Assembly (NCBI RefSeq): GCF_013760955.1
Contig: NZ_JACDUL010000004.1
Coordinates: 1-64,000 of the forward strand
From: Methanococcus maripaludis
Lineage (GTDB): Archaea; AGJL01; Methanococci; Methanococcales; Methanococcaceae
Direction: 5' to 3'
DNA length: 64,000 nucleotides
A model generated the notes under the pieces. The model ran no database searches, had not been told where the DNA came from, and saw only the letters and a list, made by a program, of their open reading frames with translations. Positions 1-64,000 of the stretch are shown in pieces (the first letter of the stretch is position 1; every line of letters starts with the position of its first letter). A program made the translations under genes and the position numbers.

Positions 1-48
1 AGTTGTTATAACTTCAACTTCCGGGAATTTTTCCCCAATTACTGCCAT
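1..48 (-). CDS. Peroxiredoxin, N-terminal fragment (runs off the window)
   Basis: Only the first 16 codons are visible on the minus strand, reading MAVIGEKFPEVEVITT. This matches the usual opening of methanococcal 1-Cys type peroxiredoxins (Prx6 class), which reduce peroxides with a cysteine located further in than the part seen here. The start is supported by a GAGGGG ribosome-binding site at 53-58, a few bases upstream of ATG. The upstream 150 bases are shared with the divergent ZIP transporter gene. The identity rests on the N-terminal signature alone, so it is a reasonable but not proven call. Confidence 0.65.
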   Translation of the reverse strand, partial: MAVIGEKFPEVEVITT

Positions 49-243
49 ATTTACCCCTCTTGATTTTTTAAATGCATAGATAAAATTTGAGATTTAGTGG
101 ATATATAGATTTTGATATTGATTTTAAAAATAAATTAAAGTTTTTTAGAACAACTTAAGAACTTTATATAAAACTAGGATTATATTTTTAATATTAAAAA
201 AATTTTGAAAATATACCATTTAAGTTTGGGGGTAAGGGAATTT

Positions 244-1053
244 ATGATGCCGTTAACTTCGTATCATCCGGTATTTCTTGCGTTAGTGGCAACCCTATTT
301 ACTTGGTTAGTGACTGCACTTGGGGCATCTTTAGTATATTTTACAAAAACTGTTAATCGAAAATTGCTTGATATTTCACTAGGGTTTGCCGCAGGAATTA
401 TGATTGCCGCAAGTTTTTGGTCGTTACTTGCCCCAGCAATTGAACTTTCGAATAGTATGGATAATTTAACATGGTTTCCTGCAAGTTTTGGTTTTTTAAT
501 TGGTGCATTTTTCCTTGCAGGAATTGATAAAATAGTTCCGCATCTTCATATGGGTCAGCCATTAAAAGAAGCAGAAGGTCCCAAAACAACATGGCATAAA
601 AATCGACTTCTTTTATTGGCTGTAACAATCCATAATATTCCAGAAGGGCTTGCTGTGGGAATTGCATTTGGTGCACTTGCTTTAAACATGTCTGCGGATT
701 CTTTAATGGCGGCAATTGTTCTTGCACTAGGTATAGGAATCCAAAATTTTCCAGAAGGAATTGCAGTTAGTTTTCCTTTAAGGGGGGAGGGACTATCGAA
801 AAATAAAAGTTTTTTTTATGGACAACTCTCTGCAATTGTTGAACCTATTGCCGGTGTTTTAGGGGCTTTTTTAATTACTATTTTTACCCCAATACTCCCC
901 TATGCACTAAGTTTCGCTGCTGGAGCAATGATGTTTGTAGTAATTGAAGATATAATTCCAGAATGTCAAAGGGAAGGAAACATCGACAGCGCTGCAATAG
1001 CTGCAATTCTTGGTTTCATAGTTATGATGATTTTGGATGTGGCTTTGGGATAA
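244..1053 (+). CDS. ZIP family divalent metal transporter (ZupT/GufA-like)
   Basis: Predicted polytopic membrane protein of 269 aa that should import divalent metals such as zinc or iron. It has about eight hydrophobic segments. The two ZIP signature helices are visible: one with HNIPEG about halfway along and a second with QNFPEG about 35 residues later, the His/Asn/Glu residues forming the metal site. A His-containing cytosolic stretch (PHLHMG) precedes them, as usual in ZIP proteins. The longest reading frame opens at a TTG at 205, but a G-rich motif (227-232) placed before ATG 244 supports the shorter start; ATG 247 is equally possible. It is a single gene, divergent from the peroxiredoxin. 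The metal cannot be told from sequence. Confidence 0.88.
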   Translation: MMPLTSYHPVFLALVATLFTWLVTALGASLVYFTKTVNRKLLDISLGFAAGIMIAASFWSLLAPAIELSNSMDNLTWFPASFGFLIGAFFLAGIDKIVPHLHMGQPLKEAEGPKTTWHKNRLLLLAVTIHNIPEGLAVGIAFGALALNMSADSLMAAIVLALGIGIQNFPEGIAVSFPLRGEGLSKNKSFFYGQLSAIVEPIAGVLGAFLITIFTPILPYALSFAAGAMMFVVIEDIIPECQREGNIDSAAIAAILGFIVMMILDVALG

Positions 1054-1181
1054 TATATATATATAAAAATCATTTAAAACCATTAAAATCTAATTTTAAC
1101 GTTTAATTGTTCTTCAATTCTTTTTTGTATGGAAAAATATATTAGTTTCTAAAAAATAAATATTATATGGGGGTGAATATT

Positions 1182-1733
1182 ATGGCAAAAGTGTCTCGTG
1201 AAATGGTAGAAAATTCGGGCATTAATGTAGACGAACTAGTTGAACTCCTGGTTAAAAACGCTGCTGCTGAATTAACTACCTTTTACTATTATACAATATT
1301 AAGAGTTAATTTAATTGGATTAGAGGGTGAAGGCCTTAAGGAAATTGCAGAAACTGCTAGAATAGAAGATAGAAACCATTTTGAAGCGCTTGTTCCAAGA
1401 ATATATGAATTAGGAGGGGCCCTACCAAAAAATATGAAAGATTTCCACGATATATCCGGATGCCCACCTGCATACCTGCCAGATAATATTAAAGATGTTA
1501 ATAGCATGATCAAAGTTTTATTGCAGGCAGAACAGTGTGCGGTCAAGCAGTACACAAAAATTTGTAACATGACTGCAGGAAAAGATCACAGAACGTATGA
1601 CTTGGCTCTTGCAATATTAAATGAAGAAATTCAGCATGAATCCTGGTTTTCAGAATTTTTAGGCGAAGGGCCGTCAGGACACTTCCTTAGAACGGGAAAA
1701 ACGTCTCCATTTGTATCTAAATTTTTAGAATAA
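1182..1733 (+). CDS. Dps-like ferritin-family protein (DPSL, thioferritin type)
   Basis: 183-aa four-helix ferritin-like protein that probably oxidises iron with peroxide and protects DNA and enzymes. Metal ligands are seen as Glu30 in the first helix (AAAELTTFYYY), Glu62 with nearby His66 (IEDRNHFE), Glu117, and the late NEEIQHES motif. Cys94 and Cys119 are 25 residues apart, the same spacing as the cysteine pair that defines archaeal and bacterioferritin-like DPSL proteins; ordinary bacterial Dps lacks it. A GGGGGTGA ribosome-binding site at 1169-1176 overlaps the first in-frame ATG (1167), so ATG 1182 is the start. It stands alone, with T-runs after it. Location beside a peroxiredoxin and a metal transporter fits an oxidative stress role. 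Confidence 0.87.
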   Translation: MAKVSREMVENSGINVDELVELLVKNAAAELTTFYYYTILRVNLIGLEGEGLKEIAETARIEDRNHFEALVPRIYELGGALPKNMKDFHDISGCPPAYLPDNIKDVNSMIKVLLQAEQCAVKQYTKICNMTAGKDHRTYDLALAILNEEIQHESWFSEFLGEGPSGHFLRTGKTSPFVSKFLE

Positions 1734-1746
1734 CATAACTATATTA

Positions 1747-1761
1747 TTTTTTTATTTTTTT
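1747..1761 (+). terminator. Oligo-T terminator after the Dps-like gene
   Basis: Two T-runs (seven each, separated by one A) lie 13 bases past the stop codon with no strong hairpin. U-rich tracts of this kind are the usual 3' end signal in Methanococcus, read by aCPSF1, which is itself encoded in this window. Confidence 0.55.
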
Positions 1762-1959
1762 AAAAGCATGTCCTATTTTAAATACTTCGAAATAAAATTC
1801 CAATAAAAAATTATTGTTTTTCCAGAAATGGACAAAATTAAAATTACAACAGGTAAATCTTTTGTATGAATATTGTAATACGTTAAATCTTACAGATTCA
1901 CGATTTTAAAATAGTTTTAACGTAAATTTTAAAAACAGTGTTTCTCATGATGCCACCTA

Positions 1960-1967
1960 TTATATAT
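1960..1967 (+). promoter_or_regulatory. TATA box of the EF-Tu-like gene
   Basis: TTATATAT sits about 50 bases before the ATG at 2018, which would put transcription start near 1990 and give a leader of about 30 nt carrying the GGTGA site at 2008-2012. No separate BRE was verified. Confidence 0.45.
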
Positions 1968-2017
1968 CTAAAAGCACCTAATTATGAAACAGTTTGAATA
2001 GAAACATGGTGAAACTT

Positions 2018-2947
2018 ATGAAAGATGTTACAATTGGGCTATTTGGTGACTTTGCGGATGCTGGGAAAAACATCGCAAAAAAAGGAACTTCAACAGATAT
2101 TACACTTTACAATCACAAAAATGGCGATGATTCAGCAGTATTTGTCGAACCTACAAGGTACCCAGAAAGAATCCAGCCATTAATATATACTATAAACATG
2201 ATGGACTATGCACTCGTATTTATTGACGAAATAAAACCTGAAATCGGTGAAACACTCCTAGCTCTCGATTTATTCGGTGTTGAAAGAGGATTTTTAGTAG
2301 TTGGCGAATACATTGACATTGAACAGTTGAAAGGAATTATCTCAAATACCTCAATGAAAAACTTCGAAATTTTGGAAAAAGACTACATACAAATCAGAGA
2401 AAAAATGATTTCAATTCCAGAAGTTGAAAAAAGTGGCGAATTTGTAAAAATACCAATAGACCACTTCTTTTCAGTAAGGAGTGTTGGTACAGTAATTCTC
2501 GGAAAAGTAGACAAAGGAACTGTTTCTGTGCATGATAACTTAAGGATATACCCGACAAACAACAAAGCAATGGTAAAAAGTATTCAGGTACACGATAGGG
2601 ACGTAAAAGAAGCTAAAACTAATTCAAGAGTTGGACTTTCATTGAAAGGAATCAGCACTGAAGACTTGGATAGGGGAATGATTCTTTCAAACGGCGAATT
2701 GAATGTTTCTGATGTAATTGAACTTGAAATGAAATGGAACCCGTACATGAATAAAGAAGTTGCTGTTGGTGAAGGATACCAAATTATCGTTGGACTTCAA
2801 ACTGTAAGCTGTAAAATTGAAGAGAAAAACGGAAATAAATTAAAATTAAAGCTGTTAAAACCTGTTGCATTTGAAAAAGGAGATAAATTTATAATGTTAG
2901 ATGGAAGTGCAAAAATTAGGATTATTGGAATTTCAAAATACGAATAA
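2018..2947 (+). CDS. EF-Tu/SelB-like translation factor homologue with degenerate GTPase domain
   Basis: 309-aa protein of unknown role. The C-terminal two thirds reads as EF-Tu domains II and III: a domain II beta-barrel with FFSVRSVGTVILGKV, then RVGLSLKGISTEDLDRGMIL, then a domain III-like end. The N-terminal part looks like a shortened GTPase domain, but the P-loop is distorted (GDFADAGKN instead of GHVDHGKT), and no NKxD guanine motif is visible; VGEYIDIEQL occupies that place. It therefore probably does not hydrolyse GTP normally. A GGTGA site at 2008-2012 selects ATG 2018 over an upstream TTG at 1994. It is a single gene, convergent with aspartate dehydrogenase. True SelB of this genus is longer and has an intact P-loop, so this is a paralogue. 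Confidence 0.75.
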   Translation: MKDVTIGLFGDFADAGKNIAKKGTSTDITLYNHKNGDDSAVFVEPTRYPERIQPLIYTINMMDYALVFIDEIKPEIGETLLALDLFGVERGFLVVGEYIDIEQLKGIISNTSMKNFEILEKDYIQIREKMISIPEVEKSGEFVKIPIDHFFSVRSVGTVILGKVDKGTVSVHDNLRIYPTNNKAMVKSIQVHDRDVKEAKTNSRVGLSLKGISTEDLDRGMILSNGELNVSDVIELEMKWNPYMNKEVAVGEGYQIIVGLQTVSCKIEEKNGNKLKLKLLKPVAFEKGDKFIMLDGSAKIRIIGISKYE

Positions 2948-2999
2948 AATAAAAAATAATTAAAAATATTTCTTTTTTTCAAAAATTTAAAAAAATAAG

Positions 3000-3803
3000 T
3001 TAAGTTCCAATTCGTACGGGTTCTGAAAGATCCTTTATTAATTGAATAGCTGAATATGCTGCAAGTGCAGACGTTTTTGGATTGTCTTTGCAAGGATTAT
3101 TTTCTACACACGTTTTTATAGTTCCAATTGAACCTTTAACCAAAATTTCATGCCGATTTACCATTAAATTAGGATCTGCAATGATTTTTACTTTTGCAGG
3201 GTACTTTGATGCAAGAGATAAAACGACAGAAACATTGATATTTTGTGGAAATTTCGAAATTGCTTCGAAAACGGTTCCTTCAAAAACCACTTTTGGATCC
3301 ATTATATCATCAGTATTTAATCCCTGTTCTTCGAGAGCACTTTTTAAGCCGTGAACAGGTTTTGTTGTAGTTAACGTAACTTCTGAAATTTTACCAAGTG
3401 ACCCAGATTTTACAGCATCTATTCCTGCAATTGCACCTGAAGGTATGTATATCTTTCTTCCAAGTTTTTCTGCAAGTTTATAAAGCTTTAAAAATAGATC
3501 TTTGTCTGCAAATGCGCCTACACTCATCACTATAACATCTTTGTCATTATTTAGTGATTTTATAACTGTATCTTCAACTGCAGTTACTGAAGCACATTCT
3601 ACAATCAAATCAAGATCTTTTGAAACCAGTTCATCGAGAGATCTGCAAAAATCAGCTCCTGTTTCCATCGCAAGTTTTTCTGCTTTTTCCAAGTTCCCAT
3701 CGTAAAAAGCCAAAACTTCTGCCTTGTTAAGTCTGTCTGACATTAAAGCCTTGGTGATTAGTGAAGCAATTGCTCCACAACCCACTACACCTATTTTCAA
3801 CAT
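3000..3803 (-). CDS. nadX: L-aspartate dehydrogenase (NAD biosynthesis)
   Basis: 267-aa enzyme that oxidises L-aspartate to iminoaspartate using NAD(P), feeding quinolinate synthesis for NAD. An N-terminal Rossmann motif GVVGCGAIA binds the cofactor. The middle has the family's [15 protein letters not shown] segment, and the proposed catalytic histidine lies in MVNRHEI near residue 217. Length and layout match archaeal aspartate dehydrogenases. The start has only a weak ribosome-binding site (CGAGAT). The PRC-barrel gene lies just upstream in the same direction with a 23-base gap, so the two may be cotranscribed. Confidence 0.9.
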
Positions 3804-3826
3804 TTTAATCTCGACTTGGTTATTAA

Positions 3827-4081
3827 TTAAAATCTGCCTGTGATTGGAGGCTTTATCAAAATAATATTTCCTATTGCTGAAATTAAATTAAATGGCAATA
3901 CTACTTTTTTCGTAGGATCATCGATATTTTCGCTTAAACATCCGCTTGAAACATCTGTAATAACAATACCGCTTATTGCAGCCTTATCAGTATCAACCAT
4001 GGCGTCGTAAACTTTACCAACATATATAGCATCTGTAGTGTATATTTTTTTGTTCAACAAGTCACTAATTTTAATTGCCAT
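3827..4081 (-). CDS. PRC-barrel domain protein
   Basis: Small 84-aa protein consisting of one PRC-barrel domain: the opening [20 protein letters not shown] and the following [18 protein letters not shown] are typical of the fold. PRC-barrels occur in photosynthetic reaction centre H subunits, RimM and many small archaeal proteins; the archaeal single-domain forms have no settled function. A GGAGGAG ribosome-binding site fixes the start at 4081 rather than the in-frame ATG nine codons upstream. It is followed closely by nadX on the same strand, and is divergent from the 56-aa gene. Confidence 0.8.
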
Positions 4082-4204
4082 ATTACTCCTCCCGTTAAAT
4101 TCTTTCAATAATATGAAAAAGGTAATATAAAATCTTTGTTAATCGTTAATATTTTTAATATACTTCATTTATATGTTTTATTAATTATTTTTTGAGGTGA
4201 GGCC

Positions 4205-4375
4205 ATGTTTGTCGAATATATTAAATTTTATTTCGAAAAAGATGGAGATATTTGGGAAAAAATAGTTCAAAATAGGGATTCCGTTGAAACATTGGATATT
4301 ATCCGTGATGCGGTTATGGTTGATGGATACAAACTCATAAAATGGGAGGAATGGGTTTCCGAAGAACATTATTAA
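4205..4375 (+). CDS. Small conserved-looking protein of unknown function (56 aa)
   Basis: An intact 57-codon frame begins at ATG 4205 behind a strong GAGGTGAGG site (4194-4202) and ends with TAA at 4373-4375. The product is soluble, acidic and rich in aromatic residues, ending EEWVSEEHY. No family was recognised. The ribosome-binding site and its position in the divergent gap next to the PRC-barrel gene argue for a real gene. It is convergent with the methylase gene, whose stop lies 20 bases away. Confidence 0.7.
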   Translation: MFVEYIKFYFEKDGDIWEKIVQNRDSVETLDIIRDAVMVDGYKLIKWEEWVSEEHY

Positions 4376-4394
4376 TTCATAACCTAAATTACAA

Positions 4395-5315
4395 TTATTT
4401 TGGATAATTTTTGATTACTAGTTCTGTTATTTTTCGCCTTCCGTTAACCCTTGAATTTATTATTCTTCCTGCAAAGACTTTATCGATTTTAAATCCGTTG
4501 TAATGTTCTTCAAAAAAGCGGTCTTCTGGATCGGTGTTTGTTGGATCAGAATTACTAAGCATTAAGTACGCGCCTTTTTCATCCAGATCTTTAAACCAAT
4601 TACTAAGTTCCACCTGATCCTTTTCAAGGAAATCTTCTTTAGAATAGGAAGTAAAACTAACTGTTTCTGGAAGCGGCCGGTATGGCGGGTCAATATAAAT
4701 AAATGTTTCGTCGTCAATATCAATACAATTTTCAACGTTTTTATAATCCTCACACATCAATTTTACGCCTTTTAAAGCCTTGTTTACTCCCCTAAGTGTC
4801 GGTTCATCAAATATTCTCGGGCGAATATATCTCCCAAAAGGAACATTGAACATTCCTTTCTTATTTATCCGATATAATCCATTAAAACAGGTTTTGTTTA
4901 AAAAAATAAACTTTGCAACGTTTTCAATAATATCTGCAGGTTCATTTTTATCTATTTTTAATTTTTCGAGATTATAATCTTTTCTTATTTTATAATATTC
5001 TAATTTTTGTAATCTAAAAGTCATTTTATTAAATTTTTCTTCGATTGGTTGTAAAATAGAAATCAATTCTTTAATATTATTCTGAACGACTTTGTAAGAA
5101 AGCATTAATTCGTGATTTATATCGTTCAAAATTACTTTTTTAAATTTATATTTGCTCTGAAGACTAAAATAAACTGCACCACCACCCAAAAATGGCTCGA
5201 CATACTTTTTAATCTTCCCAGCCCTTAATTCATCTGGATAATGATTTTCAAACTGGGTTAAAAGCCTTCTTTTACCGCCAGCCCATTTTAAAAAAGGTTT
5301 TGCTTCATGTGGCAT
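4395..5315 (-). CDS. Orphan N6-adenine DNA methyltransferase (Dam/DpnM/MjaIII type, D12 class)
   Basis: 306-aa class D12 (alpha group) adenine methyltransferase. The SAM-binding motif is FLKWAGGKRRLL near the N-terminus, with FLGGGAVYF after it, and the catalytic DPPY motif is DPPYRPLPETVSFTSY in the C-terminal half, an arrangement seen in enzymes that methylate GATC such as DpnM and MjaIII. No restriction endonuclease lies beside it, so it is an orphan methylase or the remnant of a modification system. GATC sites are present throughout the window, so it has not driven obvious avoidance of the site. The start has no clear ribosome-binding site and may be leaderless. The specificity is inferred from family resemblance. 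Confidence 0.85.
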   Translation of the reverse strand: MPHEAKPFLKWAGGKRRLLTQFENHYPDELRAGKIKKYVEPFLGGGAVYFSLQSKYKFKKVILNDINHELMLSYKVVQNNIKELISILQPIEEKFNKMTFRLQKLEYYKIRKDYNLEKLKIDKNEPADIIENVAKFIFLNKTCFNGLYRINKKGMFNVPFGRYIRPRIFDEPTLRGVNKALKGVKLMCEDYKNVENCIDIDDETFIYIDPPYRPLPETVSFTSYSKEDFLEKDQVELSNWFKDLDEKGAYLMLSNSDPTNTDPEDRFFEEHYNGFKIDKVFAGRIINSRVNGRRKITELVIKNYPK

Positions 5316-5389
5316 AAGTTATCAAAAAAGATATAATGGCAATATATGTATATTTTTCGGTAATAGATCTTCTAATAAGGTTTTTTCAA

Positions 5390-5707
5390 TTAAAAACTGT
5401 CAATTAGATCTGCATTTGAGATATTAACTCCATTGTTAAAATATTCATAATTTAATACGAGTATGATATGCTCAACTAGCCCTTTCTTTTCCAGATTCAA
5501 AATTTTTGTAAGGTCATTTCTTACCCGTTCATCCTGTATTTCTGGAAGCAACTTTTCAGTCATATTGATGGTGTCGATACCAGAAAGTGTTCTTCGTATG
5601 GTTTTTGGAAGAATTTCGGACACGTAAGTATGATTTTTACTTTCAAGATACTCCATATTTCTAAGTATTACTTCATTTTCCCCAATACTTCCATCATATC
5701 TTATCAT
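5390..5707 (-). CDS. Hypothetical soluble protein (105 aa)
   Basis: A 105-aa mainly helical protein with no recognised family. The sequence is charged, lacks cysteines, signal peptide and membrane segments, and ends with a short acidic stretch (NADLIDSF). The start at 5707 is supported by a GGGGGG site five bases upstream. It precedes the methylase on the same strand with a 74-base gap, so a functional link to DNA methylation is possible but unsupported. The divergent MATE gene shares its upstream region. Confidence 0.6.
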   Translation of the reverse strand: MIRYDGSIGENEVILRNMEYLESKNHTYVSEILPKTIRRTLSGIDTINMTEKLLPEIQDERVRNDLTKILNLEKKGLVEHIILVLNYEYFNNGVNISNADLIDSF

Positions 5708-5826
5708 TTTTGTCCCCCCGGATCTAACATTTATCTAAATTAAAATTTATAAAAAGAAGTATATATGTTTTATTAAGTAATATATCCTTCAAAACATCAT
5801 ATGCGAACATAAATTCAATTTACAAT

Positions 5827-7185
5827 ATGAAAAGGCGAGTTATGGAGCAGGTTCGAAAGTTAAAAAGTGAAAATATTAATAAACTCATTTTGAGATACGT
5901 CATCCCCTCAATTGCAGGTACCGTCATTATTGGAATTTATAGCATAATTGACGGGATATTTATTGGAAGAACCGTCGGAGCTGAAGGTCTTGCAGGAGTA
6001 ACACTCGCATTTCCAGTTTTAATTGCAATTGGATCCATTGGAATTATGATTGGAGCGGGTGCTTCTGCAATAATTTCAATAAGTCTTGGAAAAAAAGATT
6101 ATGAAATGGCTTCTCGCATTTTAAAAACTGCATTTTACTACATTATCTTAATAAGCTTTATAATTACATTTTTAGGATTATTGTTTATTGATCCAGTTAT
6201 TTCAGGCCTGAATCTTACGAAAAATTTGGAAAACTACGTTTTGCAATATTCAAAAATAATAATTATTGGGGCAATTGCACAAATTTTTGCAATATCTCTT
6301 GACCCAATACTTCGAAATGACGGCTTTCCAAAGAAATCTATGATAATACTGACTTTGATGTCAGTATTTAACATTTTACTCGATTACATCTTGATAGTTG
6401 TATTTAATTTTGGAGTTATGGGGGCGGCTACTGCAACCGTGTTTGCACAAGCCCTTGGATCAGTTTTGTACCTAAAACATTTTTTGCTAGGTAAATCAAA
6501 CGTAAAAATTGGAAAGAATAGTCCATTTTCTGAATTTTCAATTATAAAACGAATTGCAAAAACCGGATTTTCACCATTTATTATGGAACTTGCATTTGGA
6601 ATATTGATGATAGTACACAATATCCAGTTTATAAGGTATGGTAGTTCCCTAGACGTTTCTGCATACGGTATTGTAATATATATCACGTCATTTTTATACA
6701 TGGTGTATTTAGGGATTTCAGAAGGCGTTCAGCCATTAATAAGCTATAATTACGGGGCTAAAAAATTTAATAGAGTTTTTGAAATATTAAAAAAAGCAGT
6801 ATTCATTAACGCAATTCTTGGTATTTGTTCATTTTTAACAATTTTAAATTTCCCAAATCTTTTAATAAAGATTTTCAATCCACATGATACGAATTTAATC
6901 GCAACAACCACTGTCGGCCTTGAAATACATAATTTCGCAATTTTAATTCTTGGAGTATCAATGGTTTTGACGATGTATTTTTTAGCTACAGAGCAACCAA
7001 GGATCGCGGGTTTTTTGTCGTTAGGAAGAACTATAATATTTATTCTTCCTGCGATCATTGTATTTCCAATATATTTTGGAATTAAAGGGATATGGTGGGC
7101 CACAGTATTTTCAGAGTACATGGGGCTTATATTTACCATTTACTTCATAGCTAAAGAGATTAAAAAGATAAAACGAAGAATTTAA
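5827..7185 (+). CDS. MATE family multidrug/solute exporter
   Basis: 452-aa membrane protein with about twelve hydrophobic helices in two similar halves, as expected for the MATE (MatE) family, which exports organic cations, drugs or metabolites in exchange for Na+ or H+. Family marks include LRYVIPSIAGTVIIGIYSI in the first helix with IDGIFIGRTVG after it, and the second-half segment EGVQPLISYNYGAKK. It differs clearly from the second MATE exporter at 37370. The ATG at 5827 lacks a ribosome-binding site; a weak GGCGAG precedes ATG 5842, so the protein may be five residues shorter. Substrate unknown. Confidence 0.87.
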   Translation: MKRRVMEQVRKLKSENINKLILRYVIPSIAGTVIIGIYSIIDGIFIGRTVGAEGLAGVTLAFPVLIAIGSIGIMIGAGASAIISISLGKKDYEMASRILKTAFYYIILISFIITFLGLLFIDPVISGLNLTKNLENYVLQYSKIIIIGAIAQIFAISLDPILRNDGFPKKSMIILTLMSVFNILLDYILIVVFNFGVMGAATATVFAQALGSVLYLKHFLLGKSNVKIGKNSPFSEFSIIKRIAKTGFSPFIMELAFGILMIVHNIQFIRYGSSLDVSAYGIVIYITSFLYMVYLGISEGVQPLISYNYGAKKFNRVFEILKKAVFINAILGICSFLTILNFPNLLIKIFNPHDTNLIATTTVGLEIHNFAILILGVSMVLTMYFLATEQPRIAGFLSLGRTIIFILPAIIVFPIYFGIKGIWWATVFSEYMGLIFTIYFIAKEIKKIKRRI

Positions 7186-7279
7186 GATTTTAAAAATAGC
7201 GATTTATGTAAATAGTATAAAAATAAAATAGTATTTCTTAACATTAATCCGAATTCTAAAATTTCAAAATGGTCATAAT

Positions 7280-8503
7280 ATGCTTCAATTAACCTTAGAA
7301 AGTGCATTTTCAAACACACTAACGGTTTCAGAACTGAATAATTATGTAAAAAGTACTTTGGAAGAAGATTATTTATTGAAACGGGCATCCATTAAAGGAG
7401 AAATTTCAAACTGTACTTTACACAAATCTGGACACGTTTATTTTACATTAAAAGATGAAAATAGCGTGATTGACTGTGTAATGTTTAAACCATACACTAA
7501 AAACTTAAATTTCAGCCCAACAGAAGGAATGAGTGTAATATTAAAAGGAAAAGTCTCGTTATACACAAAAACCGGAAAATACCAGTTTTACTGCAATTCT
7601 ATGGAAAAAGATGGGATTGGAGATTTGTTTATAAAATTTGAAAAATTGAAAGAAAAACTTGAAAAAGAAGGATTGTTTGATGAAACAAATAAACAAAAAA
7701 TCCCAAAATATCCAAAAAACATTGGAATAATTACTTCTCCAACAGGGGCTGCCATTAAAGACATTATCAAAGTTACACGAAATAGGAACAGTTCTGTTAA
7801 TTTAATTATATATCCTGCAATAGTTCAGGGCGAATCTGCTGCAAAAACAGTTATTGCCGGACTTTTAGAACTGAATAAACTTGAAAAAATTGATTTGATA
7901 ATTATTGCACGTGGTGGAGGTTCGATGGAAGACCTCTGGTGTTTTAATGATGAATCACTTGCAAGAGCAATTTTTGAATCGAAAAAACCAGTAGTTACTG
8001 GAATCGGGCACGAAATCGACTTTACCATTTCCGATTTTGTGAGCGATTTAAGGGCGGCAACACCATCAAATGCTGCAGAACTTACGGTTTACAATGAAAA
8101 TGAATTGAAATCGATGGTAAATAACTTTGAAAGAATACTAAAACACCGCATGAAAATTGAAATTGCAAACCGTTCTTACGAATTAGATATTCTTTATTCA
8201 AAAATAGAAAAAAACAGCCCTAAATCCAAAATAGAAAAGCAAAAACTATATATTGAAAGAATCATGACTTTGATGAATCATGAAATTAAAAACAAGATTT
8301 CTTACGAATTAAAACGCTTTGAAAAATCATATTCGCTTTTGAATGCATATAACCCATTAAATGTATTAAACAAGGGCTACAGCATCATACAGGATGAAAA
8401 TGATAATGTTATGAACTCCAAAAATTCGTTTAAAACGGAAAATAATGTAAAAATTACATTAAAAGATGGAACCATTGATGCACATATTACTTTGAAAGAT
8501 TAA
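7280..8503 (+). CDS. xseA: Exodeoxyribonuclease VII large subunit
   Basis: 407-aa large subunit of exonuclease VII, which degrades single-stranded DNA in both directions. The N-terminal OB-fold is visible (NCTLHKSGHVYFTLKDE), followed by the nuclease core with GIITSPTGAAIKDI, IIIARGGGSMEDLW and GHEIDFTISDFVSDLRA-type motifs, and a helical tail for XseB binding. It is somewhat shorter than the E. coli protein because the coiled-coil region is reduced. It is followed 20 bases later by xseB. ExoVII is a bacterial enzyme found in few archaea, so lateral transfer to an ancestor is the likely origin. Confidence 0.95.
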   Translation: MLQLTLESAFSNTLTVSELNNYVKSTLEEDYLLKRASIKGEISNCTLHKSGHVYFTLKDENSVIDCVMFKPYTKNLNFSPTEGMSVILKGKVSLYTKTGKYQFYCNSMEKDGIGDLFIKFEKLKEKLEKEGLFDETNKQKIPKYPKNIGIITSPTGAAIKDIIKVTRNRNSSVNLIIYPAIVQGESAAKTVIAGLLELNKLEKIDLIIIARGGGSMEDLWCFNDESLARAIFESKKPVVTGIGHEIDFTISDFVSDLRAATPSNAAELTVYNENELKSMVNNFERILKHRMKIEIANRSYELDILYSKIEKNSPKSKIEKQKLYIERIMTLMNHEIKNKISYELKRFEKSYSLLNAYNPLNVLNKGYSIIQDENDNVMNSKNSFKTENNVKITLKDGTIDAHITLKD

Positions 8504-8523
8504 AAACGATACAGGTGATATTT

Positions 8524-8727
8524 ATGGATAATTATGAAGAATTGATTGAAAAACTTGAAAATATCGTAAATTCAATGGAAAATGACGAATTATCTCTTGA
8601 AGAAGCCATGAAAAACTACGAAGAAGGGATAAAATTAAGCAATAAACTTTATAAGATTTTAAATGACGCCGAAGGAAAGATAAAAATTCTAACTGAAAAC
8701 GGCGAAATTGACTTTAACGACGAATAA
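8524..8727 (+). CDS. xseB: Exodeoxyribonuclease VII small subunit
   Basis: 67-aa helical protein that binds the tail of XseA. The core signature SMENDELSLEEAMKNYEEGI is clear and is followed by a C-terminal helix. The GGTGA site at 8514-8518 selects ATG 8524; the frame extends three codons upstream to an ATT/ATG pair without support. It sits directly between xseA and the EamA-like gene, 9 bases from the latter. Confidence 0.93.
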   Translation: MDNYEELIEKLENIVNSMENDELSLEEAMKNYEEGIKLSNKLYKILNDAEGKIKILTENGEIDFNDE

Positions 8728-8736
8728 AGGGATTTT

Positions 8737-9156
8737 ATGTATTACATCTCAATGATTATCGTAGTTTTAGCAAGTATACTCTACCACATCTGCCAAAAAT
8801 CAATTTCAAGTGGTGCAAACCCATACGTTTCACTTATGGTTACATACCTCGTTTCGATAATTTCGACAGTTGTTGCAATTTTTATCCTGAATGGAAAAAT
8901 CGATATCGTAGAATCTGTCAAAAATTTAAACTGGGCAACTTACGTACTTGGAATTTCTATTGTGTTTTTAGAGCTTGGATTTTTACTTGTTTACCGTGCA
9001 GGTTGGAATGTAAGCGTTGCGGCACTTACTGCATATGTTGCAGTTGCAGTTTTATTAATACCTGTAGGAATACTTTTATTTAAAGAAAATATAAGTTTTT
9101 TAAAAGTTTTAGGAATTTCATTTTGTATATTGGGACTAATTTTAATTAATAAATAA
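8737..9156 (+). CDS. Half-size EamA/DMT superfamily membrane protein
   Basis: 139-aa protein with about five hydrophobic segments, resembling one EamA repeat of the drug/metabolite transporter superfamily. The last part (AVLLIPVGILLFKENISFLKVLGISFCILGLILI) carries the conserved 'KE...G..LI..G' pattern of EamA C-terminal helices. Being one repeat long, it would have to work as a dimer, like SMR-type transporters. It starts nine bases after xseB, so it is probably in that operon. Substrate unknown. Confidence 0.75.
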   Translation: MYYISMIIVVLASILYHICQKSISSGANPYVSLMVTYLVSIISTVVAIFILNGKIDIVESVKNLNWATYVLGISIVFLELGFLLVYRAGWNVSVAALTAYVAVAVLLIPVGILLFKENISFLKVLGISFCILGLILINK

Positions 9157-9163
9157 TTCAAAG

Positions 9164-9202
9164 TCGGATTAATTGCGCACTTTACATCAATAAATTATCC
9201 GA
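9164..9202 (+). terminator. Imperfect inverted repeat ahead of uvrA
   Basis: TCGGAT at 9164-9169 is matched by ATCCGA at 9197-9202, and the pairing extends to about 13 positions with two mismatches around a loop of about 20 bases; a TTTT follows. It lies just past the xseAB-eamA stop codon and could end that transcript or act as a control site for uvrA. Confidence 0.4.
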
Positions 9203-9273
9203 TTTTCGTACCGTTTTTATTTTATATATCGTTACCCATATTTTTATAAAAATTTTAATCCAAATTAGTCCAA

Positions 9274-12138
9274 ATGATAGTTATGAAAGATATCATCATC
9301 AAAGGTGCGAGAGAACATAATTTAAAAAATATCTCGCTAACACTCCCAAGAAATAATTTAATAGTTGTAACTGGAGTTTCAGGTTCTGGAAAATCCACGA
9401 TAGCATTTGATACGATATATGCCGAAGGTCAGAGAAGGTACGTTGAATCACTTTCAGCATATGCGAGGCAGTTCTTAGGGCTTATGAATAAACCCGATGT
9501 TGACAGTATTGAAGGACTATCCCCTGCAATTGCAATACAGCAGAAAACAACAAGTAAAAACCCAAGAAGTACCGTTGGAACAGTTACTGAAATTTACGAC
9601 TACTTAAGATTACTTTATGCAAGAATTGGAATTCCATACTGTCCTGAACACAACATTAGAATAGAATCACAGAGTCCTGAAAAAATAGCTGAGAAAATCG
9701 AAGAAGAATTTTCTGAAACTGTAACGATATTATCCCCAATTGTAAGACAGAAAAAAGGAACGTATCAAAAACTCGTTAAGGACTTGAATTCTGAAGGTTT
9801 TGCAAGAATTCGTGTAAATGGCGAAATTTACAGAACGGATGACGAAATAACACTTGAAAGATACAAAAAACACGATATCGAAATTGTTATAGATAGATTA
9901 AATCCCAAAGAAGATCATTCAAGGCTTGTTGAAGCCTGTGAAAGAGCACTTGAACGTTCAGGCGGACTTTTAATCGTAACTGGCAGTATAAATAACGAAG
10001 AAGTTGAAAAAATTTATTCTTCAAATTTAGCATGCCCTATCTGCAGTATTTCATTCGAAGAACTTCAACCACGAATGTTTTCATTTAACAGCCCATTTGG
10101 TGCATGTGAATACTGTAGTGGACTTGGAATAAAAATGGAGTTTGATGCGGACTTAATAATTCCCGATAAAACCAAATGTATTGCTGACGGTGCAGTTGCA
10201 CTTTATAGAAACTTCCTTGATGGATACAGGTCACAACATTTGGCGGCGGTTGCAAACCATTTTGGTTTTACGGTTTTAACGCCAATAAAAGACCTTTCAA
10301 AAGAACAGTTTGATATATTGCTGTATGGAAGTCCTGAAAAAATTCATTTTAAAGTATCAAACGGCAGTGGGGATACTGAATGGAGTCAAAATAAACCATG
10401 GGAAGGGCTTATTCCACAATCCATTAGATTATATAATGAAACTAAATCAGAATACCGGAGAAAAGAACTTGAAAAGTTCATGACAGTCAGTTTGTGTCCA
10501 AAATGTGGTGGAAAACGTTTAAAAGATAAAGCACTTGCCGTAAAAATAGAAGATAAGTCAATTATCGATTTAACCGACCTTTCAATTTCAAAAGCCGAAG
10601 AATTCTTTAATAATTTAAAATTAACAGATAAAGAGTATGAAATTGCAAAACAAGTCATAAAAGAAATAAAATCGAGATTAAAATTCTTAAATGATGTTGG
10701 TTTGGGATATTTAACTCTTTCAAGACGATCAGGAACACTTTCAGGTGGAGAAGCTCAGCGAATCAGGCTTGCAACCCAGATTGGATCAAATTTAACTGGT
10801 GTTTTATATGTACTCGATGAACCATCAATTGGCCTTCACCAGCGAGATAATCAAAAATTGATCGAAACACTCCATAAACTAAGAAATTTAGATAACACTC
10901 TCGTTGTTGTTGAGCATGACGAAGATACAATTTTGAATGCAGATTATGTCGTAGATATGGGTCCAGGTGCTGGAGTTCATGGTGGAGATGTGGTTACAGT
11001 TGGAACACCGACTGAAATTTCGAAAAATAAGGATTCTTTAACTGGAAAATACCTTTCAGGAGAATTAAAAATCGAAGTGCCTGAAAAAAGAAGAAAAAGT
11101 AGCAAATTTTTAAAACTTTCAAACTGTAAACAGAACAATTTAAAAAATGTGTCTGTTGAAATCCCCACCGGAGTATTTAACGTGATTACGGGAGTATCCG
11201 GGAGTGGAAAATCCACTTTAATTTATGAAAACTTGTACCCTGCGTTGAAAGAAAAAATAAAATCCGAAGAAAGTTTTGAAGAACTTGATTTTGAAGATCA
11301 GCTTTATGAAAACACGAAAGAAAAGTGCAACCTTGAAATTGATTCGGAAATCGATAAAGTTGTTGTAATTGACCAAAGTCCGATTGGAAGAACTCCAAGA
11401 TCAAATCCTGCAACTTACACGAAGGTATTCGATAAAATCAGGCAGGTTTTTGCAGAAACCAAAGAAGCAAAAGTAAAAGGATATGGGCCAGGAAGATTCT
11501 CGTTTAATGTCAAAGGCGGAAGATGTGAGAACTGTCAGGGCGATGGAGTCATAAAAATAGAAATGAACTTCTTACCTGATGTTTTTGTAGAATGTGAGGA
11601 GTGTAAAGGTGCTAGATACAATAGAGAAACTCTCGAAGTAAAATACAAGGAAAAATCAATTTCAGACGTTTTAAACATGAGCGTTGAAGAAGCGAGAGAA
11701 CATTTCAAAAATATTCCGCAAATTTCGACAAAATTAAAAACCTTGTGCGATGTTGGACTTGGTTACATTAAATTAGGGCAGAGTTCCACGACCCTTTCAG
11801 GAGGAGAAGCTCAAAGGATTAAATTAACAAGAGAACTATCAAAAAGAGCTACTGGAAATACGATATATTTACTAGACGAACCAACAACAGGACTTCATTT
11901 CCACGATGTTAAAAAATTAATCGATGTATTAAACAGCCTCGTTGAAAAAGGAAATACCGTAGTTGTAATTGAACATAACCTCGATGTAATAAAATGTGCT
12001 GACCATATAATAGATCTTGGACCTGAAGGCGGGGATTTTGGTGGCGAAATAATTGCAACAGGAACTCCCGAAGAAATTTCAAAATGTAAAGAAAGCCATA
12101 CTGGAAAATTCTTAAAAAACATTCTTTCTAAAAATTAA
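9274..12138 (+). CDS. uvrA: Excinuclease ABC subunit A
   Basis: 954-aa damage-recognition ATPase of bacterial-type nucleotide excision repair; it dimerises, scans DNA and loads UvrB. Two ABC modules are visible, each with a Walker A (GVSGSGKST twice), a signature (LSGGEAQRI twice) and Walker B (VLDEPSIGLH, LLDEPTTGLH). Zinc-binding cysteine pairs appear as CPIC/CEYC, CPKCGGKR and CENC/CECK-type CEEC. Length matches the family. No clear ribosome-binding site precedes ATG 9274 or the in-frame ATG 9283; a TATA-like TTTATATATC lies about 50 bases upstream. uvrC starts eight bases after the stop. Confidence 0.97.
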   Translation: MIVMKDIIIKGAREHNLKNISLTLPRNNLIVVTGVSGSGKSTIAFDTIYAEGQRRYVESLSAYARQFLGLMNKPDVDSIEGLSPAIAIQQKTTSKNPRSTVGTVTEIYDYLRLLYARIGIPYCPEHNIRIESQSPEKIAEKIEEEFSETVTILSPIVRQKKGTYQKLVKDLNSEGFARIRVNGEIYRTDDEITLERYKKHDIEIVIDRLNPKEDHSRLVEACERALERSGGLLIVTGSINNEEVEKIYSSNLACPICSISFEELQPRMFSFNSPFGACEYCSGLGIKMEFDADLIIPDKTKCIADGAVALYRNFLDGYRSQHLAAVANHFGFTVLTPIKDLSKEQFDILLYGSPEKIHFKVSNGSGDTEWSQNKPWEGLIPQSIRLYNETKSEYRRKELEKFMTVSLCPKCGGKRLKDKALAVKIEDKSIIDLTDLSISKAEEFFNNLKLTDKEYEIAKQVIKEIKSRLKFLNDVGLGYLTLSRRSGTLSGGEAQRIRLATQIGSNLTGVLYVLDEPSIGLHQRDNQKLIETLHKLRNLDNTLVVVEHDEDTILNADYVVDMGPGAGVHGGDVVTVGTPTEISKNKDSLTGKYLSGELKIEVPEKRRKSSKFLKLSNCKQNNLKNVSVEIPTGVFNVITGVSGSGKSTLIYENLYPALKEKIKSEESFEELDFEDQLYENTKEKCNLEIDSEIDKVVVIDQSPIGRTPRSNPATYTKVFDKIRQVFAETKEAKVKGYGPGRFSFNVKGGRCENCQGDGVIKIEMNFLPDVFVECEECKGARYNRETLEVKYKEKSISDVLNMSVEEAREHFKNIPQISTKLKTLCDVGLGYIKLGQSSTTLSGGEAQRIKLTRELSKRATGNTIYLLDEPTTGLHFHDVKKLIDVLNSLVEKGNTVVVIEHNLDVIKCADHIIDLGPEGGDFGGEIIATGTPEEISKCKESHTGKFLKNILSKN

Positions 12139-12145
12139 AGATAAT

Positions 12146-13729
12146 ATGATAAATATTTCAGATATTCCAAAAAATCCCGGTTGCTATATTTATAAAGACG
12201 AATCCGGAACCGTAATTTACGTTGGGAAAGCAAAAAACTTGAAAAAAAGAGTTAGTAGCTACTTTAACAAAAAAAATCACGACCCTAAAACCGAACAGCT
12301 TGTAAAATCAATTTATGACATGGAATTTATTGTAACTGATAACGAAATCGAAGCTTTAATTTTAGAAAGTACTTTAATCAAAAAATACCGCCCAAAATAC
12401 AATATTGACCTGAAAGATTCGAAAAATTATGCATATATCTACATTAGCGAAGAAGATTTTCCAAGAATCGGAATATCGAGAAATAAATCCGAAAAAGGAA
12501 AATTCTACGGGCCATTTACATCGGCAAAAGAACGGGATTACGTATTAGATGTTTTAAAAAAGACTTTTAAAATCAGGTCTTGTAAAAACATGCACAAACG
12601 CCCGTGTTTAAGGCACCATATAAAAAACTGCACTGCACCTTGCAGTGGCGATATAACTTCTAAAGATTATTTGAATCAAATAAAAAAGGCAGAATATGTT
12701 TTAAAAGGAAATATTGATTCACTAATTCATGAACTTAAAAATGAAATGGATTTGAAATCAAAAAATTTGCAGTTTGAAGAAGCTTTGGTAATTAGAGAAG
12801 AAATAAATGCAGTTGAAAGATTAAAAACCCGTCAAAATGTTAAAAGAGATGTAAAATACAACGAAGATGTAATCGGCATTCTTGAAAAAAGCGGAAAAAT
12901 CCACATGATGGTTTTTAACGTATTAAAAGGAACGCTCTTTGATAGAAAATACTTTGAATTTGATTACACAGAAAATTTCTTTGAAGAGTTTTTAATCCAA
13001 TATTATTTGGAAAACGAAGTTCCGTCTGAGATTATAATTTCCAGCCTACCAAAAAATCTTGAAGAAGAATCCAAAGATTATAATTCTGATGCACTTTTAG
13101 ACTACTTATCTCAAAAAAAAGGTTCAAAAGTCGCTTTCAAAATCCCCCAAAAAGGAGAAAAAAAGCAGCTTTTAGATCTTGCAATTAAAAATCTTGAAAT
13201 TTACGTTAATGGAAATGAAATAAAAGTTGAAAGCTTAAAAAATAAATTAATGCTTGATAAACCTCCAGAAATAATAGAATGCTTTGATATATCGCATCTT
13301 TCAGGAACGTCCACCGTTGCGTCGATGGTCCAGTTTAGAAACGGAAAACCTGACAAAAAAAATTACCGCAGATTTAAAATAAAAACTGTTTCTGGAATTG
13401 ATGACTTCAAATCGATTTCAGAAGTTGTGTTTAGAAGATACAGTAAATTAATTGAAGAAAATTTAGAATTACCTGATTTAATAGTTATTGATGGTGGAAA
13501 GGGCCAACTTTCGTCAGCATTTTCTGAACTTCGAAAATTAAAACTTAAAATTCCAATAATTTCAATTGCAAAACGAGAAGAAGAAATATATGCTCCAGGA
13601 ATTGAAAATCCACTTCCAATAAAGAAAAATGAAAAAGCATCCCTTTTTATTCAAGAAATTCGTGATGAAGCGCACAGATTTGCGATAAATTACAATCGAT
13701 TACTTAGAAAAAAGGAATTGATAAAATGA
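12146..13729 (+). CDS. uvrC: Excinuclease ABC subunit C, lacking the C-terminal helix-hairpin-helix domain
   Basis: 527-aa dual-incision nuclease of nucleotide excision repair. The N-terminal GIY-YIG nuclease is present (PGCYIYKDESG, VIYVGKAKNLKKR), then a Cys-containing linker, a UvrB-binding UVR segment near residues 200-230, and the RNase H-like endonuclease domain (ECFDISHLSG, VIDGGKGQLSSA, DEAHRFA). The chain stops about 17 residues after the last endonuclease-domain histidine, where most UvrC proteins continue with a tandem helix-hairpin-helix DNA-binding domain. The stop overlaps the uvrB start by four bases (ATGA), so the short end is native gene structure, not a sequencing slip at the window edge. 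Confidence 0.95.
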   Translation: MINISDIPKNPGCYIYKDESGTVIYVGKAKNLKKRVSSYFNKKNHDPKTEQLVKSIYDMEFIVTDNEIEALILESTLIKKYRPKYNIDLKDSKNYAYIYISEEDFPRIGISRNKSEKGKFYGPFTSAKERDYVLDVLKKTFKIRSCKNMHKRPCLRHHIKNCTAPCSGDITSKDYLNQIKKAEYVLKGNIDSLIHELKNEMDLKSKNLQFEEALVIREEINAVERLKTRQNVKRDVKYNEDVIGILEKSGKIHMMVFNVLKGTLFDRKYFEFDYTENFFEEFLIQYYLENEVPSEIIISSLPKNLEEESKDYNSDALLDYLSQKKGSKVAFKIPQKGEKKQLLDLAIKNLEIYVNGNEIKVESLKNKLMLDKPPEIIECFDISHLSGTSTVASMVQFRNGKPDKKNYRRFKIKTVSGIDDFKSISEVVFRRYSKLIEENLELPDLIVIDGGKGQLSSAFSELRKLKLKIPIISIAKREEEIYAPGIENPLPIKKNEKASLFIQEIRDEAHRFAINYNRLLRKKELIK

Positions 13730-15666
13730 GTTTTCCAGATTTCAAATTAAAAGCAGACTTTAAACCAAAAGGATCCCAGCCAGACGCGATTGCAGAGCTT
13801 GTGAATGACCTTGAAAAAAATTCAGAAAAAAGTAAGCAGACATTGCTTGGTGTTACAGGTTCTGGAAAAACTTTTACAATTGCAAATGTGATTGAAAAAG
13901 TTCAAAAACCAACTCTGGTAATTGCGCACAATAAAACACTTGCGGCACAACTCTATAATGAGTTTAAAGACTTCTTTCCCGAAAATCGAGTAGAATACTT
14001 TGTTTCGTATTATGATTACTACCAGCCAGAATCATATATTCCACAAAAAGATCAATATATTGAAAAGGATGCACAAATCAACCCGAAAATTGAGCAGATG
14101 CGTCTTCGTGCAACTTCTGCAATTCTTTCGAGAAGGGACGTAATAATAGTAGCATCTGTTTCTTGTATATACGGCCTTGGAAACCCAAAACTCTTCAAAG
14201 AGATGGGTTTTGAACTAAAAACTGGGGAAAAAATTAAAAGATCCGGTATTATTGAAAAATTAGTGGATATTCAGTACGAACGAAACGATATGGAATTAGT
14301 CCCGGGAAGATTTAGGGTAAAAGGGGATACTTTAGATATTATTCCTGGATATCAAGATGATATCGTAAGAGTTGAAATGTTTGGTGATGAAATTGATAGA
14401 ATATATGAATTAGATCCAAAAAACATGACCAAAAAACATGAATTGGATTCCTTTTATATGTACCCTGCAAAACACTTCGTAATTCCTGAAGAAGATAAGA
14501 AAAATGCGATAAAATCCATTTTGAAAGAACTAGATGAATGGCTTCCAAATTTAGACATGCTAAAATCGCACAGGTTGAAGCAGAAAACTCTCTACGATAT
14601 AGAAATGATCGAAGAAACTGGAAGCTGTAAGGGAATTGAAAATTATTCGAGGCATTTTGAAAATAGAAAAGAAGGAGAACCTGCATACTGCCTTTTAGAC
14701 TATTTCCCGGAAGATTTTTTGATTGTAATTGATGAAAGCCACCAGACAATCCCACAAATTCGTGGAATGTATAAAGGAGACAGATCAAGAAAACAGTCAT
14801 TAATCGATTACGGATTCAGACTTCCAAGTGCATATGACAACCGCCCCCTCAGATTTGAAGAATTTAAAAAATACATGAACAATGTAATTTTTGTATCCGC
14901 CACCCCCGGAGAATACGAGTTAGATAACTCCAATCAGGTTGTAGAACAGATTATCCGACCAACCGGGCTTTTAGACCCTGAAGTTGAAATAAAACCGATT
15001 GAAAATCAGGTTGAAGATATAATAAAAGAAACTGAAAAAATGGTCGAAAAGGGGGAGCGGGTACTGATTACAACCCTTACAAAACGGCTTGCAGAAGAAT
15101 TAACAGAATATTTAGCAAAACGCCAAGTTAAAGCAAGGTATCTACATTCGGATATAGATACAATTGAAAGAACTGAAATCATTCGAAATCTAAGGCTTGG
15201 AAAATTTGACTGCCTTGTTGGAATAAACCTTTTAAGGGAAGGATTAGATATTCCAGAAGTTGGATTTGTTGGAATACTCGATGCCGACAAAGAAGGGTTT
15301 TTGAGAAACGATAAAAGCTTGATTCAAACAATTGGTCGTGCTGCAAGAAATGCGAACTCAAAAGTTGTGCTTTATGCTGACAAAATGACCGATTCGATTA
15401 AAAAAGCGGTTTCTGAGACCGAAAGAAGAAGAAACTTACAAAAAGATTATAACGAAATGCACAATATCACTCCAAAAACGATTGTAAAACCAATAAGAGA
15501 AAAAGTCGTCGATATTTCCGATATAAAACATATTCCTGTAGCAGATATTCCAAATGTCATTATTGAACTTGAAGCTGAAATGTATGAAGCTGCAGAAGCT
15601 CTCGAATTTGAAAAAGCAATTAAAATAAGAGATAATATTGCAAAGTTGAAGAAAAAACTAAAATAA
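13726..15666 (+). CDS. uvrB: Excinuclease ABC subunit B
   Basis: 646-aa helicase-like protein that UvrA loads at damage and that recruits UvrC. Walker A is GVTGSGKTFT near residue 40; the tyrosine-rich beta-hairpin that verifies lesions is YYDYYQPESYIPQKD near residue 95; the DEAD-box equivalent is IDESHQT near residue 338; helicase motifs V and VI are LLREGLDIPEVG and QTIGRAARN. The C-terminal UVR motif, with EALEFEKAIKIRDNI, binds UvrC. It is translationally coupled to uvrC by a 4-base overlap. Confidence 0.97.
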   Translation: MSFPDFKLKADFKPKGSQPDAIAELVNDLEKNSEKSKQTLLGVTGSGKTFTIANVIEKVQKPTLVIAHNKTLAAQLYNEFKDFFPENRVEYFVSYYDYYQPESYIPQKDQYIEKDAQINPKIEQMRLRATSAILSRRDVIIVASVSCIYGLGNPKLFKEMGFELKTGEKIKRSGIIEKLVDIQYERNDMELVPGRFRVKGDTLDIIPGYQDDIVRVEMFGDEIDRIYELDPKNMTKKHELDSFYMYPAKHFVIPEEDKKNAIKSILKELDEWLPNLDMLKSHRLKQKTLYDIEMIEETGSCKGIENYSRHFENRKEGEPAYCLLDYFPEDFLIVIDESHQTIPQIRGMYKGDRSRKQSLIDYGFRLPSAYDNRPLRFEEFKKYMNNVIFVSATPGEYELDNSNQVVEQIIRPTGLLDPEVEIKPIENQVEDIIKETEKMVEKGERVLITTLTKRLAEELTEYLAKRQVKARYLHSDIDTIERTEIIRNLRLGKFDCLVGINLLREGLDIPEVGFVGILDADKEGFLRNDKSLIQTIGRAARNANSKVVLYADKMTDSIKKAVSETERRRNLQKDYNEMHNITPKTIVKPIREKVVDISDIKHIPVADIPNVIIELEAEMYEAAEALEFEKAIKIRDNIAKLKKKLK

Positions 15667-15670
15667 TCTA

Positions 15671-15682
15671 TTTTTCTTTTTT
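15671..15682 (+). terminator. Oligo-T terminator after uvrB
   Basis: T5-C-T6 begins five bases after the uvrB stop codon, the usual U-tract type of 3' end in this genus. No hairpin is needed or seen. Confidence 0.55.
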
Positions 15683-15760
15683 AAATTAATTAGTCGAAAA
15701 ACATAAAACTTTTTAAAATAAAGATTATTGTTAGGTATATTTTGTTACATGAGGTTGGTT

Positions 15761-16318
15761 ATGGGAAAAACAGACAAATTTAAGAAAAAATACGGGATCA
15801 AAAATATTAGTGAACAGGGTTTTTTTGAACATTTTTTTGAACTTGCACTCTGGAATTCTAGATTTGTCGTAGTTTTAGCAGTTATTTTTGGAACCCTTGG
15901 ATCAATTACGTTATTTTTAGCAGGATCTGCGGAAATATTTCATACAATCTTAGAATACATTTCGGATCCAATGAGTAGCGAACAGCATAATCAAATTTTA
16001 ATTGGTGTTATCGGTGCGGTTGACCTTTATCTAATCGGGGTTGTACTTTTAATATTCAGTTTTGGCATATACGAATTATTTATCTCAAAAATAGATATAG
16101 CAAGAGCAGATGGCGATGTTTCAAACATTTTAGAAATTTATACCCTTGATGAACTAAAAAGTAAAATTATAAAAGTTATAATAATGGTTTTGGTTGTCAG
16201 CTTTTTCCAGAGAGTTCTATCAATGCACTTTGAAACGTCTCTAGACATGATTTATATGGCAATATCCATATTTGCAATATCTCTTGGAGTTTATTTCATG
16301 CACAAACAAAAAGTGTAG
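15761..16318 (+). CDS. UPF0114 (YqhA) family membrane protein
   Basis: 185-aa membrane protein of the YqhA/UPF0114 family, function unknown. It has four hydrophobic segments; the first is near residues 30-55 after the NSRFVVVLAV motif, and the conserved GVVLLIFSFGIYELFISKID is in the middle. The start at ATG 15761 follows a GAGGTTGG site; an in-frame upstream start has no such support. It is a single gene, ending three bases before the convergent 144-aa gene. Confidence 0.8.
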   Translation: MGKTDKFKKKYGIKNISEQGFFEHFFELALWNSRFVVVLAVIFGTLGSITLFLAGSAEIFHTILEYISDPMSSEQHNQILIGVIGAVDLYLIGVVLLIFSFGIYELFISKIDIARADGDVSNILEIYTLDELKSKIIKVIIMVLVVSFFQRVLSMHFETSLDMIYMAISIFAISLGVYFMHKQKV

Positions 16319-16321
16319 TTT

Positions 16322-16756
16322 TTAAACTACTGCATTTTTTAATTTAGCCAGTACCTCGATGTAACTATTGAATTCACTGAGGATATATTCAATAAATAAA
16401 TCATGCCTGTATACTGGAGCTTTTTTTATGTTTAATTCATAAAAATAATGGTTTTCTGATTCTGAAATATTTATATCTAAACATTTTTTGCAGTATATAT
16501 CATACAAAATATTTTCTCGCAGATAATTAAAATAACTTAGAGCATATTTGTCAGATTTTGATATTTCAAAACCATAACATTTATTGTGGTATAATAAAAA
16601 CATTTTTTCTGCAATCGAAATTTCCTGAGAAACTACCTCAAGCAATTCTGGAATTTTTAGAACTATTTCCACGTTATTTTTAATACATTCTTCAAAACTA
16701 TCGGAATTTTTAACTAAATACAGGTAATATCTGTATTCATGATTATATTCATCCAA
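16322..16756 (-). CDS. Hypothetical protein (144 aa)
   Basis: Unrecognised soluble protein rich in Tyr, Glu and Asn, predicted mostly helical. It has five cysteines, including a CKKC pair near residue 90. Its codon make-up is more AT-rich than that of the neighbouring repair genes. Translation appears to start at TTG 16756 behind GAGGGG; the ATG at 16752 is out of frame and ends within a few codons. The last bases of this gene and of the YqhA gene almost touch, so the two are convergent without a shared terminator. Confidence 0.55.
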   Translation of the reverse strand: MDEYNHEYRYYLYLVKNSDSFEECIKNNVEIVLKIPELLEVVSQEISIAEKMFLLYHNKCYGFEISKSDKYALSYFNYLRENILYDIYCKKCLDINISESENHYFYELNIKKAPVYRHDLFIEYILSEFNSYIEVLAKLKNAVV

Positions 16757-16970
16757 AATACCCCTCGATAATTAAATAATTATGTGGTTGATTATGGGAA
16801 ATCTGGATTAATACGCAGATTGGATTAATCGTTAATAATTCTGTTTTCATTCCGATATTAATATCTTTTGAAAAGTTTAAAATAGTAAAAATTTTGAACA
16901 AAACGACGGGTACTTCCTACATTAACCATTATTTCGTCAAGCAAATAAATAATTAAAATTTAAAAAAATA

Positions 16971-17321
16971 TTATCTCGGCATTAATAAATACCAGGCTTT
17001 ATCCCCATGTTCCTGATATCTAACAGCCATAAATTCAGTTTTAGACTTTTTTGACATTTCATGGGTGAAAGTTATAAATGGACATTTTTGTTCACTAACT
17101 TCCCCCCTCATTTGTTTTAGGATAGAATAAAGTCGTTTGAAATAAGTTATACTATCGTCTTCATCCGGATAAATGGCATCATAAACATTTCTAGTTATGT
17201 ATACTGGTTCAATAAAGCCCCTCCTTTTTGCATATCGAGAAACATTTATGACTTCCGCGCCAGGTTTTATTACAGGTTCAAAATCTTCTAATTCTTCAGG
17301 TATTTCAAAATTGCCCCTCAT
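16971..17321 (-). CDS. Hypothetical soluble protein (116 aa)
   Basis: Unknown protein of 116 aa. The N-terminal third is acidic (NFEIPEELEDFEPVI); the remainder has NVSRYAKRRGF and ends with a possible small beta domain, AVRYQEHGDKAWYLLMPR. A GGAGGGG site just before ATG 17321 shows that the in-frame hydrophobic extension up to 17411 is upstream DNA, not protein. A TATA-like element (GATATATTTAAA on the minus strand near 17377) agrees with that. No family recognised. Confidence 0.6.
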   Translation of the reverse strand: MRGNFEIPEELEDFEPVIKPGAEVINVSRYAKRRGFIEPVYITRNVYDAIYPDEDDSITYFKRLYSILKQMRGEVSEQKCPFITFTHEMSKKSKTEFMAVRYQEHGDKAWYLLMPR

Positions 17322-17706
17322 CAAAAATCCCCTCCAAAGGAAGTAAACTAATATATGGGTTAACATTGCATTTAAATATATCGGTAAAAGGAATATTTTT
17401 GCTTTTTTCAAAAATAGGAATCCAAAAAAAGAATATAATAAAAATTAAAGCTATTTTTACACATTTGTGATAAATCTGATTCTTAGATCTATTTCAAAAA
17501 TAGCATTGATAATTATCTAGTTGAACTCCATATATTGTACGGCGTGGTGTAAAAAGTAAGTTATATGTTAAATGACATTGTAAAATCTAAATTTTAAAGA
17601 AATAATCGATTTTGTACATTTAAGTCCTATTTTTATCCAAAATCCTTGAAAAAGTATTTAATGAAAGACATTCATACTCTATAAATTAAATCTGGAACGG
17701 AAAAAC
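17322..17706. other. Divergent intergenic region, 385 bases
   Basis: AT-rich DNA between two divergently read genes. It holds the minus-strand TATA-like element near 17377, and a 9-base inverted repeat, GCTATTTTT at 17450-17458 with AAAAATAGC at 17496-17504. A GGCGTGGTG-like site near 17545 is followed only by a ten-codon frame. No RNA gene or larger coding frame was seen. Confidence 0.4.
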
Positions 17707-18243
17707 ATGGTATCCCAAGACGACATACTTTACGAATTTTACAATAACGATGGAATACTCACTACCGATGAGTTAAAAGACTTATCTGGAATTCCAAAAG
17801 AAGAAAGTATAAGGAGTATTTCAAAATCCATGAATTCTTTGATCCAAAAAAAACTAATTGGAAAAGTAAAGGGGCCAAAAAACAGCACGATTTATTTTTT
17901 AACAAACCCTTACTATTTCTTATGTGACGACAAAGAACGGTTAAAGCATGAAAAAACGCACTGTTTGAATGTTATAAAAAAGGTCATGGAACACCACGAT
18001 GAATGCAGAATTTTTGAACAACAGGATATGCTTATCCTAAAATTCAATGCAACGTACCAGATTCGAAACCATCTTAAATTGATAAAATCAATCATAGAAC
18101 TTTTTGGAAACTGCTTAAAATATGTTTTGCATGACAATTACATTATAGTTACTGGAAAAACGCATTTGGAAATAGATATGTTTAATATCAACCATTTTTT
18201 ACGGGAAGAAAAAGAAATGAACTTTAAAAAAAATATAAAATAA
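17707..18243 (+). CDS. Putative winged-helix DNA-binding protein
   Basis: 178-aa protein whose first 70 residues look like a winged helix: a helix (ILTTDELKDLSG), a recognition helix (SIRSISKSMNSLIQKKLIGKV) and a wing (GPKNSTIYFLTN). The rest is an unassigned alpha/beta domain with two cysteines and several histidines (KHEKTHC, MEHHDECRIFEQQ), which might bind a metal or ligand. A regulator function is inferred from the first domain only. The ATG has a weak GGAACGG site. The gene ends two bases before the convergent ACT gene. Confidence 0.5.
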   Translation: MVSQDDILYEFYNNDGILTTDELKDLSGIPKEESIRSISKSMNSLIQKKLIGKVKGPKNSTIYFLTNPYYFLCDDKERLKHEKTHCLNVIKKVMEHHDECRIFEQQDMLILKFNATYQIRNHLKLIKSIIELFGNCLKYVLHDNYIIVTGKTHLEIDMFNINHFLREEKEMNFKKNIK

Positions 18244-18245
18244 AT

Positions 18246-18671
18246 TTAGATGCAGTATATTTCTTCTGCTTCCAAAACTTCGGTATTATGATCTTTTAAT
18301 ACGTCAATTCCTTTTTTAACGTCTTCAGTTCTTAAAACTGCGAGTGCTTTATCGCCCATTGAAAATGCGTAGACATAATCAATGCTGATGTTTTCTTTTG
18401 AAAGAATATCAAGGGTTTTTGAAAGAGCGCCTATCTCATTTGGAATGCATATACATATAACGTCAGTTAAGCTAACTGAAAATCTATTTTCCTTTAAAAC
18501 TTTCAATGCAAGATCCGGGTTTGAAACAACCATTCTCAAAATTCCGTAATCTGATGTGTCTGCGACACTGAGTGCTGAAATATTTATTCCAGATTTTTCA
18601 AGTATCTCAGTTACTTCTTTTAGTCTTCCGGATTTATTTTCTAAAAATACTGATAATTGTTTGATAATCAT
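18246..18671 (-). CDS. Tandem ACT-domain protein of the ior-paaK operon
   Basis: 141-aa protein made of two ACT domains, the amino-acid-sensing fold. The first begins IIKQLSVFLENKSGRLKEV and the second has ICIPNEIGALSKTLDILS, each carrying the Gly-x-Leu turn that forms the effector pocket. Such proteins are common beside phenylacetate-CoA ligase genes and probably sense an aromatic amino acid or its precursor. The GGAGGGG site fixes ATG 18671. It is the last gene of iorA-iorB-paaK-ACT, 13 bases after paaK. Confidence 0.85.
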   Translation of the reverse strand: MIIKQLSVFLENKSGRLKEVTEILEKSGINISALSVADTSDYGILRMVVSNPDLALKVLKENRFSVSLTDVICICIPNEIGALSKTLDILSKENISIDYVYAFSMGDKALAVLRTEDVKKGIDVLKDHNTEVLEAEEIYCI

Positions 18672-18684
18672 ATTAACCCCTCCA

Positions 18685-19983
18685 TTAAAGTTTTCTGTTA
18701 TCAATTACTCTTTTAGCTTTTCCTTCGGTTCTTTCGATAGTTTTTGGCTCTACAAGCTTAATTTTAACACTTATTCCGAGAGTACTTTCTATGTTATGCT
18801 TGATTTTTTTGCTTAATTGTTCAAGCATGCTGATTTTGTCTGAGAAGAACTGGTCTTCAACTTCCACCCAAACTTCAAGAACGTCTAAATTATTTATCCT
18901 ATCTACTATTAATAAGTAGTGTGGCTTTGTTTCGCTCATTTCTAAAAGAACGCTTTCTATTTGTGATGGGAAAACATTAACTCCCCTTATAATTAACATA
19001 TCATCGCTTCTTCCAGTACACTTGTTCATCCTAACAAGAGTTCTTCCACATTCACATTTTTCATAATTTAATGAAGTTAAATCCCTTGTCCGGTACCTTA
19101 AAAGAGGCATTCCTTCTTTTGTAATTGTTGTAAACACAAGTTCGCCCTCACTTCCTGCAGGAAGCGGTTGTAATGTATTTGGATCGATAATTTCTGGAAC
19201 AAAATGGTCTTCGTTTACGTGTAACCCTGCCTGATATTCACAGTCACATGCTACACCTGGCCCCATTACTTCACTAAGCCCATAAATGTCCATTGCTTTT
19301 ATTCCAAGTTTATTTTCAATTTCTTTCCTCATGCTAGGAGTCCAAGGTTCTGCACCAAAGATTCCAACCCTCAAACTGATGTCATCCGCAGTCATTCCTG
19401 CTTCTTCGAGTGCTTCTGCTAAATAAAGAGCATATGAAGGAGTACATGCAAGAACTGTTGTTTTAAAATCAGCCATTAATTGAACCTGTTTTTGAGTATT
19501 TCCGCCAGAAATTGGAATTACAGTTGCACCTAACTTTTCACTTCCGTAGTGCAGTCCAAGACCGCCGGTAAAAAGACCATATCCGTAAGCAATTTGGATA
19601 AAATCATCTCTTGAAGCTCCGGCACAGTTTAATGCTCTTGCAACAACTTCTGACCACATTGCAATATCCCTTCTGGTGTATCCAACAACTGTTGGCTTTC
19701 CAGTGGTTCCAGAAGATGCGTGAACTCTTACAATTTCACTCATGGGAACTGAAAATATTCCAAAAGGATAATTATCTCTTAAATCCTGTTTTGTTGTAAA
19801 TGGCAATTTTGAAAGATCGTCAATACTTTGAATATCTTCAGGGTAAACTCCCATACTTTGCATTTTTTTCCGATAAAAAGGAACATTATGGTAAACACGA
19901 CTAACAGTTTCAGAAAGCCTTTTACTTTGAAGTTCCCTCATCTCTTCTCGGCCCATGCATTCAATAGTTTCATTCCAAATCAT
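18685..19983 (-). CDS. paaK: Phenylacetate (aryl acid)-CoA ligase
   Basis: 432-aa ATP-dependent ligase that activates phenylacetate and similar aryl acids to their CoA thioesters (AMP-forming). The adenylate-forming motif [17 protein letters not shown] is near residue 85, [12 protein letters not shown] near 235, and the hinge region [16 protein letters not shown] near 305; a C-terminal PaaK domain follows ([19 protein letters not shown]). It lies 10 bases after iorB. In Methanococcus, exogenous aryl acids can be turned into aromatic amino acids through aryl-CoA and indolepyruvate oxidoreductase, which explains this gene order. Confidence 0.93.
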
Positions 19984-19993
19984 GATATCCCTT

Positions 19994-20560
19994 CTATTCT
20001 AGATTGTAACCCAATTCAAAAGCTTTCATATTCAATTCCAGAAATTTTTCAGGAACAGTATCTTTTATAGCTTTTATCCATTCTTCTTTTTTAATGTTGC
20101 TATTTTTCGCTAGAACTCCAATTAATGCAACATTGACTGCTTTTATCGTTCCTGCATTTTTTGCAATTGATAAAGCATCTACTGGAATATATTCAATGTT
20201 TAATTCCCCAATTTTTTCACTTAAATCAGAAGGATATTTCACATCCCCGGTAATAACAGGCATTGGATCTATTTTTTGCGTATTTACTACCAATTTTCCA
20301 TTTTCTTTTAAGTAATCAACGTATCTTGCACCTTCGAGCATTTCAAAAGCCAAAACTATGTCTGCGGTTCCTTTTTCAACTACAGGTGAATAAACTTTGT
20401 CACCAAATTTAACGTATGCGACTACGCTACCTCCTCTTTGGGACATTCCGTGAACTTCTGAAACTTTAACATCTTTTCCGAGGTTTTGTGCCAGCGTTCC
20501 TAAAATTTTAGATGTTAAAACTGCACCCTGCCCACCAACTGCTGCGATGACGATATTCAT
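19994..20560 (-). CDS. iorB: Indolepyruvate:ferredoxin oxidoreductase, beta subunit
   Basis: 188-aa gamma-type domain of the 2-oxoacid oxidoreductase family. It opens with [20 protein letters not shown] and contains [19 protein letters not shown], both typical of IorB. Together with IorA it interconverts aryl pyruvates and aryl-CoA with ferredoxin. Its ATG overlaps the iorA stop by one base (TAATG), giving tight coupling for a 1:1 complex. Confidence 0.95.
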
Positions 20561-22296
20561 TATTTTACCACCTCAACTATTGCTGAAAATTTACATAAGT
20601 CCTTACAAAGCCCGCATCCAACACATAATGAATCATTTATTTTTGCAACTTTTCCGTCAAATGAAATTGCCGGACATCCTATTTTTAAACATAGTTTGCA
20701 GCCAGTGCAAAGTTCAGGATCTATTTTATAATCTTTAAAGTCAAATTTAACGCCTTTTATCAATACACAAGGCCGTTTTGTAATAATTAATGAAGGTTCT
20801 TCTGCATTTACTTCTTCTTTTATCGTTTCTTCGAGTGCTTTTAAATCGTACGCGTCAACTACTCGAATTCTGTTTATTCCAATCGCTCTTCCAAGTGTTT
20901 CAAAATCAATTTGGGAAGTACTTTCTCCAGAGAGTGTTTTTCCAGTTGAGGGGTTTTCCTGATGTCCAGTCATTGCAGTGATTGAATTATCTAAAATTAT
21001 CACGGTACTGTGTCCTTTGTTGTATACAATATCCATTAAACCAGTAACTCCAGAATGACAGAATGTAGAGTCTCCGATAACCGCAACGGACTTTTTAGCA
21101 AAATCTTTTCCCCTTGCTTTTTCAAATCCGTGTGCCATACCGATACTTGCACCCATACAAATTGTGGTATCGATTGCATTGAGCGGCTCAAATCCTCCGA
21201 GAGTGTAACAGCCAATATCTCCTGCAACGTGGAGTTTTAATTTTTTAAGAACGTAAAATGGGCCCCTGTGGTGACATCCGGGACATAAGACTGGCGGTCT
21301 TTGAGGTAAATCTTCAAATTTATTAATTACTTCTTTTGATTCGTTCAAAAGTGCACTTCTAATTATTTCGCTACTTAATTCTCCGATAATTGGGAATATA
21401 TCTTTTCCAATTACTTCTAAACCCATTGATTTAATTTTTTGTTCAAAAATAGGTTCTAATTCTTCGAATACGTAAACTTTATCACAATTTTTAACGAATT
21501 CTTTTATTTTTTCTTCAGGAAGTGGGTAGCTCATTCCGAATTTTAAAAAAGATGCATTAGGAATAACCTCTTTTGCGTAATTGTATGCAACACCACTTGT
21601 AATTATCCCGATTTTTTTATCATTGTATTCGATTTCATTTAAATCTGATGAATCTGCGAAAATGGAGAGTTCGTTTAACCTTTCTTCGATGAAAATTCTT
21701 CTTTTTTTCGCATATGCCGGTGCTGAAATATATTTCGAAGGATTTTTATCATATGGTTTTAATTCGATATCTCCTCTTTTTTCGAGTTCAACCAAGCTCT
21801 GTGAGTGGGATACTCTCGTACTGAGTCTTAATATTACGGGAGTATCGAATTTTTCACTGATTTCAAATCCCAATTTTACAAAATCCTTACATTCCTGACT
21901 GTCTGAAGGTTCCAATACAGGTATTTTTGCGAAAATTCCGTAATATCTTGTATCTTGCTCGTTTTGCGAACTGTGCATGCTTGGATCATCTGCAACAACT
22001 ATTAAAAGTCCTGCGTTAATCCCAGTATACGCAACAGTCATCAAAGGATCTGCTGCAACATTTAATCCTACGTGTTTCATTGAAACTATGGTTCTAGCAC
22101 CCGCAATCGCTGAACCAATAGCCACTTCAAGAGCAACTTTTTCATTTACAGACCATTCCGAATTAATTTCAGGATATTTCGAAATATATTCTGTAATTTC
22201 AGTGCTCGGAGTTCCAGGATACGCTGTTGCGACCATTACTCCTGCTTCGTAAGCGCCTCTCGCCACTGCCTCGTTTCCAAGCATTAATTTTTTCAT
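20560..22296 (-). CDS. iorA: Indolepyruvate:ferredoxin oxidoreductase, alpha subunit
   Basis: 578-aa catalytic subunit with thiamine diphosphate and two [4Fe-4S] clusters. The pyrimidine-binding domain has TAYPGTPSTEITEYI near residue 25; the ThDP/Mg site is GDSTFCHSGVTGLMDIVYN near residue 405; the C-terminal ferredoxin domain has CTGCKLCLKIGCP and CVGCGLCKDLCK. In methanococci the direction is thought to be reductive, making aryl pyruvates from aryl-CoA. The longer frame upstream of 22296 lacks a ribosome-binding site, while GAGGCAG precedes the chosen ATG. M. maripaludis is known to have two ior loci; this is one of them. Confidence 0.95.
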   Translation of the reverse strand: MKKLMLGNEAVARGAYEAGVMVATAYPGTPSTEITEYISKYPEINSEWSVNEKVALEVAIGSAIAGARTIVSMKHVGLNVAADPLMTVAYTGINAGLLIVVADDPSMHSSQNEQDTRYYGIFAKIPVLEPSDSQECKDFVKLGFEISEKFDTPVILRLSTRVSHSQSLVELEKRGDIELKPYDKNPSKYISAPAYAKKRRIFIEERLNELSIFADSSDLNEIEYNDKKIGIITSGVAYNYAKEVIPNASFLKFGMSYPLPEEKIKEFVKNCDKVYVFEELEPIFEQKIKSMGLEVIGKDIFPIIGELSSEIIRSALLNESKEVINKFEDLPQRPPVLCPGCHHRGPFYVLKKLKLHVAGDIGCYTLGGFEPLNAIDTTICMGASIGMAHGFEKARGKDFAKKSVAVIGDSTFCHSGVTGLMDIVYNKGHSTVIILDNSITAMTGHQENPSTGKTLSGESTSQIDFETLGRAIGINRIRVVDAYDLKALEETIKEEVNAEEPSLIITKRPCVLIKGVKFDFKDYKIDPELCTGCKLCLKIGCPAISFDGKVAKINDSLCVGCGLCKDLCKFSAIVEVVK

Positions 22297-22771
22297 GATC
22301 TGCCTCTCAAACGAATTATTGATAAAATATTTTTTCATGAATTTTATGAAAATAACGATTAATCCGATATTTGATACTGATTTAAACAATATCAAATCTT
22401 TCCGGTTTGAATATGGAATGACTGTTATTTATGCATATTGTAAGTTTAAAATAAAAAAGCCGTAAAACACTGTAATAATAAATTTAAAATAAAACTCGAA
22501 AAAAGAAATTCTGGATGGATATCCAGTTAATTTATAGTCAAAACCCCTATTTCTTAAATTACCCTTCCGATTATTCGAGCAATTGATAAAAGTATCCCTA
22601 AATTTTGGGACAATTAATTACTTTTGAATGGAAGCATATATAAAAATTGTTAATTGAATCGATTAGATAAATTTATATGAAAATCTTAGATAAAAGTCGA
22701 AAAAATTGGTTTTGTAAACATTAAACAATTAATTAATTCAAAAATAGAAAAATAGTGCGGTAATTTTAATT
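22297..22771. other. Region upstream of iorA, 475 bases without a gene
   Basis: Both flanking genes read leftwards, so this is the iorA control region. It contains an 8-base inverted repeat, ATTTGATA at 22369-22376 and TATCAAAT at 22390-22397, 73-100 bases before the iorA start; a hairpin CTGGAT-GGAT-ATCCAG at 22511-22526; and a good TATA-like TTTATATA on the minus strand at 22637-22644, which would give a long leader. No coding frame with a ribosome-binding site was found. Confidence 0.5.
22369..22397 (-). promoter_or_regulatory. Inverted repeat, candidate operator for the ior-paaK operon
   Basis: Perfect 8-base arms ATTTGATA and TATCAAAT separated by 13 bases lie just upstream of iorA. Size and placement suit a dimeric repressor. 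The regulator is unknown; the tandem ACT protein of the operon has no DNA-binding domain, so it would have to act indirectly. Confidence 0.4.
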
Positions 22772-23518
22772 TTATTCAATTTCAAAGTATTTTAACCTTA
22801 ATTCTTCGTATGTTCCATCGTTATATATGCCCATTAAAATCTTATTTATATTGTCTATTAAATATTCATTGTCAAGTGAAGAAACTATTCCAAAGTAGTG
22901 AATTTCAGTATTTTCTATTATTCTTAAATCATCGCCATTGTTCTTAAAATATTTGCAAACGAAATAATCAGCAAGTATTCCATCAACGTCACCATTTAAC
23001 AGTGCAGAATTTAAATCATAATAATTATGATATTTCACAATTTCAAAATTAACACTTTTTTTATAGGATTCTGCATGATCTACATAAACAGTATCATCAA
23101 CAACGCCTATGCGTTTACCCCCAAAATCCGCCAAACCAGCATATTTTGAATCTAAACATACAAGGGAAGAATAAGAATTCATGTAAAGTTGAGAATATGT
23201 TGAATCTTCTTCCCTTAATACAGTTTTAGTAATTGCTGAAATTGAAACATCAACGGTTCCAGAACGAGCAGCAATATAATTTCCATATTTATAATCAGTC
23301 TCAACAAATTCAATTTTTTTGTCCATCCTTTTAGCAATTTCCGAAATTAATTCTATTTCAAAACCTTTTAATTCACCATTCTCATAGTACTGGTATGGGG
23401 GCATGTATGGATATATTCCTACAGTTATAGTATCTGATTCAAAACAGCCATTAGTATTAGTACAGGCAGATGTTACGACCAGAATACTAAATAGAATAAT
23501 TAAAGTAATTTTTTTCAA
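22772..23518 (-). CDS. Family 3 extracellular solute-binding lipoprotein (orphan)
   Basis: 248-aa polar amino acid-type binding protein. It has a lipoprotein signal: basic start, hydrophobic helix, and lipobox VTSAC near residue 20. The two-lobed fold is recognised from ITVGIYPYMPPYQYYENGELKGFEIELISEI-type features (given here as IYPYMPPYQYYENG and GFEIELISEIAKRM), SISAITKTVLRE, and GKRIGVVDDTVY. Translation starts at TTG 23518 after AAGGTGA; the longer frame overlaps this site. No ABC permease or ATPase gene is nearby, so it either uses distant transport partners or works as a sensor. Ligand unknown. Confidence 0.85.
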   Translation of the reverse strand: MKKITLIILFSILVVTSACTNTNGCFESDTITVGIYPYMPPYQYYENGELKGFEIELISEIAKRMDKKIEFVETDYKYGNYIAARSGTVDVSISAITKTVLREEDSTYSQLYMNSYSSLVCLDSKYAGLADFGGKRIGVVDDTVYVDHAESYKKSVNFEIVKYHNYYDLNSALLNGDVDGILADYFVCKYFKNNGDDLRIIENTEIHYFGIVSSLDNEYLIDNINKILMGIYNDGTYEELRLKYFEIE

Positions 23519-23607
23519 AAATTCACCTTTGTTTGGGGAATACCATATTGTTGCCACTTATCATTTTAATAATAAATATACTTTTCGAATATTCAAATAT
23601 AATAAAT

Positions 23608-24666
23608 TCAAATCCACTTTTTTCGCCTGAAAAACATTACCATCGAAGTTAAAATCAGCCCCATTACAATAAGAACATAAAAATATCCAAAAGACCACCT
23701 TAATTCAGGCATGTTCTCAAAATTCATTCCATAAAGTCCTGCAACAAATGAAAGCGGAATAAAAATTGTAGAAATTATCGTGAGCACCTTCATAATTTCA
23801 TTCATGTTGTTGCTCATTACAGAAAGATGTATTTCTGCGATATTTGAGGTATTGTCTTTTAAAACGTCAATCGTTTCGATAAGATGAACAGTATGGTCGT
23901 ATAAGTCATGAATATATATTAAATTGCTTTTTTCGATAAATTCATACTCGTCCCTACTGAATTTATGAAATATTTCTTTAAATGGCCCTATATTTTTTCT
24001 TAAAGCCACCAATATTTGTCGGATATGTTTTACACGTACAATTTCTTCATTTTCAATATCTGAAAACAGTTTTGCATCATACTTTTCGATCTCATCTTCG
24101 ATATGTGAGATTATTCCAAAATAATGGTCAACTATCGAATCCAATACTGAATAAAATAAATAATCCAGTCCTTTTTCACATATTGATCCTTTTTTATTAG
24201 AAATCCTATCAAGTAAACTTTCAATTATTTGGATATCCTGCTCAAAAAATGTAATCAAAAGGTTGTTTTTCAAAATTATGCTAAGCTGTTCTGATTCAAG
24301 ATGTATCATATCAGTTTTTTGGTGTACTATTCTTGTTACAAGATACTTATATTTCTCGTAAACCTCAAATTTGGTTCTTTGACTGGTATTGAGTATATCT
24401 TCAAGAGTTAATTTATGAAGTTCATATCTTTCACCAATTAACTTCATTTCTTCAGCAGTTGGTATTCCGGAAAATATAATCCAATTTACGCTTGAATCAT
24501 CAATAACTATCTCATCAAGACTTTTTACCTGTTTTTTTAAAAAGTTATCTTTATTATAAGTGATAAATATTATTTCAATCGCTTTTAACCCCATTTCACC
24601 AGTATATACCAGATCTCCAGGGGGTAATCCTGCTTTTTTTGAATATTTACTTCCAATTTTCCTCAT
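23608..24666 (-). CDS. corA: CorA family Mg2+/Co2+ channel
   Basis: 352-aa CorA-type divalent cation channel. A large N-terminal cytosolic alpha/beta domain and long helix are followed by two C-terminal membrane helices; the selectivity motif YGMNFENMPEL sits between them at about residue 311. The C-terminus is basic (FRRKKWI), as in all CorA. GAGGTG before ATG 24666 fixes the start. It begins only eight bases after the P-type ATPase stop, so the two form one operon concerned with divalent cations. Confidence 0.94.
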   Translation of the reverse strand: MRKIGSKYSKKAGLPPGDLVYTGEMGLKAIEIIFITYNKDNFLKKQVKSLDEIVIDDSSVNWIIFSGIPTAEEMKLIGERYELHKLTLEDILNTSQRTKFEVYEKYKYLVTRIVHQKTDMIHLESEQLSIILKNNLLITFFEQDIQIIESLLDRISNKKGSICEKGLDYLFYSVLDSIVDHYFGIISHIEDEIEKYDAKLFSDIENEEIVRVKHIRQILVALRKNIGPFKEIFHKFSRDEYEFIEKSNLIYIHDLYDHTVHLIETIDVLKDNTSNIAEIHLSVMSNNMNEIMKVLTIISTIFIPLSFVAGLYGMNFENMPELRWSFGYFYVLIVMGLILTSMVMFFRRKKWI

Positions 24667-24674
24667 AGTCCACC

Positions 24675-27455
24675 TCAAAACAAAACTTCTTTTAAACCCG
24701 TTACATGTTTGCTTGATTTTTTGTGTCTTTTATATACTTTCAAAAGCTCGTGTGCCCCCAAAAATACAACTGATGCAGCTATGACGTATGCCCAATCAAT
24801 AAGCCCCATCGGTGCAAACCCAATCGTTTTGTTTATTGGAGAAATATATATCGCAGTTAGCGTAAAACCTATCGAAATTATTATTGAATAAATCATATTC
24901 ATATTTGTAAAGATTGTCCTGCTAAATAACGTTTCATAAGAGTATCTTCTTGAAAGAATGTTCATAAACTGGCAGCATGCAATTGTAGCATAGCTTATCG
25001 TGGTTGCAAGCGGATATAATTCATGAATCGTAGTTAATTCTAAATTATTTCTAAATATAAACAGTCCAAAGTTTAAAAATGCCAATAAACCCATTAAAAA
25101 TCCAAAAAATAAGATTTCCGAGATTGCATATTTATTTAAAACGTGTTCCTCTTTTCTCCGAGGTGGTGCATTCATTATATCTTTTGATGCAGGATCGAAT
25201 GTAAGTGCAGTTAAGGGCAAAATTTCGGCAAGCAGGTCGATTGCAAGTATTTGAATCGTTAATATGGGCATTGGCCAACCCATATAAGCTACAGCGAGTA
25301 AACCAATTAAAACTATTGTTAATTCTCCCCCGTTACTCGTAAGTGATGCAATAATTGTTTTTGTAAGGTTATTATAAATTGTACGCCCTTCTCGAATTGC
25401 ATAAACGAGTGTCGCAAAACTATCATCCAGTAAAATAAGTTCGGATGCTTCTTTTGATACATCAGTTCCAAGTTTTCCCATTGCAACCCCGATGTGTGAA
25501 CTTTTAAGGGCTGGGGCATCATTTACCCCGTCTCCAGTTACTGCAACGATTTGTCCTTGCGCTTTTAGTGTTTTTACAATTCTAAGTTTATTTTCGGGAG
25601 AAGTTCTTGAAAATATCAGTGCATCATTTTCAGACATTTTTTGTTTTAATTCTTCATCAGACATTGTGTCGAGTTCTTTCCCAGTTATAACATTTACTTC
25701 TTGTCCCCCATCTGCTAAAAATATCTGTTTTCCAACGGCCTGTGCAGTTATAGCATGATCTCCAGTCATTATGTAAGTTTTTATGTGTGCTTCGTGTGCT
25801 TTTTTTATTGCATCCTTCACACCTTCTTTTGGAGGGTCACTCATAGCCATTAAACCTAAAAAGACCATATCTTTTTCAGTATTTTCAACAGAATATTCTT
25901 TTTCGTTATTTTCTAATTCCCGATATGCAAATGCAAGAACCCTCATTGCTTTTTTTGAATATTCTATATTTAACCCGTTTAACCTTTCAATGTCTTCTTT
26001 TTTTAATTCAACAATTTTTCCATCCTTATAAATATATTTACTAACGGAAATAACGCTATCAATTGCTCCTTTCATCATTAACGTCTTTTTATCATCGAAA
26101 AGCCGAATAATACTCATTCTTTTTCGAACAGAATCAAAACTAAATTCTTGAATTTTGGGATATTCGCTATCTTCGTTTAATGACATGATATTTAATTTTC
26201 TAGCAACTGTTATCAAAGCAGCCTCAGTTGGGTCGCCGATTGGATACCATCCGTAGTGATTTTCGTCAGGTTCATGAATTTCTGCATTTGAAGCCATTGT
26301 TGCTGCATTGAAAATTAATTCTATTTTTTCAAGGCCTGTTTCATCCAGTTCATTTTCTGATGAATCAAGAATGGTGCCCTTTGGTTCATAGCCAACACCC
26401 GTTATTTCATACTCTTTTCCATTAAACCATACATTTTTAACTGTTATTTCATTTTTAGTTAATGTTCCAGTCTTATCCGTTGTAATTACGTTTGTTGAAC
26501 CGAGTGTTTCAACTGCCGAGAGTTTTTTTATTACTGCATTTTTCTTCGCGAGTTTAGAAACCCCATTTGCAAGAGCTACAGTAATCTGCATTGGAAGGGC
26601 TTGGGGAACTATGGCAACTGCAATTCCTAGACCGTAAATTAAACCAAATTTTAAACCGAGTCCCTGATTTAAGCTTATAAAAAAAAGTATTGATGCAATA
26701 ACTATTGCAAAAATCGTAATTTTATTTGCAATATTGCTGATTTCAACTTGTAAGGGGGATTTTGCAAGTTTTTCTTCGCGAGTTAAATTTGCAATTCTAC
26801 CAAGTTCAGTATTCATTCCAGTTGCTACAACAATCCCCTTGGCATTTCCTGTCGCAATATTGGTTCCAAGATAAACCATATTTGTACGATCAGCAACTCC
26901 AGCTTCAGAATTAATTGTTTCAGTATCTTTTTCTTGAGGCATTGATTCCCCAGTTAGTGAAAAATCATTTGTAGTCAGATTGTAAGATTCAATCAATCTG
27001 ATATCAGCAGGTACTTTGTCTCCCTCATCAAGATGCACGATATCTCCGATAACTAGCAAACCTTGCGAAATTTCTTTTAATTCCCCATCACGATAAACTT
27101 TTGAAGGGGACTGTATCAACTTTTTTAAAGAATCCATGATATTTTCGGCTTTATTTTCCTGATAATACCCGATTATTGCATTGATTATCACGATTAATGC
27201 CATTATGGTTCCGTCACGATAATTGCCGATCAAAAAAGAAACTGCTGATGCGACAATTAAAACTGCCGCAAAAACATCTTTAAATTGAAATAAAAATTTT
27301 AGCCATTTTGGAAGCCGGATTTCCACGTTTAATTCATTTTTTCCAAATTTTTTTAAACGTGTTTCAGCTTCTATTTCGGAAATTCCTGCCTTATCCGTTT
27401 CTAATCCTTCAAATACATCAGAAATGGGCATTAAATAATAATCAGTATCCGGCAT
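24675..27455 (-). CDS. P-type (P2-like) cation-transporting ATPase with altered ion site
   Basis: 926-aa ATPase related to SERCA/PMR1 calcium pumps. The N-terminal cation ATPase domain, TGES (168-171), phosphorylated Asp327 in DKTGTLT, the nucleotide-binding domain with a KGAIDSVI-type MKGA motif, TGDH and GDGVNDAPALK are all present, with ten hydrophobic helices. Compared with SERCA the helix-4 Glu309 is Gln285 (VPQALPMQ), helix-5 Asn768/Glu771 are kept (Asn708/Glu711), and helix-6 Asn796/Thr799/Asp800 become Asp740/Ala743/Glu744. Transported ion is therefore uncertain; Ca2+ should not be assumed. corA follows in the operon. Confidence 0.92.
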   Translation of the reverse strand: MPDTDYYLMPISDVFEGLETDKAGISEIEAETRLKKFGKNELNVEIRLPKWLKFLFQFKDVFAAVLIVASAVSFLIGNYRDGTIMALIVIINAIIGYYQENKAENIMDSLKKLIQSPSKVYRDGELKEISQGLLVIGDIVHLDEGDKVPADIRLIESYNLTTNDFSLTGESMPQEKDTETINSEAGVADRTNMVYLGTNIATGNAKGIVVATGMNTELGRIANLTREEKLAKSPLQVEISNIANKITIFAIVIASILFFISLNQGLGLKFGLIYGLGIAVAIVPQALPMQITVALANGVSKLAKKNAVIKKLSAVETLGSTNVITTDKTGTLTKNEITVKNVWFNGKEYEITGVGYEPKGTILDSSENELDETGLEKIELIFNAATMASNAEIHEPDENHYGWYPIGDPTEAALITVARKLNIMSLNEDSEYPKIQEFSFDSVRKRMSIIRLFDDKKTLMMKGAIDSVISVSKYIYKDGKIVELKKEDIERLNGLNIEYSKKAMRVLAFAYRELENNEKEYSVENTEKDMVFLGLMAMSDPPKEGVKDAIKKAHEAHIKTYIMTGDHAITAQAVGKQIFLADGGQEVNVITGKELDTMSDEELKQKMSENDALIFSRTSPENKLRIVKTLKAQGQIVAVTGDGVNDAPALKSSHIGVAMGKLGTDVSKEASELILLDDSFATLVYAIREGRTIYNNLTKTIIASLTSNGGELTIVLIGLLAVAYMGWPMPILTIQILAIDLLAEILPLTALTFDPASKDIMNAPPRRKEEHVLNKYAISEILFFGFLMGLLAFLNFGLFIFRNNLELTTIHELYPLATTISYATIACCQFMNILSRRYSYETLFSRTIFTNMNMIYSIIISIGFTLTAIYISPINKTIGFAPMGLIDWAYVIAASVVFLGAHELLKVYKRHKKSSKHVTGLKEVLF

Positions 27456-27621
27456 CCCCTCCCCCCGACAAAATCCTCAGATTATTTAATTTTTAAAAAA
27501 AATCCATCATTTAACTAATTCTTAATATGTAAAAGAACTGATTTAAACATTTTCAAAATAGCGACTTTAAAAACTGGTTATCATTAAAATTTGTGAAAAA
27601 AAGAAAAAAGATTTGAGGTTA

Positions 27622-28218
27622 TTACTCTGAAGGCACGAGTGTTACGTCTTGATCCACTATTCTTAGGTAATACTTAGCATTACCGCCCAGATTGCACATT
27701 TGGAAGTTAAAGTAGTCGCTTCCTTCTGGAGGTATGATTTCAAAGCAGAATGTGTCGATATCTATAGGTTCACCATTGATCGTAACATTAATGTCAGAAT
27801 TTATCATCCTAAGAGTAATAGTTGATGCAGTGAAGTTTTTCCACGTTTCATTTAATGGAATGTACACTTTACTACCATCTTCATAATTCATAATTAAATT
27901 TTCATGTACATTATCTAATGAATAGATTATTACAGAATTATCTGTGAGATTAATGTATGTTGAATTGAATGCATTGTTAGAATCTGCATCGTTTGGGTTA
28001 ACCTGAATTTCTCCAGTAGTAAGTGTTACTATCGCATTGTTGATTACATTAACATCGAATCCAGATGTAAACCCGCAGTATGAAGTTTCTTGAACCTCAG
28101 TAACGGAAGTTGTTTCAAAAGCGCCTTTTGACATGTTTAAAGCTACATATGAGCCGGAAACCAAAACTGCAATGATCAATATTACCATTTCTATAGATAA
28201 CTGTCCTCTGTTGGACAT
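27622..28218 (-). CDS. Class III signal peptide protein (type IV pilin-like)
   Basis: 198-aa secreted protein with an N-terminal class III signal: a short basic leader MSNRG followed by QLSIEMVIL, which fits QXSXEXXXL exactly, then a hydrophobic helix. In M. maripaludis such proteins are cut by EppA before the Gln and assembled into pili or kept as membrane-anchored pseudopilins. The exported part is Asn/Thr-rich with several N-glycosylation sequons (NSTY, NLTD, NETW, NFTA, NVTI) and three cysteines. It is longer than major pilins (about 60-80 aa), so it is more likely minor or structural. GGCGGTGAT fixes ATG 28218. It stands alone. Confidence 0.85.
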   Translation of the reverse strand: MSNRGQLSIEMVILIIAVLVSGSYVALNMSKGAFETTSVTEVQETSYCGFTSGFDVNVINNAIVTLTTGEIQVNPNDADSNNAFNSTYINLTDNSVIIYSLDNVHENLIMNYEDGSKVYIPLNETWKNFTASTITLRMINSDINVTINGEPIDIDTFCFEIIPPEGSDYFNFQMCNLGGNAKYYLRIVDQDVTLVPSE

Positions 28219-28424
28219 TATTATCACCGCCTTTTAAAGACAAATATAACTTATATATAATTAAAATATATCTGTTCAATAATATTAATCTTATGTATCA
28301 ATTAAATAAATTAATTAAAATCGGAAAAATTGGTCTAAATTAAAACAGTATTTCTAAAAATCAGTTTTTACGTTCAAAATGTAAAATCAAATATATAAAT
28401 ATAGTTATCAAACAGTCTGAAAAA

Positions 28425-28498
28425 CGCCCCCATCGGGATTTGAACCCGAGTCCACGGATCCGCAGTCCGCGAGGATATCCTACCTACCCCATGAGGGC
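28425..28498 (-). tRNA. tRNA-Arg (GCG), most likely reading
   Basis: A full cloverleaf can be drawn on the minus strand. Acceptor GCCCTCA pairs with TGGGGGC (one G-U), followed by discriminator G; the T arm is TCGGG-TTCAAAT-CCCGA; the D arm is GGGT/ATCC with GG in the loop followed by A, the A20 expected for arginine. The anticodon arm is GCGGA-CTGCGGA-TCCGT, giving U33 and anticodon GCG (codon CGC). CCA is not encoded. The junction between D and anticodon arms has two bases and the variable loop four, slightly unusual, so the tRNA call is firm and the arginine identity somewhat less so. Confidence 0.85.
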
Positions 28499-28657
28499 AT
28501 GTGCATAATAATTACAGGATTTTGATTAATCCTTTTTAATATACTCGTAAAAAATATATTAATAGTTTTTGGTTGTTTTAAATAATTTTAAGCTAGTTAA
28601 TTAAAAAATAAAACTTATTTTAAAAATATTTTGTAATTTTAAAATTTTTTAGATTGT

Positions 28658-29368
28658 TTATTGTCTGCATACTTTTACAATTTCTTTAACTAAATCTTTT
28701 TGAATTCTTCCTTCGTTCCTATCTCCTTTAGTGCATGCAGCACCCCTAACTCCAACAATGTCGCAGTTAATTTCTTTTAACATAGGAATTTCTTCAATTT
28801 TAATTGAACCTGCAAGAGCACATTTCATTCCGTATTTGTGTGTTTCTTCAACAAATTCTTTCAATAATTCAATGCTCATGTGGTCAAATAATGTTTTTCC
28901 ATCTTTTACAGCAGTATCAAGCATTGCAACGTCGCATCCTGCATCTCTTGCAACTCTTGGAATGATTAAAGGATCAACCCCGCCAACTCTGTAAGCATCC
29001 GCATATCCTGCAGCTACAACAATTTTATTTTCGCCAGAATCTTTTACTGCTTTTGTAACATTTTTCATTACATCCAATGCTTCTTGATATGATCGTGTAC
29101 CATAAAGTCCGACCTTTATATAATCAGCACCACTTATTGCTGCCCCTAAAGCTGCTAAAGTAACAGTTCCTGGTTTATAGGGAACGTCCCCTATTGCAGC
29201 ACTTACAAGCATTCCTTCTGGTGTCGCTTCTCTTGTTTCTTTAATTACCCATGGGAAGTTTGCACCCAATGAACCTTCAGGAGGATTTTTGACATCGATT
29301 ATATCAGCACCACCTTCGATTGCTTCGTGGGCTTCAGCAACATCTTTAGGACTTACAAGTAATATCAC
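28658..29368 (-). CDS. mfnB: (5-formylfuran-3-yl)methyl phosphate synthase (methanofuran biosynthesis)
   Basis: 236-aa TIM-barrel enzyme that joins two glyceraldehyde-3-phosphate units to make the furan ring precursor of methanofuran. The Schiff-base lysine is Lys27 in [13 protein letters not shown] and the second active-site lysine is Lys85 in DYIKVGLYG, matching positions known for the M. jannaschii enzyme. The start is GTG 29368, behind TAGGTGA. It is a single gene divergent from nhaP. Restricted to methanogens and methylotrophs. Confidence 0.95.
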
Positions 29369-29572
29369 AATTTCACCTAATAATTTCCGTAGTTTACCTA
29401 AGATTATAAATATGTATTCGTAGTTATTCTATCTGATTTATAATATCCAAAATTATTTAATGTATAAAAATTTAACGATTTGTATAATGTATTAAATCCA
29501 TAACTAGTAAAATTTACAAATACCTATGATTTAACCTACGGGCAAAATATATCATACGTACTGGGTGTTAAG

Positions 29573-30826
29573 ATGGAAATCCCCCTTGCAATAGGGTACA
29601 TATCCCTTTTATTTATCATTGGATCATTTATCGCTAAATTAGCGGATAGAATCGGAATTCCAGATATTCCACTTCTATTGATTATTGGTTTACTAATAGG
29701 CCCAGTATTTGGATTGATATCTCCAATTTATGCTCAAACAATTTTTTCTTTTGTGGGAACTGTTGGTCTTATAATTCTTCTGCTCGTTGGAGCCTTTGAA
29801 ATGAGATGGATTGTTTTAAAAAGAGTTTTAAAAACAGTTTTAAAACTTGATACCATCGGCCTTGTCATTTCACTTTTAATTTCTGGACTTATATTCAGTT
29901 TTGTATATGCACTACCATTCACAAATCCGATTGGATTTATCTACGGTGCAGTAAACTGTGCAACTGACCCAGCAACCCTTATTCCAATATTCTCAAAATC
30001 AGATATTGACCCAAAAATTGCAGTTACTTTGGAAGCAGAAAGTGTATTTAACGACCCACTTGGTATCGTTGCAACAACATTAACACTTTCAACAATAGGG
30101 CTTAGCAAAAGTATGAATCCAATTCTTGATTTTATAATGTTGGCATTTGGCGGTCTTGTTTTAGGTTACGTTGGTGGAAAAATATTTGAATTTGTAGTTT
30201 CAAAAGATGAATTTGGAGAATACATTGCACCACTTGGTGTTGGGGCTGCAATGGCATTATGGTACTTTGGAGAAGACGTTGTTCCCCATTTCTTAGGACA
30301 TGGATTAAGTGGCTACATGGCAGTTGCTATTATGGGACTTTATATTGGAAACGTAGTAACTAAAAATCCAAAAAATACAAAAGACATGCATAAAATGGCA
30401 GAATTTTGTACAGACCTGTCATCACTTACCAGAATTTTAATATTTGTATTTCTAGGTGCGAGCATAAGTTTACCTCTTCTTAAAAGCTTTGGATTTTACG
30501 GACTTCTTTGTGCTTTTGGTTCGGTATTTATTGCAAGACCAATAGGTGTTTTTGCTGCAACAGCAATTCCTCCGGCGAGTTCCCTAAAAGAGCGAATCTA
30601 TTTTGCACTTGAAGGTCCAAGAGGAGTAGTCCCTGCAGCGCTTGCAGCAATGATATATTCAAGTATTATGCACAATCCGGGTGTAATACCACCAGCAGTA
30701 ACAAAATATATGCCCCCAGAAATGATTGCAGGTTCAATCCTTGTTGCGACATTCCTTACGATACTTTTAAGCGTTATTGTAGAGGCTTCTTGGGCATACC
30801 CCCTTGCAAACAAACTTTTTAAATAA
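29573..30826 (+). CDS. nhaP: Na+/H+ antiporter, CPA1/NhaP type
   Basis: 417-aa membrane antiporter with about twelve to thirteen helices, closely resembling the structurally known M. jannaschii NhaP1. The ion-site motifs are CATDPATLIPIF in helix 5 and ESVFNDPLGIV in helix 6, with the ND pair typical of electroneutral CPA1 exchangers, and EGPRGVVPAALAAM near the end. It exports Na+ or maintains pH. The start follows GGGTGTT. wecC begins 12 bases after the stop. Confidence 0.94.
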   Translation: MEIPLAIGYISLLFIIGSFIAKLADRIGIPDIPLLLIIGLLIGPVFGLISPIYAQTIFSFVGTVGLIILLLVGAFEMRWIVLKRVLKTVLKLDTIGLVISLLISGLIFSFVYALPFTNPIGFIYGAVNCATDPATLIPIFSKSDIDPKIAVTLEAESVFNDPLGIVATTLTLSTIGLSKSMNPILDFIMLAFGGLVLGYVGGKIFEFVVSKDEFGEYIAPLGVGAAMALWYFGEDVVPHFLGHGLSGYMAVAIMGLYIGNVVTKNPKNTKDMHKMAEFCTDLSSLTRILIFVFLGASISLPLLKSFGFYGLLCAFGSVFIARPIGVFAATAIPPASSLKERIYFALEGPRGVVPAALAAMIYSSIMHNPGVIPPAVTKYMPPEMIAGSILVATFLTILLSVIVEASWAYPLANKLFK

Positions 30827-30838
30827 TCCGGTGATTTA

Positions 30839-32122
30839 ATGGAGAAACATGGCAATTATGATATTAAAAAGATCTGTGTTATAGGACTGGGCTATATTGG
30901 ACTTCCCACAGCTTCGATGCTTGCAAATCATGGATACGAAGTTGTTGGTGTTGATGTCAACGAAAAACGAGTAAACCATATCAAAAACGGCGAATTAAAA
31001 ATTGAAGAACCTGGACTTTTAACACTCGTAAAAGGTGCAATAAATTCAAAGAACTTAAATGTTCAAACTTCTGCAGAAGAAGCAGATGCATTTATCATTT
31101 GTGTCCCGACACCGGCACTTGAAAATGAAGATGGATCTAAAAAATGCGACTTGACTTATGTAATGAGTGCAGTTCAGGCCATTATTCCATTTTTAAAAGA
31201 TGGAAACTTAATAGTAGTTGAAAGTACAATTCCACCGGAAACCACTAAAAAAATTTACGAAACCATTAATAAGAAAATATATGTTGCCCACTGCCCTGAA
31301 AGAGTTCTTCCCGGAAAAATTTTAAAAGAACTCGTTGAAAACGACCGTATTATTGGCGGAATAAATAAAAAATCTGCGGAAATGGCAAAAGAAATTTACA
31401 AATCATTTGTAGAAGGAAAAATATATATTACCGATTCAAATACTGCGGAAATGGTAAAATTAATGGAAAATACCTACAGGGATATAAATATTGCACTTGC
31501 AAATGAATTTGCAAAGATTTGCGATGAAATAGGAGTTAATGTATGGGATGCAATAAAAATTGCAAACAAACACCCTCGTGTAAACATATTAAATCCAGGA
31601 CCTGGGGTTGGAGGCCACTGTATAAGCATTGACCCGTGGTTTATCGTTGAAAAAACAAATAATGCAAAATTTATACGTGCTGCAAGAGAATTAAACGACA
31701 ATATGCCTGCTTACGTTTGTAAATCCGTGCTATCAGAATTGAATAAACTTGGAATTGAAAAACCAAAAATATCAATATTTGGTGCAACTTATAAAGGAAA
31801 CGTGGAAGATACACGAGAAAGTCCTTCCAAAAATGTTATTAAAATGCTTTTAGAAAATGGTGCAACAGTTTCCACATTTGATCCACATGCAGACTGTTTT
31901 GAATACCCATTAAGTACGTTAGATGAATGTATTTCAGGTTCAGACTGTATAGTAGTCTTAACTGATCATGACGCATTCAAAAACATTAAAAAAGACGATA
32001 TTGACGAAATATGTCCAAAACTTAAAAACAAAATCGTGTTCGATACGAAAAATATACTCGAGCATAATTTATGGAAAAAAGCAGGTTTTAAGGTTAAATT
32101 ACTTGGTAATGGGGCATGGTGA
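30839..32122 (+). CDS. wecC: UDP-N-acetyl-D-mannosamine dehydrogenase
   Basis: 427-aa NAD-dependent enzyme that oxidises UDP-ManNAc twice to UDP-ManNAcA, a sugar used in the N-glycan of M. maripaludis archaellins and pili. The N-terminal Rossmann motif [12 protein letters not shown] is at residue 13; the catalytic cysteine lies in [14 protein letters not shown] near residue 258; the C-terminal UDP-binding domain has [16 protein letters not shown]. The match to the enzyme characterised as WecC in this species (recalled as MMP0706) is strong. GGTGA site in front; wecB starts four bases after the stop. Confidence 0.95.
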
Positions 32123-32126
32123 ATAA

Positions 32127-33227
32127 ATGGTAAAAATAGGGGTAATTCTTGGGACTAGGCCTGAAATAATTAAAATGTCCCCGATAATTCGGGAACTAAA
32201 AAATAAAAATTTTTTTTTGATTCATACAAATCAGCATTATTCTGAAAATATGGATAAGGTCTTTTTTGAAGAACTAAATCTTCCAAAACCAGATTATAAT
32301 CTAAATATCGGTTCTGGCAACCATGGAGACCAGACTGGAAGAATGTTAATTGAAATTGAAAAGGTTCTTTTAAATGAAAAACCTGATTTTGTACTTGTTC
32401 AGGGCGATACTAACACAGTTTTAGCAGGAGCTCTTGCTGCATCAAAATTAAGCATAAAAATTGGGCATGTTGAAGCAGGCCTTCGAAGTTTCGATAGAAA
32501 AATGCCTGAAGAAACAAACCGGGTTCTTACAGACCATATTTCAGAACTTTTATTTGCTCCGACAGAAACTGCTGCAAAAAATATTTTAAATGAAGGAATT
32601 TCTAGCGAAAAAATACATGTTGTTGGAAACACCGTTGTTGATGCAACTCTTCAAAACTTGGAAATTGCGGAAAAAAATGAAAATATTTGTAAATTTTTAT
32701 CAGAAATAACAGAAAATAAAAAATATTTTTTATTAACGCTCCATAGGGCTGAAAACACCGATAACTTCGAAATTTTATCTAAACTCGTAGATTCTATAAA
32801 TGAAGTATCTAAAAAATATGAAAAAAACATTATTTTTCCAATTCATCCGAGAACATATAAAAAATTAAGTGAATTTGGTTTAATCGACAAAATCAAAGAC
32901 AATTCACTAATAAAAATCATTGAACCTGTAGGCTACCTCGAATTTTTAATTTTAGAAAAAAATGCCGAACTTATAATAACGGACAGCGGTGGACTTCAAG
33001 AAGAGGCCTGTATTTTGAATATACCTTGCGTAACACTACGGGAGAATACCGAAAGACCCGAAACACTTTACGTCAATTCAAATATTTTAGCAGGCAGTGA
33101 TCCAGAAAACATTTTAAATTGTATTGAAAAAATGATAAAATCAAATAGACACTGGAATAATCCATTTGGAGATGGAAATTCTGGAAAACTTATTGTTAAT
33201 ATTGTTTTGGGTGGAAAAAAGAATTAA
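32127..33227 (+). CDS. wecB: UDP-N-acetylglucosamine 2-epimerase
   Basis: 366-aa non-hydrolysing epimerase that converts UDP-GlcNAc to UDP-ManNAc, the substrate of WecC. Motifs seen: GTRPEIIKMSPIIREL at the start, VQGDTNTVLAGALAA, HVEAGLRSFDRKMPEE, and TDSGGLQEEACILNIP for nucleotide binding. The ribosome-binding site GGTGA overlaps the wecC stop, so the pair is translationally linked and supplies the ManNAc-type residue of the surface glycan. Confidence 0.95.
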   Translation: MVKIGVILGTRPEIIKMSPIIRELKNKNFFLIHTNQHYSENMDKVFFEELNLPKPDYNLNIGSGNHGDQTGRMLIEIEKVLLNEKPDFVLVQGDTNTVLAGALAASKLSIKIGHVEAGLRSFDRKMPEETNRVLTDHISELLFAPTETAAKNILNEGISSEKIHVVGNTVVDATLQNLEIAEKNENICKFLSEITENKKYFLLTLHRAENTDNFEILSKLVDSINEVSKKYEKNIIFPIHPRTYKKLSEFGLIDKIKDNSLIKIIEPVGYLEFLILEKNAELIITDSGGLQEEACILNIPCVTLRENTERPETLYVNSNILAGSDPENILNCIEKMIKSNRHWNNPFGDGNSGKLIVNIVLGGKKN

Positions 33228-33318
33228 ACTAATTATCTGAACCTATATGTGTAGTATTTTTATATAATATGTTATTCATTGTATAAGTGATATTTATTTA
33301 ACATCCAGCGGTGAGATT

Positions 33319-34188
33319 ATGGCAGAAGAATGCTCTGGAAATTGCGACAGTTGTAGTTCAAGTTCCGACTGTTCAGATACCAAAAAAATGATGGAACAGC
33401 AAAATGCACAAATTAGAAACAATATGTCAAAAATTAAGCATAAAATAGCAGTTATGAGTGGTAAGGGAGGAGTAGGTAAATCCACAGTTACCGTAAACCT
33501 TGCAGCAACCCTTAACATGATGGGATACAAAGTTGGAGTTTTAGATGGAGATATCCACGGCCCAAATATTCCACAAATGCTTGGAGTAGACCAAATCCAA
33601 CCAATGGCTGATGAAAATGGAATTTACCCAATAGCTACCCCACAAGGAATTAAAACAATGTCTATTGGATATTTCTTGCCAGATAAAAACACACCAGTTA
33701 TATGGAGGGGTCCAAAAGCAAGCGGTGCCATCAGACAATTCTTAAGCGATGTTAATTGGGGAGAACTCGACTTTTTATTAATAGACACCCCCCCAGGATC
33801 TGGAGATATCCAGATAACAACATTACAAGCAATTCCCGACATTGACGGAATTTTGATCGTCACAACCCCTGAAGAAGTATCTGTTTTGGATGCAAGAAAA
33901 TCAGTATCCACTGCAAATACCTTAGAAATTCCAATAATCGGAATTATTGAAAACATGGGCGGATTTGTATGTCCGGAATGTGACAAAGTAATCGACATAT
34001 TTGGTAAAGGTGGCGGTGAAAAAGCTGCAAAAGAATTAAATGTATTTTTCCTTGGAAGGATCCCTCTCGACATTAAAGCAAGAATTGCATCCGATAGAGG
34101 AGTTCCAATGGTTACAATGGACTGTAAAGCATCAGAAGAATTTAAAAAGGTTGTTAATACCGTTCTTGAAAGAATTAAAAAAGAATAA
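33319..34188 (+). CDS. Mrp/Nbp35-type iron-sulfur cluster carrier (ApbC)
   Basis: 289-aa P-loop ATPase that binds and transfers [4Fe-4S] clusters. A deviant Walker A, GKGGVGKSTVTV, is near residue 50, and the bridging-cluster CxxC is CPEC in GGFVCPECDKV near residue 218. It also has an N-terminal cysteine group, C5-x3-C9-x2-C12-x5-C18, the CX2CX5C pattern of eukaryotic Nbp35, which bacterial ApbC lacks. It matches the M. maripaludis protein (recalled as MMP0704) reported to replace ApbC in Salmonella. GGTGA precedes ATG; T-runs follow the stop. Confidence 0.94.
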   Translation: MAEECSGNCDSCSSSSDCSDTKKMMEQQNAQIRNNMSKIKHKIAVMSGKGGVGKSTVTVNLAATLNMMGYKVGVLDGDIHGPNIPQMLGVDQIQPMADENGIYPIATPQGIKTMSIGYFLPDKNTPVIWRGPKASGAIRQFLSDVNWGELDFLLIDTPPGSGDIQITTLQAIPDIDGILIVTTPEEVSVLDARKSVSTANTLEIPIIGIIENMGGFVCPECDKVIDIFGKGGGEKAAKELNVFFLGRIPLDIKARIASDRGVPMVTMDCKASEEFKKVVNTVLERIKKE

Positions 34189-34193
34189 CTTAA

Positions 34194-34206
34194 TTTTTTT
34201 ATTTTT
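34194..34206 (+). terminator. Oligo-T terminator after the Fe-S carrier gene
   Basis: T7-A-T5 starts six bases after the stop codon. The next gene begins 21 bases further, so partial read-through is possible. Confidence 0.5.
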
Positions 34207-34227
34207 ATCCCTGATTTAGGTGTAGTT

Positions 34228-35250
34228 ATGCTTCCGAATAAAAAAGCACTCGAGTTAATTAAAATTTACATGAAAAAAGATTTTACTTCAAAAAATTTAA
34301 ACGAGCTAACTAAAAAACTAATAGAATTAGATTTACTTATAAAAACAGAAGACGGGACATTTACCGTTCGATCAGAAGATCCTGAAGAATTGATGCACTC
34401 AAGAGTTGGAGCTTTAAAAGAAGGAATTGAAAAATTTGCGATTCCTTCAAAAATTGAAGATATTAAAAATCCAAAAATTTTGGATCTATGCAGTGGCATG
34501 GGCTACAATGCAGTTTCTGCACTTCATTACAATATAAATTCAGAAATAGATATAGTTGAATACAGTAAAGAAATGCTTTTTTTATCGCTTGCACTCGATA
34601 TCCCAATAAAAGAACATTTACTGGTAAAAAATGCAATATCTGAATTTTTCAAAGGAATTACGGATGAAAAAATTAGAATTTTTAATGAAGATGCGAGAAT
34701 TACGCTTTTGAGAAAAGATTTAAAAAAATACAATTGCGTGTTTCACGATGCCTTTTCGCCTGCGAACGATCCTGTATTATATACAGTTGATTTTTTAAAG
34801 TTGATCTATGAAAATATGGATGATTCTGGTGTTTTAATATCATACTCTTCATCAATTCCATTTAGAAGTGCACTTGTCGAATGCGGATTTGTAATTTCTG
34901 AAGGGCCCTCAGTTGGACGAAAAAGAGGAGCTACATTAGCTTACAAAAATCCAAACGAAATTCAAAAAAGTGAAATAAAAAGAATTCCTGAAAGTGATGA
35001 AAGGTTAATTGCACTATCTAGTGTCGGAGTTCCGTTTTACGATAAAAATCTGAATTTAAATTCTTCTGAAATTATTAAAAATAGGGAAATTGAAAGAGTA
35101 AATCTAAAAAATTTGCTTGGAAATAAATGTTATTCGACTACAAAGATTAAAAGCGGAAAAATAGATGAAAAACTCCTAAAAATTCAAAAAGAAAATCTAA
35201 ATTCATCTGAAATTATTAAAAAAATGAATAAAATATATTTTGAAAATTAA
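34228..35250 (+). CDS. MnmC2-like SAM-dependent methyltransferase
   Basis: 340-aa protein with a class I methyltransferase fold resembling the methyltransferase half of MnmC, which finishes mnm5U in the tRNA wobble position. The SAM site is LDLCSGMGYNAVSAL near residue 86; the family's active-site segment is FHDAFSPANDP near residue 171; FRSALVECGF and GPSVGRKRGATLAY are also typical. There is no FAD-dependent oxidase half. The last 80 residues carry a repeated LNSSEIIK segment. tRNA as substrate is inferred. Its stop overlaps that of convergent mptN by three bases. Confidence 0.82.
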   Translation: MLPNKKALELIKIYMKKDFTSKNLNELTKKLIELDLLIKTEDGTFTVRSEDPEELMHSRVGALKEGIEKFAIPSKIEDIKNPKILDLCSGMGYNAVSALHYNINSEIDIVEYSKEMLFLSLALDIPIKEHLLVKNAISEFFKGITDEKIRIFNEDARITLLRKDLKKYNCVFHDAFSPANDPVLYTVDFLKLIYENMDDSGVLISYSSSIPFRSALVECGFVISEGPSVGRKRGATLAYKNPNEIQKSEIKRIPESDERLIALSSVGVPFYDKNLNLNSSEIIKNREIERVNLKNLLGNKCYSTTKIKSGKIDEKLLKIQKENLNSSEIIKKMNKIYFEN

Positions 35251-36125
35251 TACTCTTTTGAATAATTTAAAGCTTCTTCAATTAAATTTTGAGCGATATC
35301 TACATCGGAAATCCTTGAAAGTCCCTCCCATGACGGGCATGCATTTACTTCGATAACTTTCAATCCATCAGTACTTTCAAGCACATCCACACCACCATAA
35401 ACGAGTCCAACTGCATCTTTTGCCGCAAGCACAATTTCAGTCAATTCATCGGTTATTTCACACTTTTTAGGAACTCCGTTTTGATGTATGTTTGTAATCC
35501 AGTTATCAGATGTTCTATACATTGCAGAAATTACCTTGTCACCAACTGCAAATGCCCTGATGTCTCGATAAACATTATTTGGATTATTTACAAATTCCTG
35601 CATGTAAATTACGCCGTGAGTGCTTTTAAAAGTATTTAAAGCCTTTAATTTAGCAACAGTTGATCTTCCCTTAACTCGTACAAGCCCTTTTCCTTGATTT
35701 CCAAAAAGAGGTTTTAAAACAACATCTTCAAATTTATCTGCTGCAATGAGTGCTTTGTTTACATCTTCTGCAACGATTGTTTTTGGGTGCGGAATTTTAT
35801 GGACTTCCATTAAAAAAGAGGTTCTAAATTTATTTCCGGCATTTTCAATTCCATCCATCGGATTTATTATGGGTATATAATTTTCAAGATACTTCAACAT
35901 GTCAAACCTGTGAAACATTTCGACTCCTTCGCCAATGTTTCTAACAAAAGCACATTTTAAATCGAGTATACTCCTATTATTCTGTTCAAATTTAACGTCT
36001 GATCCAATAGAAGAAATTATTTTTGAAGGCTGTATAATAACCGGATCGATATCATTTTTTTCCATTTTGAATTTCAATTCATCGGTTACCCAGTCTCTTT
36101 CTTCAGAAATTATTCCCATTCTCAT
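35247..36125 (-). CDS. mptN: Tetrahydromethanopterin:alpha-L-glutamate ligase
   Basis: 292-aa RimK-type ATP-grasp ligase. It resembles M. jannaschii MptN, which adds an alpha-linked glutamate to H4MPT to form tetrahydrosarcinapterin, over its full length: CAFVRNIGEGVE near residue 60, IINPMDGIENAGNKF near residue 88, the ATP-grasp loop LKPLFGNQGKGLVRVKG near residue 140, QEFVNNPNNVYRDIRAFAVG, and GGVDVLESTDGLKVIEVNAC at the metal site. The paralogue CofF (F420 tail) is the main alternative but differs in these segments. GGTGTT lies before the ATG. Confidence 0.88.
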   Translation of the reverse strand: MRMGIISEERDWVTDELKFKMEKNDIDPVIIQPSKIISSIGSDVKFEQNNRSILDLKCAFVRNIGEGVEMFHRFDMLKYLENYIPIINPMDGIENAGNKFRTSFLMEVHKIPHPKTIVAEDVNKALIAADKFEDVVLKPLFGNQGKGLVRVKGRSTVAKLKALNTFKSTHGVIYMQEFVNNPNNVYRDIRAFAVGDKVISAMYRTSDNWITNIHQNGVPKKCEITDELTEIVLAAKDAVGLVYGGVDVLESTDGLKVIEVNACPSWEGLSRISDVDIAQNLIEEALNYSKEY

Positions 36126-36166
36126 ATTAACACCGTAAAAAATTATTAAAGGTAATAATATTGCAT

Positions 36167-36610
36167 TTAAAATTCTGAAAATATTTTTTTAAGTTTAACA
36201 TTTAGTGGCGTTGGGTTGTGGAAAGCTCTTGCCATCTGTGCATTAACTCCGTTTTCAGTTAAAATTTGCACCAATTCATCTTTAAACTCTTTTCCGAAAA
36301 CGATTGCTGACGTATCCACATTGTGTGTCATTTTGTACGTTATAATATAATTAACTGCTGCATCGTTGTGCGCGAAACCAAAAATATAATCAACTTCAGC
36401 CTTATTTTTAAGACCTTCATCAATTGGTTGAAAACCGATTCCTTTCAAATAATACTTTTCAGGATCCACGGATTCAATCAATTTTAATGCTGCGGGGTTT
36501 GCTGAAACTATTATTTCGTGTCCTTTGTTTTTAAGCATATTTAATAAAAACATGAACGAAGGAACCAAAACAGGGGGCTCTGGACATCCCAAAATTATCA
36601 TTATTCTCAA
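36167..36610 (-). CDS. DUF1890 protein (methanogen-specific)
   Basis: 147-aa alpha/beta protein of a family seen essentially only in methanogens, function unknown. It begins with IILGCPEPPVLVPSFMFLLN, where the Gly-Cys-Pro-Glu turn is the family mark, and includes GFAHNDAAVNYIITYKM. The fold suggests a nucleotide-like Rossmann domain. The start is probably TTG 36610, four bases after GGTGGT; ATG 36601 is the alternative, leaving a 13-base gap. It faces away from the padR gene. DUF1894 lies 2.2 kb away on the same strand. Confidence 0.78.
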   Translation of the reverse strand: MRIMIILGCPEPPVLVPSFMFLLNMLKNKGHEIIVSANPAALKLIESVDPEKYYLKGIGFQPIDEGLKNKAEVDYIFGFAHNDAAVNYIITYKMTHNVDTSAIVFGKEFKDELVQILTENGVNAQMARAFHNPTPLNVKLKKIFSEF

Positions 36611-36738
36611 AAATACCACCAAAGTATATTAAAAGCATATAATTCTATCAATAAAAGATATTAATATTTTCCGATATTTCAAAATTCCAAAATCTATTTT
36701 GGTTTACCGTTTAGTTTATATAATATTATAGTGATAGG

Positions 36739-36758
36739 ATATCAGATACATATGATAT
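36739..36758 (+). promoter_or_regulatory. Palindrome at the padR promoter, candidate PadR operator
   Basis: ATATCA (36739-36744) and TGATAT (36753-36758) are separated by eight bases, the arm-and-spacer pattern common for PadR dimers. A TATA-like TTTATATAAT lies about 20 bases upstream, so the site would sit at the transcription start, about 50 bases before padR. Autoregulation and control of the adjoining exporter are inferred. Confidence 0.45.
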
Positions 36759-36809
36759 TATTGATAATTTATCGATCTAAATTGGAAATAAATAGAGACT
36801 GGTGCTTTA

Positions 36810-37349
36810 ATGGATGATAAAATCGAAATTTCGAATGTAGAATCTGCAATTTTGGGTTTGCTCCTTGAAAAACCGATGTACGGTTATGAAATTGAAAAAA
36901 TAATCGAAGAAAGAAACATGAGGCAGTGGACAGAAATTGCATTTTCTTCGATATACTATGTTTTAAAAAAATTGGAAGAAAAAGAGCTTGTTGAAGGCGA
37001 AACCATTAATAAACATGGAAGAACTCGAAAAACATACTTTGCAACACCATTAGGACAAAAAGCAATGCAAAACAAGGTAAAGGACCTTATTTCGAATTAT
37101 GAAAAGTTAATATCAGGTTTTGACCTTGGAATGAGTAAGTTGGACATTCTATCAAAAGAAGAAGCGTTGGAATGTTTTGAAAAGTACATATCGGCAATTG
37201 AAGAAAAGATCGATTACATGAATGATATAAACAAAACTATTGAGAATGATTGTCCAAAACATATTTTGGCACTTTCAAATAGATGTTTAGCTCATTTAAC
37301 CACTGAAAAGGAATTTATTATAGAATTTAAGGAGAAATTTAAAGATTAA
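36810..37349 (+). CDS. PadR family transcriptional regulator
   Basis: 179-aa PadR-family winged-helix protein. The N-terminal domain reads ESAILGLLLEKPMYGYEIEKII, then SSIYYVLKKLEEKELVEGE and the wing GRTRKTYFATPLGQKAM, all standard for PadR. The C-terminal half is helical (about residues 95-175) and serves for dimerisation, as in Vir-like PadR subfamily 2. PadR proteins usually repress a neighbouring exporter until a toxic ligand appears; the MATE gene 20 bases downstream is the natural target. Confidence 0.92.
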   Translation: MDDKIEISNVESAILGLLLEKPMYGYEIEKIIEERNMRQWTEIAFSSIYYVLKKLEEKELVEGETINKHGRTRKTYFATPLGQKAMQNKVKDLISNYEKLISGFDLGMSKLDILSKEEALECFEKYISAIEEKIDYMNDINKTIENDCPKHILALSNRCLAHLTTEKEFIIEFKEKFKD

Positions 37350-37369
37350 TAATTTAAATTTGTGATAGT

Positions 37370-38713
37370 ATGGCATACAAAAGTGAATTTTTAGGTACTG
37401 AAGACGTTAAAAAACTTTTAGTTAAACTCTCGATCCCTGCAATAATTGGAATGTTGATAATGGCGCTTTATAACGTAGTCGATGGATTTTTTATCGGCAG
37501 ATGGGTCGGAACAGCTGCATTTACTGGAATTGCACTGATATTTCCATTCCAAATGATAATTATGGCATTTGGAGTAACTTTTGGAATCGGTGGATCATCC
37601 CTTTTATCGAGAAAACTTGGTGAAGGAGATTTAGACTCTGCAAGAAAAGCCGGAGGAAATTCAATCAGCAGCGTTTTGATTTTATCAGTTTTGATAACAA
37701 TTATCGGAATTGTATTCATGGTTCCAATTTTAAACATTCTTGGAACCTCTGCCGAAGTATTCCCTTACGCAAAAGACTATTATGAAATAATACTCTACGG
37801 AACGATATTTAACAGTTATTTAATTGCTGCAAACAACCTTGTTCGTGCAGAAGGAATGGCAAAAGTTGCAATGTTTGCAATGGTTGTTCCTGCAATTATA
37901 AACATGATTCTTGATGCATTATTTATCATGGTATTTAATATGGGAATCAAAGGTGCAGCAATTGCAACAGTACTATCTCAAATTATAGGTGTAATTTACA
38001 TATTAAAACACCAGTTTGGAAAAAATACGAGCATTAAATACGCAATGAATGATTTTTTAATTAATTTAAAGATTTTAAAAGAAACAGTGTTTATCGGATC
38101 TTCTGAATTTGCAAAACTAATTATAAGCAGCGTCCTTGTAATTGTTGGAAATAATTTGCTTGGAATATATGGTGGAGATATTGCAATTGCAATTTACGGA
38201 GTAATTATGAGAATCGCAATGCTTTTGCTAATGCCTGTTCTTGGAATCGTGCAGGGTTTACAGCCAATTGTTGGATATAATTACGGAAAAGGACAGTTGA
38301 ATAGAGTCAGCGAATCAATAAAACTCGCGTTAGTTGGAACTACGGGTCTCTGTTTACTCGGATTTATACTTGTAATGATATTCCCTGAAATATTTATACA
38401 GATATTTGTAACTGATCCAAACGTAATTGCACAGGGGGTTTTCGCAACAAGGGCATTTTTCATGTTCTCATTCCTTATCGGAGCACAAATGACAATAGGT
38501 GGATTATACCAGTCACTAGGTAGGGCAAAACCTGCATTCATCATTTCTTGCGCAAGACAGACTTTATTCTTAATGCCCACCATGATTATTTTGCCAATAT
38601 TCTTTGGATTGAATGGAATATGGTTTTCATTTCCAATTGGAGATTTGTTAGGGTTCACCCTTGCAAGCGGCATTATCTACAAAGATAGAAAATCATTAAA
38701 ACTATCTTCTTAA
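37370..38713 (+). CDS. MATE family exporter under PadR control
   Basis: 447-aa MATE transporter of about twelve helices. It opens LLVKLSIPAIIGMLIMALYN and VVDGFFIGRWVGT, with the second-half motif GIVQGLQPIVGYNYGKGQ. It is cotranscribed with padR (GTGAT site in the 20-base gap). The PadR-MATE pairing suggests inducible export of a drug-like or metabolic compound. It is distinct from the MATE exporter at 5827, which has no regulator beside it. Confidence 0.9.
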   Translation: MAYKSEFLGTEDVKKLLVKLSIPAIIGMLIMALYNVVDGFFIGRWVGTAAFTGIALIFPFQMIIMAFGVTFGIGGSSLLSRKLGEGDLDSARKAGGNSISSVLILSVLITIIGIVFMVPILNILGTSAEVFPYAKDYYEIILYGTIFNSYLIAANNLVRAEGMAKVAMFAMVVPAIINMILDALFIMVFNMGIKGAAIATVLSQIIGVIYILKHQFGKNTSIKYAMNDFLINLKILKETVFIGSSEFAKLIISSVLVIVGNNLLGIYGGDIAIAIYGVIMRIAMLLLMPVLGIVQGLQPIVGYNYGKGQLNRVSESIKLALVGTTGLCLLGFILVMIFPEIFIQIFVTDPNVIAQGVFATRAFFMFSFLIGAQMTIGGLYQSLGRAKPAFIISCARQTLFLMPTMIILPIFFGLNGIWFSFPIGDLLGFTLASGIIYKDRKSLKLSS

Positions 38714-38780
38714 ATTCTTAAAAAAATTATTTTAAATTTTTATTTTTAAAAAAGGTATTTTAAAAAATTCGGAATTAAAT

Positions 38781-39098
38781 TTACCAGAATTTCAATTTTG
38801 AAAGTATTCCTTTCTTTTCATTACCATCTTTAATTTTTTCTTGTGATTTCATGTACTGCTTTAATGGAACCCTGAGTACGTGACTTCCATAGCAGGGCTT
38901 TGTAAACGGAAAAATTACGAAATCATCCTCGTAAGCAACAGGAATTGGGGGAAGTCCAATAAGCATTACTCCTTCCAATAGTTCATCGCCAGGATTAAAT
39001 TCACGAATATTTTTGTAATTTTTTTTAATATAATCACTGCATTCTTTAAACGAACCTTTTAAGAGAATTTCATGGTTATAATTATCAATACATGACAT
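38781..39098 (-). CDS. DUF1894 protein (methanogen-specific)
   Basis: 105-aa small protein of a methanogen family with unknown role. The conserved centre is GVMLIGLPPIPVAYEDDFVIFPFTKPCYGSHVLRV, of which the parts LIGLPPIPVAYEDD and TKPCYGSHVLRV are the clearest; the N-terminus has a CIDNYNHEILLKGSFKEC cysteine pair. The C-terminal tail is basic. GGTGA precedes ATG 39098. leuS lies just upstream in the transcript order only by strand, 26 bases away, so cotranscription with leuS is possible in the order leuS being upstream? No: leuS ends are on the right, so DUF1894 is downstream of leuS at 39125. Confidence 0.75.
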   Translation of the reverse strand: MSCIDNYNHEILLKGSFKECSDYIKKNYKNIREFNPGDELLEGVMLIGLPPIPVAYEDDFVIFPFTKPCYGSHVLRVPLKQYMKSQEKIKDGNEKKGILSKLKFW

Positions 39099-39124
39099 AA
39101 AATCACCATATAAAAAATTAAAAG

Positions 39125-41992
39125 TTATTCCATGTATATTGCAGGTTTGTAAGGTATTGCAAATTTCTTTTTGCCTTTAACATCTTCACCGTTTACAATT
39201 ACCTCGCAATCAAATTCACTTTCAATAAATGTTTTGGCATTTTCTAGTATTTCTACTTCCGCTATTGCCTTTTTGACACCGATTTTCATTATTTCGTTAA
39301 TCAATTTCATCACTTCTTTTCCGTGTCTTTTAAATTTATCTTCTTTCATAACAAGCGGAATAATTGCTTTTACGTTTTTCTCAGAGTTTTCGTTCATAAA
39401 TTCAAGGAGATCGTATTTCCAGTCGTCTGCAGTGTATAAATACATTTTTTCAGGGTTAATTTTTGCAACCCCTTTGATATTTCTGATATCTTCCATTGCA
39501 GACTTGATAAATTCTTCTCCAAGTTCTAAATCTTCATTAATTAGTTCTGATTTAATTTCAGGATACATTTCCTGCGAAATAAATCCACTGTATCCCAATT
39601 TTTCCCAGATTTCTTCACAGAGGTGAGGGGTTACAGGTGAAAGTAATTTCGTCCAGATTTCAACTACTTCTTTTAAAACATTGTTGTTTTCTCCGCCTCT
39701 TCTTTTATACCATCTTAAATCATTGATGAGTTCGTAGAACATCAAACCAATTTTTCTGAGCTGGAATTCTTCATATGCAGTTTCAGCACCTTTTATTGAA
39801 CTGTAGGTTTTGTGTAAAAGCCATTTATCAATTAATGAGAATTCTTTTTGTGTACTTTCTTCTTCCATGACAGATACTGCAAGTTCGTATAATTTTATTA
39901 AATTATCTCTTGCTTTTTCCATTTCTTTGAATTTAACATCCGCATCCTGTGGAAGTTCGGCACATGTCGTGATGTAAAACCTTGCAACGTCTGCACCAAA
40001 GTTTTCTGCAACTTCTGAAACTGGTAAAACCGGACCTTTTGATTTTGAGAGTTTTTTGCCCTCAATTGTAACGTATCCGTTTATTTCAATTCCTCTTGGC
40101 CAGTGTTCTTTTTTAAATAAGGCTACGTGGTTGAATATCATGAATGTGAGGTGATTTGGAATTAAATCTTTTGCAGAACATCTCCAGTCGAGCGGATAAT
40201 AGTATAAAAACTCTTTTCTCATTTCTTCAATCGTTTCTTTTGAAATGTTTGAATTTTTAGCTATTTCTTCAACATTCCCGTTTCCAAGGAATACGTACTC
40301 GAATAATTCTGGAACAAGCTGTTCTGGAGTTAATCCTTCGTTTATAAATCTTGCAATTGTGTAGTATGCCATGTAAATTGTACTGTCCGACAAAGACTCG
40401 ATAATCCAGTTTTCGTCAAATGGCAGTAATGTTCCAAGCCCCTTTTTCCTTGCACAGGCTTTGTCCTTCATCCAGTCAACTTTGTTGTGGAATTCCTGCC
40501 TTATGTTTTCAGGCGCAAAGTTCATGCTGTCGATACATTCGTGAGCGAGTTTCTTCCAGTTTTCGTCAGAATAGTTAATAAACCACTGTCCTTTTACTGT
40601 TTTTATAATGCACTTTTCACCGCACCTGCAAACAACTTTCTGCTCTGAAAATTCGTACATTATTTCTGCAATATTTGAATTTAGGTAATCTTTTGTTAAT
40701 TTTTCTTTAATATCCTTTACAGAAATTCCTGCGTATTCTCCGCAGTTTTCATTTAATTTTCCCTTGTGGAATTCATCCTTGTAAATTTTGCTCGTTGCTT
40801 GCTCGAGTAATTCATCATCATTTTGATCTTTAACTCCAAGTTTTTCTACAATTTCTTTTGCCGGGAATTTATCGTATCCTTCAATTTCAATTAATGGAAT
40901 AAGGCCTACTTCTTCGATTTTTCCGAGATCCCTTAAAGCAATGTAATCATATGGTGCGTGTGCTGGAACACCCATTACGCATCCTGTTCCAATTCCCATT
41001 TCAACGAAATCAGCAGGGAAAAGAGGAACTTCTTTTTTAGTAACTGGATTTTTGATTTTTAAACCGAGTAATTCGCTTCCTTTGATTTCTTTTAAAATTT
41101 CAATTTTTCTATCTTGCTCTTTTAATTTATCAGCACATTCTTTTCCAACAATCCAGATTCCGTTGTATTTTAAATCAACGTCTTCACTATCCAATTTCTG
41201 GATTTCATCGTAAACTTCCGCCATTACGTACATTTCATTTGGATTAACCCATGCATTGGTTACACCAAAGAGTGTTTCAGGCCTTAATGTTGCCATTGGC
41301 ATTATTATTTCTTTTCCGTCAAATTCAGAAGTAAATTTGATTAAACTGTATTCTACTGTTGTTGATTCTTCCCCATGGAGTAAATCGTGGTCTTCTACAG
41401 GGTTTTCACATTTAGGACAGTACCTTACAGGGTGTGATCCTTTTGTAATGTGGCCCATTTCTTTTAATTTATAAAACTGCCATTCTATGAATTTACTGAA
41501 AACTTTATCGTCGGTTTTAAAGTTTCTTCTCCAGTCAAGTGAAAATCCCATTCTTTTAAATGCTTCTGTTGCTTTTTTTGAAAAACATTCAACTATTGCC
41601 TCAGGAGTGTCCAGTTTTATGAGTTCATCCATTGGAATGTTGTGTAAATTGTTGTAAGCCCAGATAATATCTTCTTTTCTTTCTTTGATCTGGTTTGCAA
41701 GACCTAAAATTGGAGTTCCAGTAACGTGAAATCCAAATGTCCAGAGCACGTTTTTATTTTTCATTCTCTGGTATCTTGCAATTGTTTCTGGAATTGTAAA
41801 TGTTCTTAAGTGTCCTGCGTGAAGTACCCCGTTTAAGTATGGGAATGCAGCAGTTATGAAAAATTTATCCCTTAAATCGTGTTCAGCTTCAAAAATTTTA
41901 GCTTCCGTCCATTTTTTCTGCCATTTGTCCATTATTTGAATTAAATCAATAGATTTATGTCCATTTCCCGCGTTTACTCCATTTTGATCCAT
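39125..41992 (-). CDS. leuS: Leucyl-tRNA synthetase, archaeal type
   Basis: 955-aa class I synthetase. The HIGH motif is FPYLNGVLHAGHLR near residue 55 and the KMSKS motif is KKLSKSKGPVLP near residue 650. The editing (CP1) domain contains the expected ATLRPETLFGVTNAWV and GTGCVMGVPAHAPYD segments. A cysteine cluster, CPKCENPVED, follows the first half as a zinc module. GAGTGA before ATG 41992 selects that start over the GTG nine bases upstream. The DUF1894 gene follows 26 bases after the stop, on the same strand. Divergent from proS over a 260-base gap. Confidence 0.96.
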   Translation of the reverse strand: MDQNGVNAGNGHKSIDLIQIMDKWQKKWTEAKIFEAEHDLRDKFFITAAFPYLNGVLHAGHLRTFTIPETIARYQRMKNKNVLWTFGFHVTGTPILGLANQIKERKEDIIWAYNNLHNIPMDELIKLDTPEAIVECFSKKATEAFKRMGFSLDWRRNFKTDDKVFSKFIEWQFYKLKEMGHITKGSHPVRYCPKCENPVEDHDLLHGEESTTVEYSLIKFTSEFDGKEIIMPMATLRPETLFGVTNAWVNPNEMYVMAEVYDEIQKLDSEDVDLKYNGIWIVGKECADKLKEQDRKIEILKEIKGSELLGLKIKNPVTKKEVPLFPADFVEMGIGTGCVMGVPAHAPYDYIALRDLGKIEEVGLIPLIEIEGYDKFPAKEIVEKLGVKDQNDDELLEQATSKIYKDEFHKGKLNENCGEYAGISVKDIKEKLTKDYLNSNIAEIMYEFSEQKVVCRCGEKCIIKTVKGQWFINYSDENWKKLAHECIDSMNFAPENIRQEFHNKVDWMKDKACARKKGLGTLLPFDENWIIESLSDSTIYMAYYTIARFINEGLTPEQLVPELFEYVFLGNGNVEEIAKNSNISKETIEEMRKEFLYYYPLDWRCSAKDLIPNHLTFMIFNHVALFKKEHWPRGIEINGYVTIEGKKLSKSKGPVLPVSEVAENFGADVARFYITTCAELPQDADVKFKEMEKARDNLIKLYELAVSVMEEESTQKEFSLIDKWLLHKTYSSIKGAETAYEEFQLRKIGLMFYELINDLRWYKRRGGENNNVLKEVVEIWTKLLSPVTPHLCEEIWEKLGYSGFISQEMYPEIKSELINEDLELGEEFIKSAMEDIRNIKGVAKINPEKMYLYTADDWKYDLLEFMNENSEKNVKAIIPLVMKEDKFKRHGKEVMKLINEIMKIGVKKAIAEVEILENAKTFIESEFDCEVIVNGEDVKGKKKFAIPYKPAIYME

Positions 41993-42253
41993 GTTTTTCA
42001 CTCTTTCATCTTAAAATTCATCTTCTATATTCTGTACAAACATTAACAACATTTTTAGAAATAAAATTAAATATTTATCAAATACTCATCAATCTAGCAA
42101 TATTTTCACAAATTATATAAATATATTTTATAAATAGTCTGTCATGTTAGATGTATATGCATGAAATACTTATGTAAGTTATTTTACTGCTTATTTTATA
42201 TTAAAACTATTAAAACACGTTAATTCTAAATATGATTATTTACGGTGAAAAAA

Positions 42254-43636
42254 ATGGAATTTTCTGAATGGTATAGCGATATATTAGAAAAAGCCGGAAT
42301 TTACGACTTAAGATACCCTATAAAAGGATGTGGGGTTTATTTACCCTATGGTTTTAAAATCAGAAGGTATTCTTTTGAAATCTTAAGAAAATTACTTGAT
42401 GAAACAGGACATGACGAAACACTCTTTCCAATGTTAATTCCTGAAAATTTACTTGCAAAAGAAGGAGAACACATCAAAGGGTTTGAAGATGAAGTTTTCT
42501 GGGTAACCCATGGTGGAAAAACACCTCTTGAAGTAAAACTTGCATTAAGGCCTACTTCTGAAACCACAATGTACTACATGATGAAACAATGGATTAAAGT
42601 ACATACTGACCTTCCATTGAAACTCTATCAGGTTGTAAACACTTTCAGATACGAAACAAAGCATACAAGGCCACTTATTAGATTAAGAGAAATAATGAGT
42701 TTCAAAGAAGCACACACTGCTCACGCAACAAAAGAAGATTGTGATGCTCAAATTAAAGAAGCATTAAATCTCTACGGCGAGTTCTTCGATGAAATCTGTG
42801 TGCCATACATCATTTCTAAAAGACCAGAATGGGATAAATTCCCAGGAGCAGACTACACAATGGCATTTGATACCATATATCCAGATGGAAAAACAATGCA
42901 AATTGGAACAGTTCACAATCTTGGTCAAAACTTTGCAAAAACTTTCGAACTTGAATTTGAAACTCCGGATGGCGAAAAAGATTTCGTGTACCAAACATGC
43001 TACGGAATTTCTGATAGGGCAATTGCATCATTAATTTCAGTTCACGGGGACGAAAAAGGTCTTGTAATCCCTGTAGATGTTGCACCAATCCAGATTGTTC
43101 TTATCCCGTTATTATTCAAAGGAAAAGAAGAAATCGTGATGGAAAAAATTAAAGAATTAAATAGTACATTAAAATCAGAATTCAGAGTGCATTTAGACGA
43201 TAGAGACATCAGACCAGGAAGAAAATATAACGACTGGGAAATAAAAGGAGTTCCTTTAAGAATCGAACTTGGACCGAGAGATATCGAAAATGGACAGGCC
43301 TTAATCGTTAGAAGAGATACTGGCGAAAAAATAACTGTTGAATATTCAAATATTTTAGAAGAAGTTGAAAAAATAGTTTCAATGTACAAGGAAAACTTAA
43401 AAATAAAGGCTGATGAAAAAATTAAAAATTTCTTAACAGTTGTTGACTTTGAAAGCGACGTAAATGCACTTTCAGAAAAAGTTAAAGCTGCACTTTTAGA
43501 AAATAAAGGAATAATACTAATTCCATTTGATGAATCAGTGTACAACGAAGAATTTGAAGAATTGATTGATGCATCAGTTTTAGGTCAAACCACCTATGAA
43601 GGAAAAGACTATATTTCAGTTGCCAGAACTTACTAA
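42254..43636 (+). CDS. proS: Prolyl-tRNA synthetase, archaeal/eukaryotic type
   Basis: 460-aa class II synthetase. Motif 2 is [18 protein letters not shown] and motif 3 contains [15 protein letters not shown]; the anticodon-binding domain follows near residue 275 ([11 protein letters not shown]). It lacks the bacterial insertion editing domain, as expected for this class, and ends in ARTY, like other archaeal ProRS where the C-terminal Tyr folds into the active site. GGTGA at 42244-42248 fixes ATG 42254; the in-frame GTG at 42245 is part of that site. M. maripaludis ProRS is known for charging some cysteine in vitro. Confidence 0.97.
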
Positions 43637-43686
43637 TAATTTCAAAAATTCAAGCCAAATTTCTTTTATTTTTTAAAATCGATGAG

Positions 43687-43694
43687 TATATAAA
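43687..43694 (+). promoter_or_regulatory. TATA box of psmB
   Basis: TATATAAA lies 40 bases before the psmB ATG, predicting transcription start near 43715 and a short leader holding the GGTGAT site. This is one of the clearest promoters of the window. Confidence 0.55.
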
Positions 43695-43733
43695 GCATTT
43701 ATTATAAATTGATTTATATTAAGTGGTGATAAG

Positions 43734-44393
43734 ATGATATCCAACAGCGAATACCATAAAGAGTATATGAAAGGAACGACCACCGTAGGATTACTTTGTA
43801 AGGATGGCGTCGTTTTAGCTACTGATAAAAGGGCTACTATGGGCAATCTTATCGCGGATAAAGAAGCGAAAAAGTTATATAAGATTGATGACTACATAGC
43901 AATGACTATAGCTGGAAGTGTTGGTGATGCTCAGTCACTCATAAGGCTTATTTCTGCGGAAGCAAAAATATACAAGATGAGAACTGGAAACAATATGACT
44001 CCTCTTTCCTGCACTACATTAATAAGTAACGTCTTGCATGGTAACAGACACTACCCTCTTTTAACACAATTAATACTCGGTGGATACGACCTGATTAACG
44101 GAGCTAAACTGTTTTCACTCGATCCAGTTGGGGGCATTAATGAAGAATCTTCATTCACTGCCACAGGATCAGGTTCACCTACTGCTTACGGAGTACTTGA
44201 AGCAGAATACCGTTCTGATGTCACAATAGACAAAGGATTATTAGTTGCTGTAAAAGCCCTTTCGTCTGCCATGCAAAGAGATGCATACTCTGGAAATGGT
44301 ATTTCCCTAGCTCATATCAATAAAGATGGGGTAAACATATATTCAGACGAAGAAATTGAGGGTTTTTTGAAAAAAATCAACAAAAAAAGATAA
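43734..44393 (+). CDS. psmB: Proteasome beta subunit
   Basis: 219-aa precursor of the catalytic 20S proteasome subunit. The propeptide of 14 residues ends in Gly14; autocatalytic cleavage exposes Thr15 of [11 protein letters not shown], the N-terminal nucleophile. The partner residues are seen in ATDKRATMG (Asp) and [12 protein letters not shown] (Lys). The [12 protein letters not shown] motif and the [12 protein letters not shown] loop are typical of archaeal beta subunits. GGTGAT precedes the ATG. It is a single gene followed by an eight-T terminator. Confidence 0.97.
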
Positions 44394-44446
44394 ATTAAAA
44401 AAATATACTATCTTAACATATACTATTGAAAAGTATTCTTTTCAAA

Positions 44447-44454
44447 TTTTTTTT
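44447..44454 (+). terminator. Oligo-T terminator after psmB
   Basis: A run of eight T lies 54 bases past the psmB stop. It separates psmB from the aCPSF1 gene and is preceded by an imperfect hairpin (AAAAGTATTCTTTT). Confidence 0.55.
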
Positions 44455-44529
44455 ATGATTTAACACAAATTAATCAATTTTATAGGCGTTTCTAAAATTT
44501 AAACAGACATATTAATAGGAGGGACTATT

Positions 44530-46437
44530 TTGTCAGCTGAAGATATATTAAACGAGATAAAGGCGCAGGTTATAAACAAAGCACCTGGAAATGCGGTTAT
44601 TACTGACGTCGAATTTGAAGGTTCAGAAGTAGTTATCTATGCAAAAAACCCAGAACTTTTTTCAAACAATCTAATCAAAGAATTTGCAAGAGATTTTAGA
44701 AAAAGACTTGCAATTCGACCGGATCCATCTGTTTTAGTCGAACCTGATATCGCGAAAGATAAAATTTTAAAAATCGTTCCAGAAGATGCTGAAATTACAA
44801 ACTGTATTTTTGATGCAAACACTGGTGAAGTAATAATCGAATCTAAAAAACCCGGACTTGTAATTGGAAAAGAAGGATCAACCCTTGAAGATATCAAAAA
44901 AGCAATTCAATGGGCTCCAAAACCAGTTAGAACCCCGCCAATCCCATCAGATACAATCAAAGCTATTAGAGCTACAATGTATAGGGAAAGAGCAGATGTA
45001 AAAGACATTTTAAGAAGAATTGGAAGAAGAATCCATAGGGATGTTAGACTTAGAGATGACTCTTGGATTAGAACCTCATTTTTAGGTGGAAGTAGGGAAG
45101 TTGGAAGAACATGTCTTTACCACCAGACTCCTGAAAGCAGAATTTTGGTTGATTGTGGAATCAACATTGCTGTTGAAGATGAAAAAGCATTCCCACATTT
45201 TGATGCACCTGAATTTTCAATCGAAGAAATAGATGCAGTAGTAGTAACCCACGCACACCTTGACCACTGTGGATTTATTCCGGGATTATTCAGATACGGT
45301 TACGATGGACCAGTTTACTGTACAAAACCTACAAGAGATTTGATGACTCTTTTACAAAAAGATTACGTGGATATTACTGAAAAAGAAGGTAAAAATGTTC
45401 CATATTCATCAAAAGATATTAAAAACTGTATTAAACATACAATTCCTCTTGATTACGGAGTTACTACAGACATTGCACCTGCAATTAAACTGACACTCCA
45501 CAACGCTGGACACATTTTAGGTTCAGCAATTGCACACTGCCACGTTGGAGATGGGCTCTATAACGTTGCATACACAGGAGATATTAAATTTGAAGCATCA
45601 AGATTGTTAGAACCTGCAGTATGTCAGTTCCCAAGACTTGAAACATTAATCATCGAATCTACTTACGGAGGATACGATGACGTACTTCCTGAAAGAGATG
45701 AAACTGAAAAAGAATTCTTAAGAGTAATTGCTGAAACCATTGCAAGAAAAGGAAAAGCAATAATTCCCGTATTTGGTATTGGAAGAGCTCAGGAATTGAT
45801 GCTTGTTTTAGAAGAAGGATACAATCAGGGAATTTTCAACGCTCCAGTATATTTAGATGGTATGATTTGGGAAGCAACTGCAATACATACCGCATACCCA
45901 GAATACCTCTCTAAAAATATGAGAAACAGAATTTTCCATGAAGGAGACAATCCATTCCTTTCAGAAGTCTTCAAAAAAGTTAAAAATACAAATGATAGAA
46001 GAAACATCATAGATAGCGATGAACCAGGAATTATTTTAACTACTTCAGGTATGCTCAGCGGTGGGCCGAGTGTTGAATACTTCAAAAACCTCGCTGATGA
46101 TGAGAAAAACGCAATCGTATTTGTAGGTTACCAGTCTGAAGGAACTTTGGGTAGAAAAATCCAGAAAGGATTTAAAGAAATCCCACTGATGGGTAAAAAC
46201 GGAAGAAGTAAAGCTGTTAAAGTAAATCTTTCAGTTCACACATTGGAAGGATTTTCAGGCCACAGTGACAGAAAACAGCTCATAAAATACCTTAGAAAAT
46301 TAAAACCAATCCCAGACCGTATATTAACAGTCCATGGGGAAGTTTCAAAATGTATCGACCTTGCAAGTACTGCATACAAGTTGTTTAAAAAAGAAACAAA
46401 AGCTCCAATGAATCTCGACGCAATACGATTGAGATAA
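44530..46437 (+). CDS. aCPSF1/FttA beta-CASP nuclease, transcription termination factor
   Basis: 635-aa archaeal CPSF73 homologue. Two N-terminal KH domains (about residues 1-150, with VIGKEGSTLEDIKKAI) recognise U-rich RNA; the metallo-beta-lactamase domain has THAHLDHCGF near residue 240 and GHILGSAIAH; the beta-CASP domain has the FGIGRAQELML and TTSGMLSGGPS segments, and late motifs are FSGHSDRKQL and VHGEV. It cuts transcript 3' ends at U-tracts and ends transcription. Translation starts at TTG 44530 behind AGGAGGGA. It matches the M. maripaludis protein studied as aCPSF1 (recalled as MMP0694). Confidence 0.96.
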   Translation: MSAEDILNEIKAQVINKAPGNAVITDVEFEGSEVVIYAKNPELFSNNLIKEFARDFRKRLAIRPDPSVLVEPDIAKDKILKIVPEDAEITNCIFDANTGEVIIESKKPGLVIGKEGSTLEDIKKAIQWAPKPVRTPPIPSDTIKAIRATMYRERADVKDILRRIGRRIHRDVRLRDDSWIRTSFLGGSREVGRTCLYHQTPESRILVDCGINIAVEDEKAFPHFDAPEFSIEEIDAVVVTHAHLDHCGFIPGLFRYGYDGPVYCTKPTRDLMTLLQKDYVDITEKEGKNVPYSSKDIKNCIKHTIPLDYGVTTDIAPAIKLTLHNAGHILGSAIAHCHVGDGLYNVAYTGDIKFEASRLLEPAVCQFPRLETLIIESTYGGYDDVLPERDETEKEFLRVIAETIARKGKAIIPVFGIGRAQELMLVLEEGYNQGIFNAPVYLDGMIWEATAIHTAYPEYLSKNMRNRIFHEGDNPFLSEVFKKVKNTNDRRNIIDSDEPGIILTTSGMLSGGPSVEYFKNLADDEKNAIVFVGYQSEGTLGRKIQKGFKEIPLMGKNGRSKAVKVNLSVHTLEGFSGHSDRKQLIKYLRKLKPIPDRILTVHGEVSKCIDLASTAYKLFKKETKAPMNLDAIRLR

Positions 46438-46442
46438 TTACC

Positions 46443-46456
46443 TTTTTTATTTTTTT
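46443..46456 (+). terminator. Oligo-T terminator after the aCPSF1 gene
   Basis: T6-A-T7 begins five bases after the stop codon, the type of U-tract that aCPSF1 itself recognises. Confidence 0.55.
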
Positions 46457-46520
46457 AAATTTCGAATAATTGATATACTGCTTTTTTCAAAATTATATAT
46501 GTGAATAAAGGGGTGGTATA

Positions 46521-47387
46521 ATGAACTATTTTAAAATATTTGCTATTTTTTTAGTTTTGATTATTCCTGCATCTGCAAGCAACGTAGTACTTGTAAGTGA
46601 CACGGTTTCAGACTGCGCAAGTGCAAATATTATTCCAACGATCAATGATTCATACGTCGTTATCAATACGAGCTGGGGTGTTTATGACGATAATGTGCTT
46701 GAAAAAATACTAAATGAATACCCCGAAAACGTAATTATTGTTGGCGGAACTGTGGCAGTTCCTTCTGAATATGATACGCAATTGGAAGAAGAAGGAATAA
46801 ACGTTGAAAGAATATATGGAATTGATAGATACCAGACAAACAAAAACGTTATTTTAAAATTTAAAGATCAAATTCAGAATAGAAATATGTGGATAGTTTA
46901 TGGGGATGATGATAGAGCCGAATTTTGTAATACTGGGCGTAATATTGTGATCCTTTCAAACGGCACTACACTATCAGTTGATGATGAGGATTTAGAAGAT
47001 TTTAACCCCGGAAGAGTTACCATTATGGAAAATCCATTATTTAATTCAAATAATGTACAAACTCGACTTCAAAATTATGGATTTTATGTAAGTACGCAAT
47101 CAATGCCGGAAAGTGTGTTGAATAGAACAATTTACAGAAAAATGGGCCAATTACAACTTCAAATTGAAAATATGGAACAGCTAGGAATAAATTGTACCCT
47201 GCTTCGAAATGATTTAAATTCAATAAATAATTCAATAAAAAACCAGAACTTAGAACGGGCCTATGTAGGAGAAATAGTTCTTGAAAGAACTATTTTAAGT
47301 TATAAACACCAAAACCGTCACTTTTACTGGAACGGACCAAAACTTACATACAATTCAAAAAATAATCGTTCTAATTATAACAACTAA
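46521..47387 (+). CDS. Secreted CWB2-like domain protein, first paralogue
   Basis: 288-aa secreted protein. A Sec signal peptide (YFKIFAIFLVLIIPASAS) is followed by one repeat resembling the cell-wall-binding repeat 2 fold: ENVIIVGGTVAVPSEY and GINVERIYGIDRYQTN are its marks. The remainder shares LQNYGFYVSTQSMPESVL with its neighbour, then a helical segment and an Asn-rich tail ending in several N-glycosylation-type sites. Methanococci have only an S-layer, so binding to S-layer or glycan is an inference. GGGGTGG before ATG. The second paralogue follows 68 bases after the stop. Confidence 0.75.
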   Translation: MNYFKIFAIFLVLIIPASASNVVLVSDTVSDCASANIIPTINDSYVVINTSWGVYDDNVLEKILNEYPENVIIVGGTVAVPSEYDTQLEEEGINVERIYGIDRYQTNKNVILKFKDQIQNRNMWIVYGDDDRAEFCNTGRNIVILSNGTTLSVDDEDLEDFNPGRVTIMENPLFNSNNVQTRLQNYGFYVSTQSMPESVLNRTIYRKMGQLQLQIENMEQLGINCTLLRNDLNSINNSIKNQNLERAYVGEIVLERTILSYKHQNRHFYWNGPKLTYNSKNNRSNYNN

Positions 47388-47455
47388 ATAATTTAATATA
47401 ATACAAACAATAATACTATTTTATCTCTTACCTTTAAAACTTTTAGAGGGATTTT

Positions 47456-48346
47456 ATGAACATTTTTAAAAAATTGGCTCTTTTACTGATCGTATTAATG
47501 CCTGTTTCATTTGCAAGCGATGTTATTTTGGTAAGCGATAACTTTGCAGACAAACTTGTGGCACAGACAATTGCAGAAGAACTCGATGAATTCGTACTTA
47601 TCGAATCCCCGTGGGGAAATTTCAGCAACGATACATTAAATGAAATATTAAATCAAACTCCTGAAAATGTAGTAATAATTGGGGGAACTACAGCACTTCC
47701 TGAAAATTATACAACTGCATTAGAAAATGAAAATATCGCCGTTGAAAGAATCAATGGTTCTGACAGATACGAAACAAATAACTTAACAATAAACAGGTTT
47801 AAAAGTTTGTTTTATAACAAAACTATCTTAATCGTGTATGCTGAAGGAGAAAACGATACATTTGGAAATATCACTAACGTAACCTTCGTATTAACTGACG
47901 GAAACAAAACATCAGTCAGTGAAGACAATATGGAAAATATGTCAAATAACATTACAATTTGTGAAGATGTTGCATACAATTATAGTGGACTTTTATCAAG
48001 ACTTCAAAACCATGGTTTCCAGGTAAGCACTTCAGCAATGCCAAGAAATGTTTTAAAAGCAAAAGTTGAAAGAAGAATGAATACAATTCAGACTACACTT
48101 CAAGCTTTAGAACAGAATGGAATCAATATATCAGACCTCGATACAAGATATGGAGAATTATCTGATACATACAATGGCGGAAACTATAGTTATGCATACT
48201 CTCTTGCAATTCAGTTGGAAGACGATTTAAAAGCTAAACAGTACAAAAGTAATGGCAATGTAAAAGTTGAAAAAACCGTTAAAGTAAAAACCAACAACGG
48301 TAAATCTTCAGAAGATGAAGAAGAAATCAACGAAACTTCAGAATAA
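47456..48346 (+). CDS. Secreted CWB2-like domain protein, second paralogue
   Basis: 296-aa secreted protein, clearly a tandem duplicate of the preceding gene. Signal peptide (LALLLIVLMPVSFAS), then ENVVIIGGTTALPENY and NIAVERINGSDRYETN, the same CWB2-like marks, then LQNHGFQVSTSAMPRNVL and a helical region. The C-terminus differs: a lysine-rich then acidic tail (KSSEDEEEINETSE). Many NxT/S sequons suggest glycosylation. GAGGG precedes the ATG. The two copies have diverged to roughly one third identity by eye, so the duplication is old. Confidence 0.75.
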   Translation: MNIFKKLALLLIVLMPVSFASDVILVSDNFADKLVAQTIAEELDEFVLIESPWGNFSNDTLNEILNQTPENVVIIGGTTALPENYTTALENENIAVERINGSDRYETNNLTINRFKSLFYNKTILIVYAEGENDTFGNITNVTFVLTDGNKTSVSEDNMENMSNNITICEDVAYNYSGLLSRLQNHGFQVSTSAMPRNVLKAKVERRMNTIQTTLQALEQNGINISDLDTRYGELSDTYNGGNYSYAYSLAIQLEDDLKAKQYKSNGNVKVEKTVKVKTNNGKSSEDEEEINETSE

Positions 48347-48431
48347 CGTTTGTGAAAAATAACAATCCAATATACTTTTTTCAGTTACTTTTTTTAAATC
48401 CATTTCACAATAGTATTACATTGGTGAAATA

Positions 48432-48974
48432 ATGAGAGTGCAAATTTTATTTCTAAGTTTATTATTCAGTTTAATCGTAACGACTCATGCTTGGGATGAC
48501 TGCCCATTCGGAGTTACTGATTCAGATTGTAAGTTTCCGGGGGCCTGTGGAAGATATATTGATACAAATAACAATAATATATGCGACCACTCTGAACCAG
48601 TTCCCGAAAATTCAGAAACACTTTCTAGTTCTGAAAATGCAAACTACGATGATTTAGTCGAAATTTATGTTTCGTTATCTGGAAAAGAATTAAAAACATA
48701 TACGATTAAAGAAGTTTGCGAGTATTACGGCATAAAAACTGAATCCTTGAAAAATAAGTTAAATATTAATGTGGACGATGAGGTTACAATTGATCAAGTT
48801 CGCTCGATTTACGGTTTATCAGTTTTAGAAGTAAAATACGCAATATTTGATTGCATGGTAGATGAAGGCGTTGTAAATATTACTGAAAATACAATTTCAG
48901 AAGAAAATAAGTCTTTTTCAGAAAAAATAATTGATTTTTTATTTACCTGGATAGATTTAAGTAGTTTTTGGTGA
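48432..48974 (+). CDS. Secreted Cys/Asn-rich protein paired with the NapH-like gene
   Basis: 180-aa exported protein of unknown function. After a signal peptide ending THAW, it has CPFGVTDSDCKFPGACGRY with DTNNNNICDHSEP next: five cysteines and an Asp/Asn-rich loop like a calcium-binding loop. This motif recurs in methanogen proteins found with NapH-type ferredoxins. Two short helical repeats follow (TIKEVCEYYGI and TIDQVRSIYGLSVLEV), then an acidic, Ser-rich linker and a hydrophobic C-terminal helix ending in FW. The NapH-like gene begins five bases after its stop and uses its end as ribosome-binding site, so they act together. Confidence 0.65.
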   Translation: MRVQILFLSLLFSLIVTTHAWDDCPFGVTDSDCKFPGACGRYIDTNNNNICDHSEPVPENSETLSSSENANYDDLVEIYVSLSGKELKTYTIKEVCEYYGIKTESLKNKLNINVDDEVTIDQVRSIYGLSVLEVKYAIFDCMVDEGVVNITENTISEENKSFSEKIIDFLFTWIDLSSFW

Positions 48975-48979
48975 ATTAA

Positions 48980-49681
48980 ATGAAAATTGGCTTCCAAACG
49001 ATAAGAAATCTAATTAAAACATCCTTTTTAGGGTTTTTTTTAATAAGTAATAATTTTTGTCTCTGTATTTTAGGTTTTGTTCAAAGAATACTTTTAACAT
49101 TTAATTTGCAAGAATTTACACCACAATTAATCGTGTTTCCTGCAATTGCGGTTGTATTTGGAAGGCTATTTTGTGGATTTGTATGCCCATTTGGAATTAT
49201 CTTTGAATGGACTTACAAGTTAAAAATGAAAATGAAAAAATCTAAAATAATACCTAAATTCAATCCAAAAATTCACGAGAAATTGATTTATTTAAAATAT
49301 ATTCTATTAGTAATCGGGCTTTATTTGACTTTTAAATATGGATTTTATGTCATTTGCACAGTTTGTCCTATTGGATCATTTGTTGGCTTAAATGGAACGG
49401 TAATTTCATTCATACTTTTAGGATTGTTCCTAATTGGCGGATATTTTATACCCATGTTCTTTTGCAGGTATTTCTGCCCGATTGGGGCACTTCTTGGACT
49501 TTTATCAACAAAACCGGTTTTTAAAATAAAAACAAACGATAAATGTACTAAATGCAGACTCTGTGAAATGAATTGTCCAATGCAAATTGATATTTTAAAT
49601 AATATGGACGAAAAAGAATGTATCAGGTGTTTTGAGTGTGTAAGTGCCTGTAAAAAAGGCGGAATAAAATACGAAAAATAA
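48980..49681 (+). CDS. NapH/MauN-like membrane [4Fe-4S] ferredoxin
   Basis: 233-aa membrane electron-transfer protein. Four to five helices carry the paired motifs GFVCPFGIIFEW and CRYFCPIGALLG, plus CTVCPIGSFVG; a C-terminal ferredoxin domain has CTKCRLCEMNCP and CIRCFECVSACKK for two [4Fe-4S] clusters. NapH-type proteins move electrons across or along the membrane to a partner, which here is probably the secreted protein upstream. Actual donor and acceptor are not known. GGTGA overlaps the previous stop. Confidence 0.88.
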   Translation: MKIGFQTIRNLIKTSFLGFFLISNNFCLCILGFVQRILLTFNLQEFTPQLIVFPAIAVVFGRLFCGFVCPFGIIFEWTYKLKMKMKKSKIIPKFNPKIHEKLIYLKYILLVIGLYLTFKYGFYVICTVCPIGSFVGLNGTVISFILLGLFLIGGYFIPMFFCRYFCPIGALLGLLSTKPVFKIKTNDKCTKCRLCEMNCPMQIDILNNMDEKECIRCFECVSACKKGGIKYEK

Positions 49682-49745
49682 TTTTTACATTTTACTTTTT
49701 TAATTTAAAAATAAAAAATGGAAAAAAGAGTTAAGATTTTTTAAT

Positions 49746-51047
49746 TTATCCTATATACACAAATCTTGCTGCAAAGACAATTGCGAGTAAATATACAATT
49801 GGGTGTACTTCTTTTGCACGTCCTGCAATTAATTTAATTAATGGGTAGAAAATAAACCCTAATTGAAGTCCTGTTGCAATGCTGTACGTTAATGGAATTG
49901 TAATTAATGCAATGAATGCAGGAACTGATTCTGTAATATCTTCCAAATCAATTCTTTTTATTGCAGAAATCATCAAAGCTCCAACAATTACCAGTGCAGG
50001 TGCTGTCGCGTATGCAGGAATTGCTGCAACAAATGGTGAGAAAAATATCGAAAGCACAAACAATGCAGCAACTACAACTGAAACAAATCCAGTTCTTCCA
50101 CCAAGTCCAATACCGGAAGCGGATTCAATGTAGCTTGTAACTGTCGAAGTACCAAGAGCAGCTCCAACCGCAGTTGCAACTGAGTCAGACATTAATGCTT
50201 TTTCTGCTTTTGGAAGTTTTCCTTCTTTTAAGTATCCTGCTTGCGAGCTAAGTGCACTAAGTGTTCCAAGAGTATCAAACAAGTCGACAAAGAAGAATGC
50301 CAAAATTATGTTTATGAGGCCAAAACTAAGAGCACCCATAACATCCATCTGCATCAGTGTTGGTGCTAGTGATGGAGGCATTGAAACTAAACCTGCAGGG
50401 AGTGCTGAAATACCAAGTCCCATTCCAATTACTGCGGTTAAGATAATACCCCATAGAATTGCACCCGTTACTTTTCTAGCCATCATTGCAGCGGTTGCAA
50501 ATAATCCAAAGAGTGCTAAGAATGTTGCAGGTGAAAGCACGTTTCCAAGACCCACCAGGGTAGCTTCGTTTGCAACGATAACTCCCGCAGATTTTAAACC
50601 AATAAATGCAATAAATAACCCGATACCAACAGCAGTACCGTATTTTAAAGCGTCAGGTATTGCATCAAATATCCACGTTCTAATTTTAGTTAATGTTAAC
50701 AAAATAAATAAAATACCAGAAATAAAAACAGCACCAAGAGCAGTCTGCCAACTTAGGCCCATGCCCATTACCACACCAAATGTAAAAAATGCGTTTAAAC
50801 CCATTCCTGGTGCAAGTGCAAACGGATATTTAGCATAAACGCCCATTATAAAAGTACCGAGTGCAGCGGATATACATGTTGCAACCATTACTGCTCCAAA
50901 GTCCATCCCCGCTAGACTCAAAATTGACGGATTTACAAATATGATATATGCCATGGTCATGAACGTTGTAACCCCTGCCATGGTCTCTACTTTGAAGTTT
51001 GTGTTGTGTTCTTCAAACCCAAAGTACTTAGCCAAAAAATTTGCCAT
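49746..51047 (-). CDS. Purine (adenine/guanine/hypoxanthine) permease, AzgA-type NCS2
   Basis: 433-aa permease with about thirteen helices. AzgA family marks are present: TMAYIIFVNPSIL in helix 1-2, ALAPGMGLNAFF, FFFVDLFDTLGTL, and TSTVTSYIESASGIGLGGRTG. These proteins bring in purine bases with protons. The start is at 51047 behind GGGGTGAGG; the frame continues 22 codons upstream without support. It is divergent from sepS over 95 bases. Confidence 0.92.
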   Translation of the reverse strand: MANFLAKYFGFEEHNTNFKVETMAGVTTFMTMAYIIFVNPSILSLAGMDFGAVMVATCISAALGTFIMGVYAKYPFALAPGMGLNAFFTFGVVMGMGLSWQTALGAVFISGILFILLTLTKIRTWIFDAIPDALKYGTAVGIGLFIAFIGLKSAGVIVANEATLVGLGNVLSPATFLALFGLFATAAMMARKVTGAILWGIILTAVIGMGLGISALPAGLVSMPPSLAPTLMQMDVMGALSFGLINIILAFFFVDLFDTLGTLSALSSQAGYLKEGKLPKAEKALMSDSVATAVGAALGTSTVTSYIESASGIGLGGRTGFVSVVVAALFVLSIFFSPFVAAIPAYATAPALVIVGALMISAIKRIDLEDITESVPAFIALITIPLTYSIATGLQLGFIFYPLIKLIAGRAKEVHPIVYLLAIVFAARFVYIG

Positions 51048-51142
51048 AACCTCACCCCAATTAATTAATATATAATATAAGCAACTAATTATGATATAAA
51101 GATTACATTTCAATCATAAAATTTAGAAATTTAGTGATAATA

Positions 51143-52756
51143 ATGTTTAAAAGAGAAGAAATCATTGAAATGGCTAATAAGGACTTTGAAAAAGCATGGA
51201 TTGAAACTAAAGACCTTATAAAAGCTAAAAAGGTAAACGAAAGTTACCCGAGAATAAAACCAGTTTTTGGAAAAACACATCCTGTAAATGACACTATAGA
51301 AAATTTAAGACAGGCATACCTTAGAATGGGTTTTGAAGAATATATAAATCCAGTAATTGTTGATGAAAGAGATATTTATAAACAGTTCGGCCCTGAAGCT
51401 ATGGCAGTTTTGGACAGATGCTTTTATTTAGCGGGACTTCCACGACCTGATGTTGGATTGAGCGATGAAAAAATTTCACAGATTGAAAAACTTGGAATTA
51501 AAGTTTCTGAACACAAAGAAAGTTTGCAAAAAATACTTCACGGATACAAAAAAGGAACACTTGACGGTGACGATTTAGTTTTAGAAATTTCAAATGCTCT
51601 TGAAATTTCAAGCGAGATGGGTTTAAAAATTTTAGAAGAAGTTTTCCCTGAATTTAAGGATTTAACAGCAGTTTCTTCAAAATTAACTTTACGAAGCCAT
51701 ATGACTTCAGGATGGTTCCTTACTGTTTCAGACCTCATGAACAAAAAACCGCTTCCATTTAAACTCTTTTCAATTGATAGATGTTTTAGAAGGGAACAGA
51801 AAGAAGATAAAAGCCACCTGATGACATACCATTCCGCATCCTGTGCAATTGCAGGTGAAGGCGTGGATATTAACGATGGAAAAGCAATCGCAGAAGGTTT
51901 ATTATCACAGTTTGGGTTTACAAACTTTAAATTCATTCCTGATGAAAAGAAAAGTAAATACTACACCCCTGAAACTCAAACTGAAGTTTACGCATACCAC
52001 CCAAAATTAAAAGAATGGCTCGAAGTTGCCACATTTGGAGTATATTCCCCAGTTGCATTAAGCAAATACGGAATAGATGTGCCAGTAATGAACTTGGGAC
52101 TTGGTGTTGAAAGACTTGCAATGATTTCTGGAAACTTTGCAGATGTCCGTGAAATGGTATACCCGCAGTTTTATGAACACAAACTTGATGACAGGGCTGT
52201 CGCTTCAATGGTAAAACTCGATAAAGTTCCAGTAATGGATGAAATTTACGACTTAACAAAAGAATTAATTGATTCGTGCGTTAAAAACAAAGATTTAAAA
52301 TCTCCTTGTGAATTGACAATTGAAAAAACATTTTCGTTTGGAAAAACTAAGAAAAATGTAAAAATAAACATTTTTGAAAAAGAAGAAGGTAAAAACTTGC
52401 TCGGACCTTCAATTTTAAACGAAATATACGTTTACGATGGAAATGTAATTGGAATTCCTGAAAGTTTTGACGGAGTAAAAGAAGAATTCAAAGAATTTTT
52501 AGAAAAAGGAAAATCTGAAGGAGTTGCAACCAGTATTCGATACATTGATGCGCTCTGCTTTAAACTTACTTCAAAATTAGAAGAAGCAATTGTTACAAAT
52601 ACATCTGAATTCAAAGTTAAAGTCCCAATTGTTAGAAGTTTAAGCGACATTAACCTAAAAATCGACGATATCGCATTAAAACAAATAATGAGTAAAAATA
52701 AAGTAATCGATGTTAGGGGACCAGTCTTTTTAAACGTCGAAGTAAAAATTGAATAA
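51143..52756 (+). CDS. sepS: O-phosphoseryl-tRNA synthetase
   Basis: 537-aa class II, alpha4 synthetase that attaches phosphoserine to tRNA-Cys; SepCysS then converts it to Cys-tRNA. Family marks: an N-terminal helical domain, HGYKKGTLDGDDL, LRSHMTSGWFLTVSDL, FSIDRCFRREQKEDKSHLM (motif 2 with phosphoserine-binding residues), and GLGVERLAMI (motif 3). Length equals the known M. maripaludis enzyme. A GTGAT site favours ATG 51143 over the in-frame ATA/ATG three codons upstream. It is a single gene, convergent with the 68-aa gene. Confidence 0.97.
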   Translation: MFKREEIIEMANKDFEKAWIETKDLIKAKKVNESYPRIKPVFGKTHPVNDTIENLRQAYLRMGFEEYINPVIVDERDIYKQFGPEAMAVLDRCFYLAGLPRPDVGLSDEKISQIEKLGIKVSEHKESLQKILHGYKKGTLDGDDLVLEISNALEISSEMGLKILEEVFPEFKDLTAVSSKLTLRSHMTSGWFLTVSDLMNKKPLPFKLFSIDRCFRREQKEDKSHLMTYHSASCAIAGEGVDINDGKAIAEGLLSQFGFTNFKFIPDEKKSKYYTPETQTEVYAYHPKLKEWLEVATFGVYSPVALSKYGIDVPVMNLGLGVERLAMISGNFADVREMVYPQFYEHKLDDRAVASMVKLDKVPVMDEIYDLTKELIDSCVKNKDLKSPCELTIEKTFSFGKTKKNVKINIFEKEEGKNLLGPSILNEIYVYDGNVIGIPESFDGVKEEFKEFLEKGKSEGVATSIRYIDALCFKLTSKLEEAIVTNTSEFKVKVPIVRSLSDINLKIDDIALKQIMSKNKVIDVRGPVFLNVEVKIE

Positions 52757-52761
52757 AAATT

Positions 52762-52968
52762 TTAGATTGATTTCATAGATATAAAATAAGCAGTACTTGC
52801 CCAGCAATCAATTACTGATTTTATATTTCTTTTTCCATATTTTTTGTATGCCATTTTTCTAAGTTCGTATATAGTATCGGTTAATTCATCCCTACCCATT
52901 AAAGGAGCTTTTAACAACAAATTAACCGCTTTTTGATCAATATTTACCATTTTATTATTAGTTTTCAT
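52762..52968 (-). CDS. Small hypothetical protein (68 aa)
   Basis: 68-aa basic, helical protein without a recognised family. The centre, GRDELTDTIYELRKMAYKKYG, looks like an amphipathic helix followed by a basic turn, and one cysteine lies near the end. A GAGGT site lies before the ATG, supporting expression. It ends five bases from the sepS stop, convergent. It could bind nucleic acid, given its charge, but nothing firmer can be said. Confidence 0.55.
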   Translation of the reverse strand: MKTNNKMVNIDQKAVNLLLKAPLMGRDELTDTIYELRKMAYKKYGKRNIKSVIDCWASTAYFISMKSI

Positions 52969-53025
52969 TATTATACCTCTTTTCTGAGTATACTCGATAA
53001 ATAAAAAAATTGTTGAATTTTGAAT

Positions 53026-54963
53026 TTAAAATCCAAAAAACCTGCCCATAGTATGTACAATAATTCCAACAATTGTTGCAAGTCCTAAATTATATGCTAA
53101 ACCAAACCCGGTCCATTTTAAACTCCTTGTTTCAAGATATAGTGCTGCAATTGCTGAAACACACGGGATATATATCGTTGAAACGAGCGCAAGAACAAAT
53201 GCATTCAAAGGAGTTAAATATTCCAGAATATTTCCCGAATAAGATATTTCTAAAACTGAAACTACGAGTTCTTTTGCAAATATTCCAAATAGAAGTGATA
53301 ATCCCGCAGTTCCGTCAAGACCCATTAACATAGTTAAGGGTTCTATTATAGTTCCGATACTCATTGCATAATTGTAATCTGGAGTTGGGTATGTTGTGAG
53401 TGCATAGAATAAAACAGACCCCAGTGCAATTACAGTTCCTGCTTTTTTCAGAAATTCCTTACCTTTTTGCCACGTCATTTTAAATACATTTTTCCAATCC
53501 GGAACTCTGTACGGGGGCAGCTCAAAAATTAAATCGTCAGATTTGCCCTTAATTAGCTTTCCTAAAATGTACGAAACCAGCATCATCAGCAGAATTGTTA
53601 TACCGATTATTGAAATTGTAAACAATGTTGCATTTTGTGGGAAAAATACTGCCGCCAAAAACCCGATTATTACAAATCGTGCTGAACATGGAACTAATGG
53701 GGCTACAAGCATTGTAATTAGTCTTTCTTTATGATTTGAAATAAACCTGGATCCCATAATACCTGGAACAGTACAGCCTAAACACGTTAGAAGAGGAATC
53801 GTTGATTTTCCATTCAAACCAAATTTGGACATAATTCCATGCATTAATGCAGTTACTCTCGATAAATATCCTGTATCCTCAAGTACAGAAAGTGATAAAA
53901 TCATCAGAAATACTAGGGGGAAGAATTCAAGGACTGCACCAACTCCCGAAAAAAGTCCGTCAATTAAAATCCCTTGATAAGCAGAAGGTATAATTAATGA
54001 CAACGATTCAAGGATTACTTCAAAAATTCCAGCTATTATTCCCGTGAATACATCACCCAAACCATATACGAATTTAAACATTAGATAAAACACAGCCAAA
54101 AATACTAAAAAACCGTATGCAGGATGTGTAACGATCGAATCTACGTCATCGTAAAATTCGCAACCCTTTGTAACTTCAGATAAAATATCATCTATTTTTT
54201 TATATCTCTGTTCAACGACGTAACTTTCTATATCGTGTTTTATTTCATTTTCAACTTTTTCTTTGATATTATTCCTTAAATTTACTATATCTTCGTCAAA
54301 TGTACTTAAAAATTCAGGATCGCCCTCTAAAAGTGCAATTGCAATTCCCCTTCTAGATATTTTTTCGTATTTTTTAGGAATTAAACTTGCATTTATGTTA
54401 TTTTCCAAGACTTTGGCAGAGTCTTCTAAAAGTTTACTGTACTTTATTTCCTGTTTTTCAGGACTGTAATCATAAACCGCTTTTTTTAGTTCGTCTATCC
54501 CGATATTGTATCTACCCGAAGTTTTTAAAACCACACTTTGAAGTTTTTCACTTAATTTTTTTATATCAATTTTCATTCCAGATTTTTCCGCTTCATCGAT
54601 TAAATTTAGACAGATTACAGGAGAAATTCCAAGCTCCATTAATTGTAAAGTTAAATAAAGATTTCTATTAATATTAGACGTGTCAACAATGTTTAAAATC
54701 ACATTATTCTTAGTTTCAGCTGATTTAATTATAAAATCTCGCGAAATTTTTTGATCTATCGAATCAGAATTTAATGAGTAGATTCCAGGTAAATCTGTAA
54801 CCATGAAATGTACATTTTCATATGTAAATTCACCTTCCCTCTTTTCTACAGTAACTCCTGGCCAGTTACCAATTTTTTGACTACTGCCCGTAAGAACGTT
54901 GAATATTGTGGTTTTTCCGACATTTGGCTGGCCTAAAAGTGCAATATTTTGAAAATCGTACAT
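53026..54963 (-). CDS. feoB: Ferrous iron transporter FeoB
   Basis: 645-aa Fe2+ importer. The cytosolic N-terminal G-domain has GQPNVGKTT (G1), DLPGIYSL (G3) and NLIDEA (G4), then a guanine dissociation inhibitor region of helices, then eight or so membrane helices with the gate motifs (EFFPLVFLMILSLS, LTCLGCTVPGIMGSR, and PCSARFVIIGFLAAVF). GAGG within the end of the preceding 41-aa gene serves as its ribosome-binding site, seven bases before ATG 54963. It is the last gene of the feo operon. Confidence 0.96.
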   Translation of the reverse strand: MYDFQNIALLGQPNVGKTTIFNVLTGSSQKIGNWPGVTVEKREGEFTYENVHFMVTDLPGIYSLNSDSIDQKISRDFIIKSAETKNNVILNIVDTSNINRNLYLTLQLMELGISPVICLNLIDEAEKSGMKIDIKKLSEKLQSVVLKTSGRYNIGIDELKKAVYDYSPEKQEIKYSKLLEDSAKVLENNINASLIPKKYEKISRRGIAIALLEGDPEFLSTFDEDIVNLRNNIKEKVENEIKHDIESYVVEQRYKKIDDILSEVTKGCEFYDDVDSIVTHPAYGFLVFLAVFYLMFKFVYGLGDVFTGIIAGIFEVILESLSLIIPSAYQGILIDGLFSGVGAVLEFFPLVFLMILSLSVLEDTGYLSRVTALMHGIMSKFGLNGKSTIPLLTCLGCTVPGIMGSRFISNHKERLITMLVAPLVPCSARFVIIGFLAAVFFPQNATLFTISIIGITILLMMLVSYILGKLIKGKSDDLIFELPPYRVPDWKNVFKMTWQKGKEFLKKAGTVIALGSVLFYALTTYPTPDYNYAMSIGTIIEPLTMLMGLDGTAGLSLLFGIFAKELVVSVLEISYSGNILEYLTPLNAFVLALVSTIYIPCVSAIAALYLETRSLKWTGFGLAYNLGLATIVGIIVHTMGRFFGF

Positions 54964-54967
54964 TTTA

Positions 54968-55093
54968 TTACCTCTTAAAAGCACTTTTTGAACATATGCA
55001 ACTTTTGTTACTGCAATTTGAACATGAAGCCTTTATTGTTAATTTTGAAAGTTTTACGATTAAATTTTCGAATAAATTTTCACTTTTTTTCAT
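54968..55093 (-). CDS. 41-aa cysteine-rich protein between feoA and feoB
   Basis: A 42-codon frame starts at ATG 55093 behind AAAGGTGATGAT, a strong ribosome-binding site, and its TAA (54968-54970) lies four bases before the feoB ATG. The product has a basic amphipathic N-terminal half and a cysteine group, CSNCSNKSCICSK, giving a C-x2-C-x4-C-x1-C pattern. It is too short for the usual gene callers. It could bind Fe2+ or a cluster and so serve as FeoC-like partner of FeoB, but it is not homologous to bacterial FeoC by eye. Position inside the operon supports the iron link. Confidence 0.75.
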   Translation of the reverse strand: MKKSENLFENLIVKLSKLTIKASCSNCSNKSCICSKSAFKR

Positions 55094-55103
55094 ATCATCA
55101 CCT

Positions 55104-55310
55104 TTAAATTACAAAAATAGAACTTGCGAGTTGCCTTCCGATTGCAATTTTTGAATTTCCAAGCCGTACTGTAATCGGCCCTTGATTTCGAATATTTATA
55201 AGAGTCAGTACCGAACCAGGAATTATTCCAAGTTCATAAAATTTTCTACCGTGCCCCTCGACCTTAACTACTGTGTATGACCCGGGTTTTTTGCTTAAGA
55301 TACAGTTCAT
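55104..55310 (-). CDS. feoA: Ferrous iron transport protein FeoA
   Basis: 68-aa SH3-like protein required with FeoB for Fe2+ uptake. The fold signature KVEGHGRKFYELGIIPGSVLTL and GPITVRLGNSKIAIGRQLASSI are typical of FeoA. GGAGGCAGG precedes ATG 55310. It opens the operon feoA-41 aa-feoB, whose genes are 10 and 4 bases apart, and follows a 480-base control region with three palindromes. Confidence 0.92.
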   Translation of the reverse strand: MNCILSKKPGSYTVVKVEGHGRKFYELGIIPGSVLTLINIRNQGPITVRLGNSKIAIGRQLASSIFVI

Positions 55311-55364
55311 AACCTGCCTCCAAAAATTTACTTTGTCTGATTTGACATATTTTAGTTTGATTAA

Positions 55365-55388
55365 ATTATTTAAGTGTGCTTAAATAAT
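55365..55388 (-). promoter_or_regulatory. Palindromic operator, feoA-proximal copy
   Basis: ATTATTTAAG-TGTG-CTTAAATAAT has perfect 10-base arms around a four-base centre, 55 bases before feoA. It shares the TTTAAG-TGNN-CTTAAA core with two further copies upstream. Likely bound by a metal-dependent repressor of the DtxR type, which is the common iron regulator in archaea; the protein is not in this window. Confidence 0.65.
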
Positions 55389-55519
55389 ATTGAATAAGAT
55401 TTGTTTTTAGAAATTGAATACTTAAAAGACTAAAATTTATAACTACATTCTATGATTTTTTAGGGGTAAAAAAAATCTTAAAAAGTCTATTTGGTTTATT
55501 TAACAAGTGTTTCGGTTCA

Positions 55520-55570
55520 TTAAATAAATCGTAATCGGTATCCGCATTTAGTAATAAAAAATTTATTCAT
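55520..55570 (-). CDS. Possible 16-aa micro-ORF in the feo leader
   Basis: ATG 55570 opens a 16-codon frame (MNKFFITKCGYRLRFI) behind GGTGTTTTG, overlapping the end of the 27-aa frame in an ATGA junction. It might be a leader peptide or chance. No homologue is known to me. Confidence 0.22.
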   Translation of the reverse strand: MNKFFITKCGYRLRFI

Positions 55571-55646
55571 CAAAACACCTGCCCATATACATTTTATAAA
55601 ACTGGCAATTTTTTCTTTTACCAGTTATTCCGGATTTTGAACTCAT
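55563..55646 (-). CDS. Possible 27-aa iron-regulated micro-ORF with two cysteines
   Basis: Frame of 27 codons starting at ATG 55646, about 36 bases inside the two upstream palindromes and about 50 after the expected transcription start. The product ends NCQFYKMYMGRCFDE, with a C-x9-C pair flanked by aromatic and acidic residues. The ribosome-binding site is weak (TGTGAAAAT). Its place between two copies of the same operator suggests it is transcribed under iron control; translation is unproven. Confidence 0.3.
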   Translation of the reverse strand: MSSKSGITGKRKNCQFYKMYMGRCFDE

Positions 55647-55681
55647 ATTTTCACATTTTTTATTTTATTAAGCATCCTTAA

Positions 55682-55705
55682 AATATTTAAGTGCGCTTAA
55701 ATATT
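55682..55705 (-). promoter_or_regulatory. Palindromic operator, distal copy 1
   Basis: AATATTTAAG-TGCG-CTTAAATATT, perfect 10-base arms, covers the expected transcription start 25 bases downstream of the minus-strand TATA box. A repressor here would block transcription directly. Confidence 0.68.
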
Positions 55706-55706
55706 G

Positions 55707-55718
55707 TAAGTGCACTTA
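55707..55718 (-). promoter_or_regulatory. Palindromic operator, distal copy 2
   Basis: TAAGTGCACTTA is a perfect 12-base palindrome one base away from distal copy 1, and lies directly next to the TATA box. Centre spacing from copy 1 is 19 bases, roughly two helical turns, so two dimers could bind cooperatively on one face. Confidence 0.62.
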
Positions 55719-55721
55719 AAT

Positions 55722-55729
55722 TATATAAA
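55722..55729 (-). promoter_or_regulatory. TATA box of the feo transcript
   Basis: TTTATATA on the minus strand, a near-consensus archaeal TATA box, lies just upstream of the paired palindromes and about 60 bases past the tpiA stop, predicting a start near 55697 and a leader of about 390 nt to feoA. Confidence 0.55.
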
Positions 55730-55790
55730 TTTTTCTATGATAACCGGTAAAAATTGAATATAATTTAAAGAGTAAAAAAGAATTTTATTT

Positions 55791-56504
<714 letters not shown>

Positions 56505-56534
56505 TTATAGGTAACTTTTTGAAAAAAGGAGAAT

Positions 56535-57353
56535 TTAGATTTTTATTTCTTTTAATGCTTCTTTTACTTCCACATCTTCGTGAACAATTTTACAGATTGC
56601 ACTCGTAATTCCCTTGACATCTTTGTGTTGGAACACGTTTCTTCCAGATGCCACACCTTTTCCACCTGCGTGCATTGCATCTTTTACCATTTGTAAGAAT
56701 TCTTCGTCAGTGTTTGTTTTAGGGCCACCTGCAATAACAATTGGAGCAGGACATCCTTTAACAACTTCTTTGAATGTATCTGGGTCACCAGTGTAATTTG
56801 TTTTGATGATATCAGCACCAAGTTCAGCACCGAGTCTTGCAGCGTGAGCAACTACTTCAGGGTCTTTTTCATCTTCAATTTTTGGACCTCTTGGGTACAT
56901 CATTGCAATTAATGGCATTCCCCATTGTTCGCAGGTTTCTGAAATTAAACCTAAATCCCTGTACATTTCAAAGTCGGTTTCTGCACCAACGTTTACGTGT
57001 AATGAAACTGCATCTGCACCGAGTCTCATTGCATCTTCAACTGTTGTTACAATCACTTTTTTATTTGGGTCTGGTGAAAGGGAAGTTCCTGCTGACATAT
57101 GTATGATTAACCCGATATCTCTTCCGTAGCCCCGGTGTCCATGCCTTACAAGACCCTTATGGCCTAAAACTGCATTTGCTCCACCATCAGCAACTGCATT
57201 TGTCGTAATCCTCATATCTTTCAGTCCATCGAGTGGCCCCGATGAAACCCCGTGGTCCATAGGGATTATCACCGTTTTTTCACTTTTTTTATCGAATATT
57301 CTTTCTAATCTGATAAGTTTTCCTACGTTTTTGATATTGTCGAACATTTTCAT
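56535..57353 (-). CDS. 2-amino-3,7-dideoxy-D-threo-hept-6-ulosonate (ADH) synthase
   Basis: 272-aa class I aldolase-type TIM barrel. It belongs to the archaeal aroA'-type group that condenses 6-deoxy-5-ketofructose 1-phosphate with aspartate semialdehyde, the first step of the archaeal route to 3-dehydroquinate and aromatic amino acids. Marks: [16 protein letters not shown] near residue 28, [10 protein letters not shown], the Schiff-base lysine in [11 protein letters not shown] near residue 180, and [22 protein letters not shown] before ATG 57353 sets the start. Matches the M. maripaludis enzyme recalled as MMP0686. It could also keep some fructose bisphosphate aldolase activity. Confidence 0.92.
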
Positions 57354-57755
57354 AAACAATCACCGTTAAAAGTATATAGAGTCGTCTTTGGATTTATAGT
57401 ATATAGTATGGAGAATATACTCTTGTCATTAAATTCCTTAAAATCTGCAAAACACCGCAATCGTACTTTTTTACGAATACAGCTTAATTTAACCAAACAA
57501 TCTCAGCAGTTAATAATACCACTGGTATGAAAAAAACAATCTAAACCCTAATGCGCCACATAATTTATTTATAATACATTCCGAATTCCTGATGTTACTC
57601 TGCCTATGCGTCATTTTCCATCCCTCTTTTTTTCGTTTGTAGTAGGTCTTTAATTTTGTTTTTTTATTTTACAAAAATTCATCTAGCTATATTGATATAT
57701 ATATTTTCCGATTTTGTTCATTGAAAAATAAACCGCAGATTGAATGAATTTTAAA
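57354..57755. other. Region upstream of ADH synthase, 402 bases
   Basis: Both neighbours read leftwards. Most is AT-rich, but about 57500-57640 has less skew and distinct composition. It includes a 34-codon minus-strand frame (ATG 57613, GAGGGATGG ahead), which looks more like a decayed fragment than a gene, and T-runs at its right edge. No RNA gene could be folded with confidence. Confidence 0.4.
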
Positions 57756-58397
57756 TTATACAATTCTATAAATATCCACTGGAACGTTTACAGCCTTTTT
57801 AGTATGGAATTCATAAATTGCAGGGATTCTAAAATCTGCCTGGAATATATTCGTAATTTCTAGTCCTTTTTCTTTAACGTAATTTATTAAAAAATCCCTC
57901 GTTGCAGTATTGTGGATTGTGTAAATTACATCCCCAATTTCAAACGCCTTATCTAAAAAAATCCGGTCAGCATACTTTTTTTGAGATCCAAACGGCGGAT
58001 TTTGAATAACTACCTTTTTTAAATTATTAAAATCGGAAAAATTATCTTCAAAATATTTTTTATCGATGTTTTTAACGTCAGAATTTATAAAATCGACCGT
58101 TAAATCCAAATTTGAATTCATATTTAAATTTTTCAAATTTTCTTTTGCTGTATCAATTGTTTCTTTATCAATATCAATCCCAACTGCATGTTCTGCGCCA
58201 AGCACTTTAGCACCGATTATAAGCCTACCGCTGCCACAACCAAGGTCAATTACAAAACTGCCTTTAATATCGTCTTTAGCAAACAATAAAAACTCGCTTG
58301 CGAGGTTTCCTTCGATAGAATACTGTTCAAGGTGTGCTTTTGGTTTTGGATGCGGTTTTAAATTGTCAAGTAAAATTTCAAGGTGTCTCTTTTTCAT
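57756..58397 (-). CDS. METTL5-like N6-adenine rRNA methyltransferase
   Basis: 213-aa class I methyltransferase. SAM-binding motif VIDLGCGSGRLIIGA near residue 48, acidic motif GIDIDKETID, and catalytic VIQNPPFGSQ near residue 132, the NPPF form that targets adenine N6. The layout resembles METTL5 and archaeal homologues that act on small-subunit rRNA; substrate is inferred. The most likely start is ATG 58397 after a weak GGGAT; an upstream in-frame ATG (58415) adds six residues. Not close to other RNA genes. Confidence 0.85.
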   Translation of the reverse strand: MKKRHLEILLDNLKPHPKPKAHLEQYSIEGNLASEFLLFAKDDIKGSFVIDLGCGSGRLIIGAKVLGAEHAVGIDIDKETIDTAKENLKNLNMNSNLDLTVDFINSDVKNIDKKYFEDNFSDFNNLKKVVIQNPPFGSQKKYADRIFLDKAFEIGDVIYTIHNTATRDFLINYVKEKGLEITNIFQADFRIPAIYEFHTKKAVNVPVDIYRIV

Positions 58398-58503
58398 AAA
58401 AATCCCAAAAATCATTATAAGAACTGATTAAAATTACAACTATAAAAAATCATTATTAAAAATAAAATTAGTTAAATAAAAAAATAATTATGGTTAAATT
58501 AAG

Positions 58504-58968
58504 TTATTCTATGTCGATTCCAGTTCTCTTAGCTTTTTCTGCTTTTGGAAGTGTCACAATTAACATCCCATTTTCAAATTTAGCAGAGGAATTTCCTTCG
58601 ACAACAGGTGCGGGTAATTTTATGGTTTTGTAAATTTCTTCGTCCTCAGGTACTTCTGAATAAATTATTTTTTCGGACTCCATTATTGCCATTGGAACTC
58701 TTTTTGCCCTTAATTCAAGAGTTTCTCCGATTGCATTGATTACAATGTCGTTTTTATTTACTCCAGGAACCATTGCAATTATCTTAATTGTTTCGTCGCC
58801 TTCAATCAATGTTATAGGCATGAAACCTTTTCCGCTGATTTCTAAGCCAATTGAGCTCATTTGAAACATGGATTTTCCCATTGGGCCACCAAAACCTTCC
58901 ATAGGAATGCCCATGCCGAAAACCTTAAAGATTTCTGAAAATGGATCTTTTGGATCTCTACCAAACAT
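58504..58968 (-). CDS. Small heat-shock protein, Hsp20 family
   Basis: 154-aa alpha-crystallin-domain chaperone that prevents aggregation of unfolding proteins. A Gly/Met-rich N-terminal arm ([14 protein letters not shown]) is followed by the alpha-crystallin domain from about residue 50, with [18 protein letters not shown] and [13 protein letters not shown] as the typical final strand, and a short C-terminal tail GIDIE acting as an IXI-like anchor. GGGGTGA precedes ATG 58968, and a TATA-like TTTATATAG lies about 40-50 bases upstream. Confidence 0.92.
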
Positions 58969-59122
58969 GTTTTATCACCCCGTTTCTAATAATACTTACT
59001 TTGAAGTTCTATATAAATATAATAGGTAATAATTTTAAAAATAGTGCTTCAAATGTAATATATTTAAAATAAAAGGACGTAACATTGTATTACTAATTCC
59101 TATTGCCGCAAGGTGGAAAATA

Positions 59123-60274
59123 ATGTTTGGAAGTTTAAAGGAAAAATTAAATAGTACAATTTCAAAATTAAGCGATAAAATTTATTCAAAAGGGAATGCT
59201 AAACCTGTAGAAGAGCCAATTTTAGATGAAACTCCGGAAAAAATTATTGAAGAAAACGAAACAATCTCAGAAGATTCAACAAATATTTTGAAAGAATCAG
59301 GAACTGAATCTTTCGCAAAAAAGGAAAAAGTTGGATTTTTGGATAAGTTAACAATTACAAAAAGCATTAAAAAAGTTCTTGGAAAAGATGTAGTTTTAAC
59401 GGAAAGTGATATTGAAGATATACTTGAAGAAATGGAAATGGAACTTTTTGAAGCAGATGTTGCATTTGAAGTAGTCGAAAAAATTATTGAATCACTAAAA
59501 AACCAGCTTGTTGGACTTAAAATATCTGCTAAGGATAATCCTGAAGAAATAACGATAAATGCACTCAAAAAATCCATAAAAGAAATCTTATCTCAGGAAC
59601 AAAGTGATGTTTTTAAACTTATCGATGAAAAAAAGGCTAAAGGAAAACCTGCAGTACTGCTATTTGTTGGAATAAACGGAACTGGAAAAACGACTTCCAT
59701 CTCTAAATTAGGATATATCTTAAAAGAAAGAGGATATTCTGTAGTAATGGCTGCAGGCGATACTTTTAGAGCTGGTGCAATAGAACAGCTTGAAGAACAC
59801 GGAAAAAATACGGCCATTAAAGTTATAAAACATCAAAAAGGTGCAGACAGTGCTGCAGTAATTTACGATGCGATAAGCCATGCAAAAGCAAAAGGAATCG
59901 ATGTGGTTCTTGCAGATACTGCTGGACGACAGACTACAAATATTAACTTAATGGACGAAATTAAAAAGGTAGTAAGGGTTACAAAACCCGATTTGATCAT
60001 ATTTGTTGGAGATTCCCTTGCTGGAAACGATGCAATATCCCAAGCAGAAGAATTTAATAATGCAATTGATATTGATGGTGCAATCCTTACAAAAACAGAT
60101 GCAGATGCAAAAGGTGGTGCTGCACTATCCATTGCATACTCAATTGGAAAACCAATTCTTTTCATGGGCGTTGGTCAAAGATATTCAGATATTCAAGAGT
60201 TTGACGTCGAATGGATGGTAAAAAAACTCTTTTCAGAAGAAGATACTAAATTATCGTCTGAAAGACAATTTTAA
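59123..60274 (+). CDS. ftsY: Signal recognition particle receptor FtsY
   Basis: 383-aa SRP receptor GTPase, which docks SRP-ribosome complexes at the membrane. An acidic N-terminal extension (about residues 20-60) is followed by the N domain of four helices and the G domain: [15 protein letters not shown] (G1) near residue 180, DTAGRQ (G3), and [10 protein letters not shown] (G4), with [12 protein letters not shown] near the end. AAGGTGG precedes the ATG. It is a single gene, divergent from hsp20. Confidence 0.96.
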
Positions 60275-60374
60275 TGGCTAACTTTAATATTTATAGTTCC
60301 TATCTTTTGGATTAATTGGCAAATTATATAAATATTAAAAACTTAACTTTTTTAACTAATTTACCGGTGGTATC

Positions 60375-60941
60375 GTGAGTACTAAATTACCTTATTTGAT
60401 AACTGCCTTTGGGATATCAGTTAATGTTTTAGGCGGATTTATTGCTACATTTTATGAATTACCCATATTTTTAAATAATCTTGGGACCATACTATGTGGA
60501 TTGTTGCTGGGGCCTGCAGGTGGTGCAATAACCGGCCTTTTTTCAAATCTGATAATTGGTTCTACCGTTAATTCTATTTATATTCCATTTACAATCGTAA
60601 ATGTTGTTGTGGGTTTTGTTGCAGGTTATGCCGCAATTAAACATAATCGTGAGTTTACTTCAATGATAGTGCATGCTTTTTTAATATCAATCATAGCATT
60701 ATGTCTTGCAATGCCAATAGAGATATTCATCTTTGGAGGGCCACTTGACCAGACCCTTATTTCATACGCCTCAACAATAACTGCAAATACGGGATTAAAC
60801 ATGTTTACTGCAACATATTTTGCAGAATTTCCACTAATGGTTGCAGATATTGTTTTGTCTGCGATTTGGGCTTATGCAATATTAATGTTACTCCCCACAA
60901 AAGTACTGACTATGTTAAAAATCAATAATGAAAATATTTAA
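60375..60941 (+). CDS. ECF transporter S component (substrate unknown)
   Basis: 188-aa membrane protein with about six helices, resembling substrate-binding S components of energy-coupling factor transporters. The first helices carry GGFIATFYELPIFLNNLGT and GLLLGPAGGAITGLFSN, with the small-residue LLLGPAGG pattern that contacts the T component. Translation starts at GTG 60375 behind GGTGGT. No T or A component genes are nearby, so it would use shared energising units, as group II ECF systems do. Probable vitamin or metal substrate cannot be assigned. Confidence 0.7.
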   Translation: MSTKLPYLITAFGISVNVLGGFIATFYELPIFLNNLGTILCGLLLGPAGGAITGLFSNLIIGSTVNSIYIPFTIVNVVVGFVAGYAAIKHNREFTSMIVHAFLISIIALCLAMPIEIFIFGGPLDQTLISYASTITANTGLNMFTATYFAEFPLMVADIVLSAIWAYAILMLLPTKVLTMLKINNENI

Positions 60942-60943
60942 CC

Positions 60944-60950
60944 TTTTTTT
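60944..60950 (+). terminator. Oligo-T terminator after the S-component gene
   Basis: A run of seven T starts three bases past the stop codon and is followed by a second T5. The convergent small membrane gene ends just beyond. Confidence 0.45.
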
Positions 60951-60955
60951 AATTT

Positions 60956-61141
60956 TTAAACTAATTTAAGCGTTTTTTGGCTGAAATAACATCCAAAACA
61001 TATTGTCGCTGCAAGAAATATCAATAGGGATATATTTAAGATATTTTGATCAGGCGCTAAATAATTTATAAATAAAACTGAGAATCCAAGTAAAATCAGT
61101 AATTTACACGTAATTAAATGTAATTTTGGATATTTTATCAT
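60956..61141 (-). CDS. Small two-helix membrane protein (61 aa)
   Basis: 61-aa protein with two hydrophobic helices (LLILLGFSVLFINYL and ISLLIFLAATICFGCYF) joined by a short polar loop. Its ribosome-binding site is weak (GGCGA), and no family is known to me. It lies between the S-component gene (convergent) and the uracil permease. It may be a real small membrane protein or a chance frame. Confidence 0.45.
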   Translation of the reverse strand: MIKYPKLHLITCKLLILLGFSVLFINYLAPDQNILNISLLIFLAATICFGCYFSQKTLKLV

Positions 61142-61248
61142 ATTTTTCGCCGTTTTATTTTTTTAAACCTTAAACTGTTTTTTATTTTAAATTCTTTTTA
61201 AATTGTATGCTAATTTATATCAGTTGTTCTTTTCTGCTGTTTATAATC

Positions 61249-61257
61249 TTATATATA
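61249..61257 (+). promoter_or_regulatory. TATA box of the uracil uptake operon
   Basis: TTATATATA about 70 bases before the permease ATG gives a leader of some 45 nt, containing GGAGGG at 61315-61320. Confidence 0.45.
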
Positions 61258-61326
61258 ATATTTTACCCATATTTATTTGGAATAAAAAAATGTTTTTCAA
61301 GGTTGTTAATGTTTGGAGGGTAAACT

Positions 61327-62568
61327 ATGAAAAGAATAGCTTTGGGTTTTCAGCATGTACTCGCAATGTTTGGTGCAACTGTAACCGTTCCCCTTGTTGT
61401 AGGGTATGCGATTGGACTTTCGATGTCTGAAATTGCGCTTTTGCTTCAGGCAGTATTACTTGCGATGGGTGTCGCAACACTTTTACAAACGTATGCAGGT
61501 TCAAGATTTCCAATCGTTCAGGGATCAAGTTTTGCATTTATTCCGGGATTAATTGCAGTTGGATCCGGAATGGGCCTTGCAGCAGTTGAGGGGGCTTTAA
61601 TTATGGGTGGAGTCATTGAAGCGGCCACAGGTGCACTTGGATTAATTGGTAAATTAAAAAAACTCTTTTCACCGATAGTTACGGGCGTTACAATCATGCT
61701 TATCGGGTTTAGCCTTGCAAATGTTGCAGTTCAGTATTCATTCAACTATTTTGCAGATCCAGCAGGTGGATCAATTGTAATATCTGCACTTGTTGCAGCA
61801 ATCACTTTTATAACAACAATACTTGTTTCACTGCAGGGAAAGGGAACCTTAAAAGCAATGCCGGTTGTAATCGGGGCGACTGTTGGATATATCATAAGTA
61901 TTTTCTTAGGTCTTGTTGACTTTTCAATGATGAACCAGCTTTCATGGTTTGCACTGCCAAAACTTATGCCTTGGGGAATGCCAGTATTCGACGTTAATGC
62001 AATTATAATATTGTTGTTTGCATTTATGGTCAGCATTATTGAAAGTGTCGGAGATTACCACGCAATTTCAACAATTGCAAATTTAAAAATTGATGACAAT
62101 AAAATAAACAGAGGTATCGCTTCAGAAGGGTTCTCCTGTACTCTTGCAGGTCTTTTTGGTGCATGCGGTACAACGAGTTACTCTGAAAACATCGGGCTTG
62201 TTGCACTTACAAAAGTTTCAAGCGTTCAGGTAGTTCAAATCGGTGCTGGAATTTTAATACTTCTTTCGTTAATCCCAAAATTCTCAGGTATTTTGGCATC
62301 AATCCCTGCTCCAGTACTCGGGGGGCTTACTACAGCACTCTACGGTATGATCAGCATTACAGGTCTTAAATTGATAAAAGACAAAGTTGAGTTAAACGAC
62401 AGAAACACACTCATATTAGCAAGCGCACTTATACTCGGTCTTGGTGCACCGCAACTTCCAGCAGAATTCTTAAGCCTGTTTCCACAGATCGTTTCAAGCA
62501 TTTTAGAATCAGGAATGGCAGTTGGTGCAATAACCGCAATATTAATGGACCAGTTATTAAAAAAATAA
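61327..62568 (+). CDS. Uracil permease (NCS2 family, UraA-like)
   Basis: 413-aa nucleobase:proton symporter with about fourteen helices. NCS2 marks are QHVLAMFGATVTVPLVVG at the start, PIVQGSSFAFIPGL in helix 3, MVSIIESVGDYHAIS and FGACGTTSYSENIG in the core, where the Glu and Gly-rich turns bind the base. GGAGGG precedes the ATG at the right distance. It is followed 36 bases later by upp, which makes uracil the probable substrate; xanthine is a lesser possibility. Confidence 0.93.
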   Translation: MKRIALGFQHVLAMFGATVTVPLVVGYAIGLSMSEIALLLQAVLLAMGVATLLQTYAGSRFPIVQGSSFAFIPGLIAVGSGMGLAAVEGALIMGGVIEAATGALGLIGKLKKLFSPIVTGVTIMLIGFSLANVAVQYSFNYFADPAGGSIVISALVAAITFITTILVSLQGKGTLKAMPVVIGATVGYIISIFLGLVDFSMMNQLSWFALPKLMPWGMPVFDVNAIIILLFAFMVSIIESVGDYHAISTIANLKIDDNKINRGIASEGFSCTLAGLFGACGTTSYSENIGLVALTKVSSVQVVQIGAGILILLSLIPKFSGILASIPAPVLGGLTTALYGMISITGLKLIKDKVELNDRNTLILASALILGLGAPQLPAEFLSLFPQIVSSILESGMAVGAITAILMDQLLKK

Positions 62569-62604
62569 TTATTATGAAATAACTTAAGAAATCGAGGGTG
62601 GATT

Positions 62605-63300
62605 ATGATAAAAGATGAAAGATGGGAAGGAGTTTACTCTTTTGAAGACTCGCCCTATTTGATGGAAACATTAACCGATTTAAGAAAGATTAGTACTGAA
62701 AACATATCTTTTAGAAAAGGACTCGTCAGACTTGGAAGATACATGGGCTATGAATTGACAAAAACAATGGAATTTGAAAAAATGCCCATTCAAACACCGT
62801 TAGAAAAAACAGAAGGCATTTTTTCAAAAGATAGGAAGAATGTAGTAATTATAACAATTTTAAGAGCTGCATTTCCACTTATGGAGGGGTTAATTAAAAA
62901 TTTCGAGTCTGCTAAGGTAGGAATTGTTTCTGCTTCAAGAGGACATGCCCCAGACTTTAAAATAGAGATGAATTATATAAAAGTTCCACAGCTTAACAGT
63001 GAAGATACGGTTATTATCTCTGACCCAATGATTGCGACAGGTTCTACATTAATACGAGTATTAAATGAGTTTAAAGACTCAAAACCAAAACGAATGCTTA
63101 TAGTTGGAGTTCTTGCAGCACCTGAAGGCATAAATGCAGTAAAAGCAGAATTTCCAGACGTTGAAATATTCGTAACAAAAATCGATGAAAAACTAAATAA
63201 AGACGGATATATAGTTCCGGGCCTTGGAGATGCAGGGGATCGTGCATTTGGCGAACCATATAAAGTATCTATGCTCCCGCAGATGCATAACTTGGAATAA
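62605..63300 (+). CDS. upp: Uracil phosphoribosyltransferase
   Basis: 231-aa salvage enzyme that makes UMP from uracil and PRPP. The PRPP-binding loop is [16 protein letters not shown] near residue 138, and the uracil-binding end reads [17 protein letters not shown], both typical. The [14 protein letters not shown] segment is the other active-site strand. GAGGGTGG precedes the ATG. It forms an operon with the uracil permease, so uracil is taken up and trapped as UMP. Confidence 0.96.
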
Positions 63301-63390
63301 ACATAAAAAACTTTCTATTTCTCTTTTTTAAGTAATTATATATAGAATTTACACGTAATGTATTAAAATAGGCTTTTTGGAGGTATAATT

Positions 63391-64000
63391 ATGGATTTTG
63401 GCATATTATCGTTATTGCCGCCAGTTGTTGCAATTGGGCTAGCCTTGATCACAAGAAGAGTTTATATGTCTCTATTCTTGGGTATTTTGGCAGGATCCCT
63501 CCTTTACAACAATTGGAGTATCGTTGCGAGCGCGTCACATATTGTAAATACAATTATAGGCAGTGTTGAATTAACTTCTGTTACAGGCGTTTCTGCATTT
63601 ACTGGCGTTGGAAATCTCTGGAATTTGTTAATTTTGTTATTTTTAGTAATGCTTGGCATATTAATTGCATTGATCACAAGAGCAGGCGGAGCTCTTGCAT
63701 ACGGAAACTGGGCATCTACTAAAATTAAATCTAAAGAAAGTGCAAGCCTTTCAACTTCATTGCTTGGTATCTTATTATTTATTGATGATTATTTCAACTG
63801 TTTAACTGTCGGAACAGTAATGAAACCAATTACTGACAAATTTAAAATCTCAAGAGCAAAACTTGCATACATTATCGATTCGACAGCAGCACCTGTTTGT
63901 ATTTTAATGCCAGTTTCGAGCTGGTTTGCAGCAGTTGTTGGAAATTTGGGGGAATCTGGTGTTGGAAGCGGAGCTCTTTCAAGCATGAGTCCATCAAGTG
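63391..64000 (+). CDS. NhaC-type Na+/H+ antiporter, N-terminal part (runs off the window)
   Basis: The first 203 codons of a membrane protein begin at ATG 63391 behind GGAGGTATAATT. Family marks of the NhaC/MleN-like group are visible: LPPVVAIGLALITRRVYMSL, SLFLGILAGSLLYN, a GILLFIDDYFNCLTVG helix with paired Asp residues, and TAAPVCILMPVSSW. Such proteins exchange Na+ for H+ or act on organic acids. The C-terminal part and the stop are beyond the window. Confidence 0.85.
   Translation, partial: MDFGILSLLPPVVAIGLALITRRVYMSLFLGILAGSLLYNNWSIVASASHIVNTIIGSVELTSVTGVSAFTGVGNLWNLLILLFLVMLGILIALITRAGGALAYGNWASTKIKSKESASLSTSLLGILLFIDDYFNCLTVGTVMKPITDKFKISRAKLAYIIDSTAAPVCILMPVSSWFAAVVGNLGESGVGSGALSSMSPSS

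Follow-up and report, generated by a model that had tools for sequence, protein, structure and literature searches.

An open frame for 41 amino acids between feoA and feoB, in the 64,000-nucleotide stretch of Methanococcus maripaludis DNA analysed here (the window), is a real, conserved gene. Its cysteine-rich product, which we call X, is very probably, judging from sequence and surroundings, a small accessory part of the archaeal ferrous-iron importer, because relatives with the same core cysteines hold the same place in all the genomes of the genus that were searched.

The feoA-X-feoB operon and evidence that X is a gene

X (positions 54968 to 55093, minus strand; delimited on the basis of sequence, homologs, profile and an AlphaFold2 model) runs from an ATG at 55093 to a stop codon at 54968-54970 and translates as MKKSENLFENLIVKLSKLTIKASCSNCSNKSCICSKSAFKR. 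It is preceded by feoA (68 aa; 55104 to 55310, minus strand; PF04023, 48.5 bits against a cut-off of 23) and followed by feoB (645 aa; 53026 to 54963, minus strand; TIGR00437, 521.7 bits against a cut-off of 315.65). X carries cysteines at residues 24, 27, 32 and 34, which give the motif C-x2-C-x4-C-x-C stated in the first-pass annotation; its ribosome-binding site is good, and the spacing on both sides is tight, as likewise noted there. The gap of 10 nt between feoA and X contains the sequence AGGTGAT (55097 to 55103, minus strand), directly behind the feoA stop codon, while the gap between X and feoB is 4 nt. The feoB ribosome-binding site, GAGGTAAT (54967 to 54974, minus strand), overlaps the stop codon of X, which makes translational coupling from X to feoB likely. 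The 64 kb hold 6 ATG frames of 25-60 aa with such a ribosome-binding site, among which X alone has at least four cysteines.

A hidden Markov model built without the window's own X detected it among the 1666 frames of the window with E = 1.8e-11, and a model from which its three closest relatives had also been omitted still did so with E = 1.3e-8 in the 64-kb window; the runner-up frames scored E = 0.94 and 0.15. Coding selection on X is also visible in alignments of close pairs, where the differences at codon positions 1/2/3 amounted to 2/2/10, 3/4/11, 4/4/9, 6/4/10, 4/4/9 and 3/0/5, and where the NG86 dN/dS ratios ranged from 0.06 to 0.38, with one YN00 value of 0.46 (over some 45 codons such ratios are rough). 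The earlier description of X as a convincing small gene is thus upheld by the leave-one-out profile, by the homologs between feoA and feoB, and by coding selection.

Features of the X family

In an alignment of 12 rows, the first two cysteines (C24 and C27 in the window) and a third were found in 12 of 12, so that the cysteines, on whose conservation the first-pass annotation had made its reading depend, are kept at three positions in every aligned member. The spacing is C-x2-C-x(2-5)-C throughout, and a fourth, sometimes a fifth, cysteine stands in a varying place: X of G000b, G001 and G004 has C-x2-C-x5-C-x3-C, and that of G002, G005 and G006 has CGSCGNC (CX2CX2C). Family members are 32-60 aa long and share a charged, variable N-terminal start, followed by a helix of the type EKILVKISKxIVKASC. 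The AlphaFold2 model, which is of modest confidence (mean pLDDT 70, pTM 0.36), consists of a helix over residues 3-25, a short second helix and cysteine turns of low confidence. Across the family the helix is basic and amphipathic (moment 0.39-0.56) and net charges range from +3 to +7; no transmembrane segment was found in X, the top 19-residue mean hydrophobicity being 0.14-0.24, with many lysines. X gave no match to a known structure or family. The window protein has the homologous helix, the three invariant cysteines and the place between feoA and feoB by which we define the feoA-X-feoB family.

Distribution and inheritance of X

A protein search found relatives of X in 7/7 genomes of the genus, each lying downstream of feoA and upstream of feoB except at a relic locus in G003, and a further homolog between feoA and feoB in G008, which belongs to another genus of the same family. 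An equivalent frame, whose absence from related feo loci the first-pass annotation had named as telling against its proposal, is therefore present in all seven genus genomes and in G008. The genome of the window (G000) also contains a second feoA-X-feoB operon, with X at G000:C4:110551-110685 (METLKKEKKENLIEKILVKISKNIVKASCSCCSEKKNCKGKCNTE). A tree built from 23 FeoB proteins contains nine FeoBs from G008 and the genus, both G000 copies included, and each of these comes with X; support for their clade is moderate (85/89), and the window FeoB sits on a long branch. Because all nine FeoBs of the clade, including both G000 copies, carry X, the tree indicates that X was inherited and duplicated with feoB and has stayed with it since at least the common ancestor of the genus and G008, through an operon duplication.

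The same type of FeoB stands without a recognisable X in several relatives within the family (G007, G009, G012 and G016-G019), so this FeoB does not need X everywhere, and in the sister family f2, which has a different FeoB, no X was found. Candidates for X occupy the right place in G010 (32 aa), G013 and G011 and have C-x2-C plus a third cysteine; they are supported mainly by place, with left-out profile values of E = 0.004, 0.006 and 0.87, respectively, the lower E-values obtained where the model included these sequences being inflated. Among the 394 genomes searched, the approximately 360 archaeal genomes outside the order gave no convincing match (best E = 4.9e-4). No FeoB motif was found at locus L089, and matches at E of about 0.3 in several genomes (e.g. 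G000:C3:205648) were discarded because they fall on the zinc protein RNA polymerase subunit P.

The relic locus of G003 (L002/L023; G003:C1 near 1522.6 kb, beside tpiA) has lost feoA and feoB and retains the X frame, with its cysteine motif intact (profile E = 1.1e-9) and ATC at the position expected for the ATG. When G000 and G003 are compared (49746-57359 versus L023, L024, L021 and L027), the two feo loci are seen to have swapped the flanks on their feoB side, a SepRS-like gene and a permease in one case and GNAT and kinase genes in the other, with the feo loci about 56-57 kb apart in both genomes. The arrangement resembles the outcome of an inversion in which one feo operon recombined with the other.

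The Methanococcus voltae protein Mvol_0976

In M. voltae, Mvol_0976 sits between FeoB (Mvol_0975) and FeoA (Mvol_0977); it was detected by proteomics, rose 69-fold on FeS2, where FeoB rose 14-fold and FeoA 211-fold, and was called unique and ferredoxin-like by the authors, whose BLAST found it in M. voltae alone (PMC9431491). Like X, Mvol_0976 is cysteine-rich and lies between FeoB and FeoA. Its CX2CX2C motif, the feature that had led to its selection, is absent from the window X; it very probably belongs to the same family because X of G002, G005 and G006 has CX2CX2C in that very place. Mvol_0976 and the window X are thus very probably orthologs, an identity resting on place and motif, and the X family very probably corrects its reported uniqueness to M. 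voltae.

Comparison with FeoC and other small cysteine-rich proteins

The first-pass annotation had found X unlike FeoC, and this holds: the FeoC profile PF09012 (cut-off 21 bits) matched no X member, its six-frame search of the genome gave nothing at E <= 0.1, and comparison of the X profile with FeoC-like proteins gave a probability of 4.7%, with the cysteine stretch as the sole aligned part. PF09012 matches within the order fall in parts of longer frames and were rejected as X. FeoC also has a winged helix-turn-helix domain (about 70-80 aa), to which nothing in X corresponds: the 41 aa of X form one long and one short helix in the model. FeoC, whose membership criteria include binding of NFeoB and of an Fe-S cluster and which is proposed to be an Fe-S or redox switch on FeoB, resembles X in being a small Feo-operon protein with a cysteine cluster, in its case one containing C-x2-C-x5-C, but it has a winged helix, is about 75-85 aa long and is as a rule encoded behind feoB, whereas X has 32-60 aa, one main helix and a place before feoB. 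The FeoC of E. coli has the cluster C-x4-C-x2-C-x5-C, in which C61, C64 and C70 are spaced C-x2-C-x5-C, and its C61S/C64S variant acts like loss of feoC (PMC8749426). This C-terminal spacing is matched exactly by some X members, the window X having x4 instead of x5. Two winged-helix FeoC-like proteins encoded downstream of feoB in an archaeal family (L206 and L207), one of which reaches the FeoC cut-off, have C-x2-C-x5-C-x3-C, the spacing of X in G000b, G001 and G004. With so few short spacings to compare, three or four, the likeness may be convergence.

PF12669 proteins resemble X in being very small and cysteine-rich, in occurring at feo loci without FeoC, and in having the helix first and the cysteine cluster last. 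They are found mainly in Firmicutes and Bacteroidetes, downstream of feoB, with an N-terminal membrane helix and the pattern Cx3-5Cx2-3Cx6-8C (PMC8749426), whereas X lacks a membrane helix, lies upstream of feoB and is spaced C-x2-C-x4-C-x-C. The best score of an X member against the PF12669 profile was 13.7 bits (E = 0.078; cut-off 27). No genome of the order exceeded that cut-off, a weak control in that the control genomes missed it too, and the matches in the genome search lay mainly on the membrane-helix positions of the profile. The bacterial-type ferredoxin motif CX2CX2CX3CP was likewise not found: the window X is without CX2CX2C, and only G002, G005 and G006 have CX2CX2CX5CP.

A separate gene encodes a 240-aa protein with apparently three FeoA-type domains (L031 2018-2931, L234 3208-4222 and L235 3160-4111), and in all three genomes concerned (G009, G013 and G016) it is followed by a gene for a small cysteine-rich protein of 54-67 aa. 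In G009 there is a DtxR-like gene next to it, and in G013 and G016 a second feoB stands upstream of it. The small protein is like X in having a helix and then [VIM]ACS-x-CP-x4-C, but it stands in another place and is not detected by the X profile; any kinship is putative.

Operator-like palindromes upstream of feoA

Three sites in the window match the palindrome TTTAAGTNNNCTTAAA with at most one mismatch, all within 55369-55720: TTTAAGTGTGCTTAAA at 55369 to 55384, upstream of feoA, and TTTAAGTGCGCTTAAA at 55686 to 55701, both exact, and a third with one mismatch at 55705 to 55720 (none assigned to a strand). The two exact matches are the only ones in the 1.76-Mb genome. TTTAAGTNNNCTTAAA is present at feo in 6/7 genomes of the genus and at the relic locus in the seventh (G003); it occurs once upstream of feoA in G002, G005 and G006, while in G004 and G001 the sole genomic match lies between feoA and X. 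A reversed control pattern also gave a few matches per genome, so that lone matches elsewhere mean little and the weight lies on the recurrence at feo. A similar palindrome stands upstream of feoA in G008. These palindromes are probably metal-regulator operators, for which we infer a DtxR-family repressor as the natural candidate.

TTTAAGTNNNCTTAAA was also seen upstream of a gene for a heavy-metal P-type ATPase in G002, G005 and G006 (L189, L190 and L191), and the M. voltae P-type ATPase Mvol_0781 was reported to be up on FeS2 (PMC9431491); a metal regulon shared by feo and this ATPase is possible. Between the palindromes and feoA lies a 27-aa frame, MSSKSGITGKRKNCQFYKMYMGRCFDE (55563-55646, minus strand). 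G003 has a corresponding frame at the equivalent position, the homolog MGSKNGISGNKKKGYSFYKMYLEGCFDE (E = 1.6e-5, 63% identity), which has a good ribosome-binding site. The 27-aa frame is perhaps a second small gene or a leader of the feo operon. No Rfam family was found in 52500-58500.

Proposed function and alternatives

We lean towards the view that X is a minimal FeoC-like subunit of the archaeal ferrous-iron importer, which would bind iron or an Fe-S cluster and act on FeoB. As a small cytoplasmic counterpart of FeoC without the winged-helix domain, it would use its basic amphipathic N-terminal helix to dock on the cytoplasmic side of FeoB, on FeoA or on the membrane surface, its cysteine cluster would bind Fe(II) or an Fe-S cluster, and the iron, redox or Fe-S status of the cell would be relayed through X to the activity or stability of FeoB. 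The operon role of X is well supported, and of the earlier proposal of an archaeal Feo accessory factor, the operon place and the conserved cysteine core stand; what we infer is the physical or functional role with FeoB, including the docking, the binding of a metal or cluster, and which way the regulation runs. At appreciably lower probability, X could be a group-specific sensor or carrier of Fe-S or iron-sulfide, unrelated to FeoC, that couples FeoB to iron-sulfide uptake. If so, small cysteine proteins would have been recruited to Feo more than once, and X would be a Feo component of sulfide-rich, pyrite-using methanogens.

The main rival to a FeoC-like subunit, though a doubtful one, is that X is a chaperone and not a regulator, picking up Fe(II) or iron-sulfide species where FeoB opens into the cytoplasm and delivering them to storage or Fe-S assembly. 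X would suit such a carrier in that it is cysteine-rich and basic, lacks a membrane segment and is not predicted to adopt a DNA-binding fold; its three or four cysteines could hold and pass on Fe(II), and its M. voltae counterpart is induced by growth on pyrite, from which iron may be taken up along with sulfide (PMC9431491, PMC8516115). However, X is linked to feoA and feoB only, with no link to Suf or storage genes seen, and this linkage fits a sensor equally well, a choice that sequence alone cannot settle. We consider it improbable that X is a structural or zinc-binding assembly factor, with bound zinc or disulfides, that keeps the FeoA-FeoB complex or a FeoB oligomer stable with no iron sensing: C-x2-C pairs are common in zinc knots, but X matches zinc motifs weakly (E = 0.007 for SWIM and 0.011 for RNA polymerase subunit P), below or far below the curated cut-offs, and the operon's regulation, which seems to be tied to iron, speaks for iron as the ligand.

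Two further explanations would deny the product any function. The overlap of the X stop codon with the feoB ribosome-binding site, and of X with the feoB start in G001 and G003, would fit a leader peptide translated to control feoB translation, by sensing at cysteine codons or by coupling, with an inert product. This is very unlikely because in three genomes (G002, G005 and G006) X lies several hundred nt away from feoB and because proteomics found the protein itself in M. voltae (PMC9431491); the N-terminal helix and cysteine core are also kept at the protein level, with few amino-acid changes. That X might be a functionless chance frame, as could be imagined for so short a frame in A+T-rich DNA, is refuted by its conservation, given the leave-out profile, the codon selection, and a place and cysteines conserved in eight genomes.

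Significance

Methanogens need much iron, and the parts of their importer beyond FeoA and FeoB are undefined. A conserved third feo gene, with a counterpart that is detected and strongly pyrite-induced in M. voltae, offers a short, testable target, and relatives of these archaea have genetic systems. Whether FeoC, PF12669 and other small cysteine-rich Feo proteins are akin or convergent has been posed as a question (PMC8749426), and X, as a third, unrelated-looking type of small Feo protein with a similar cysteine core, bears on it.
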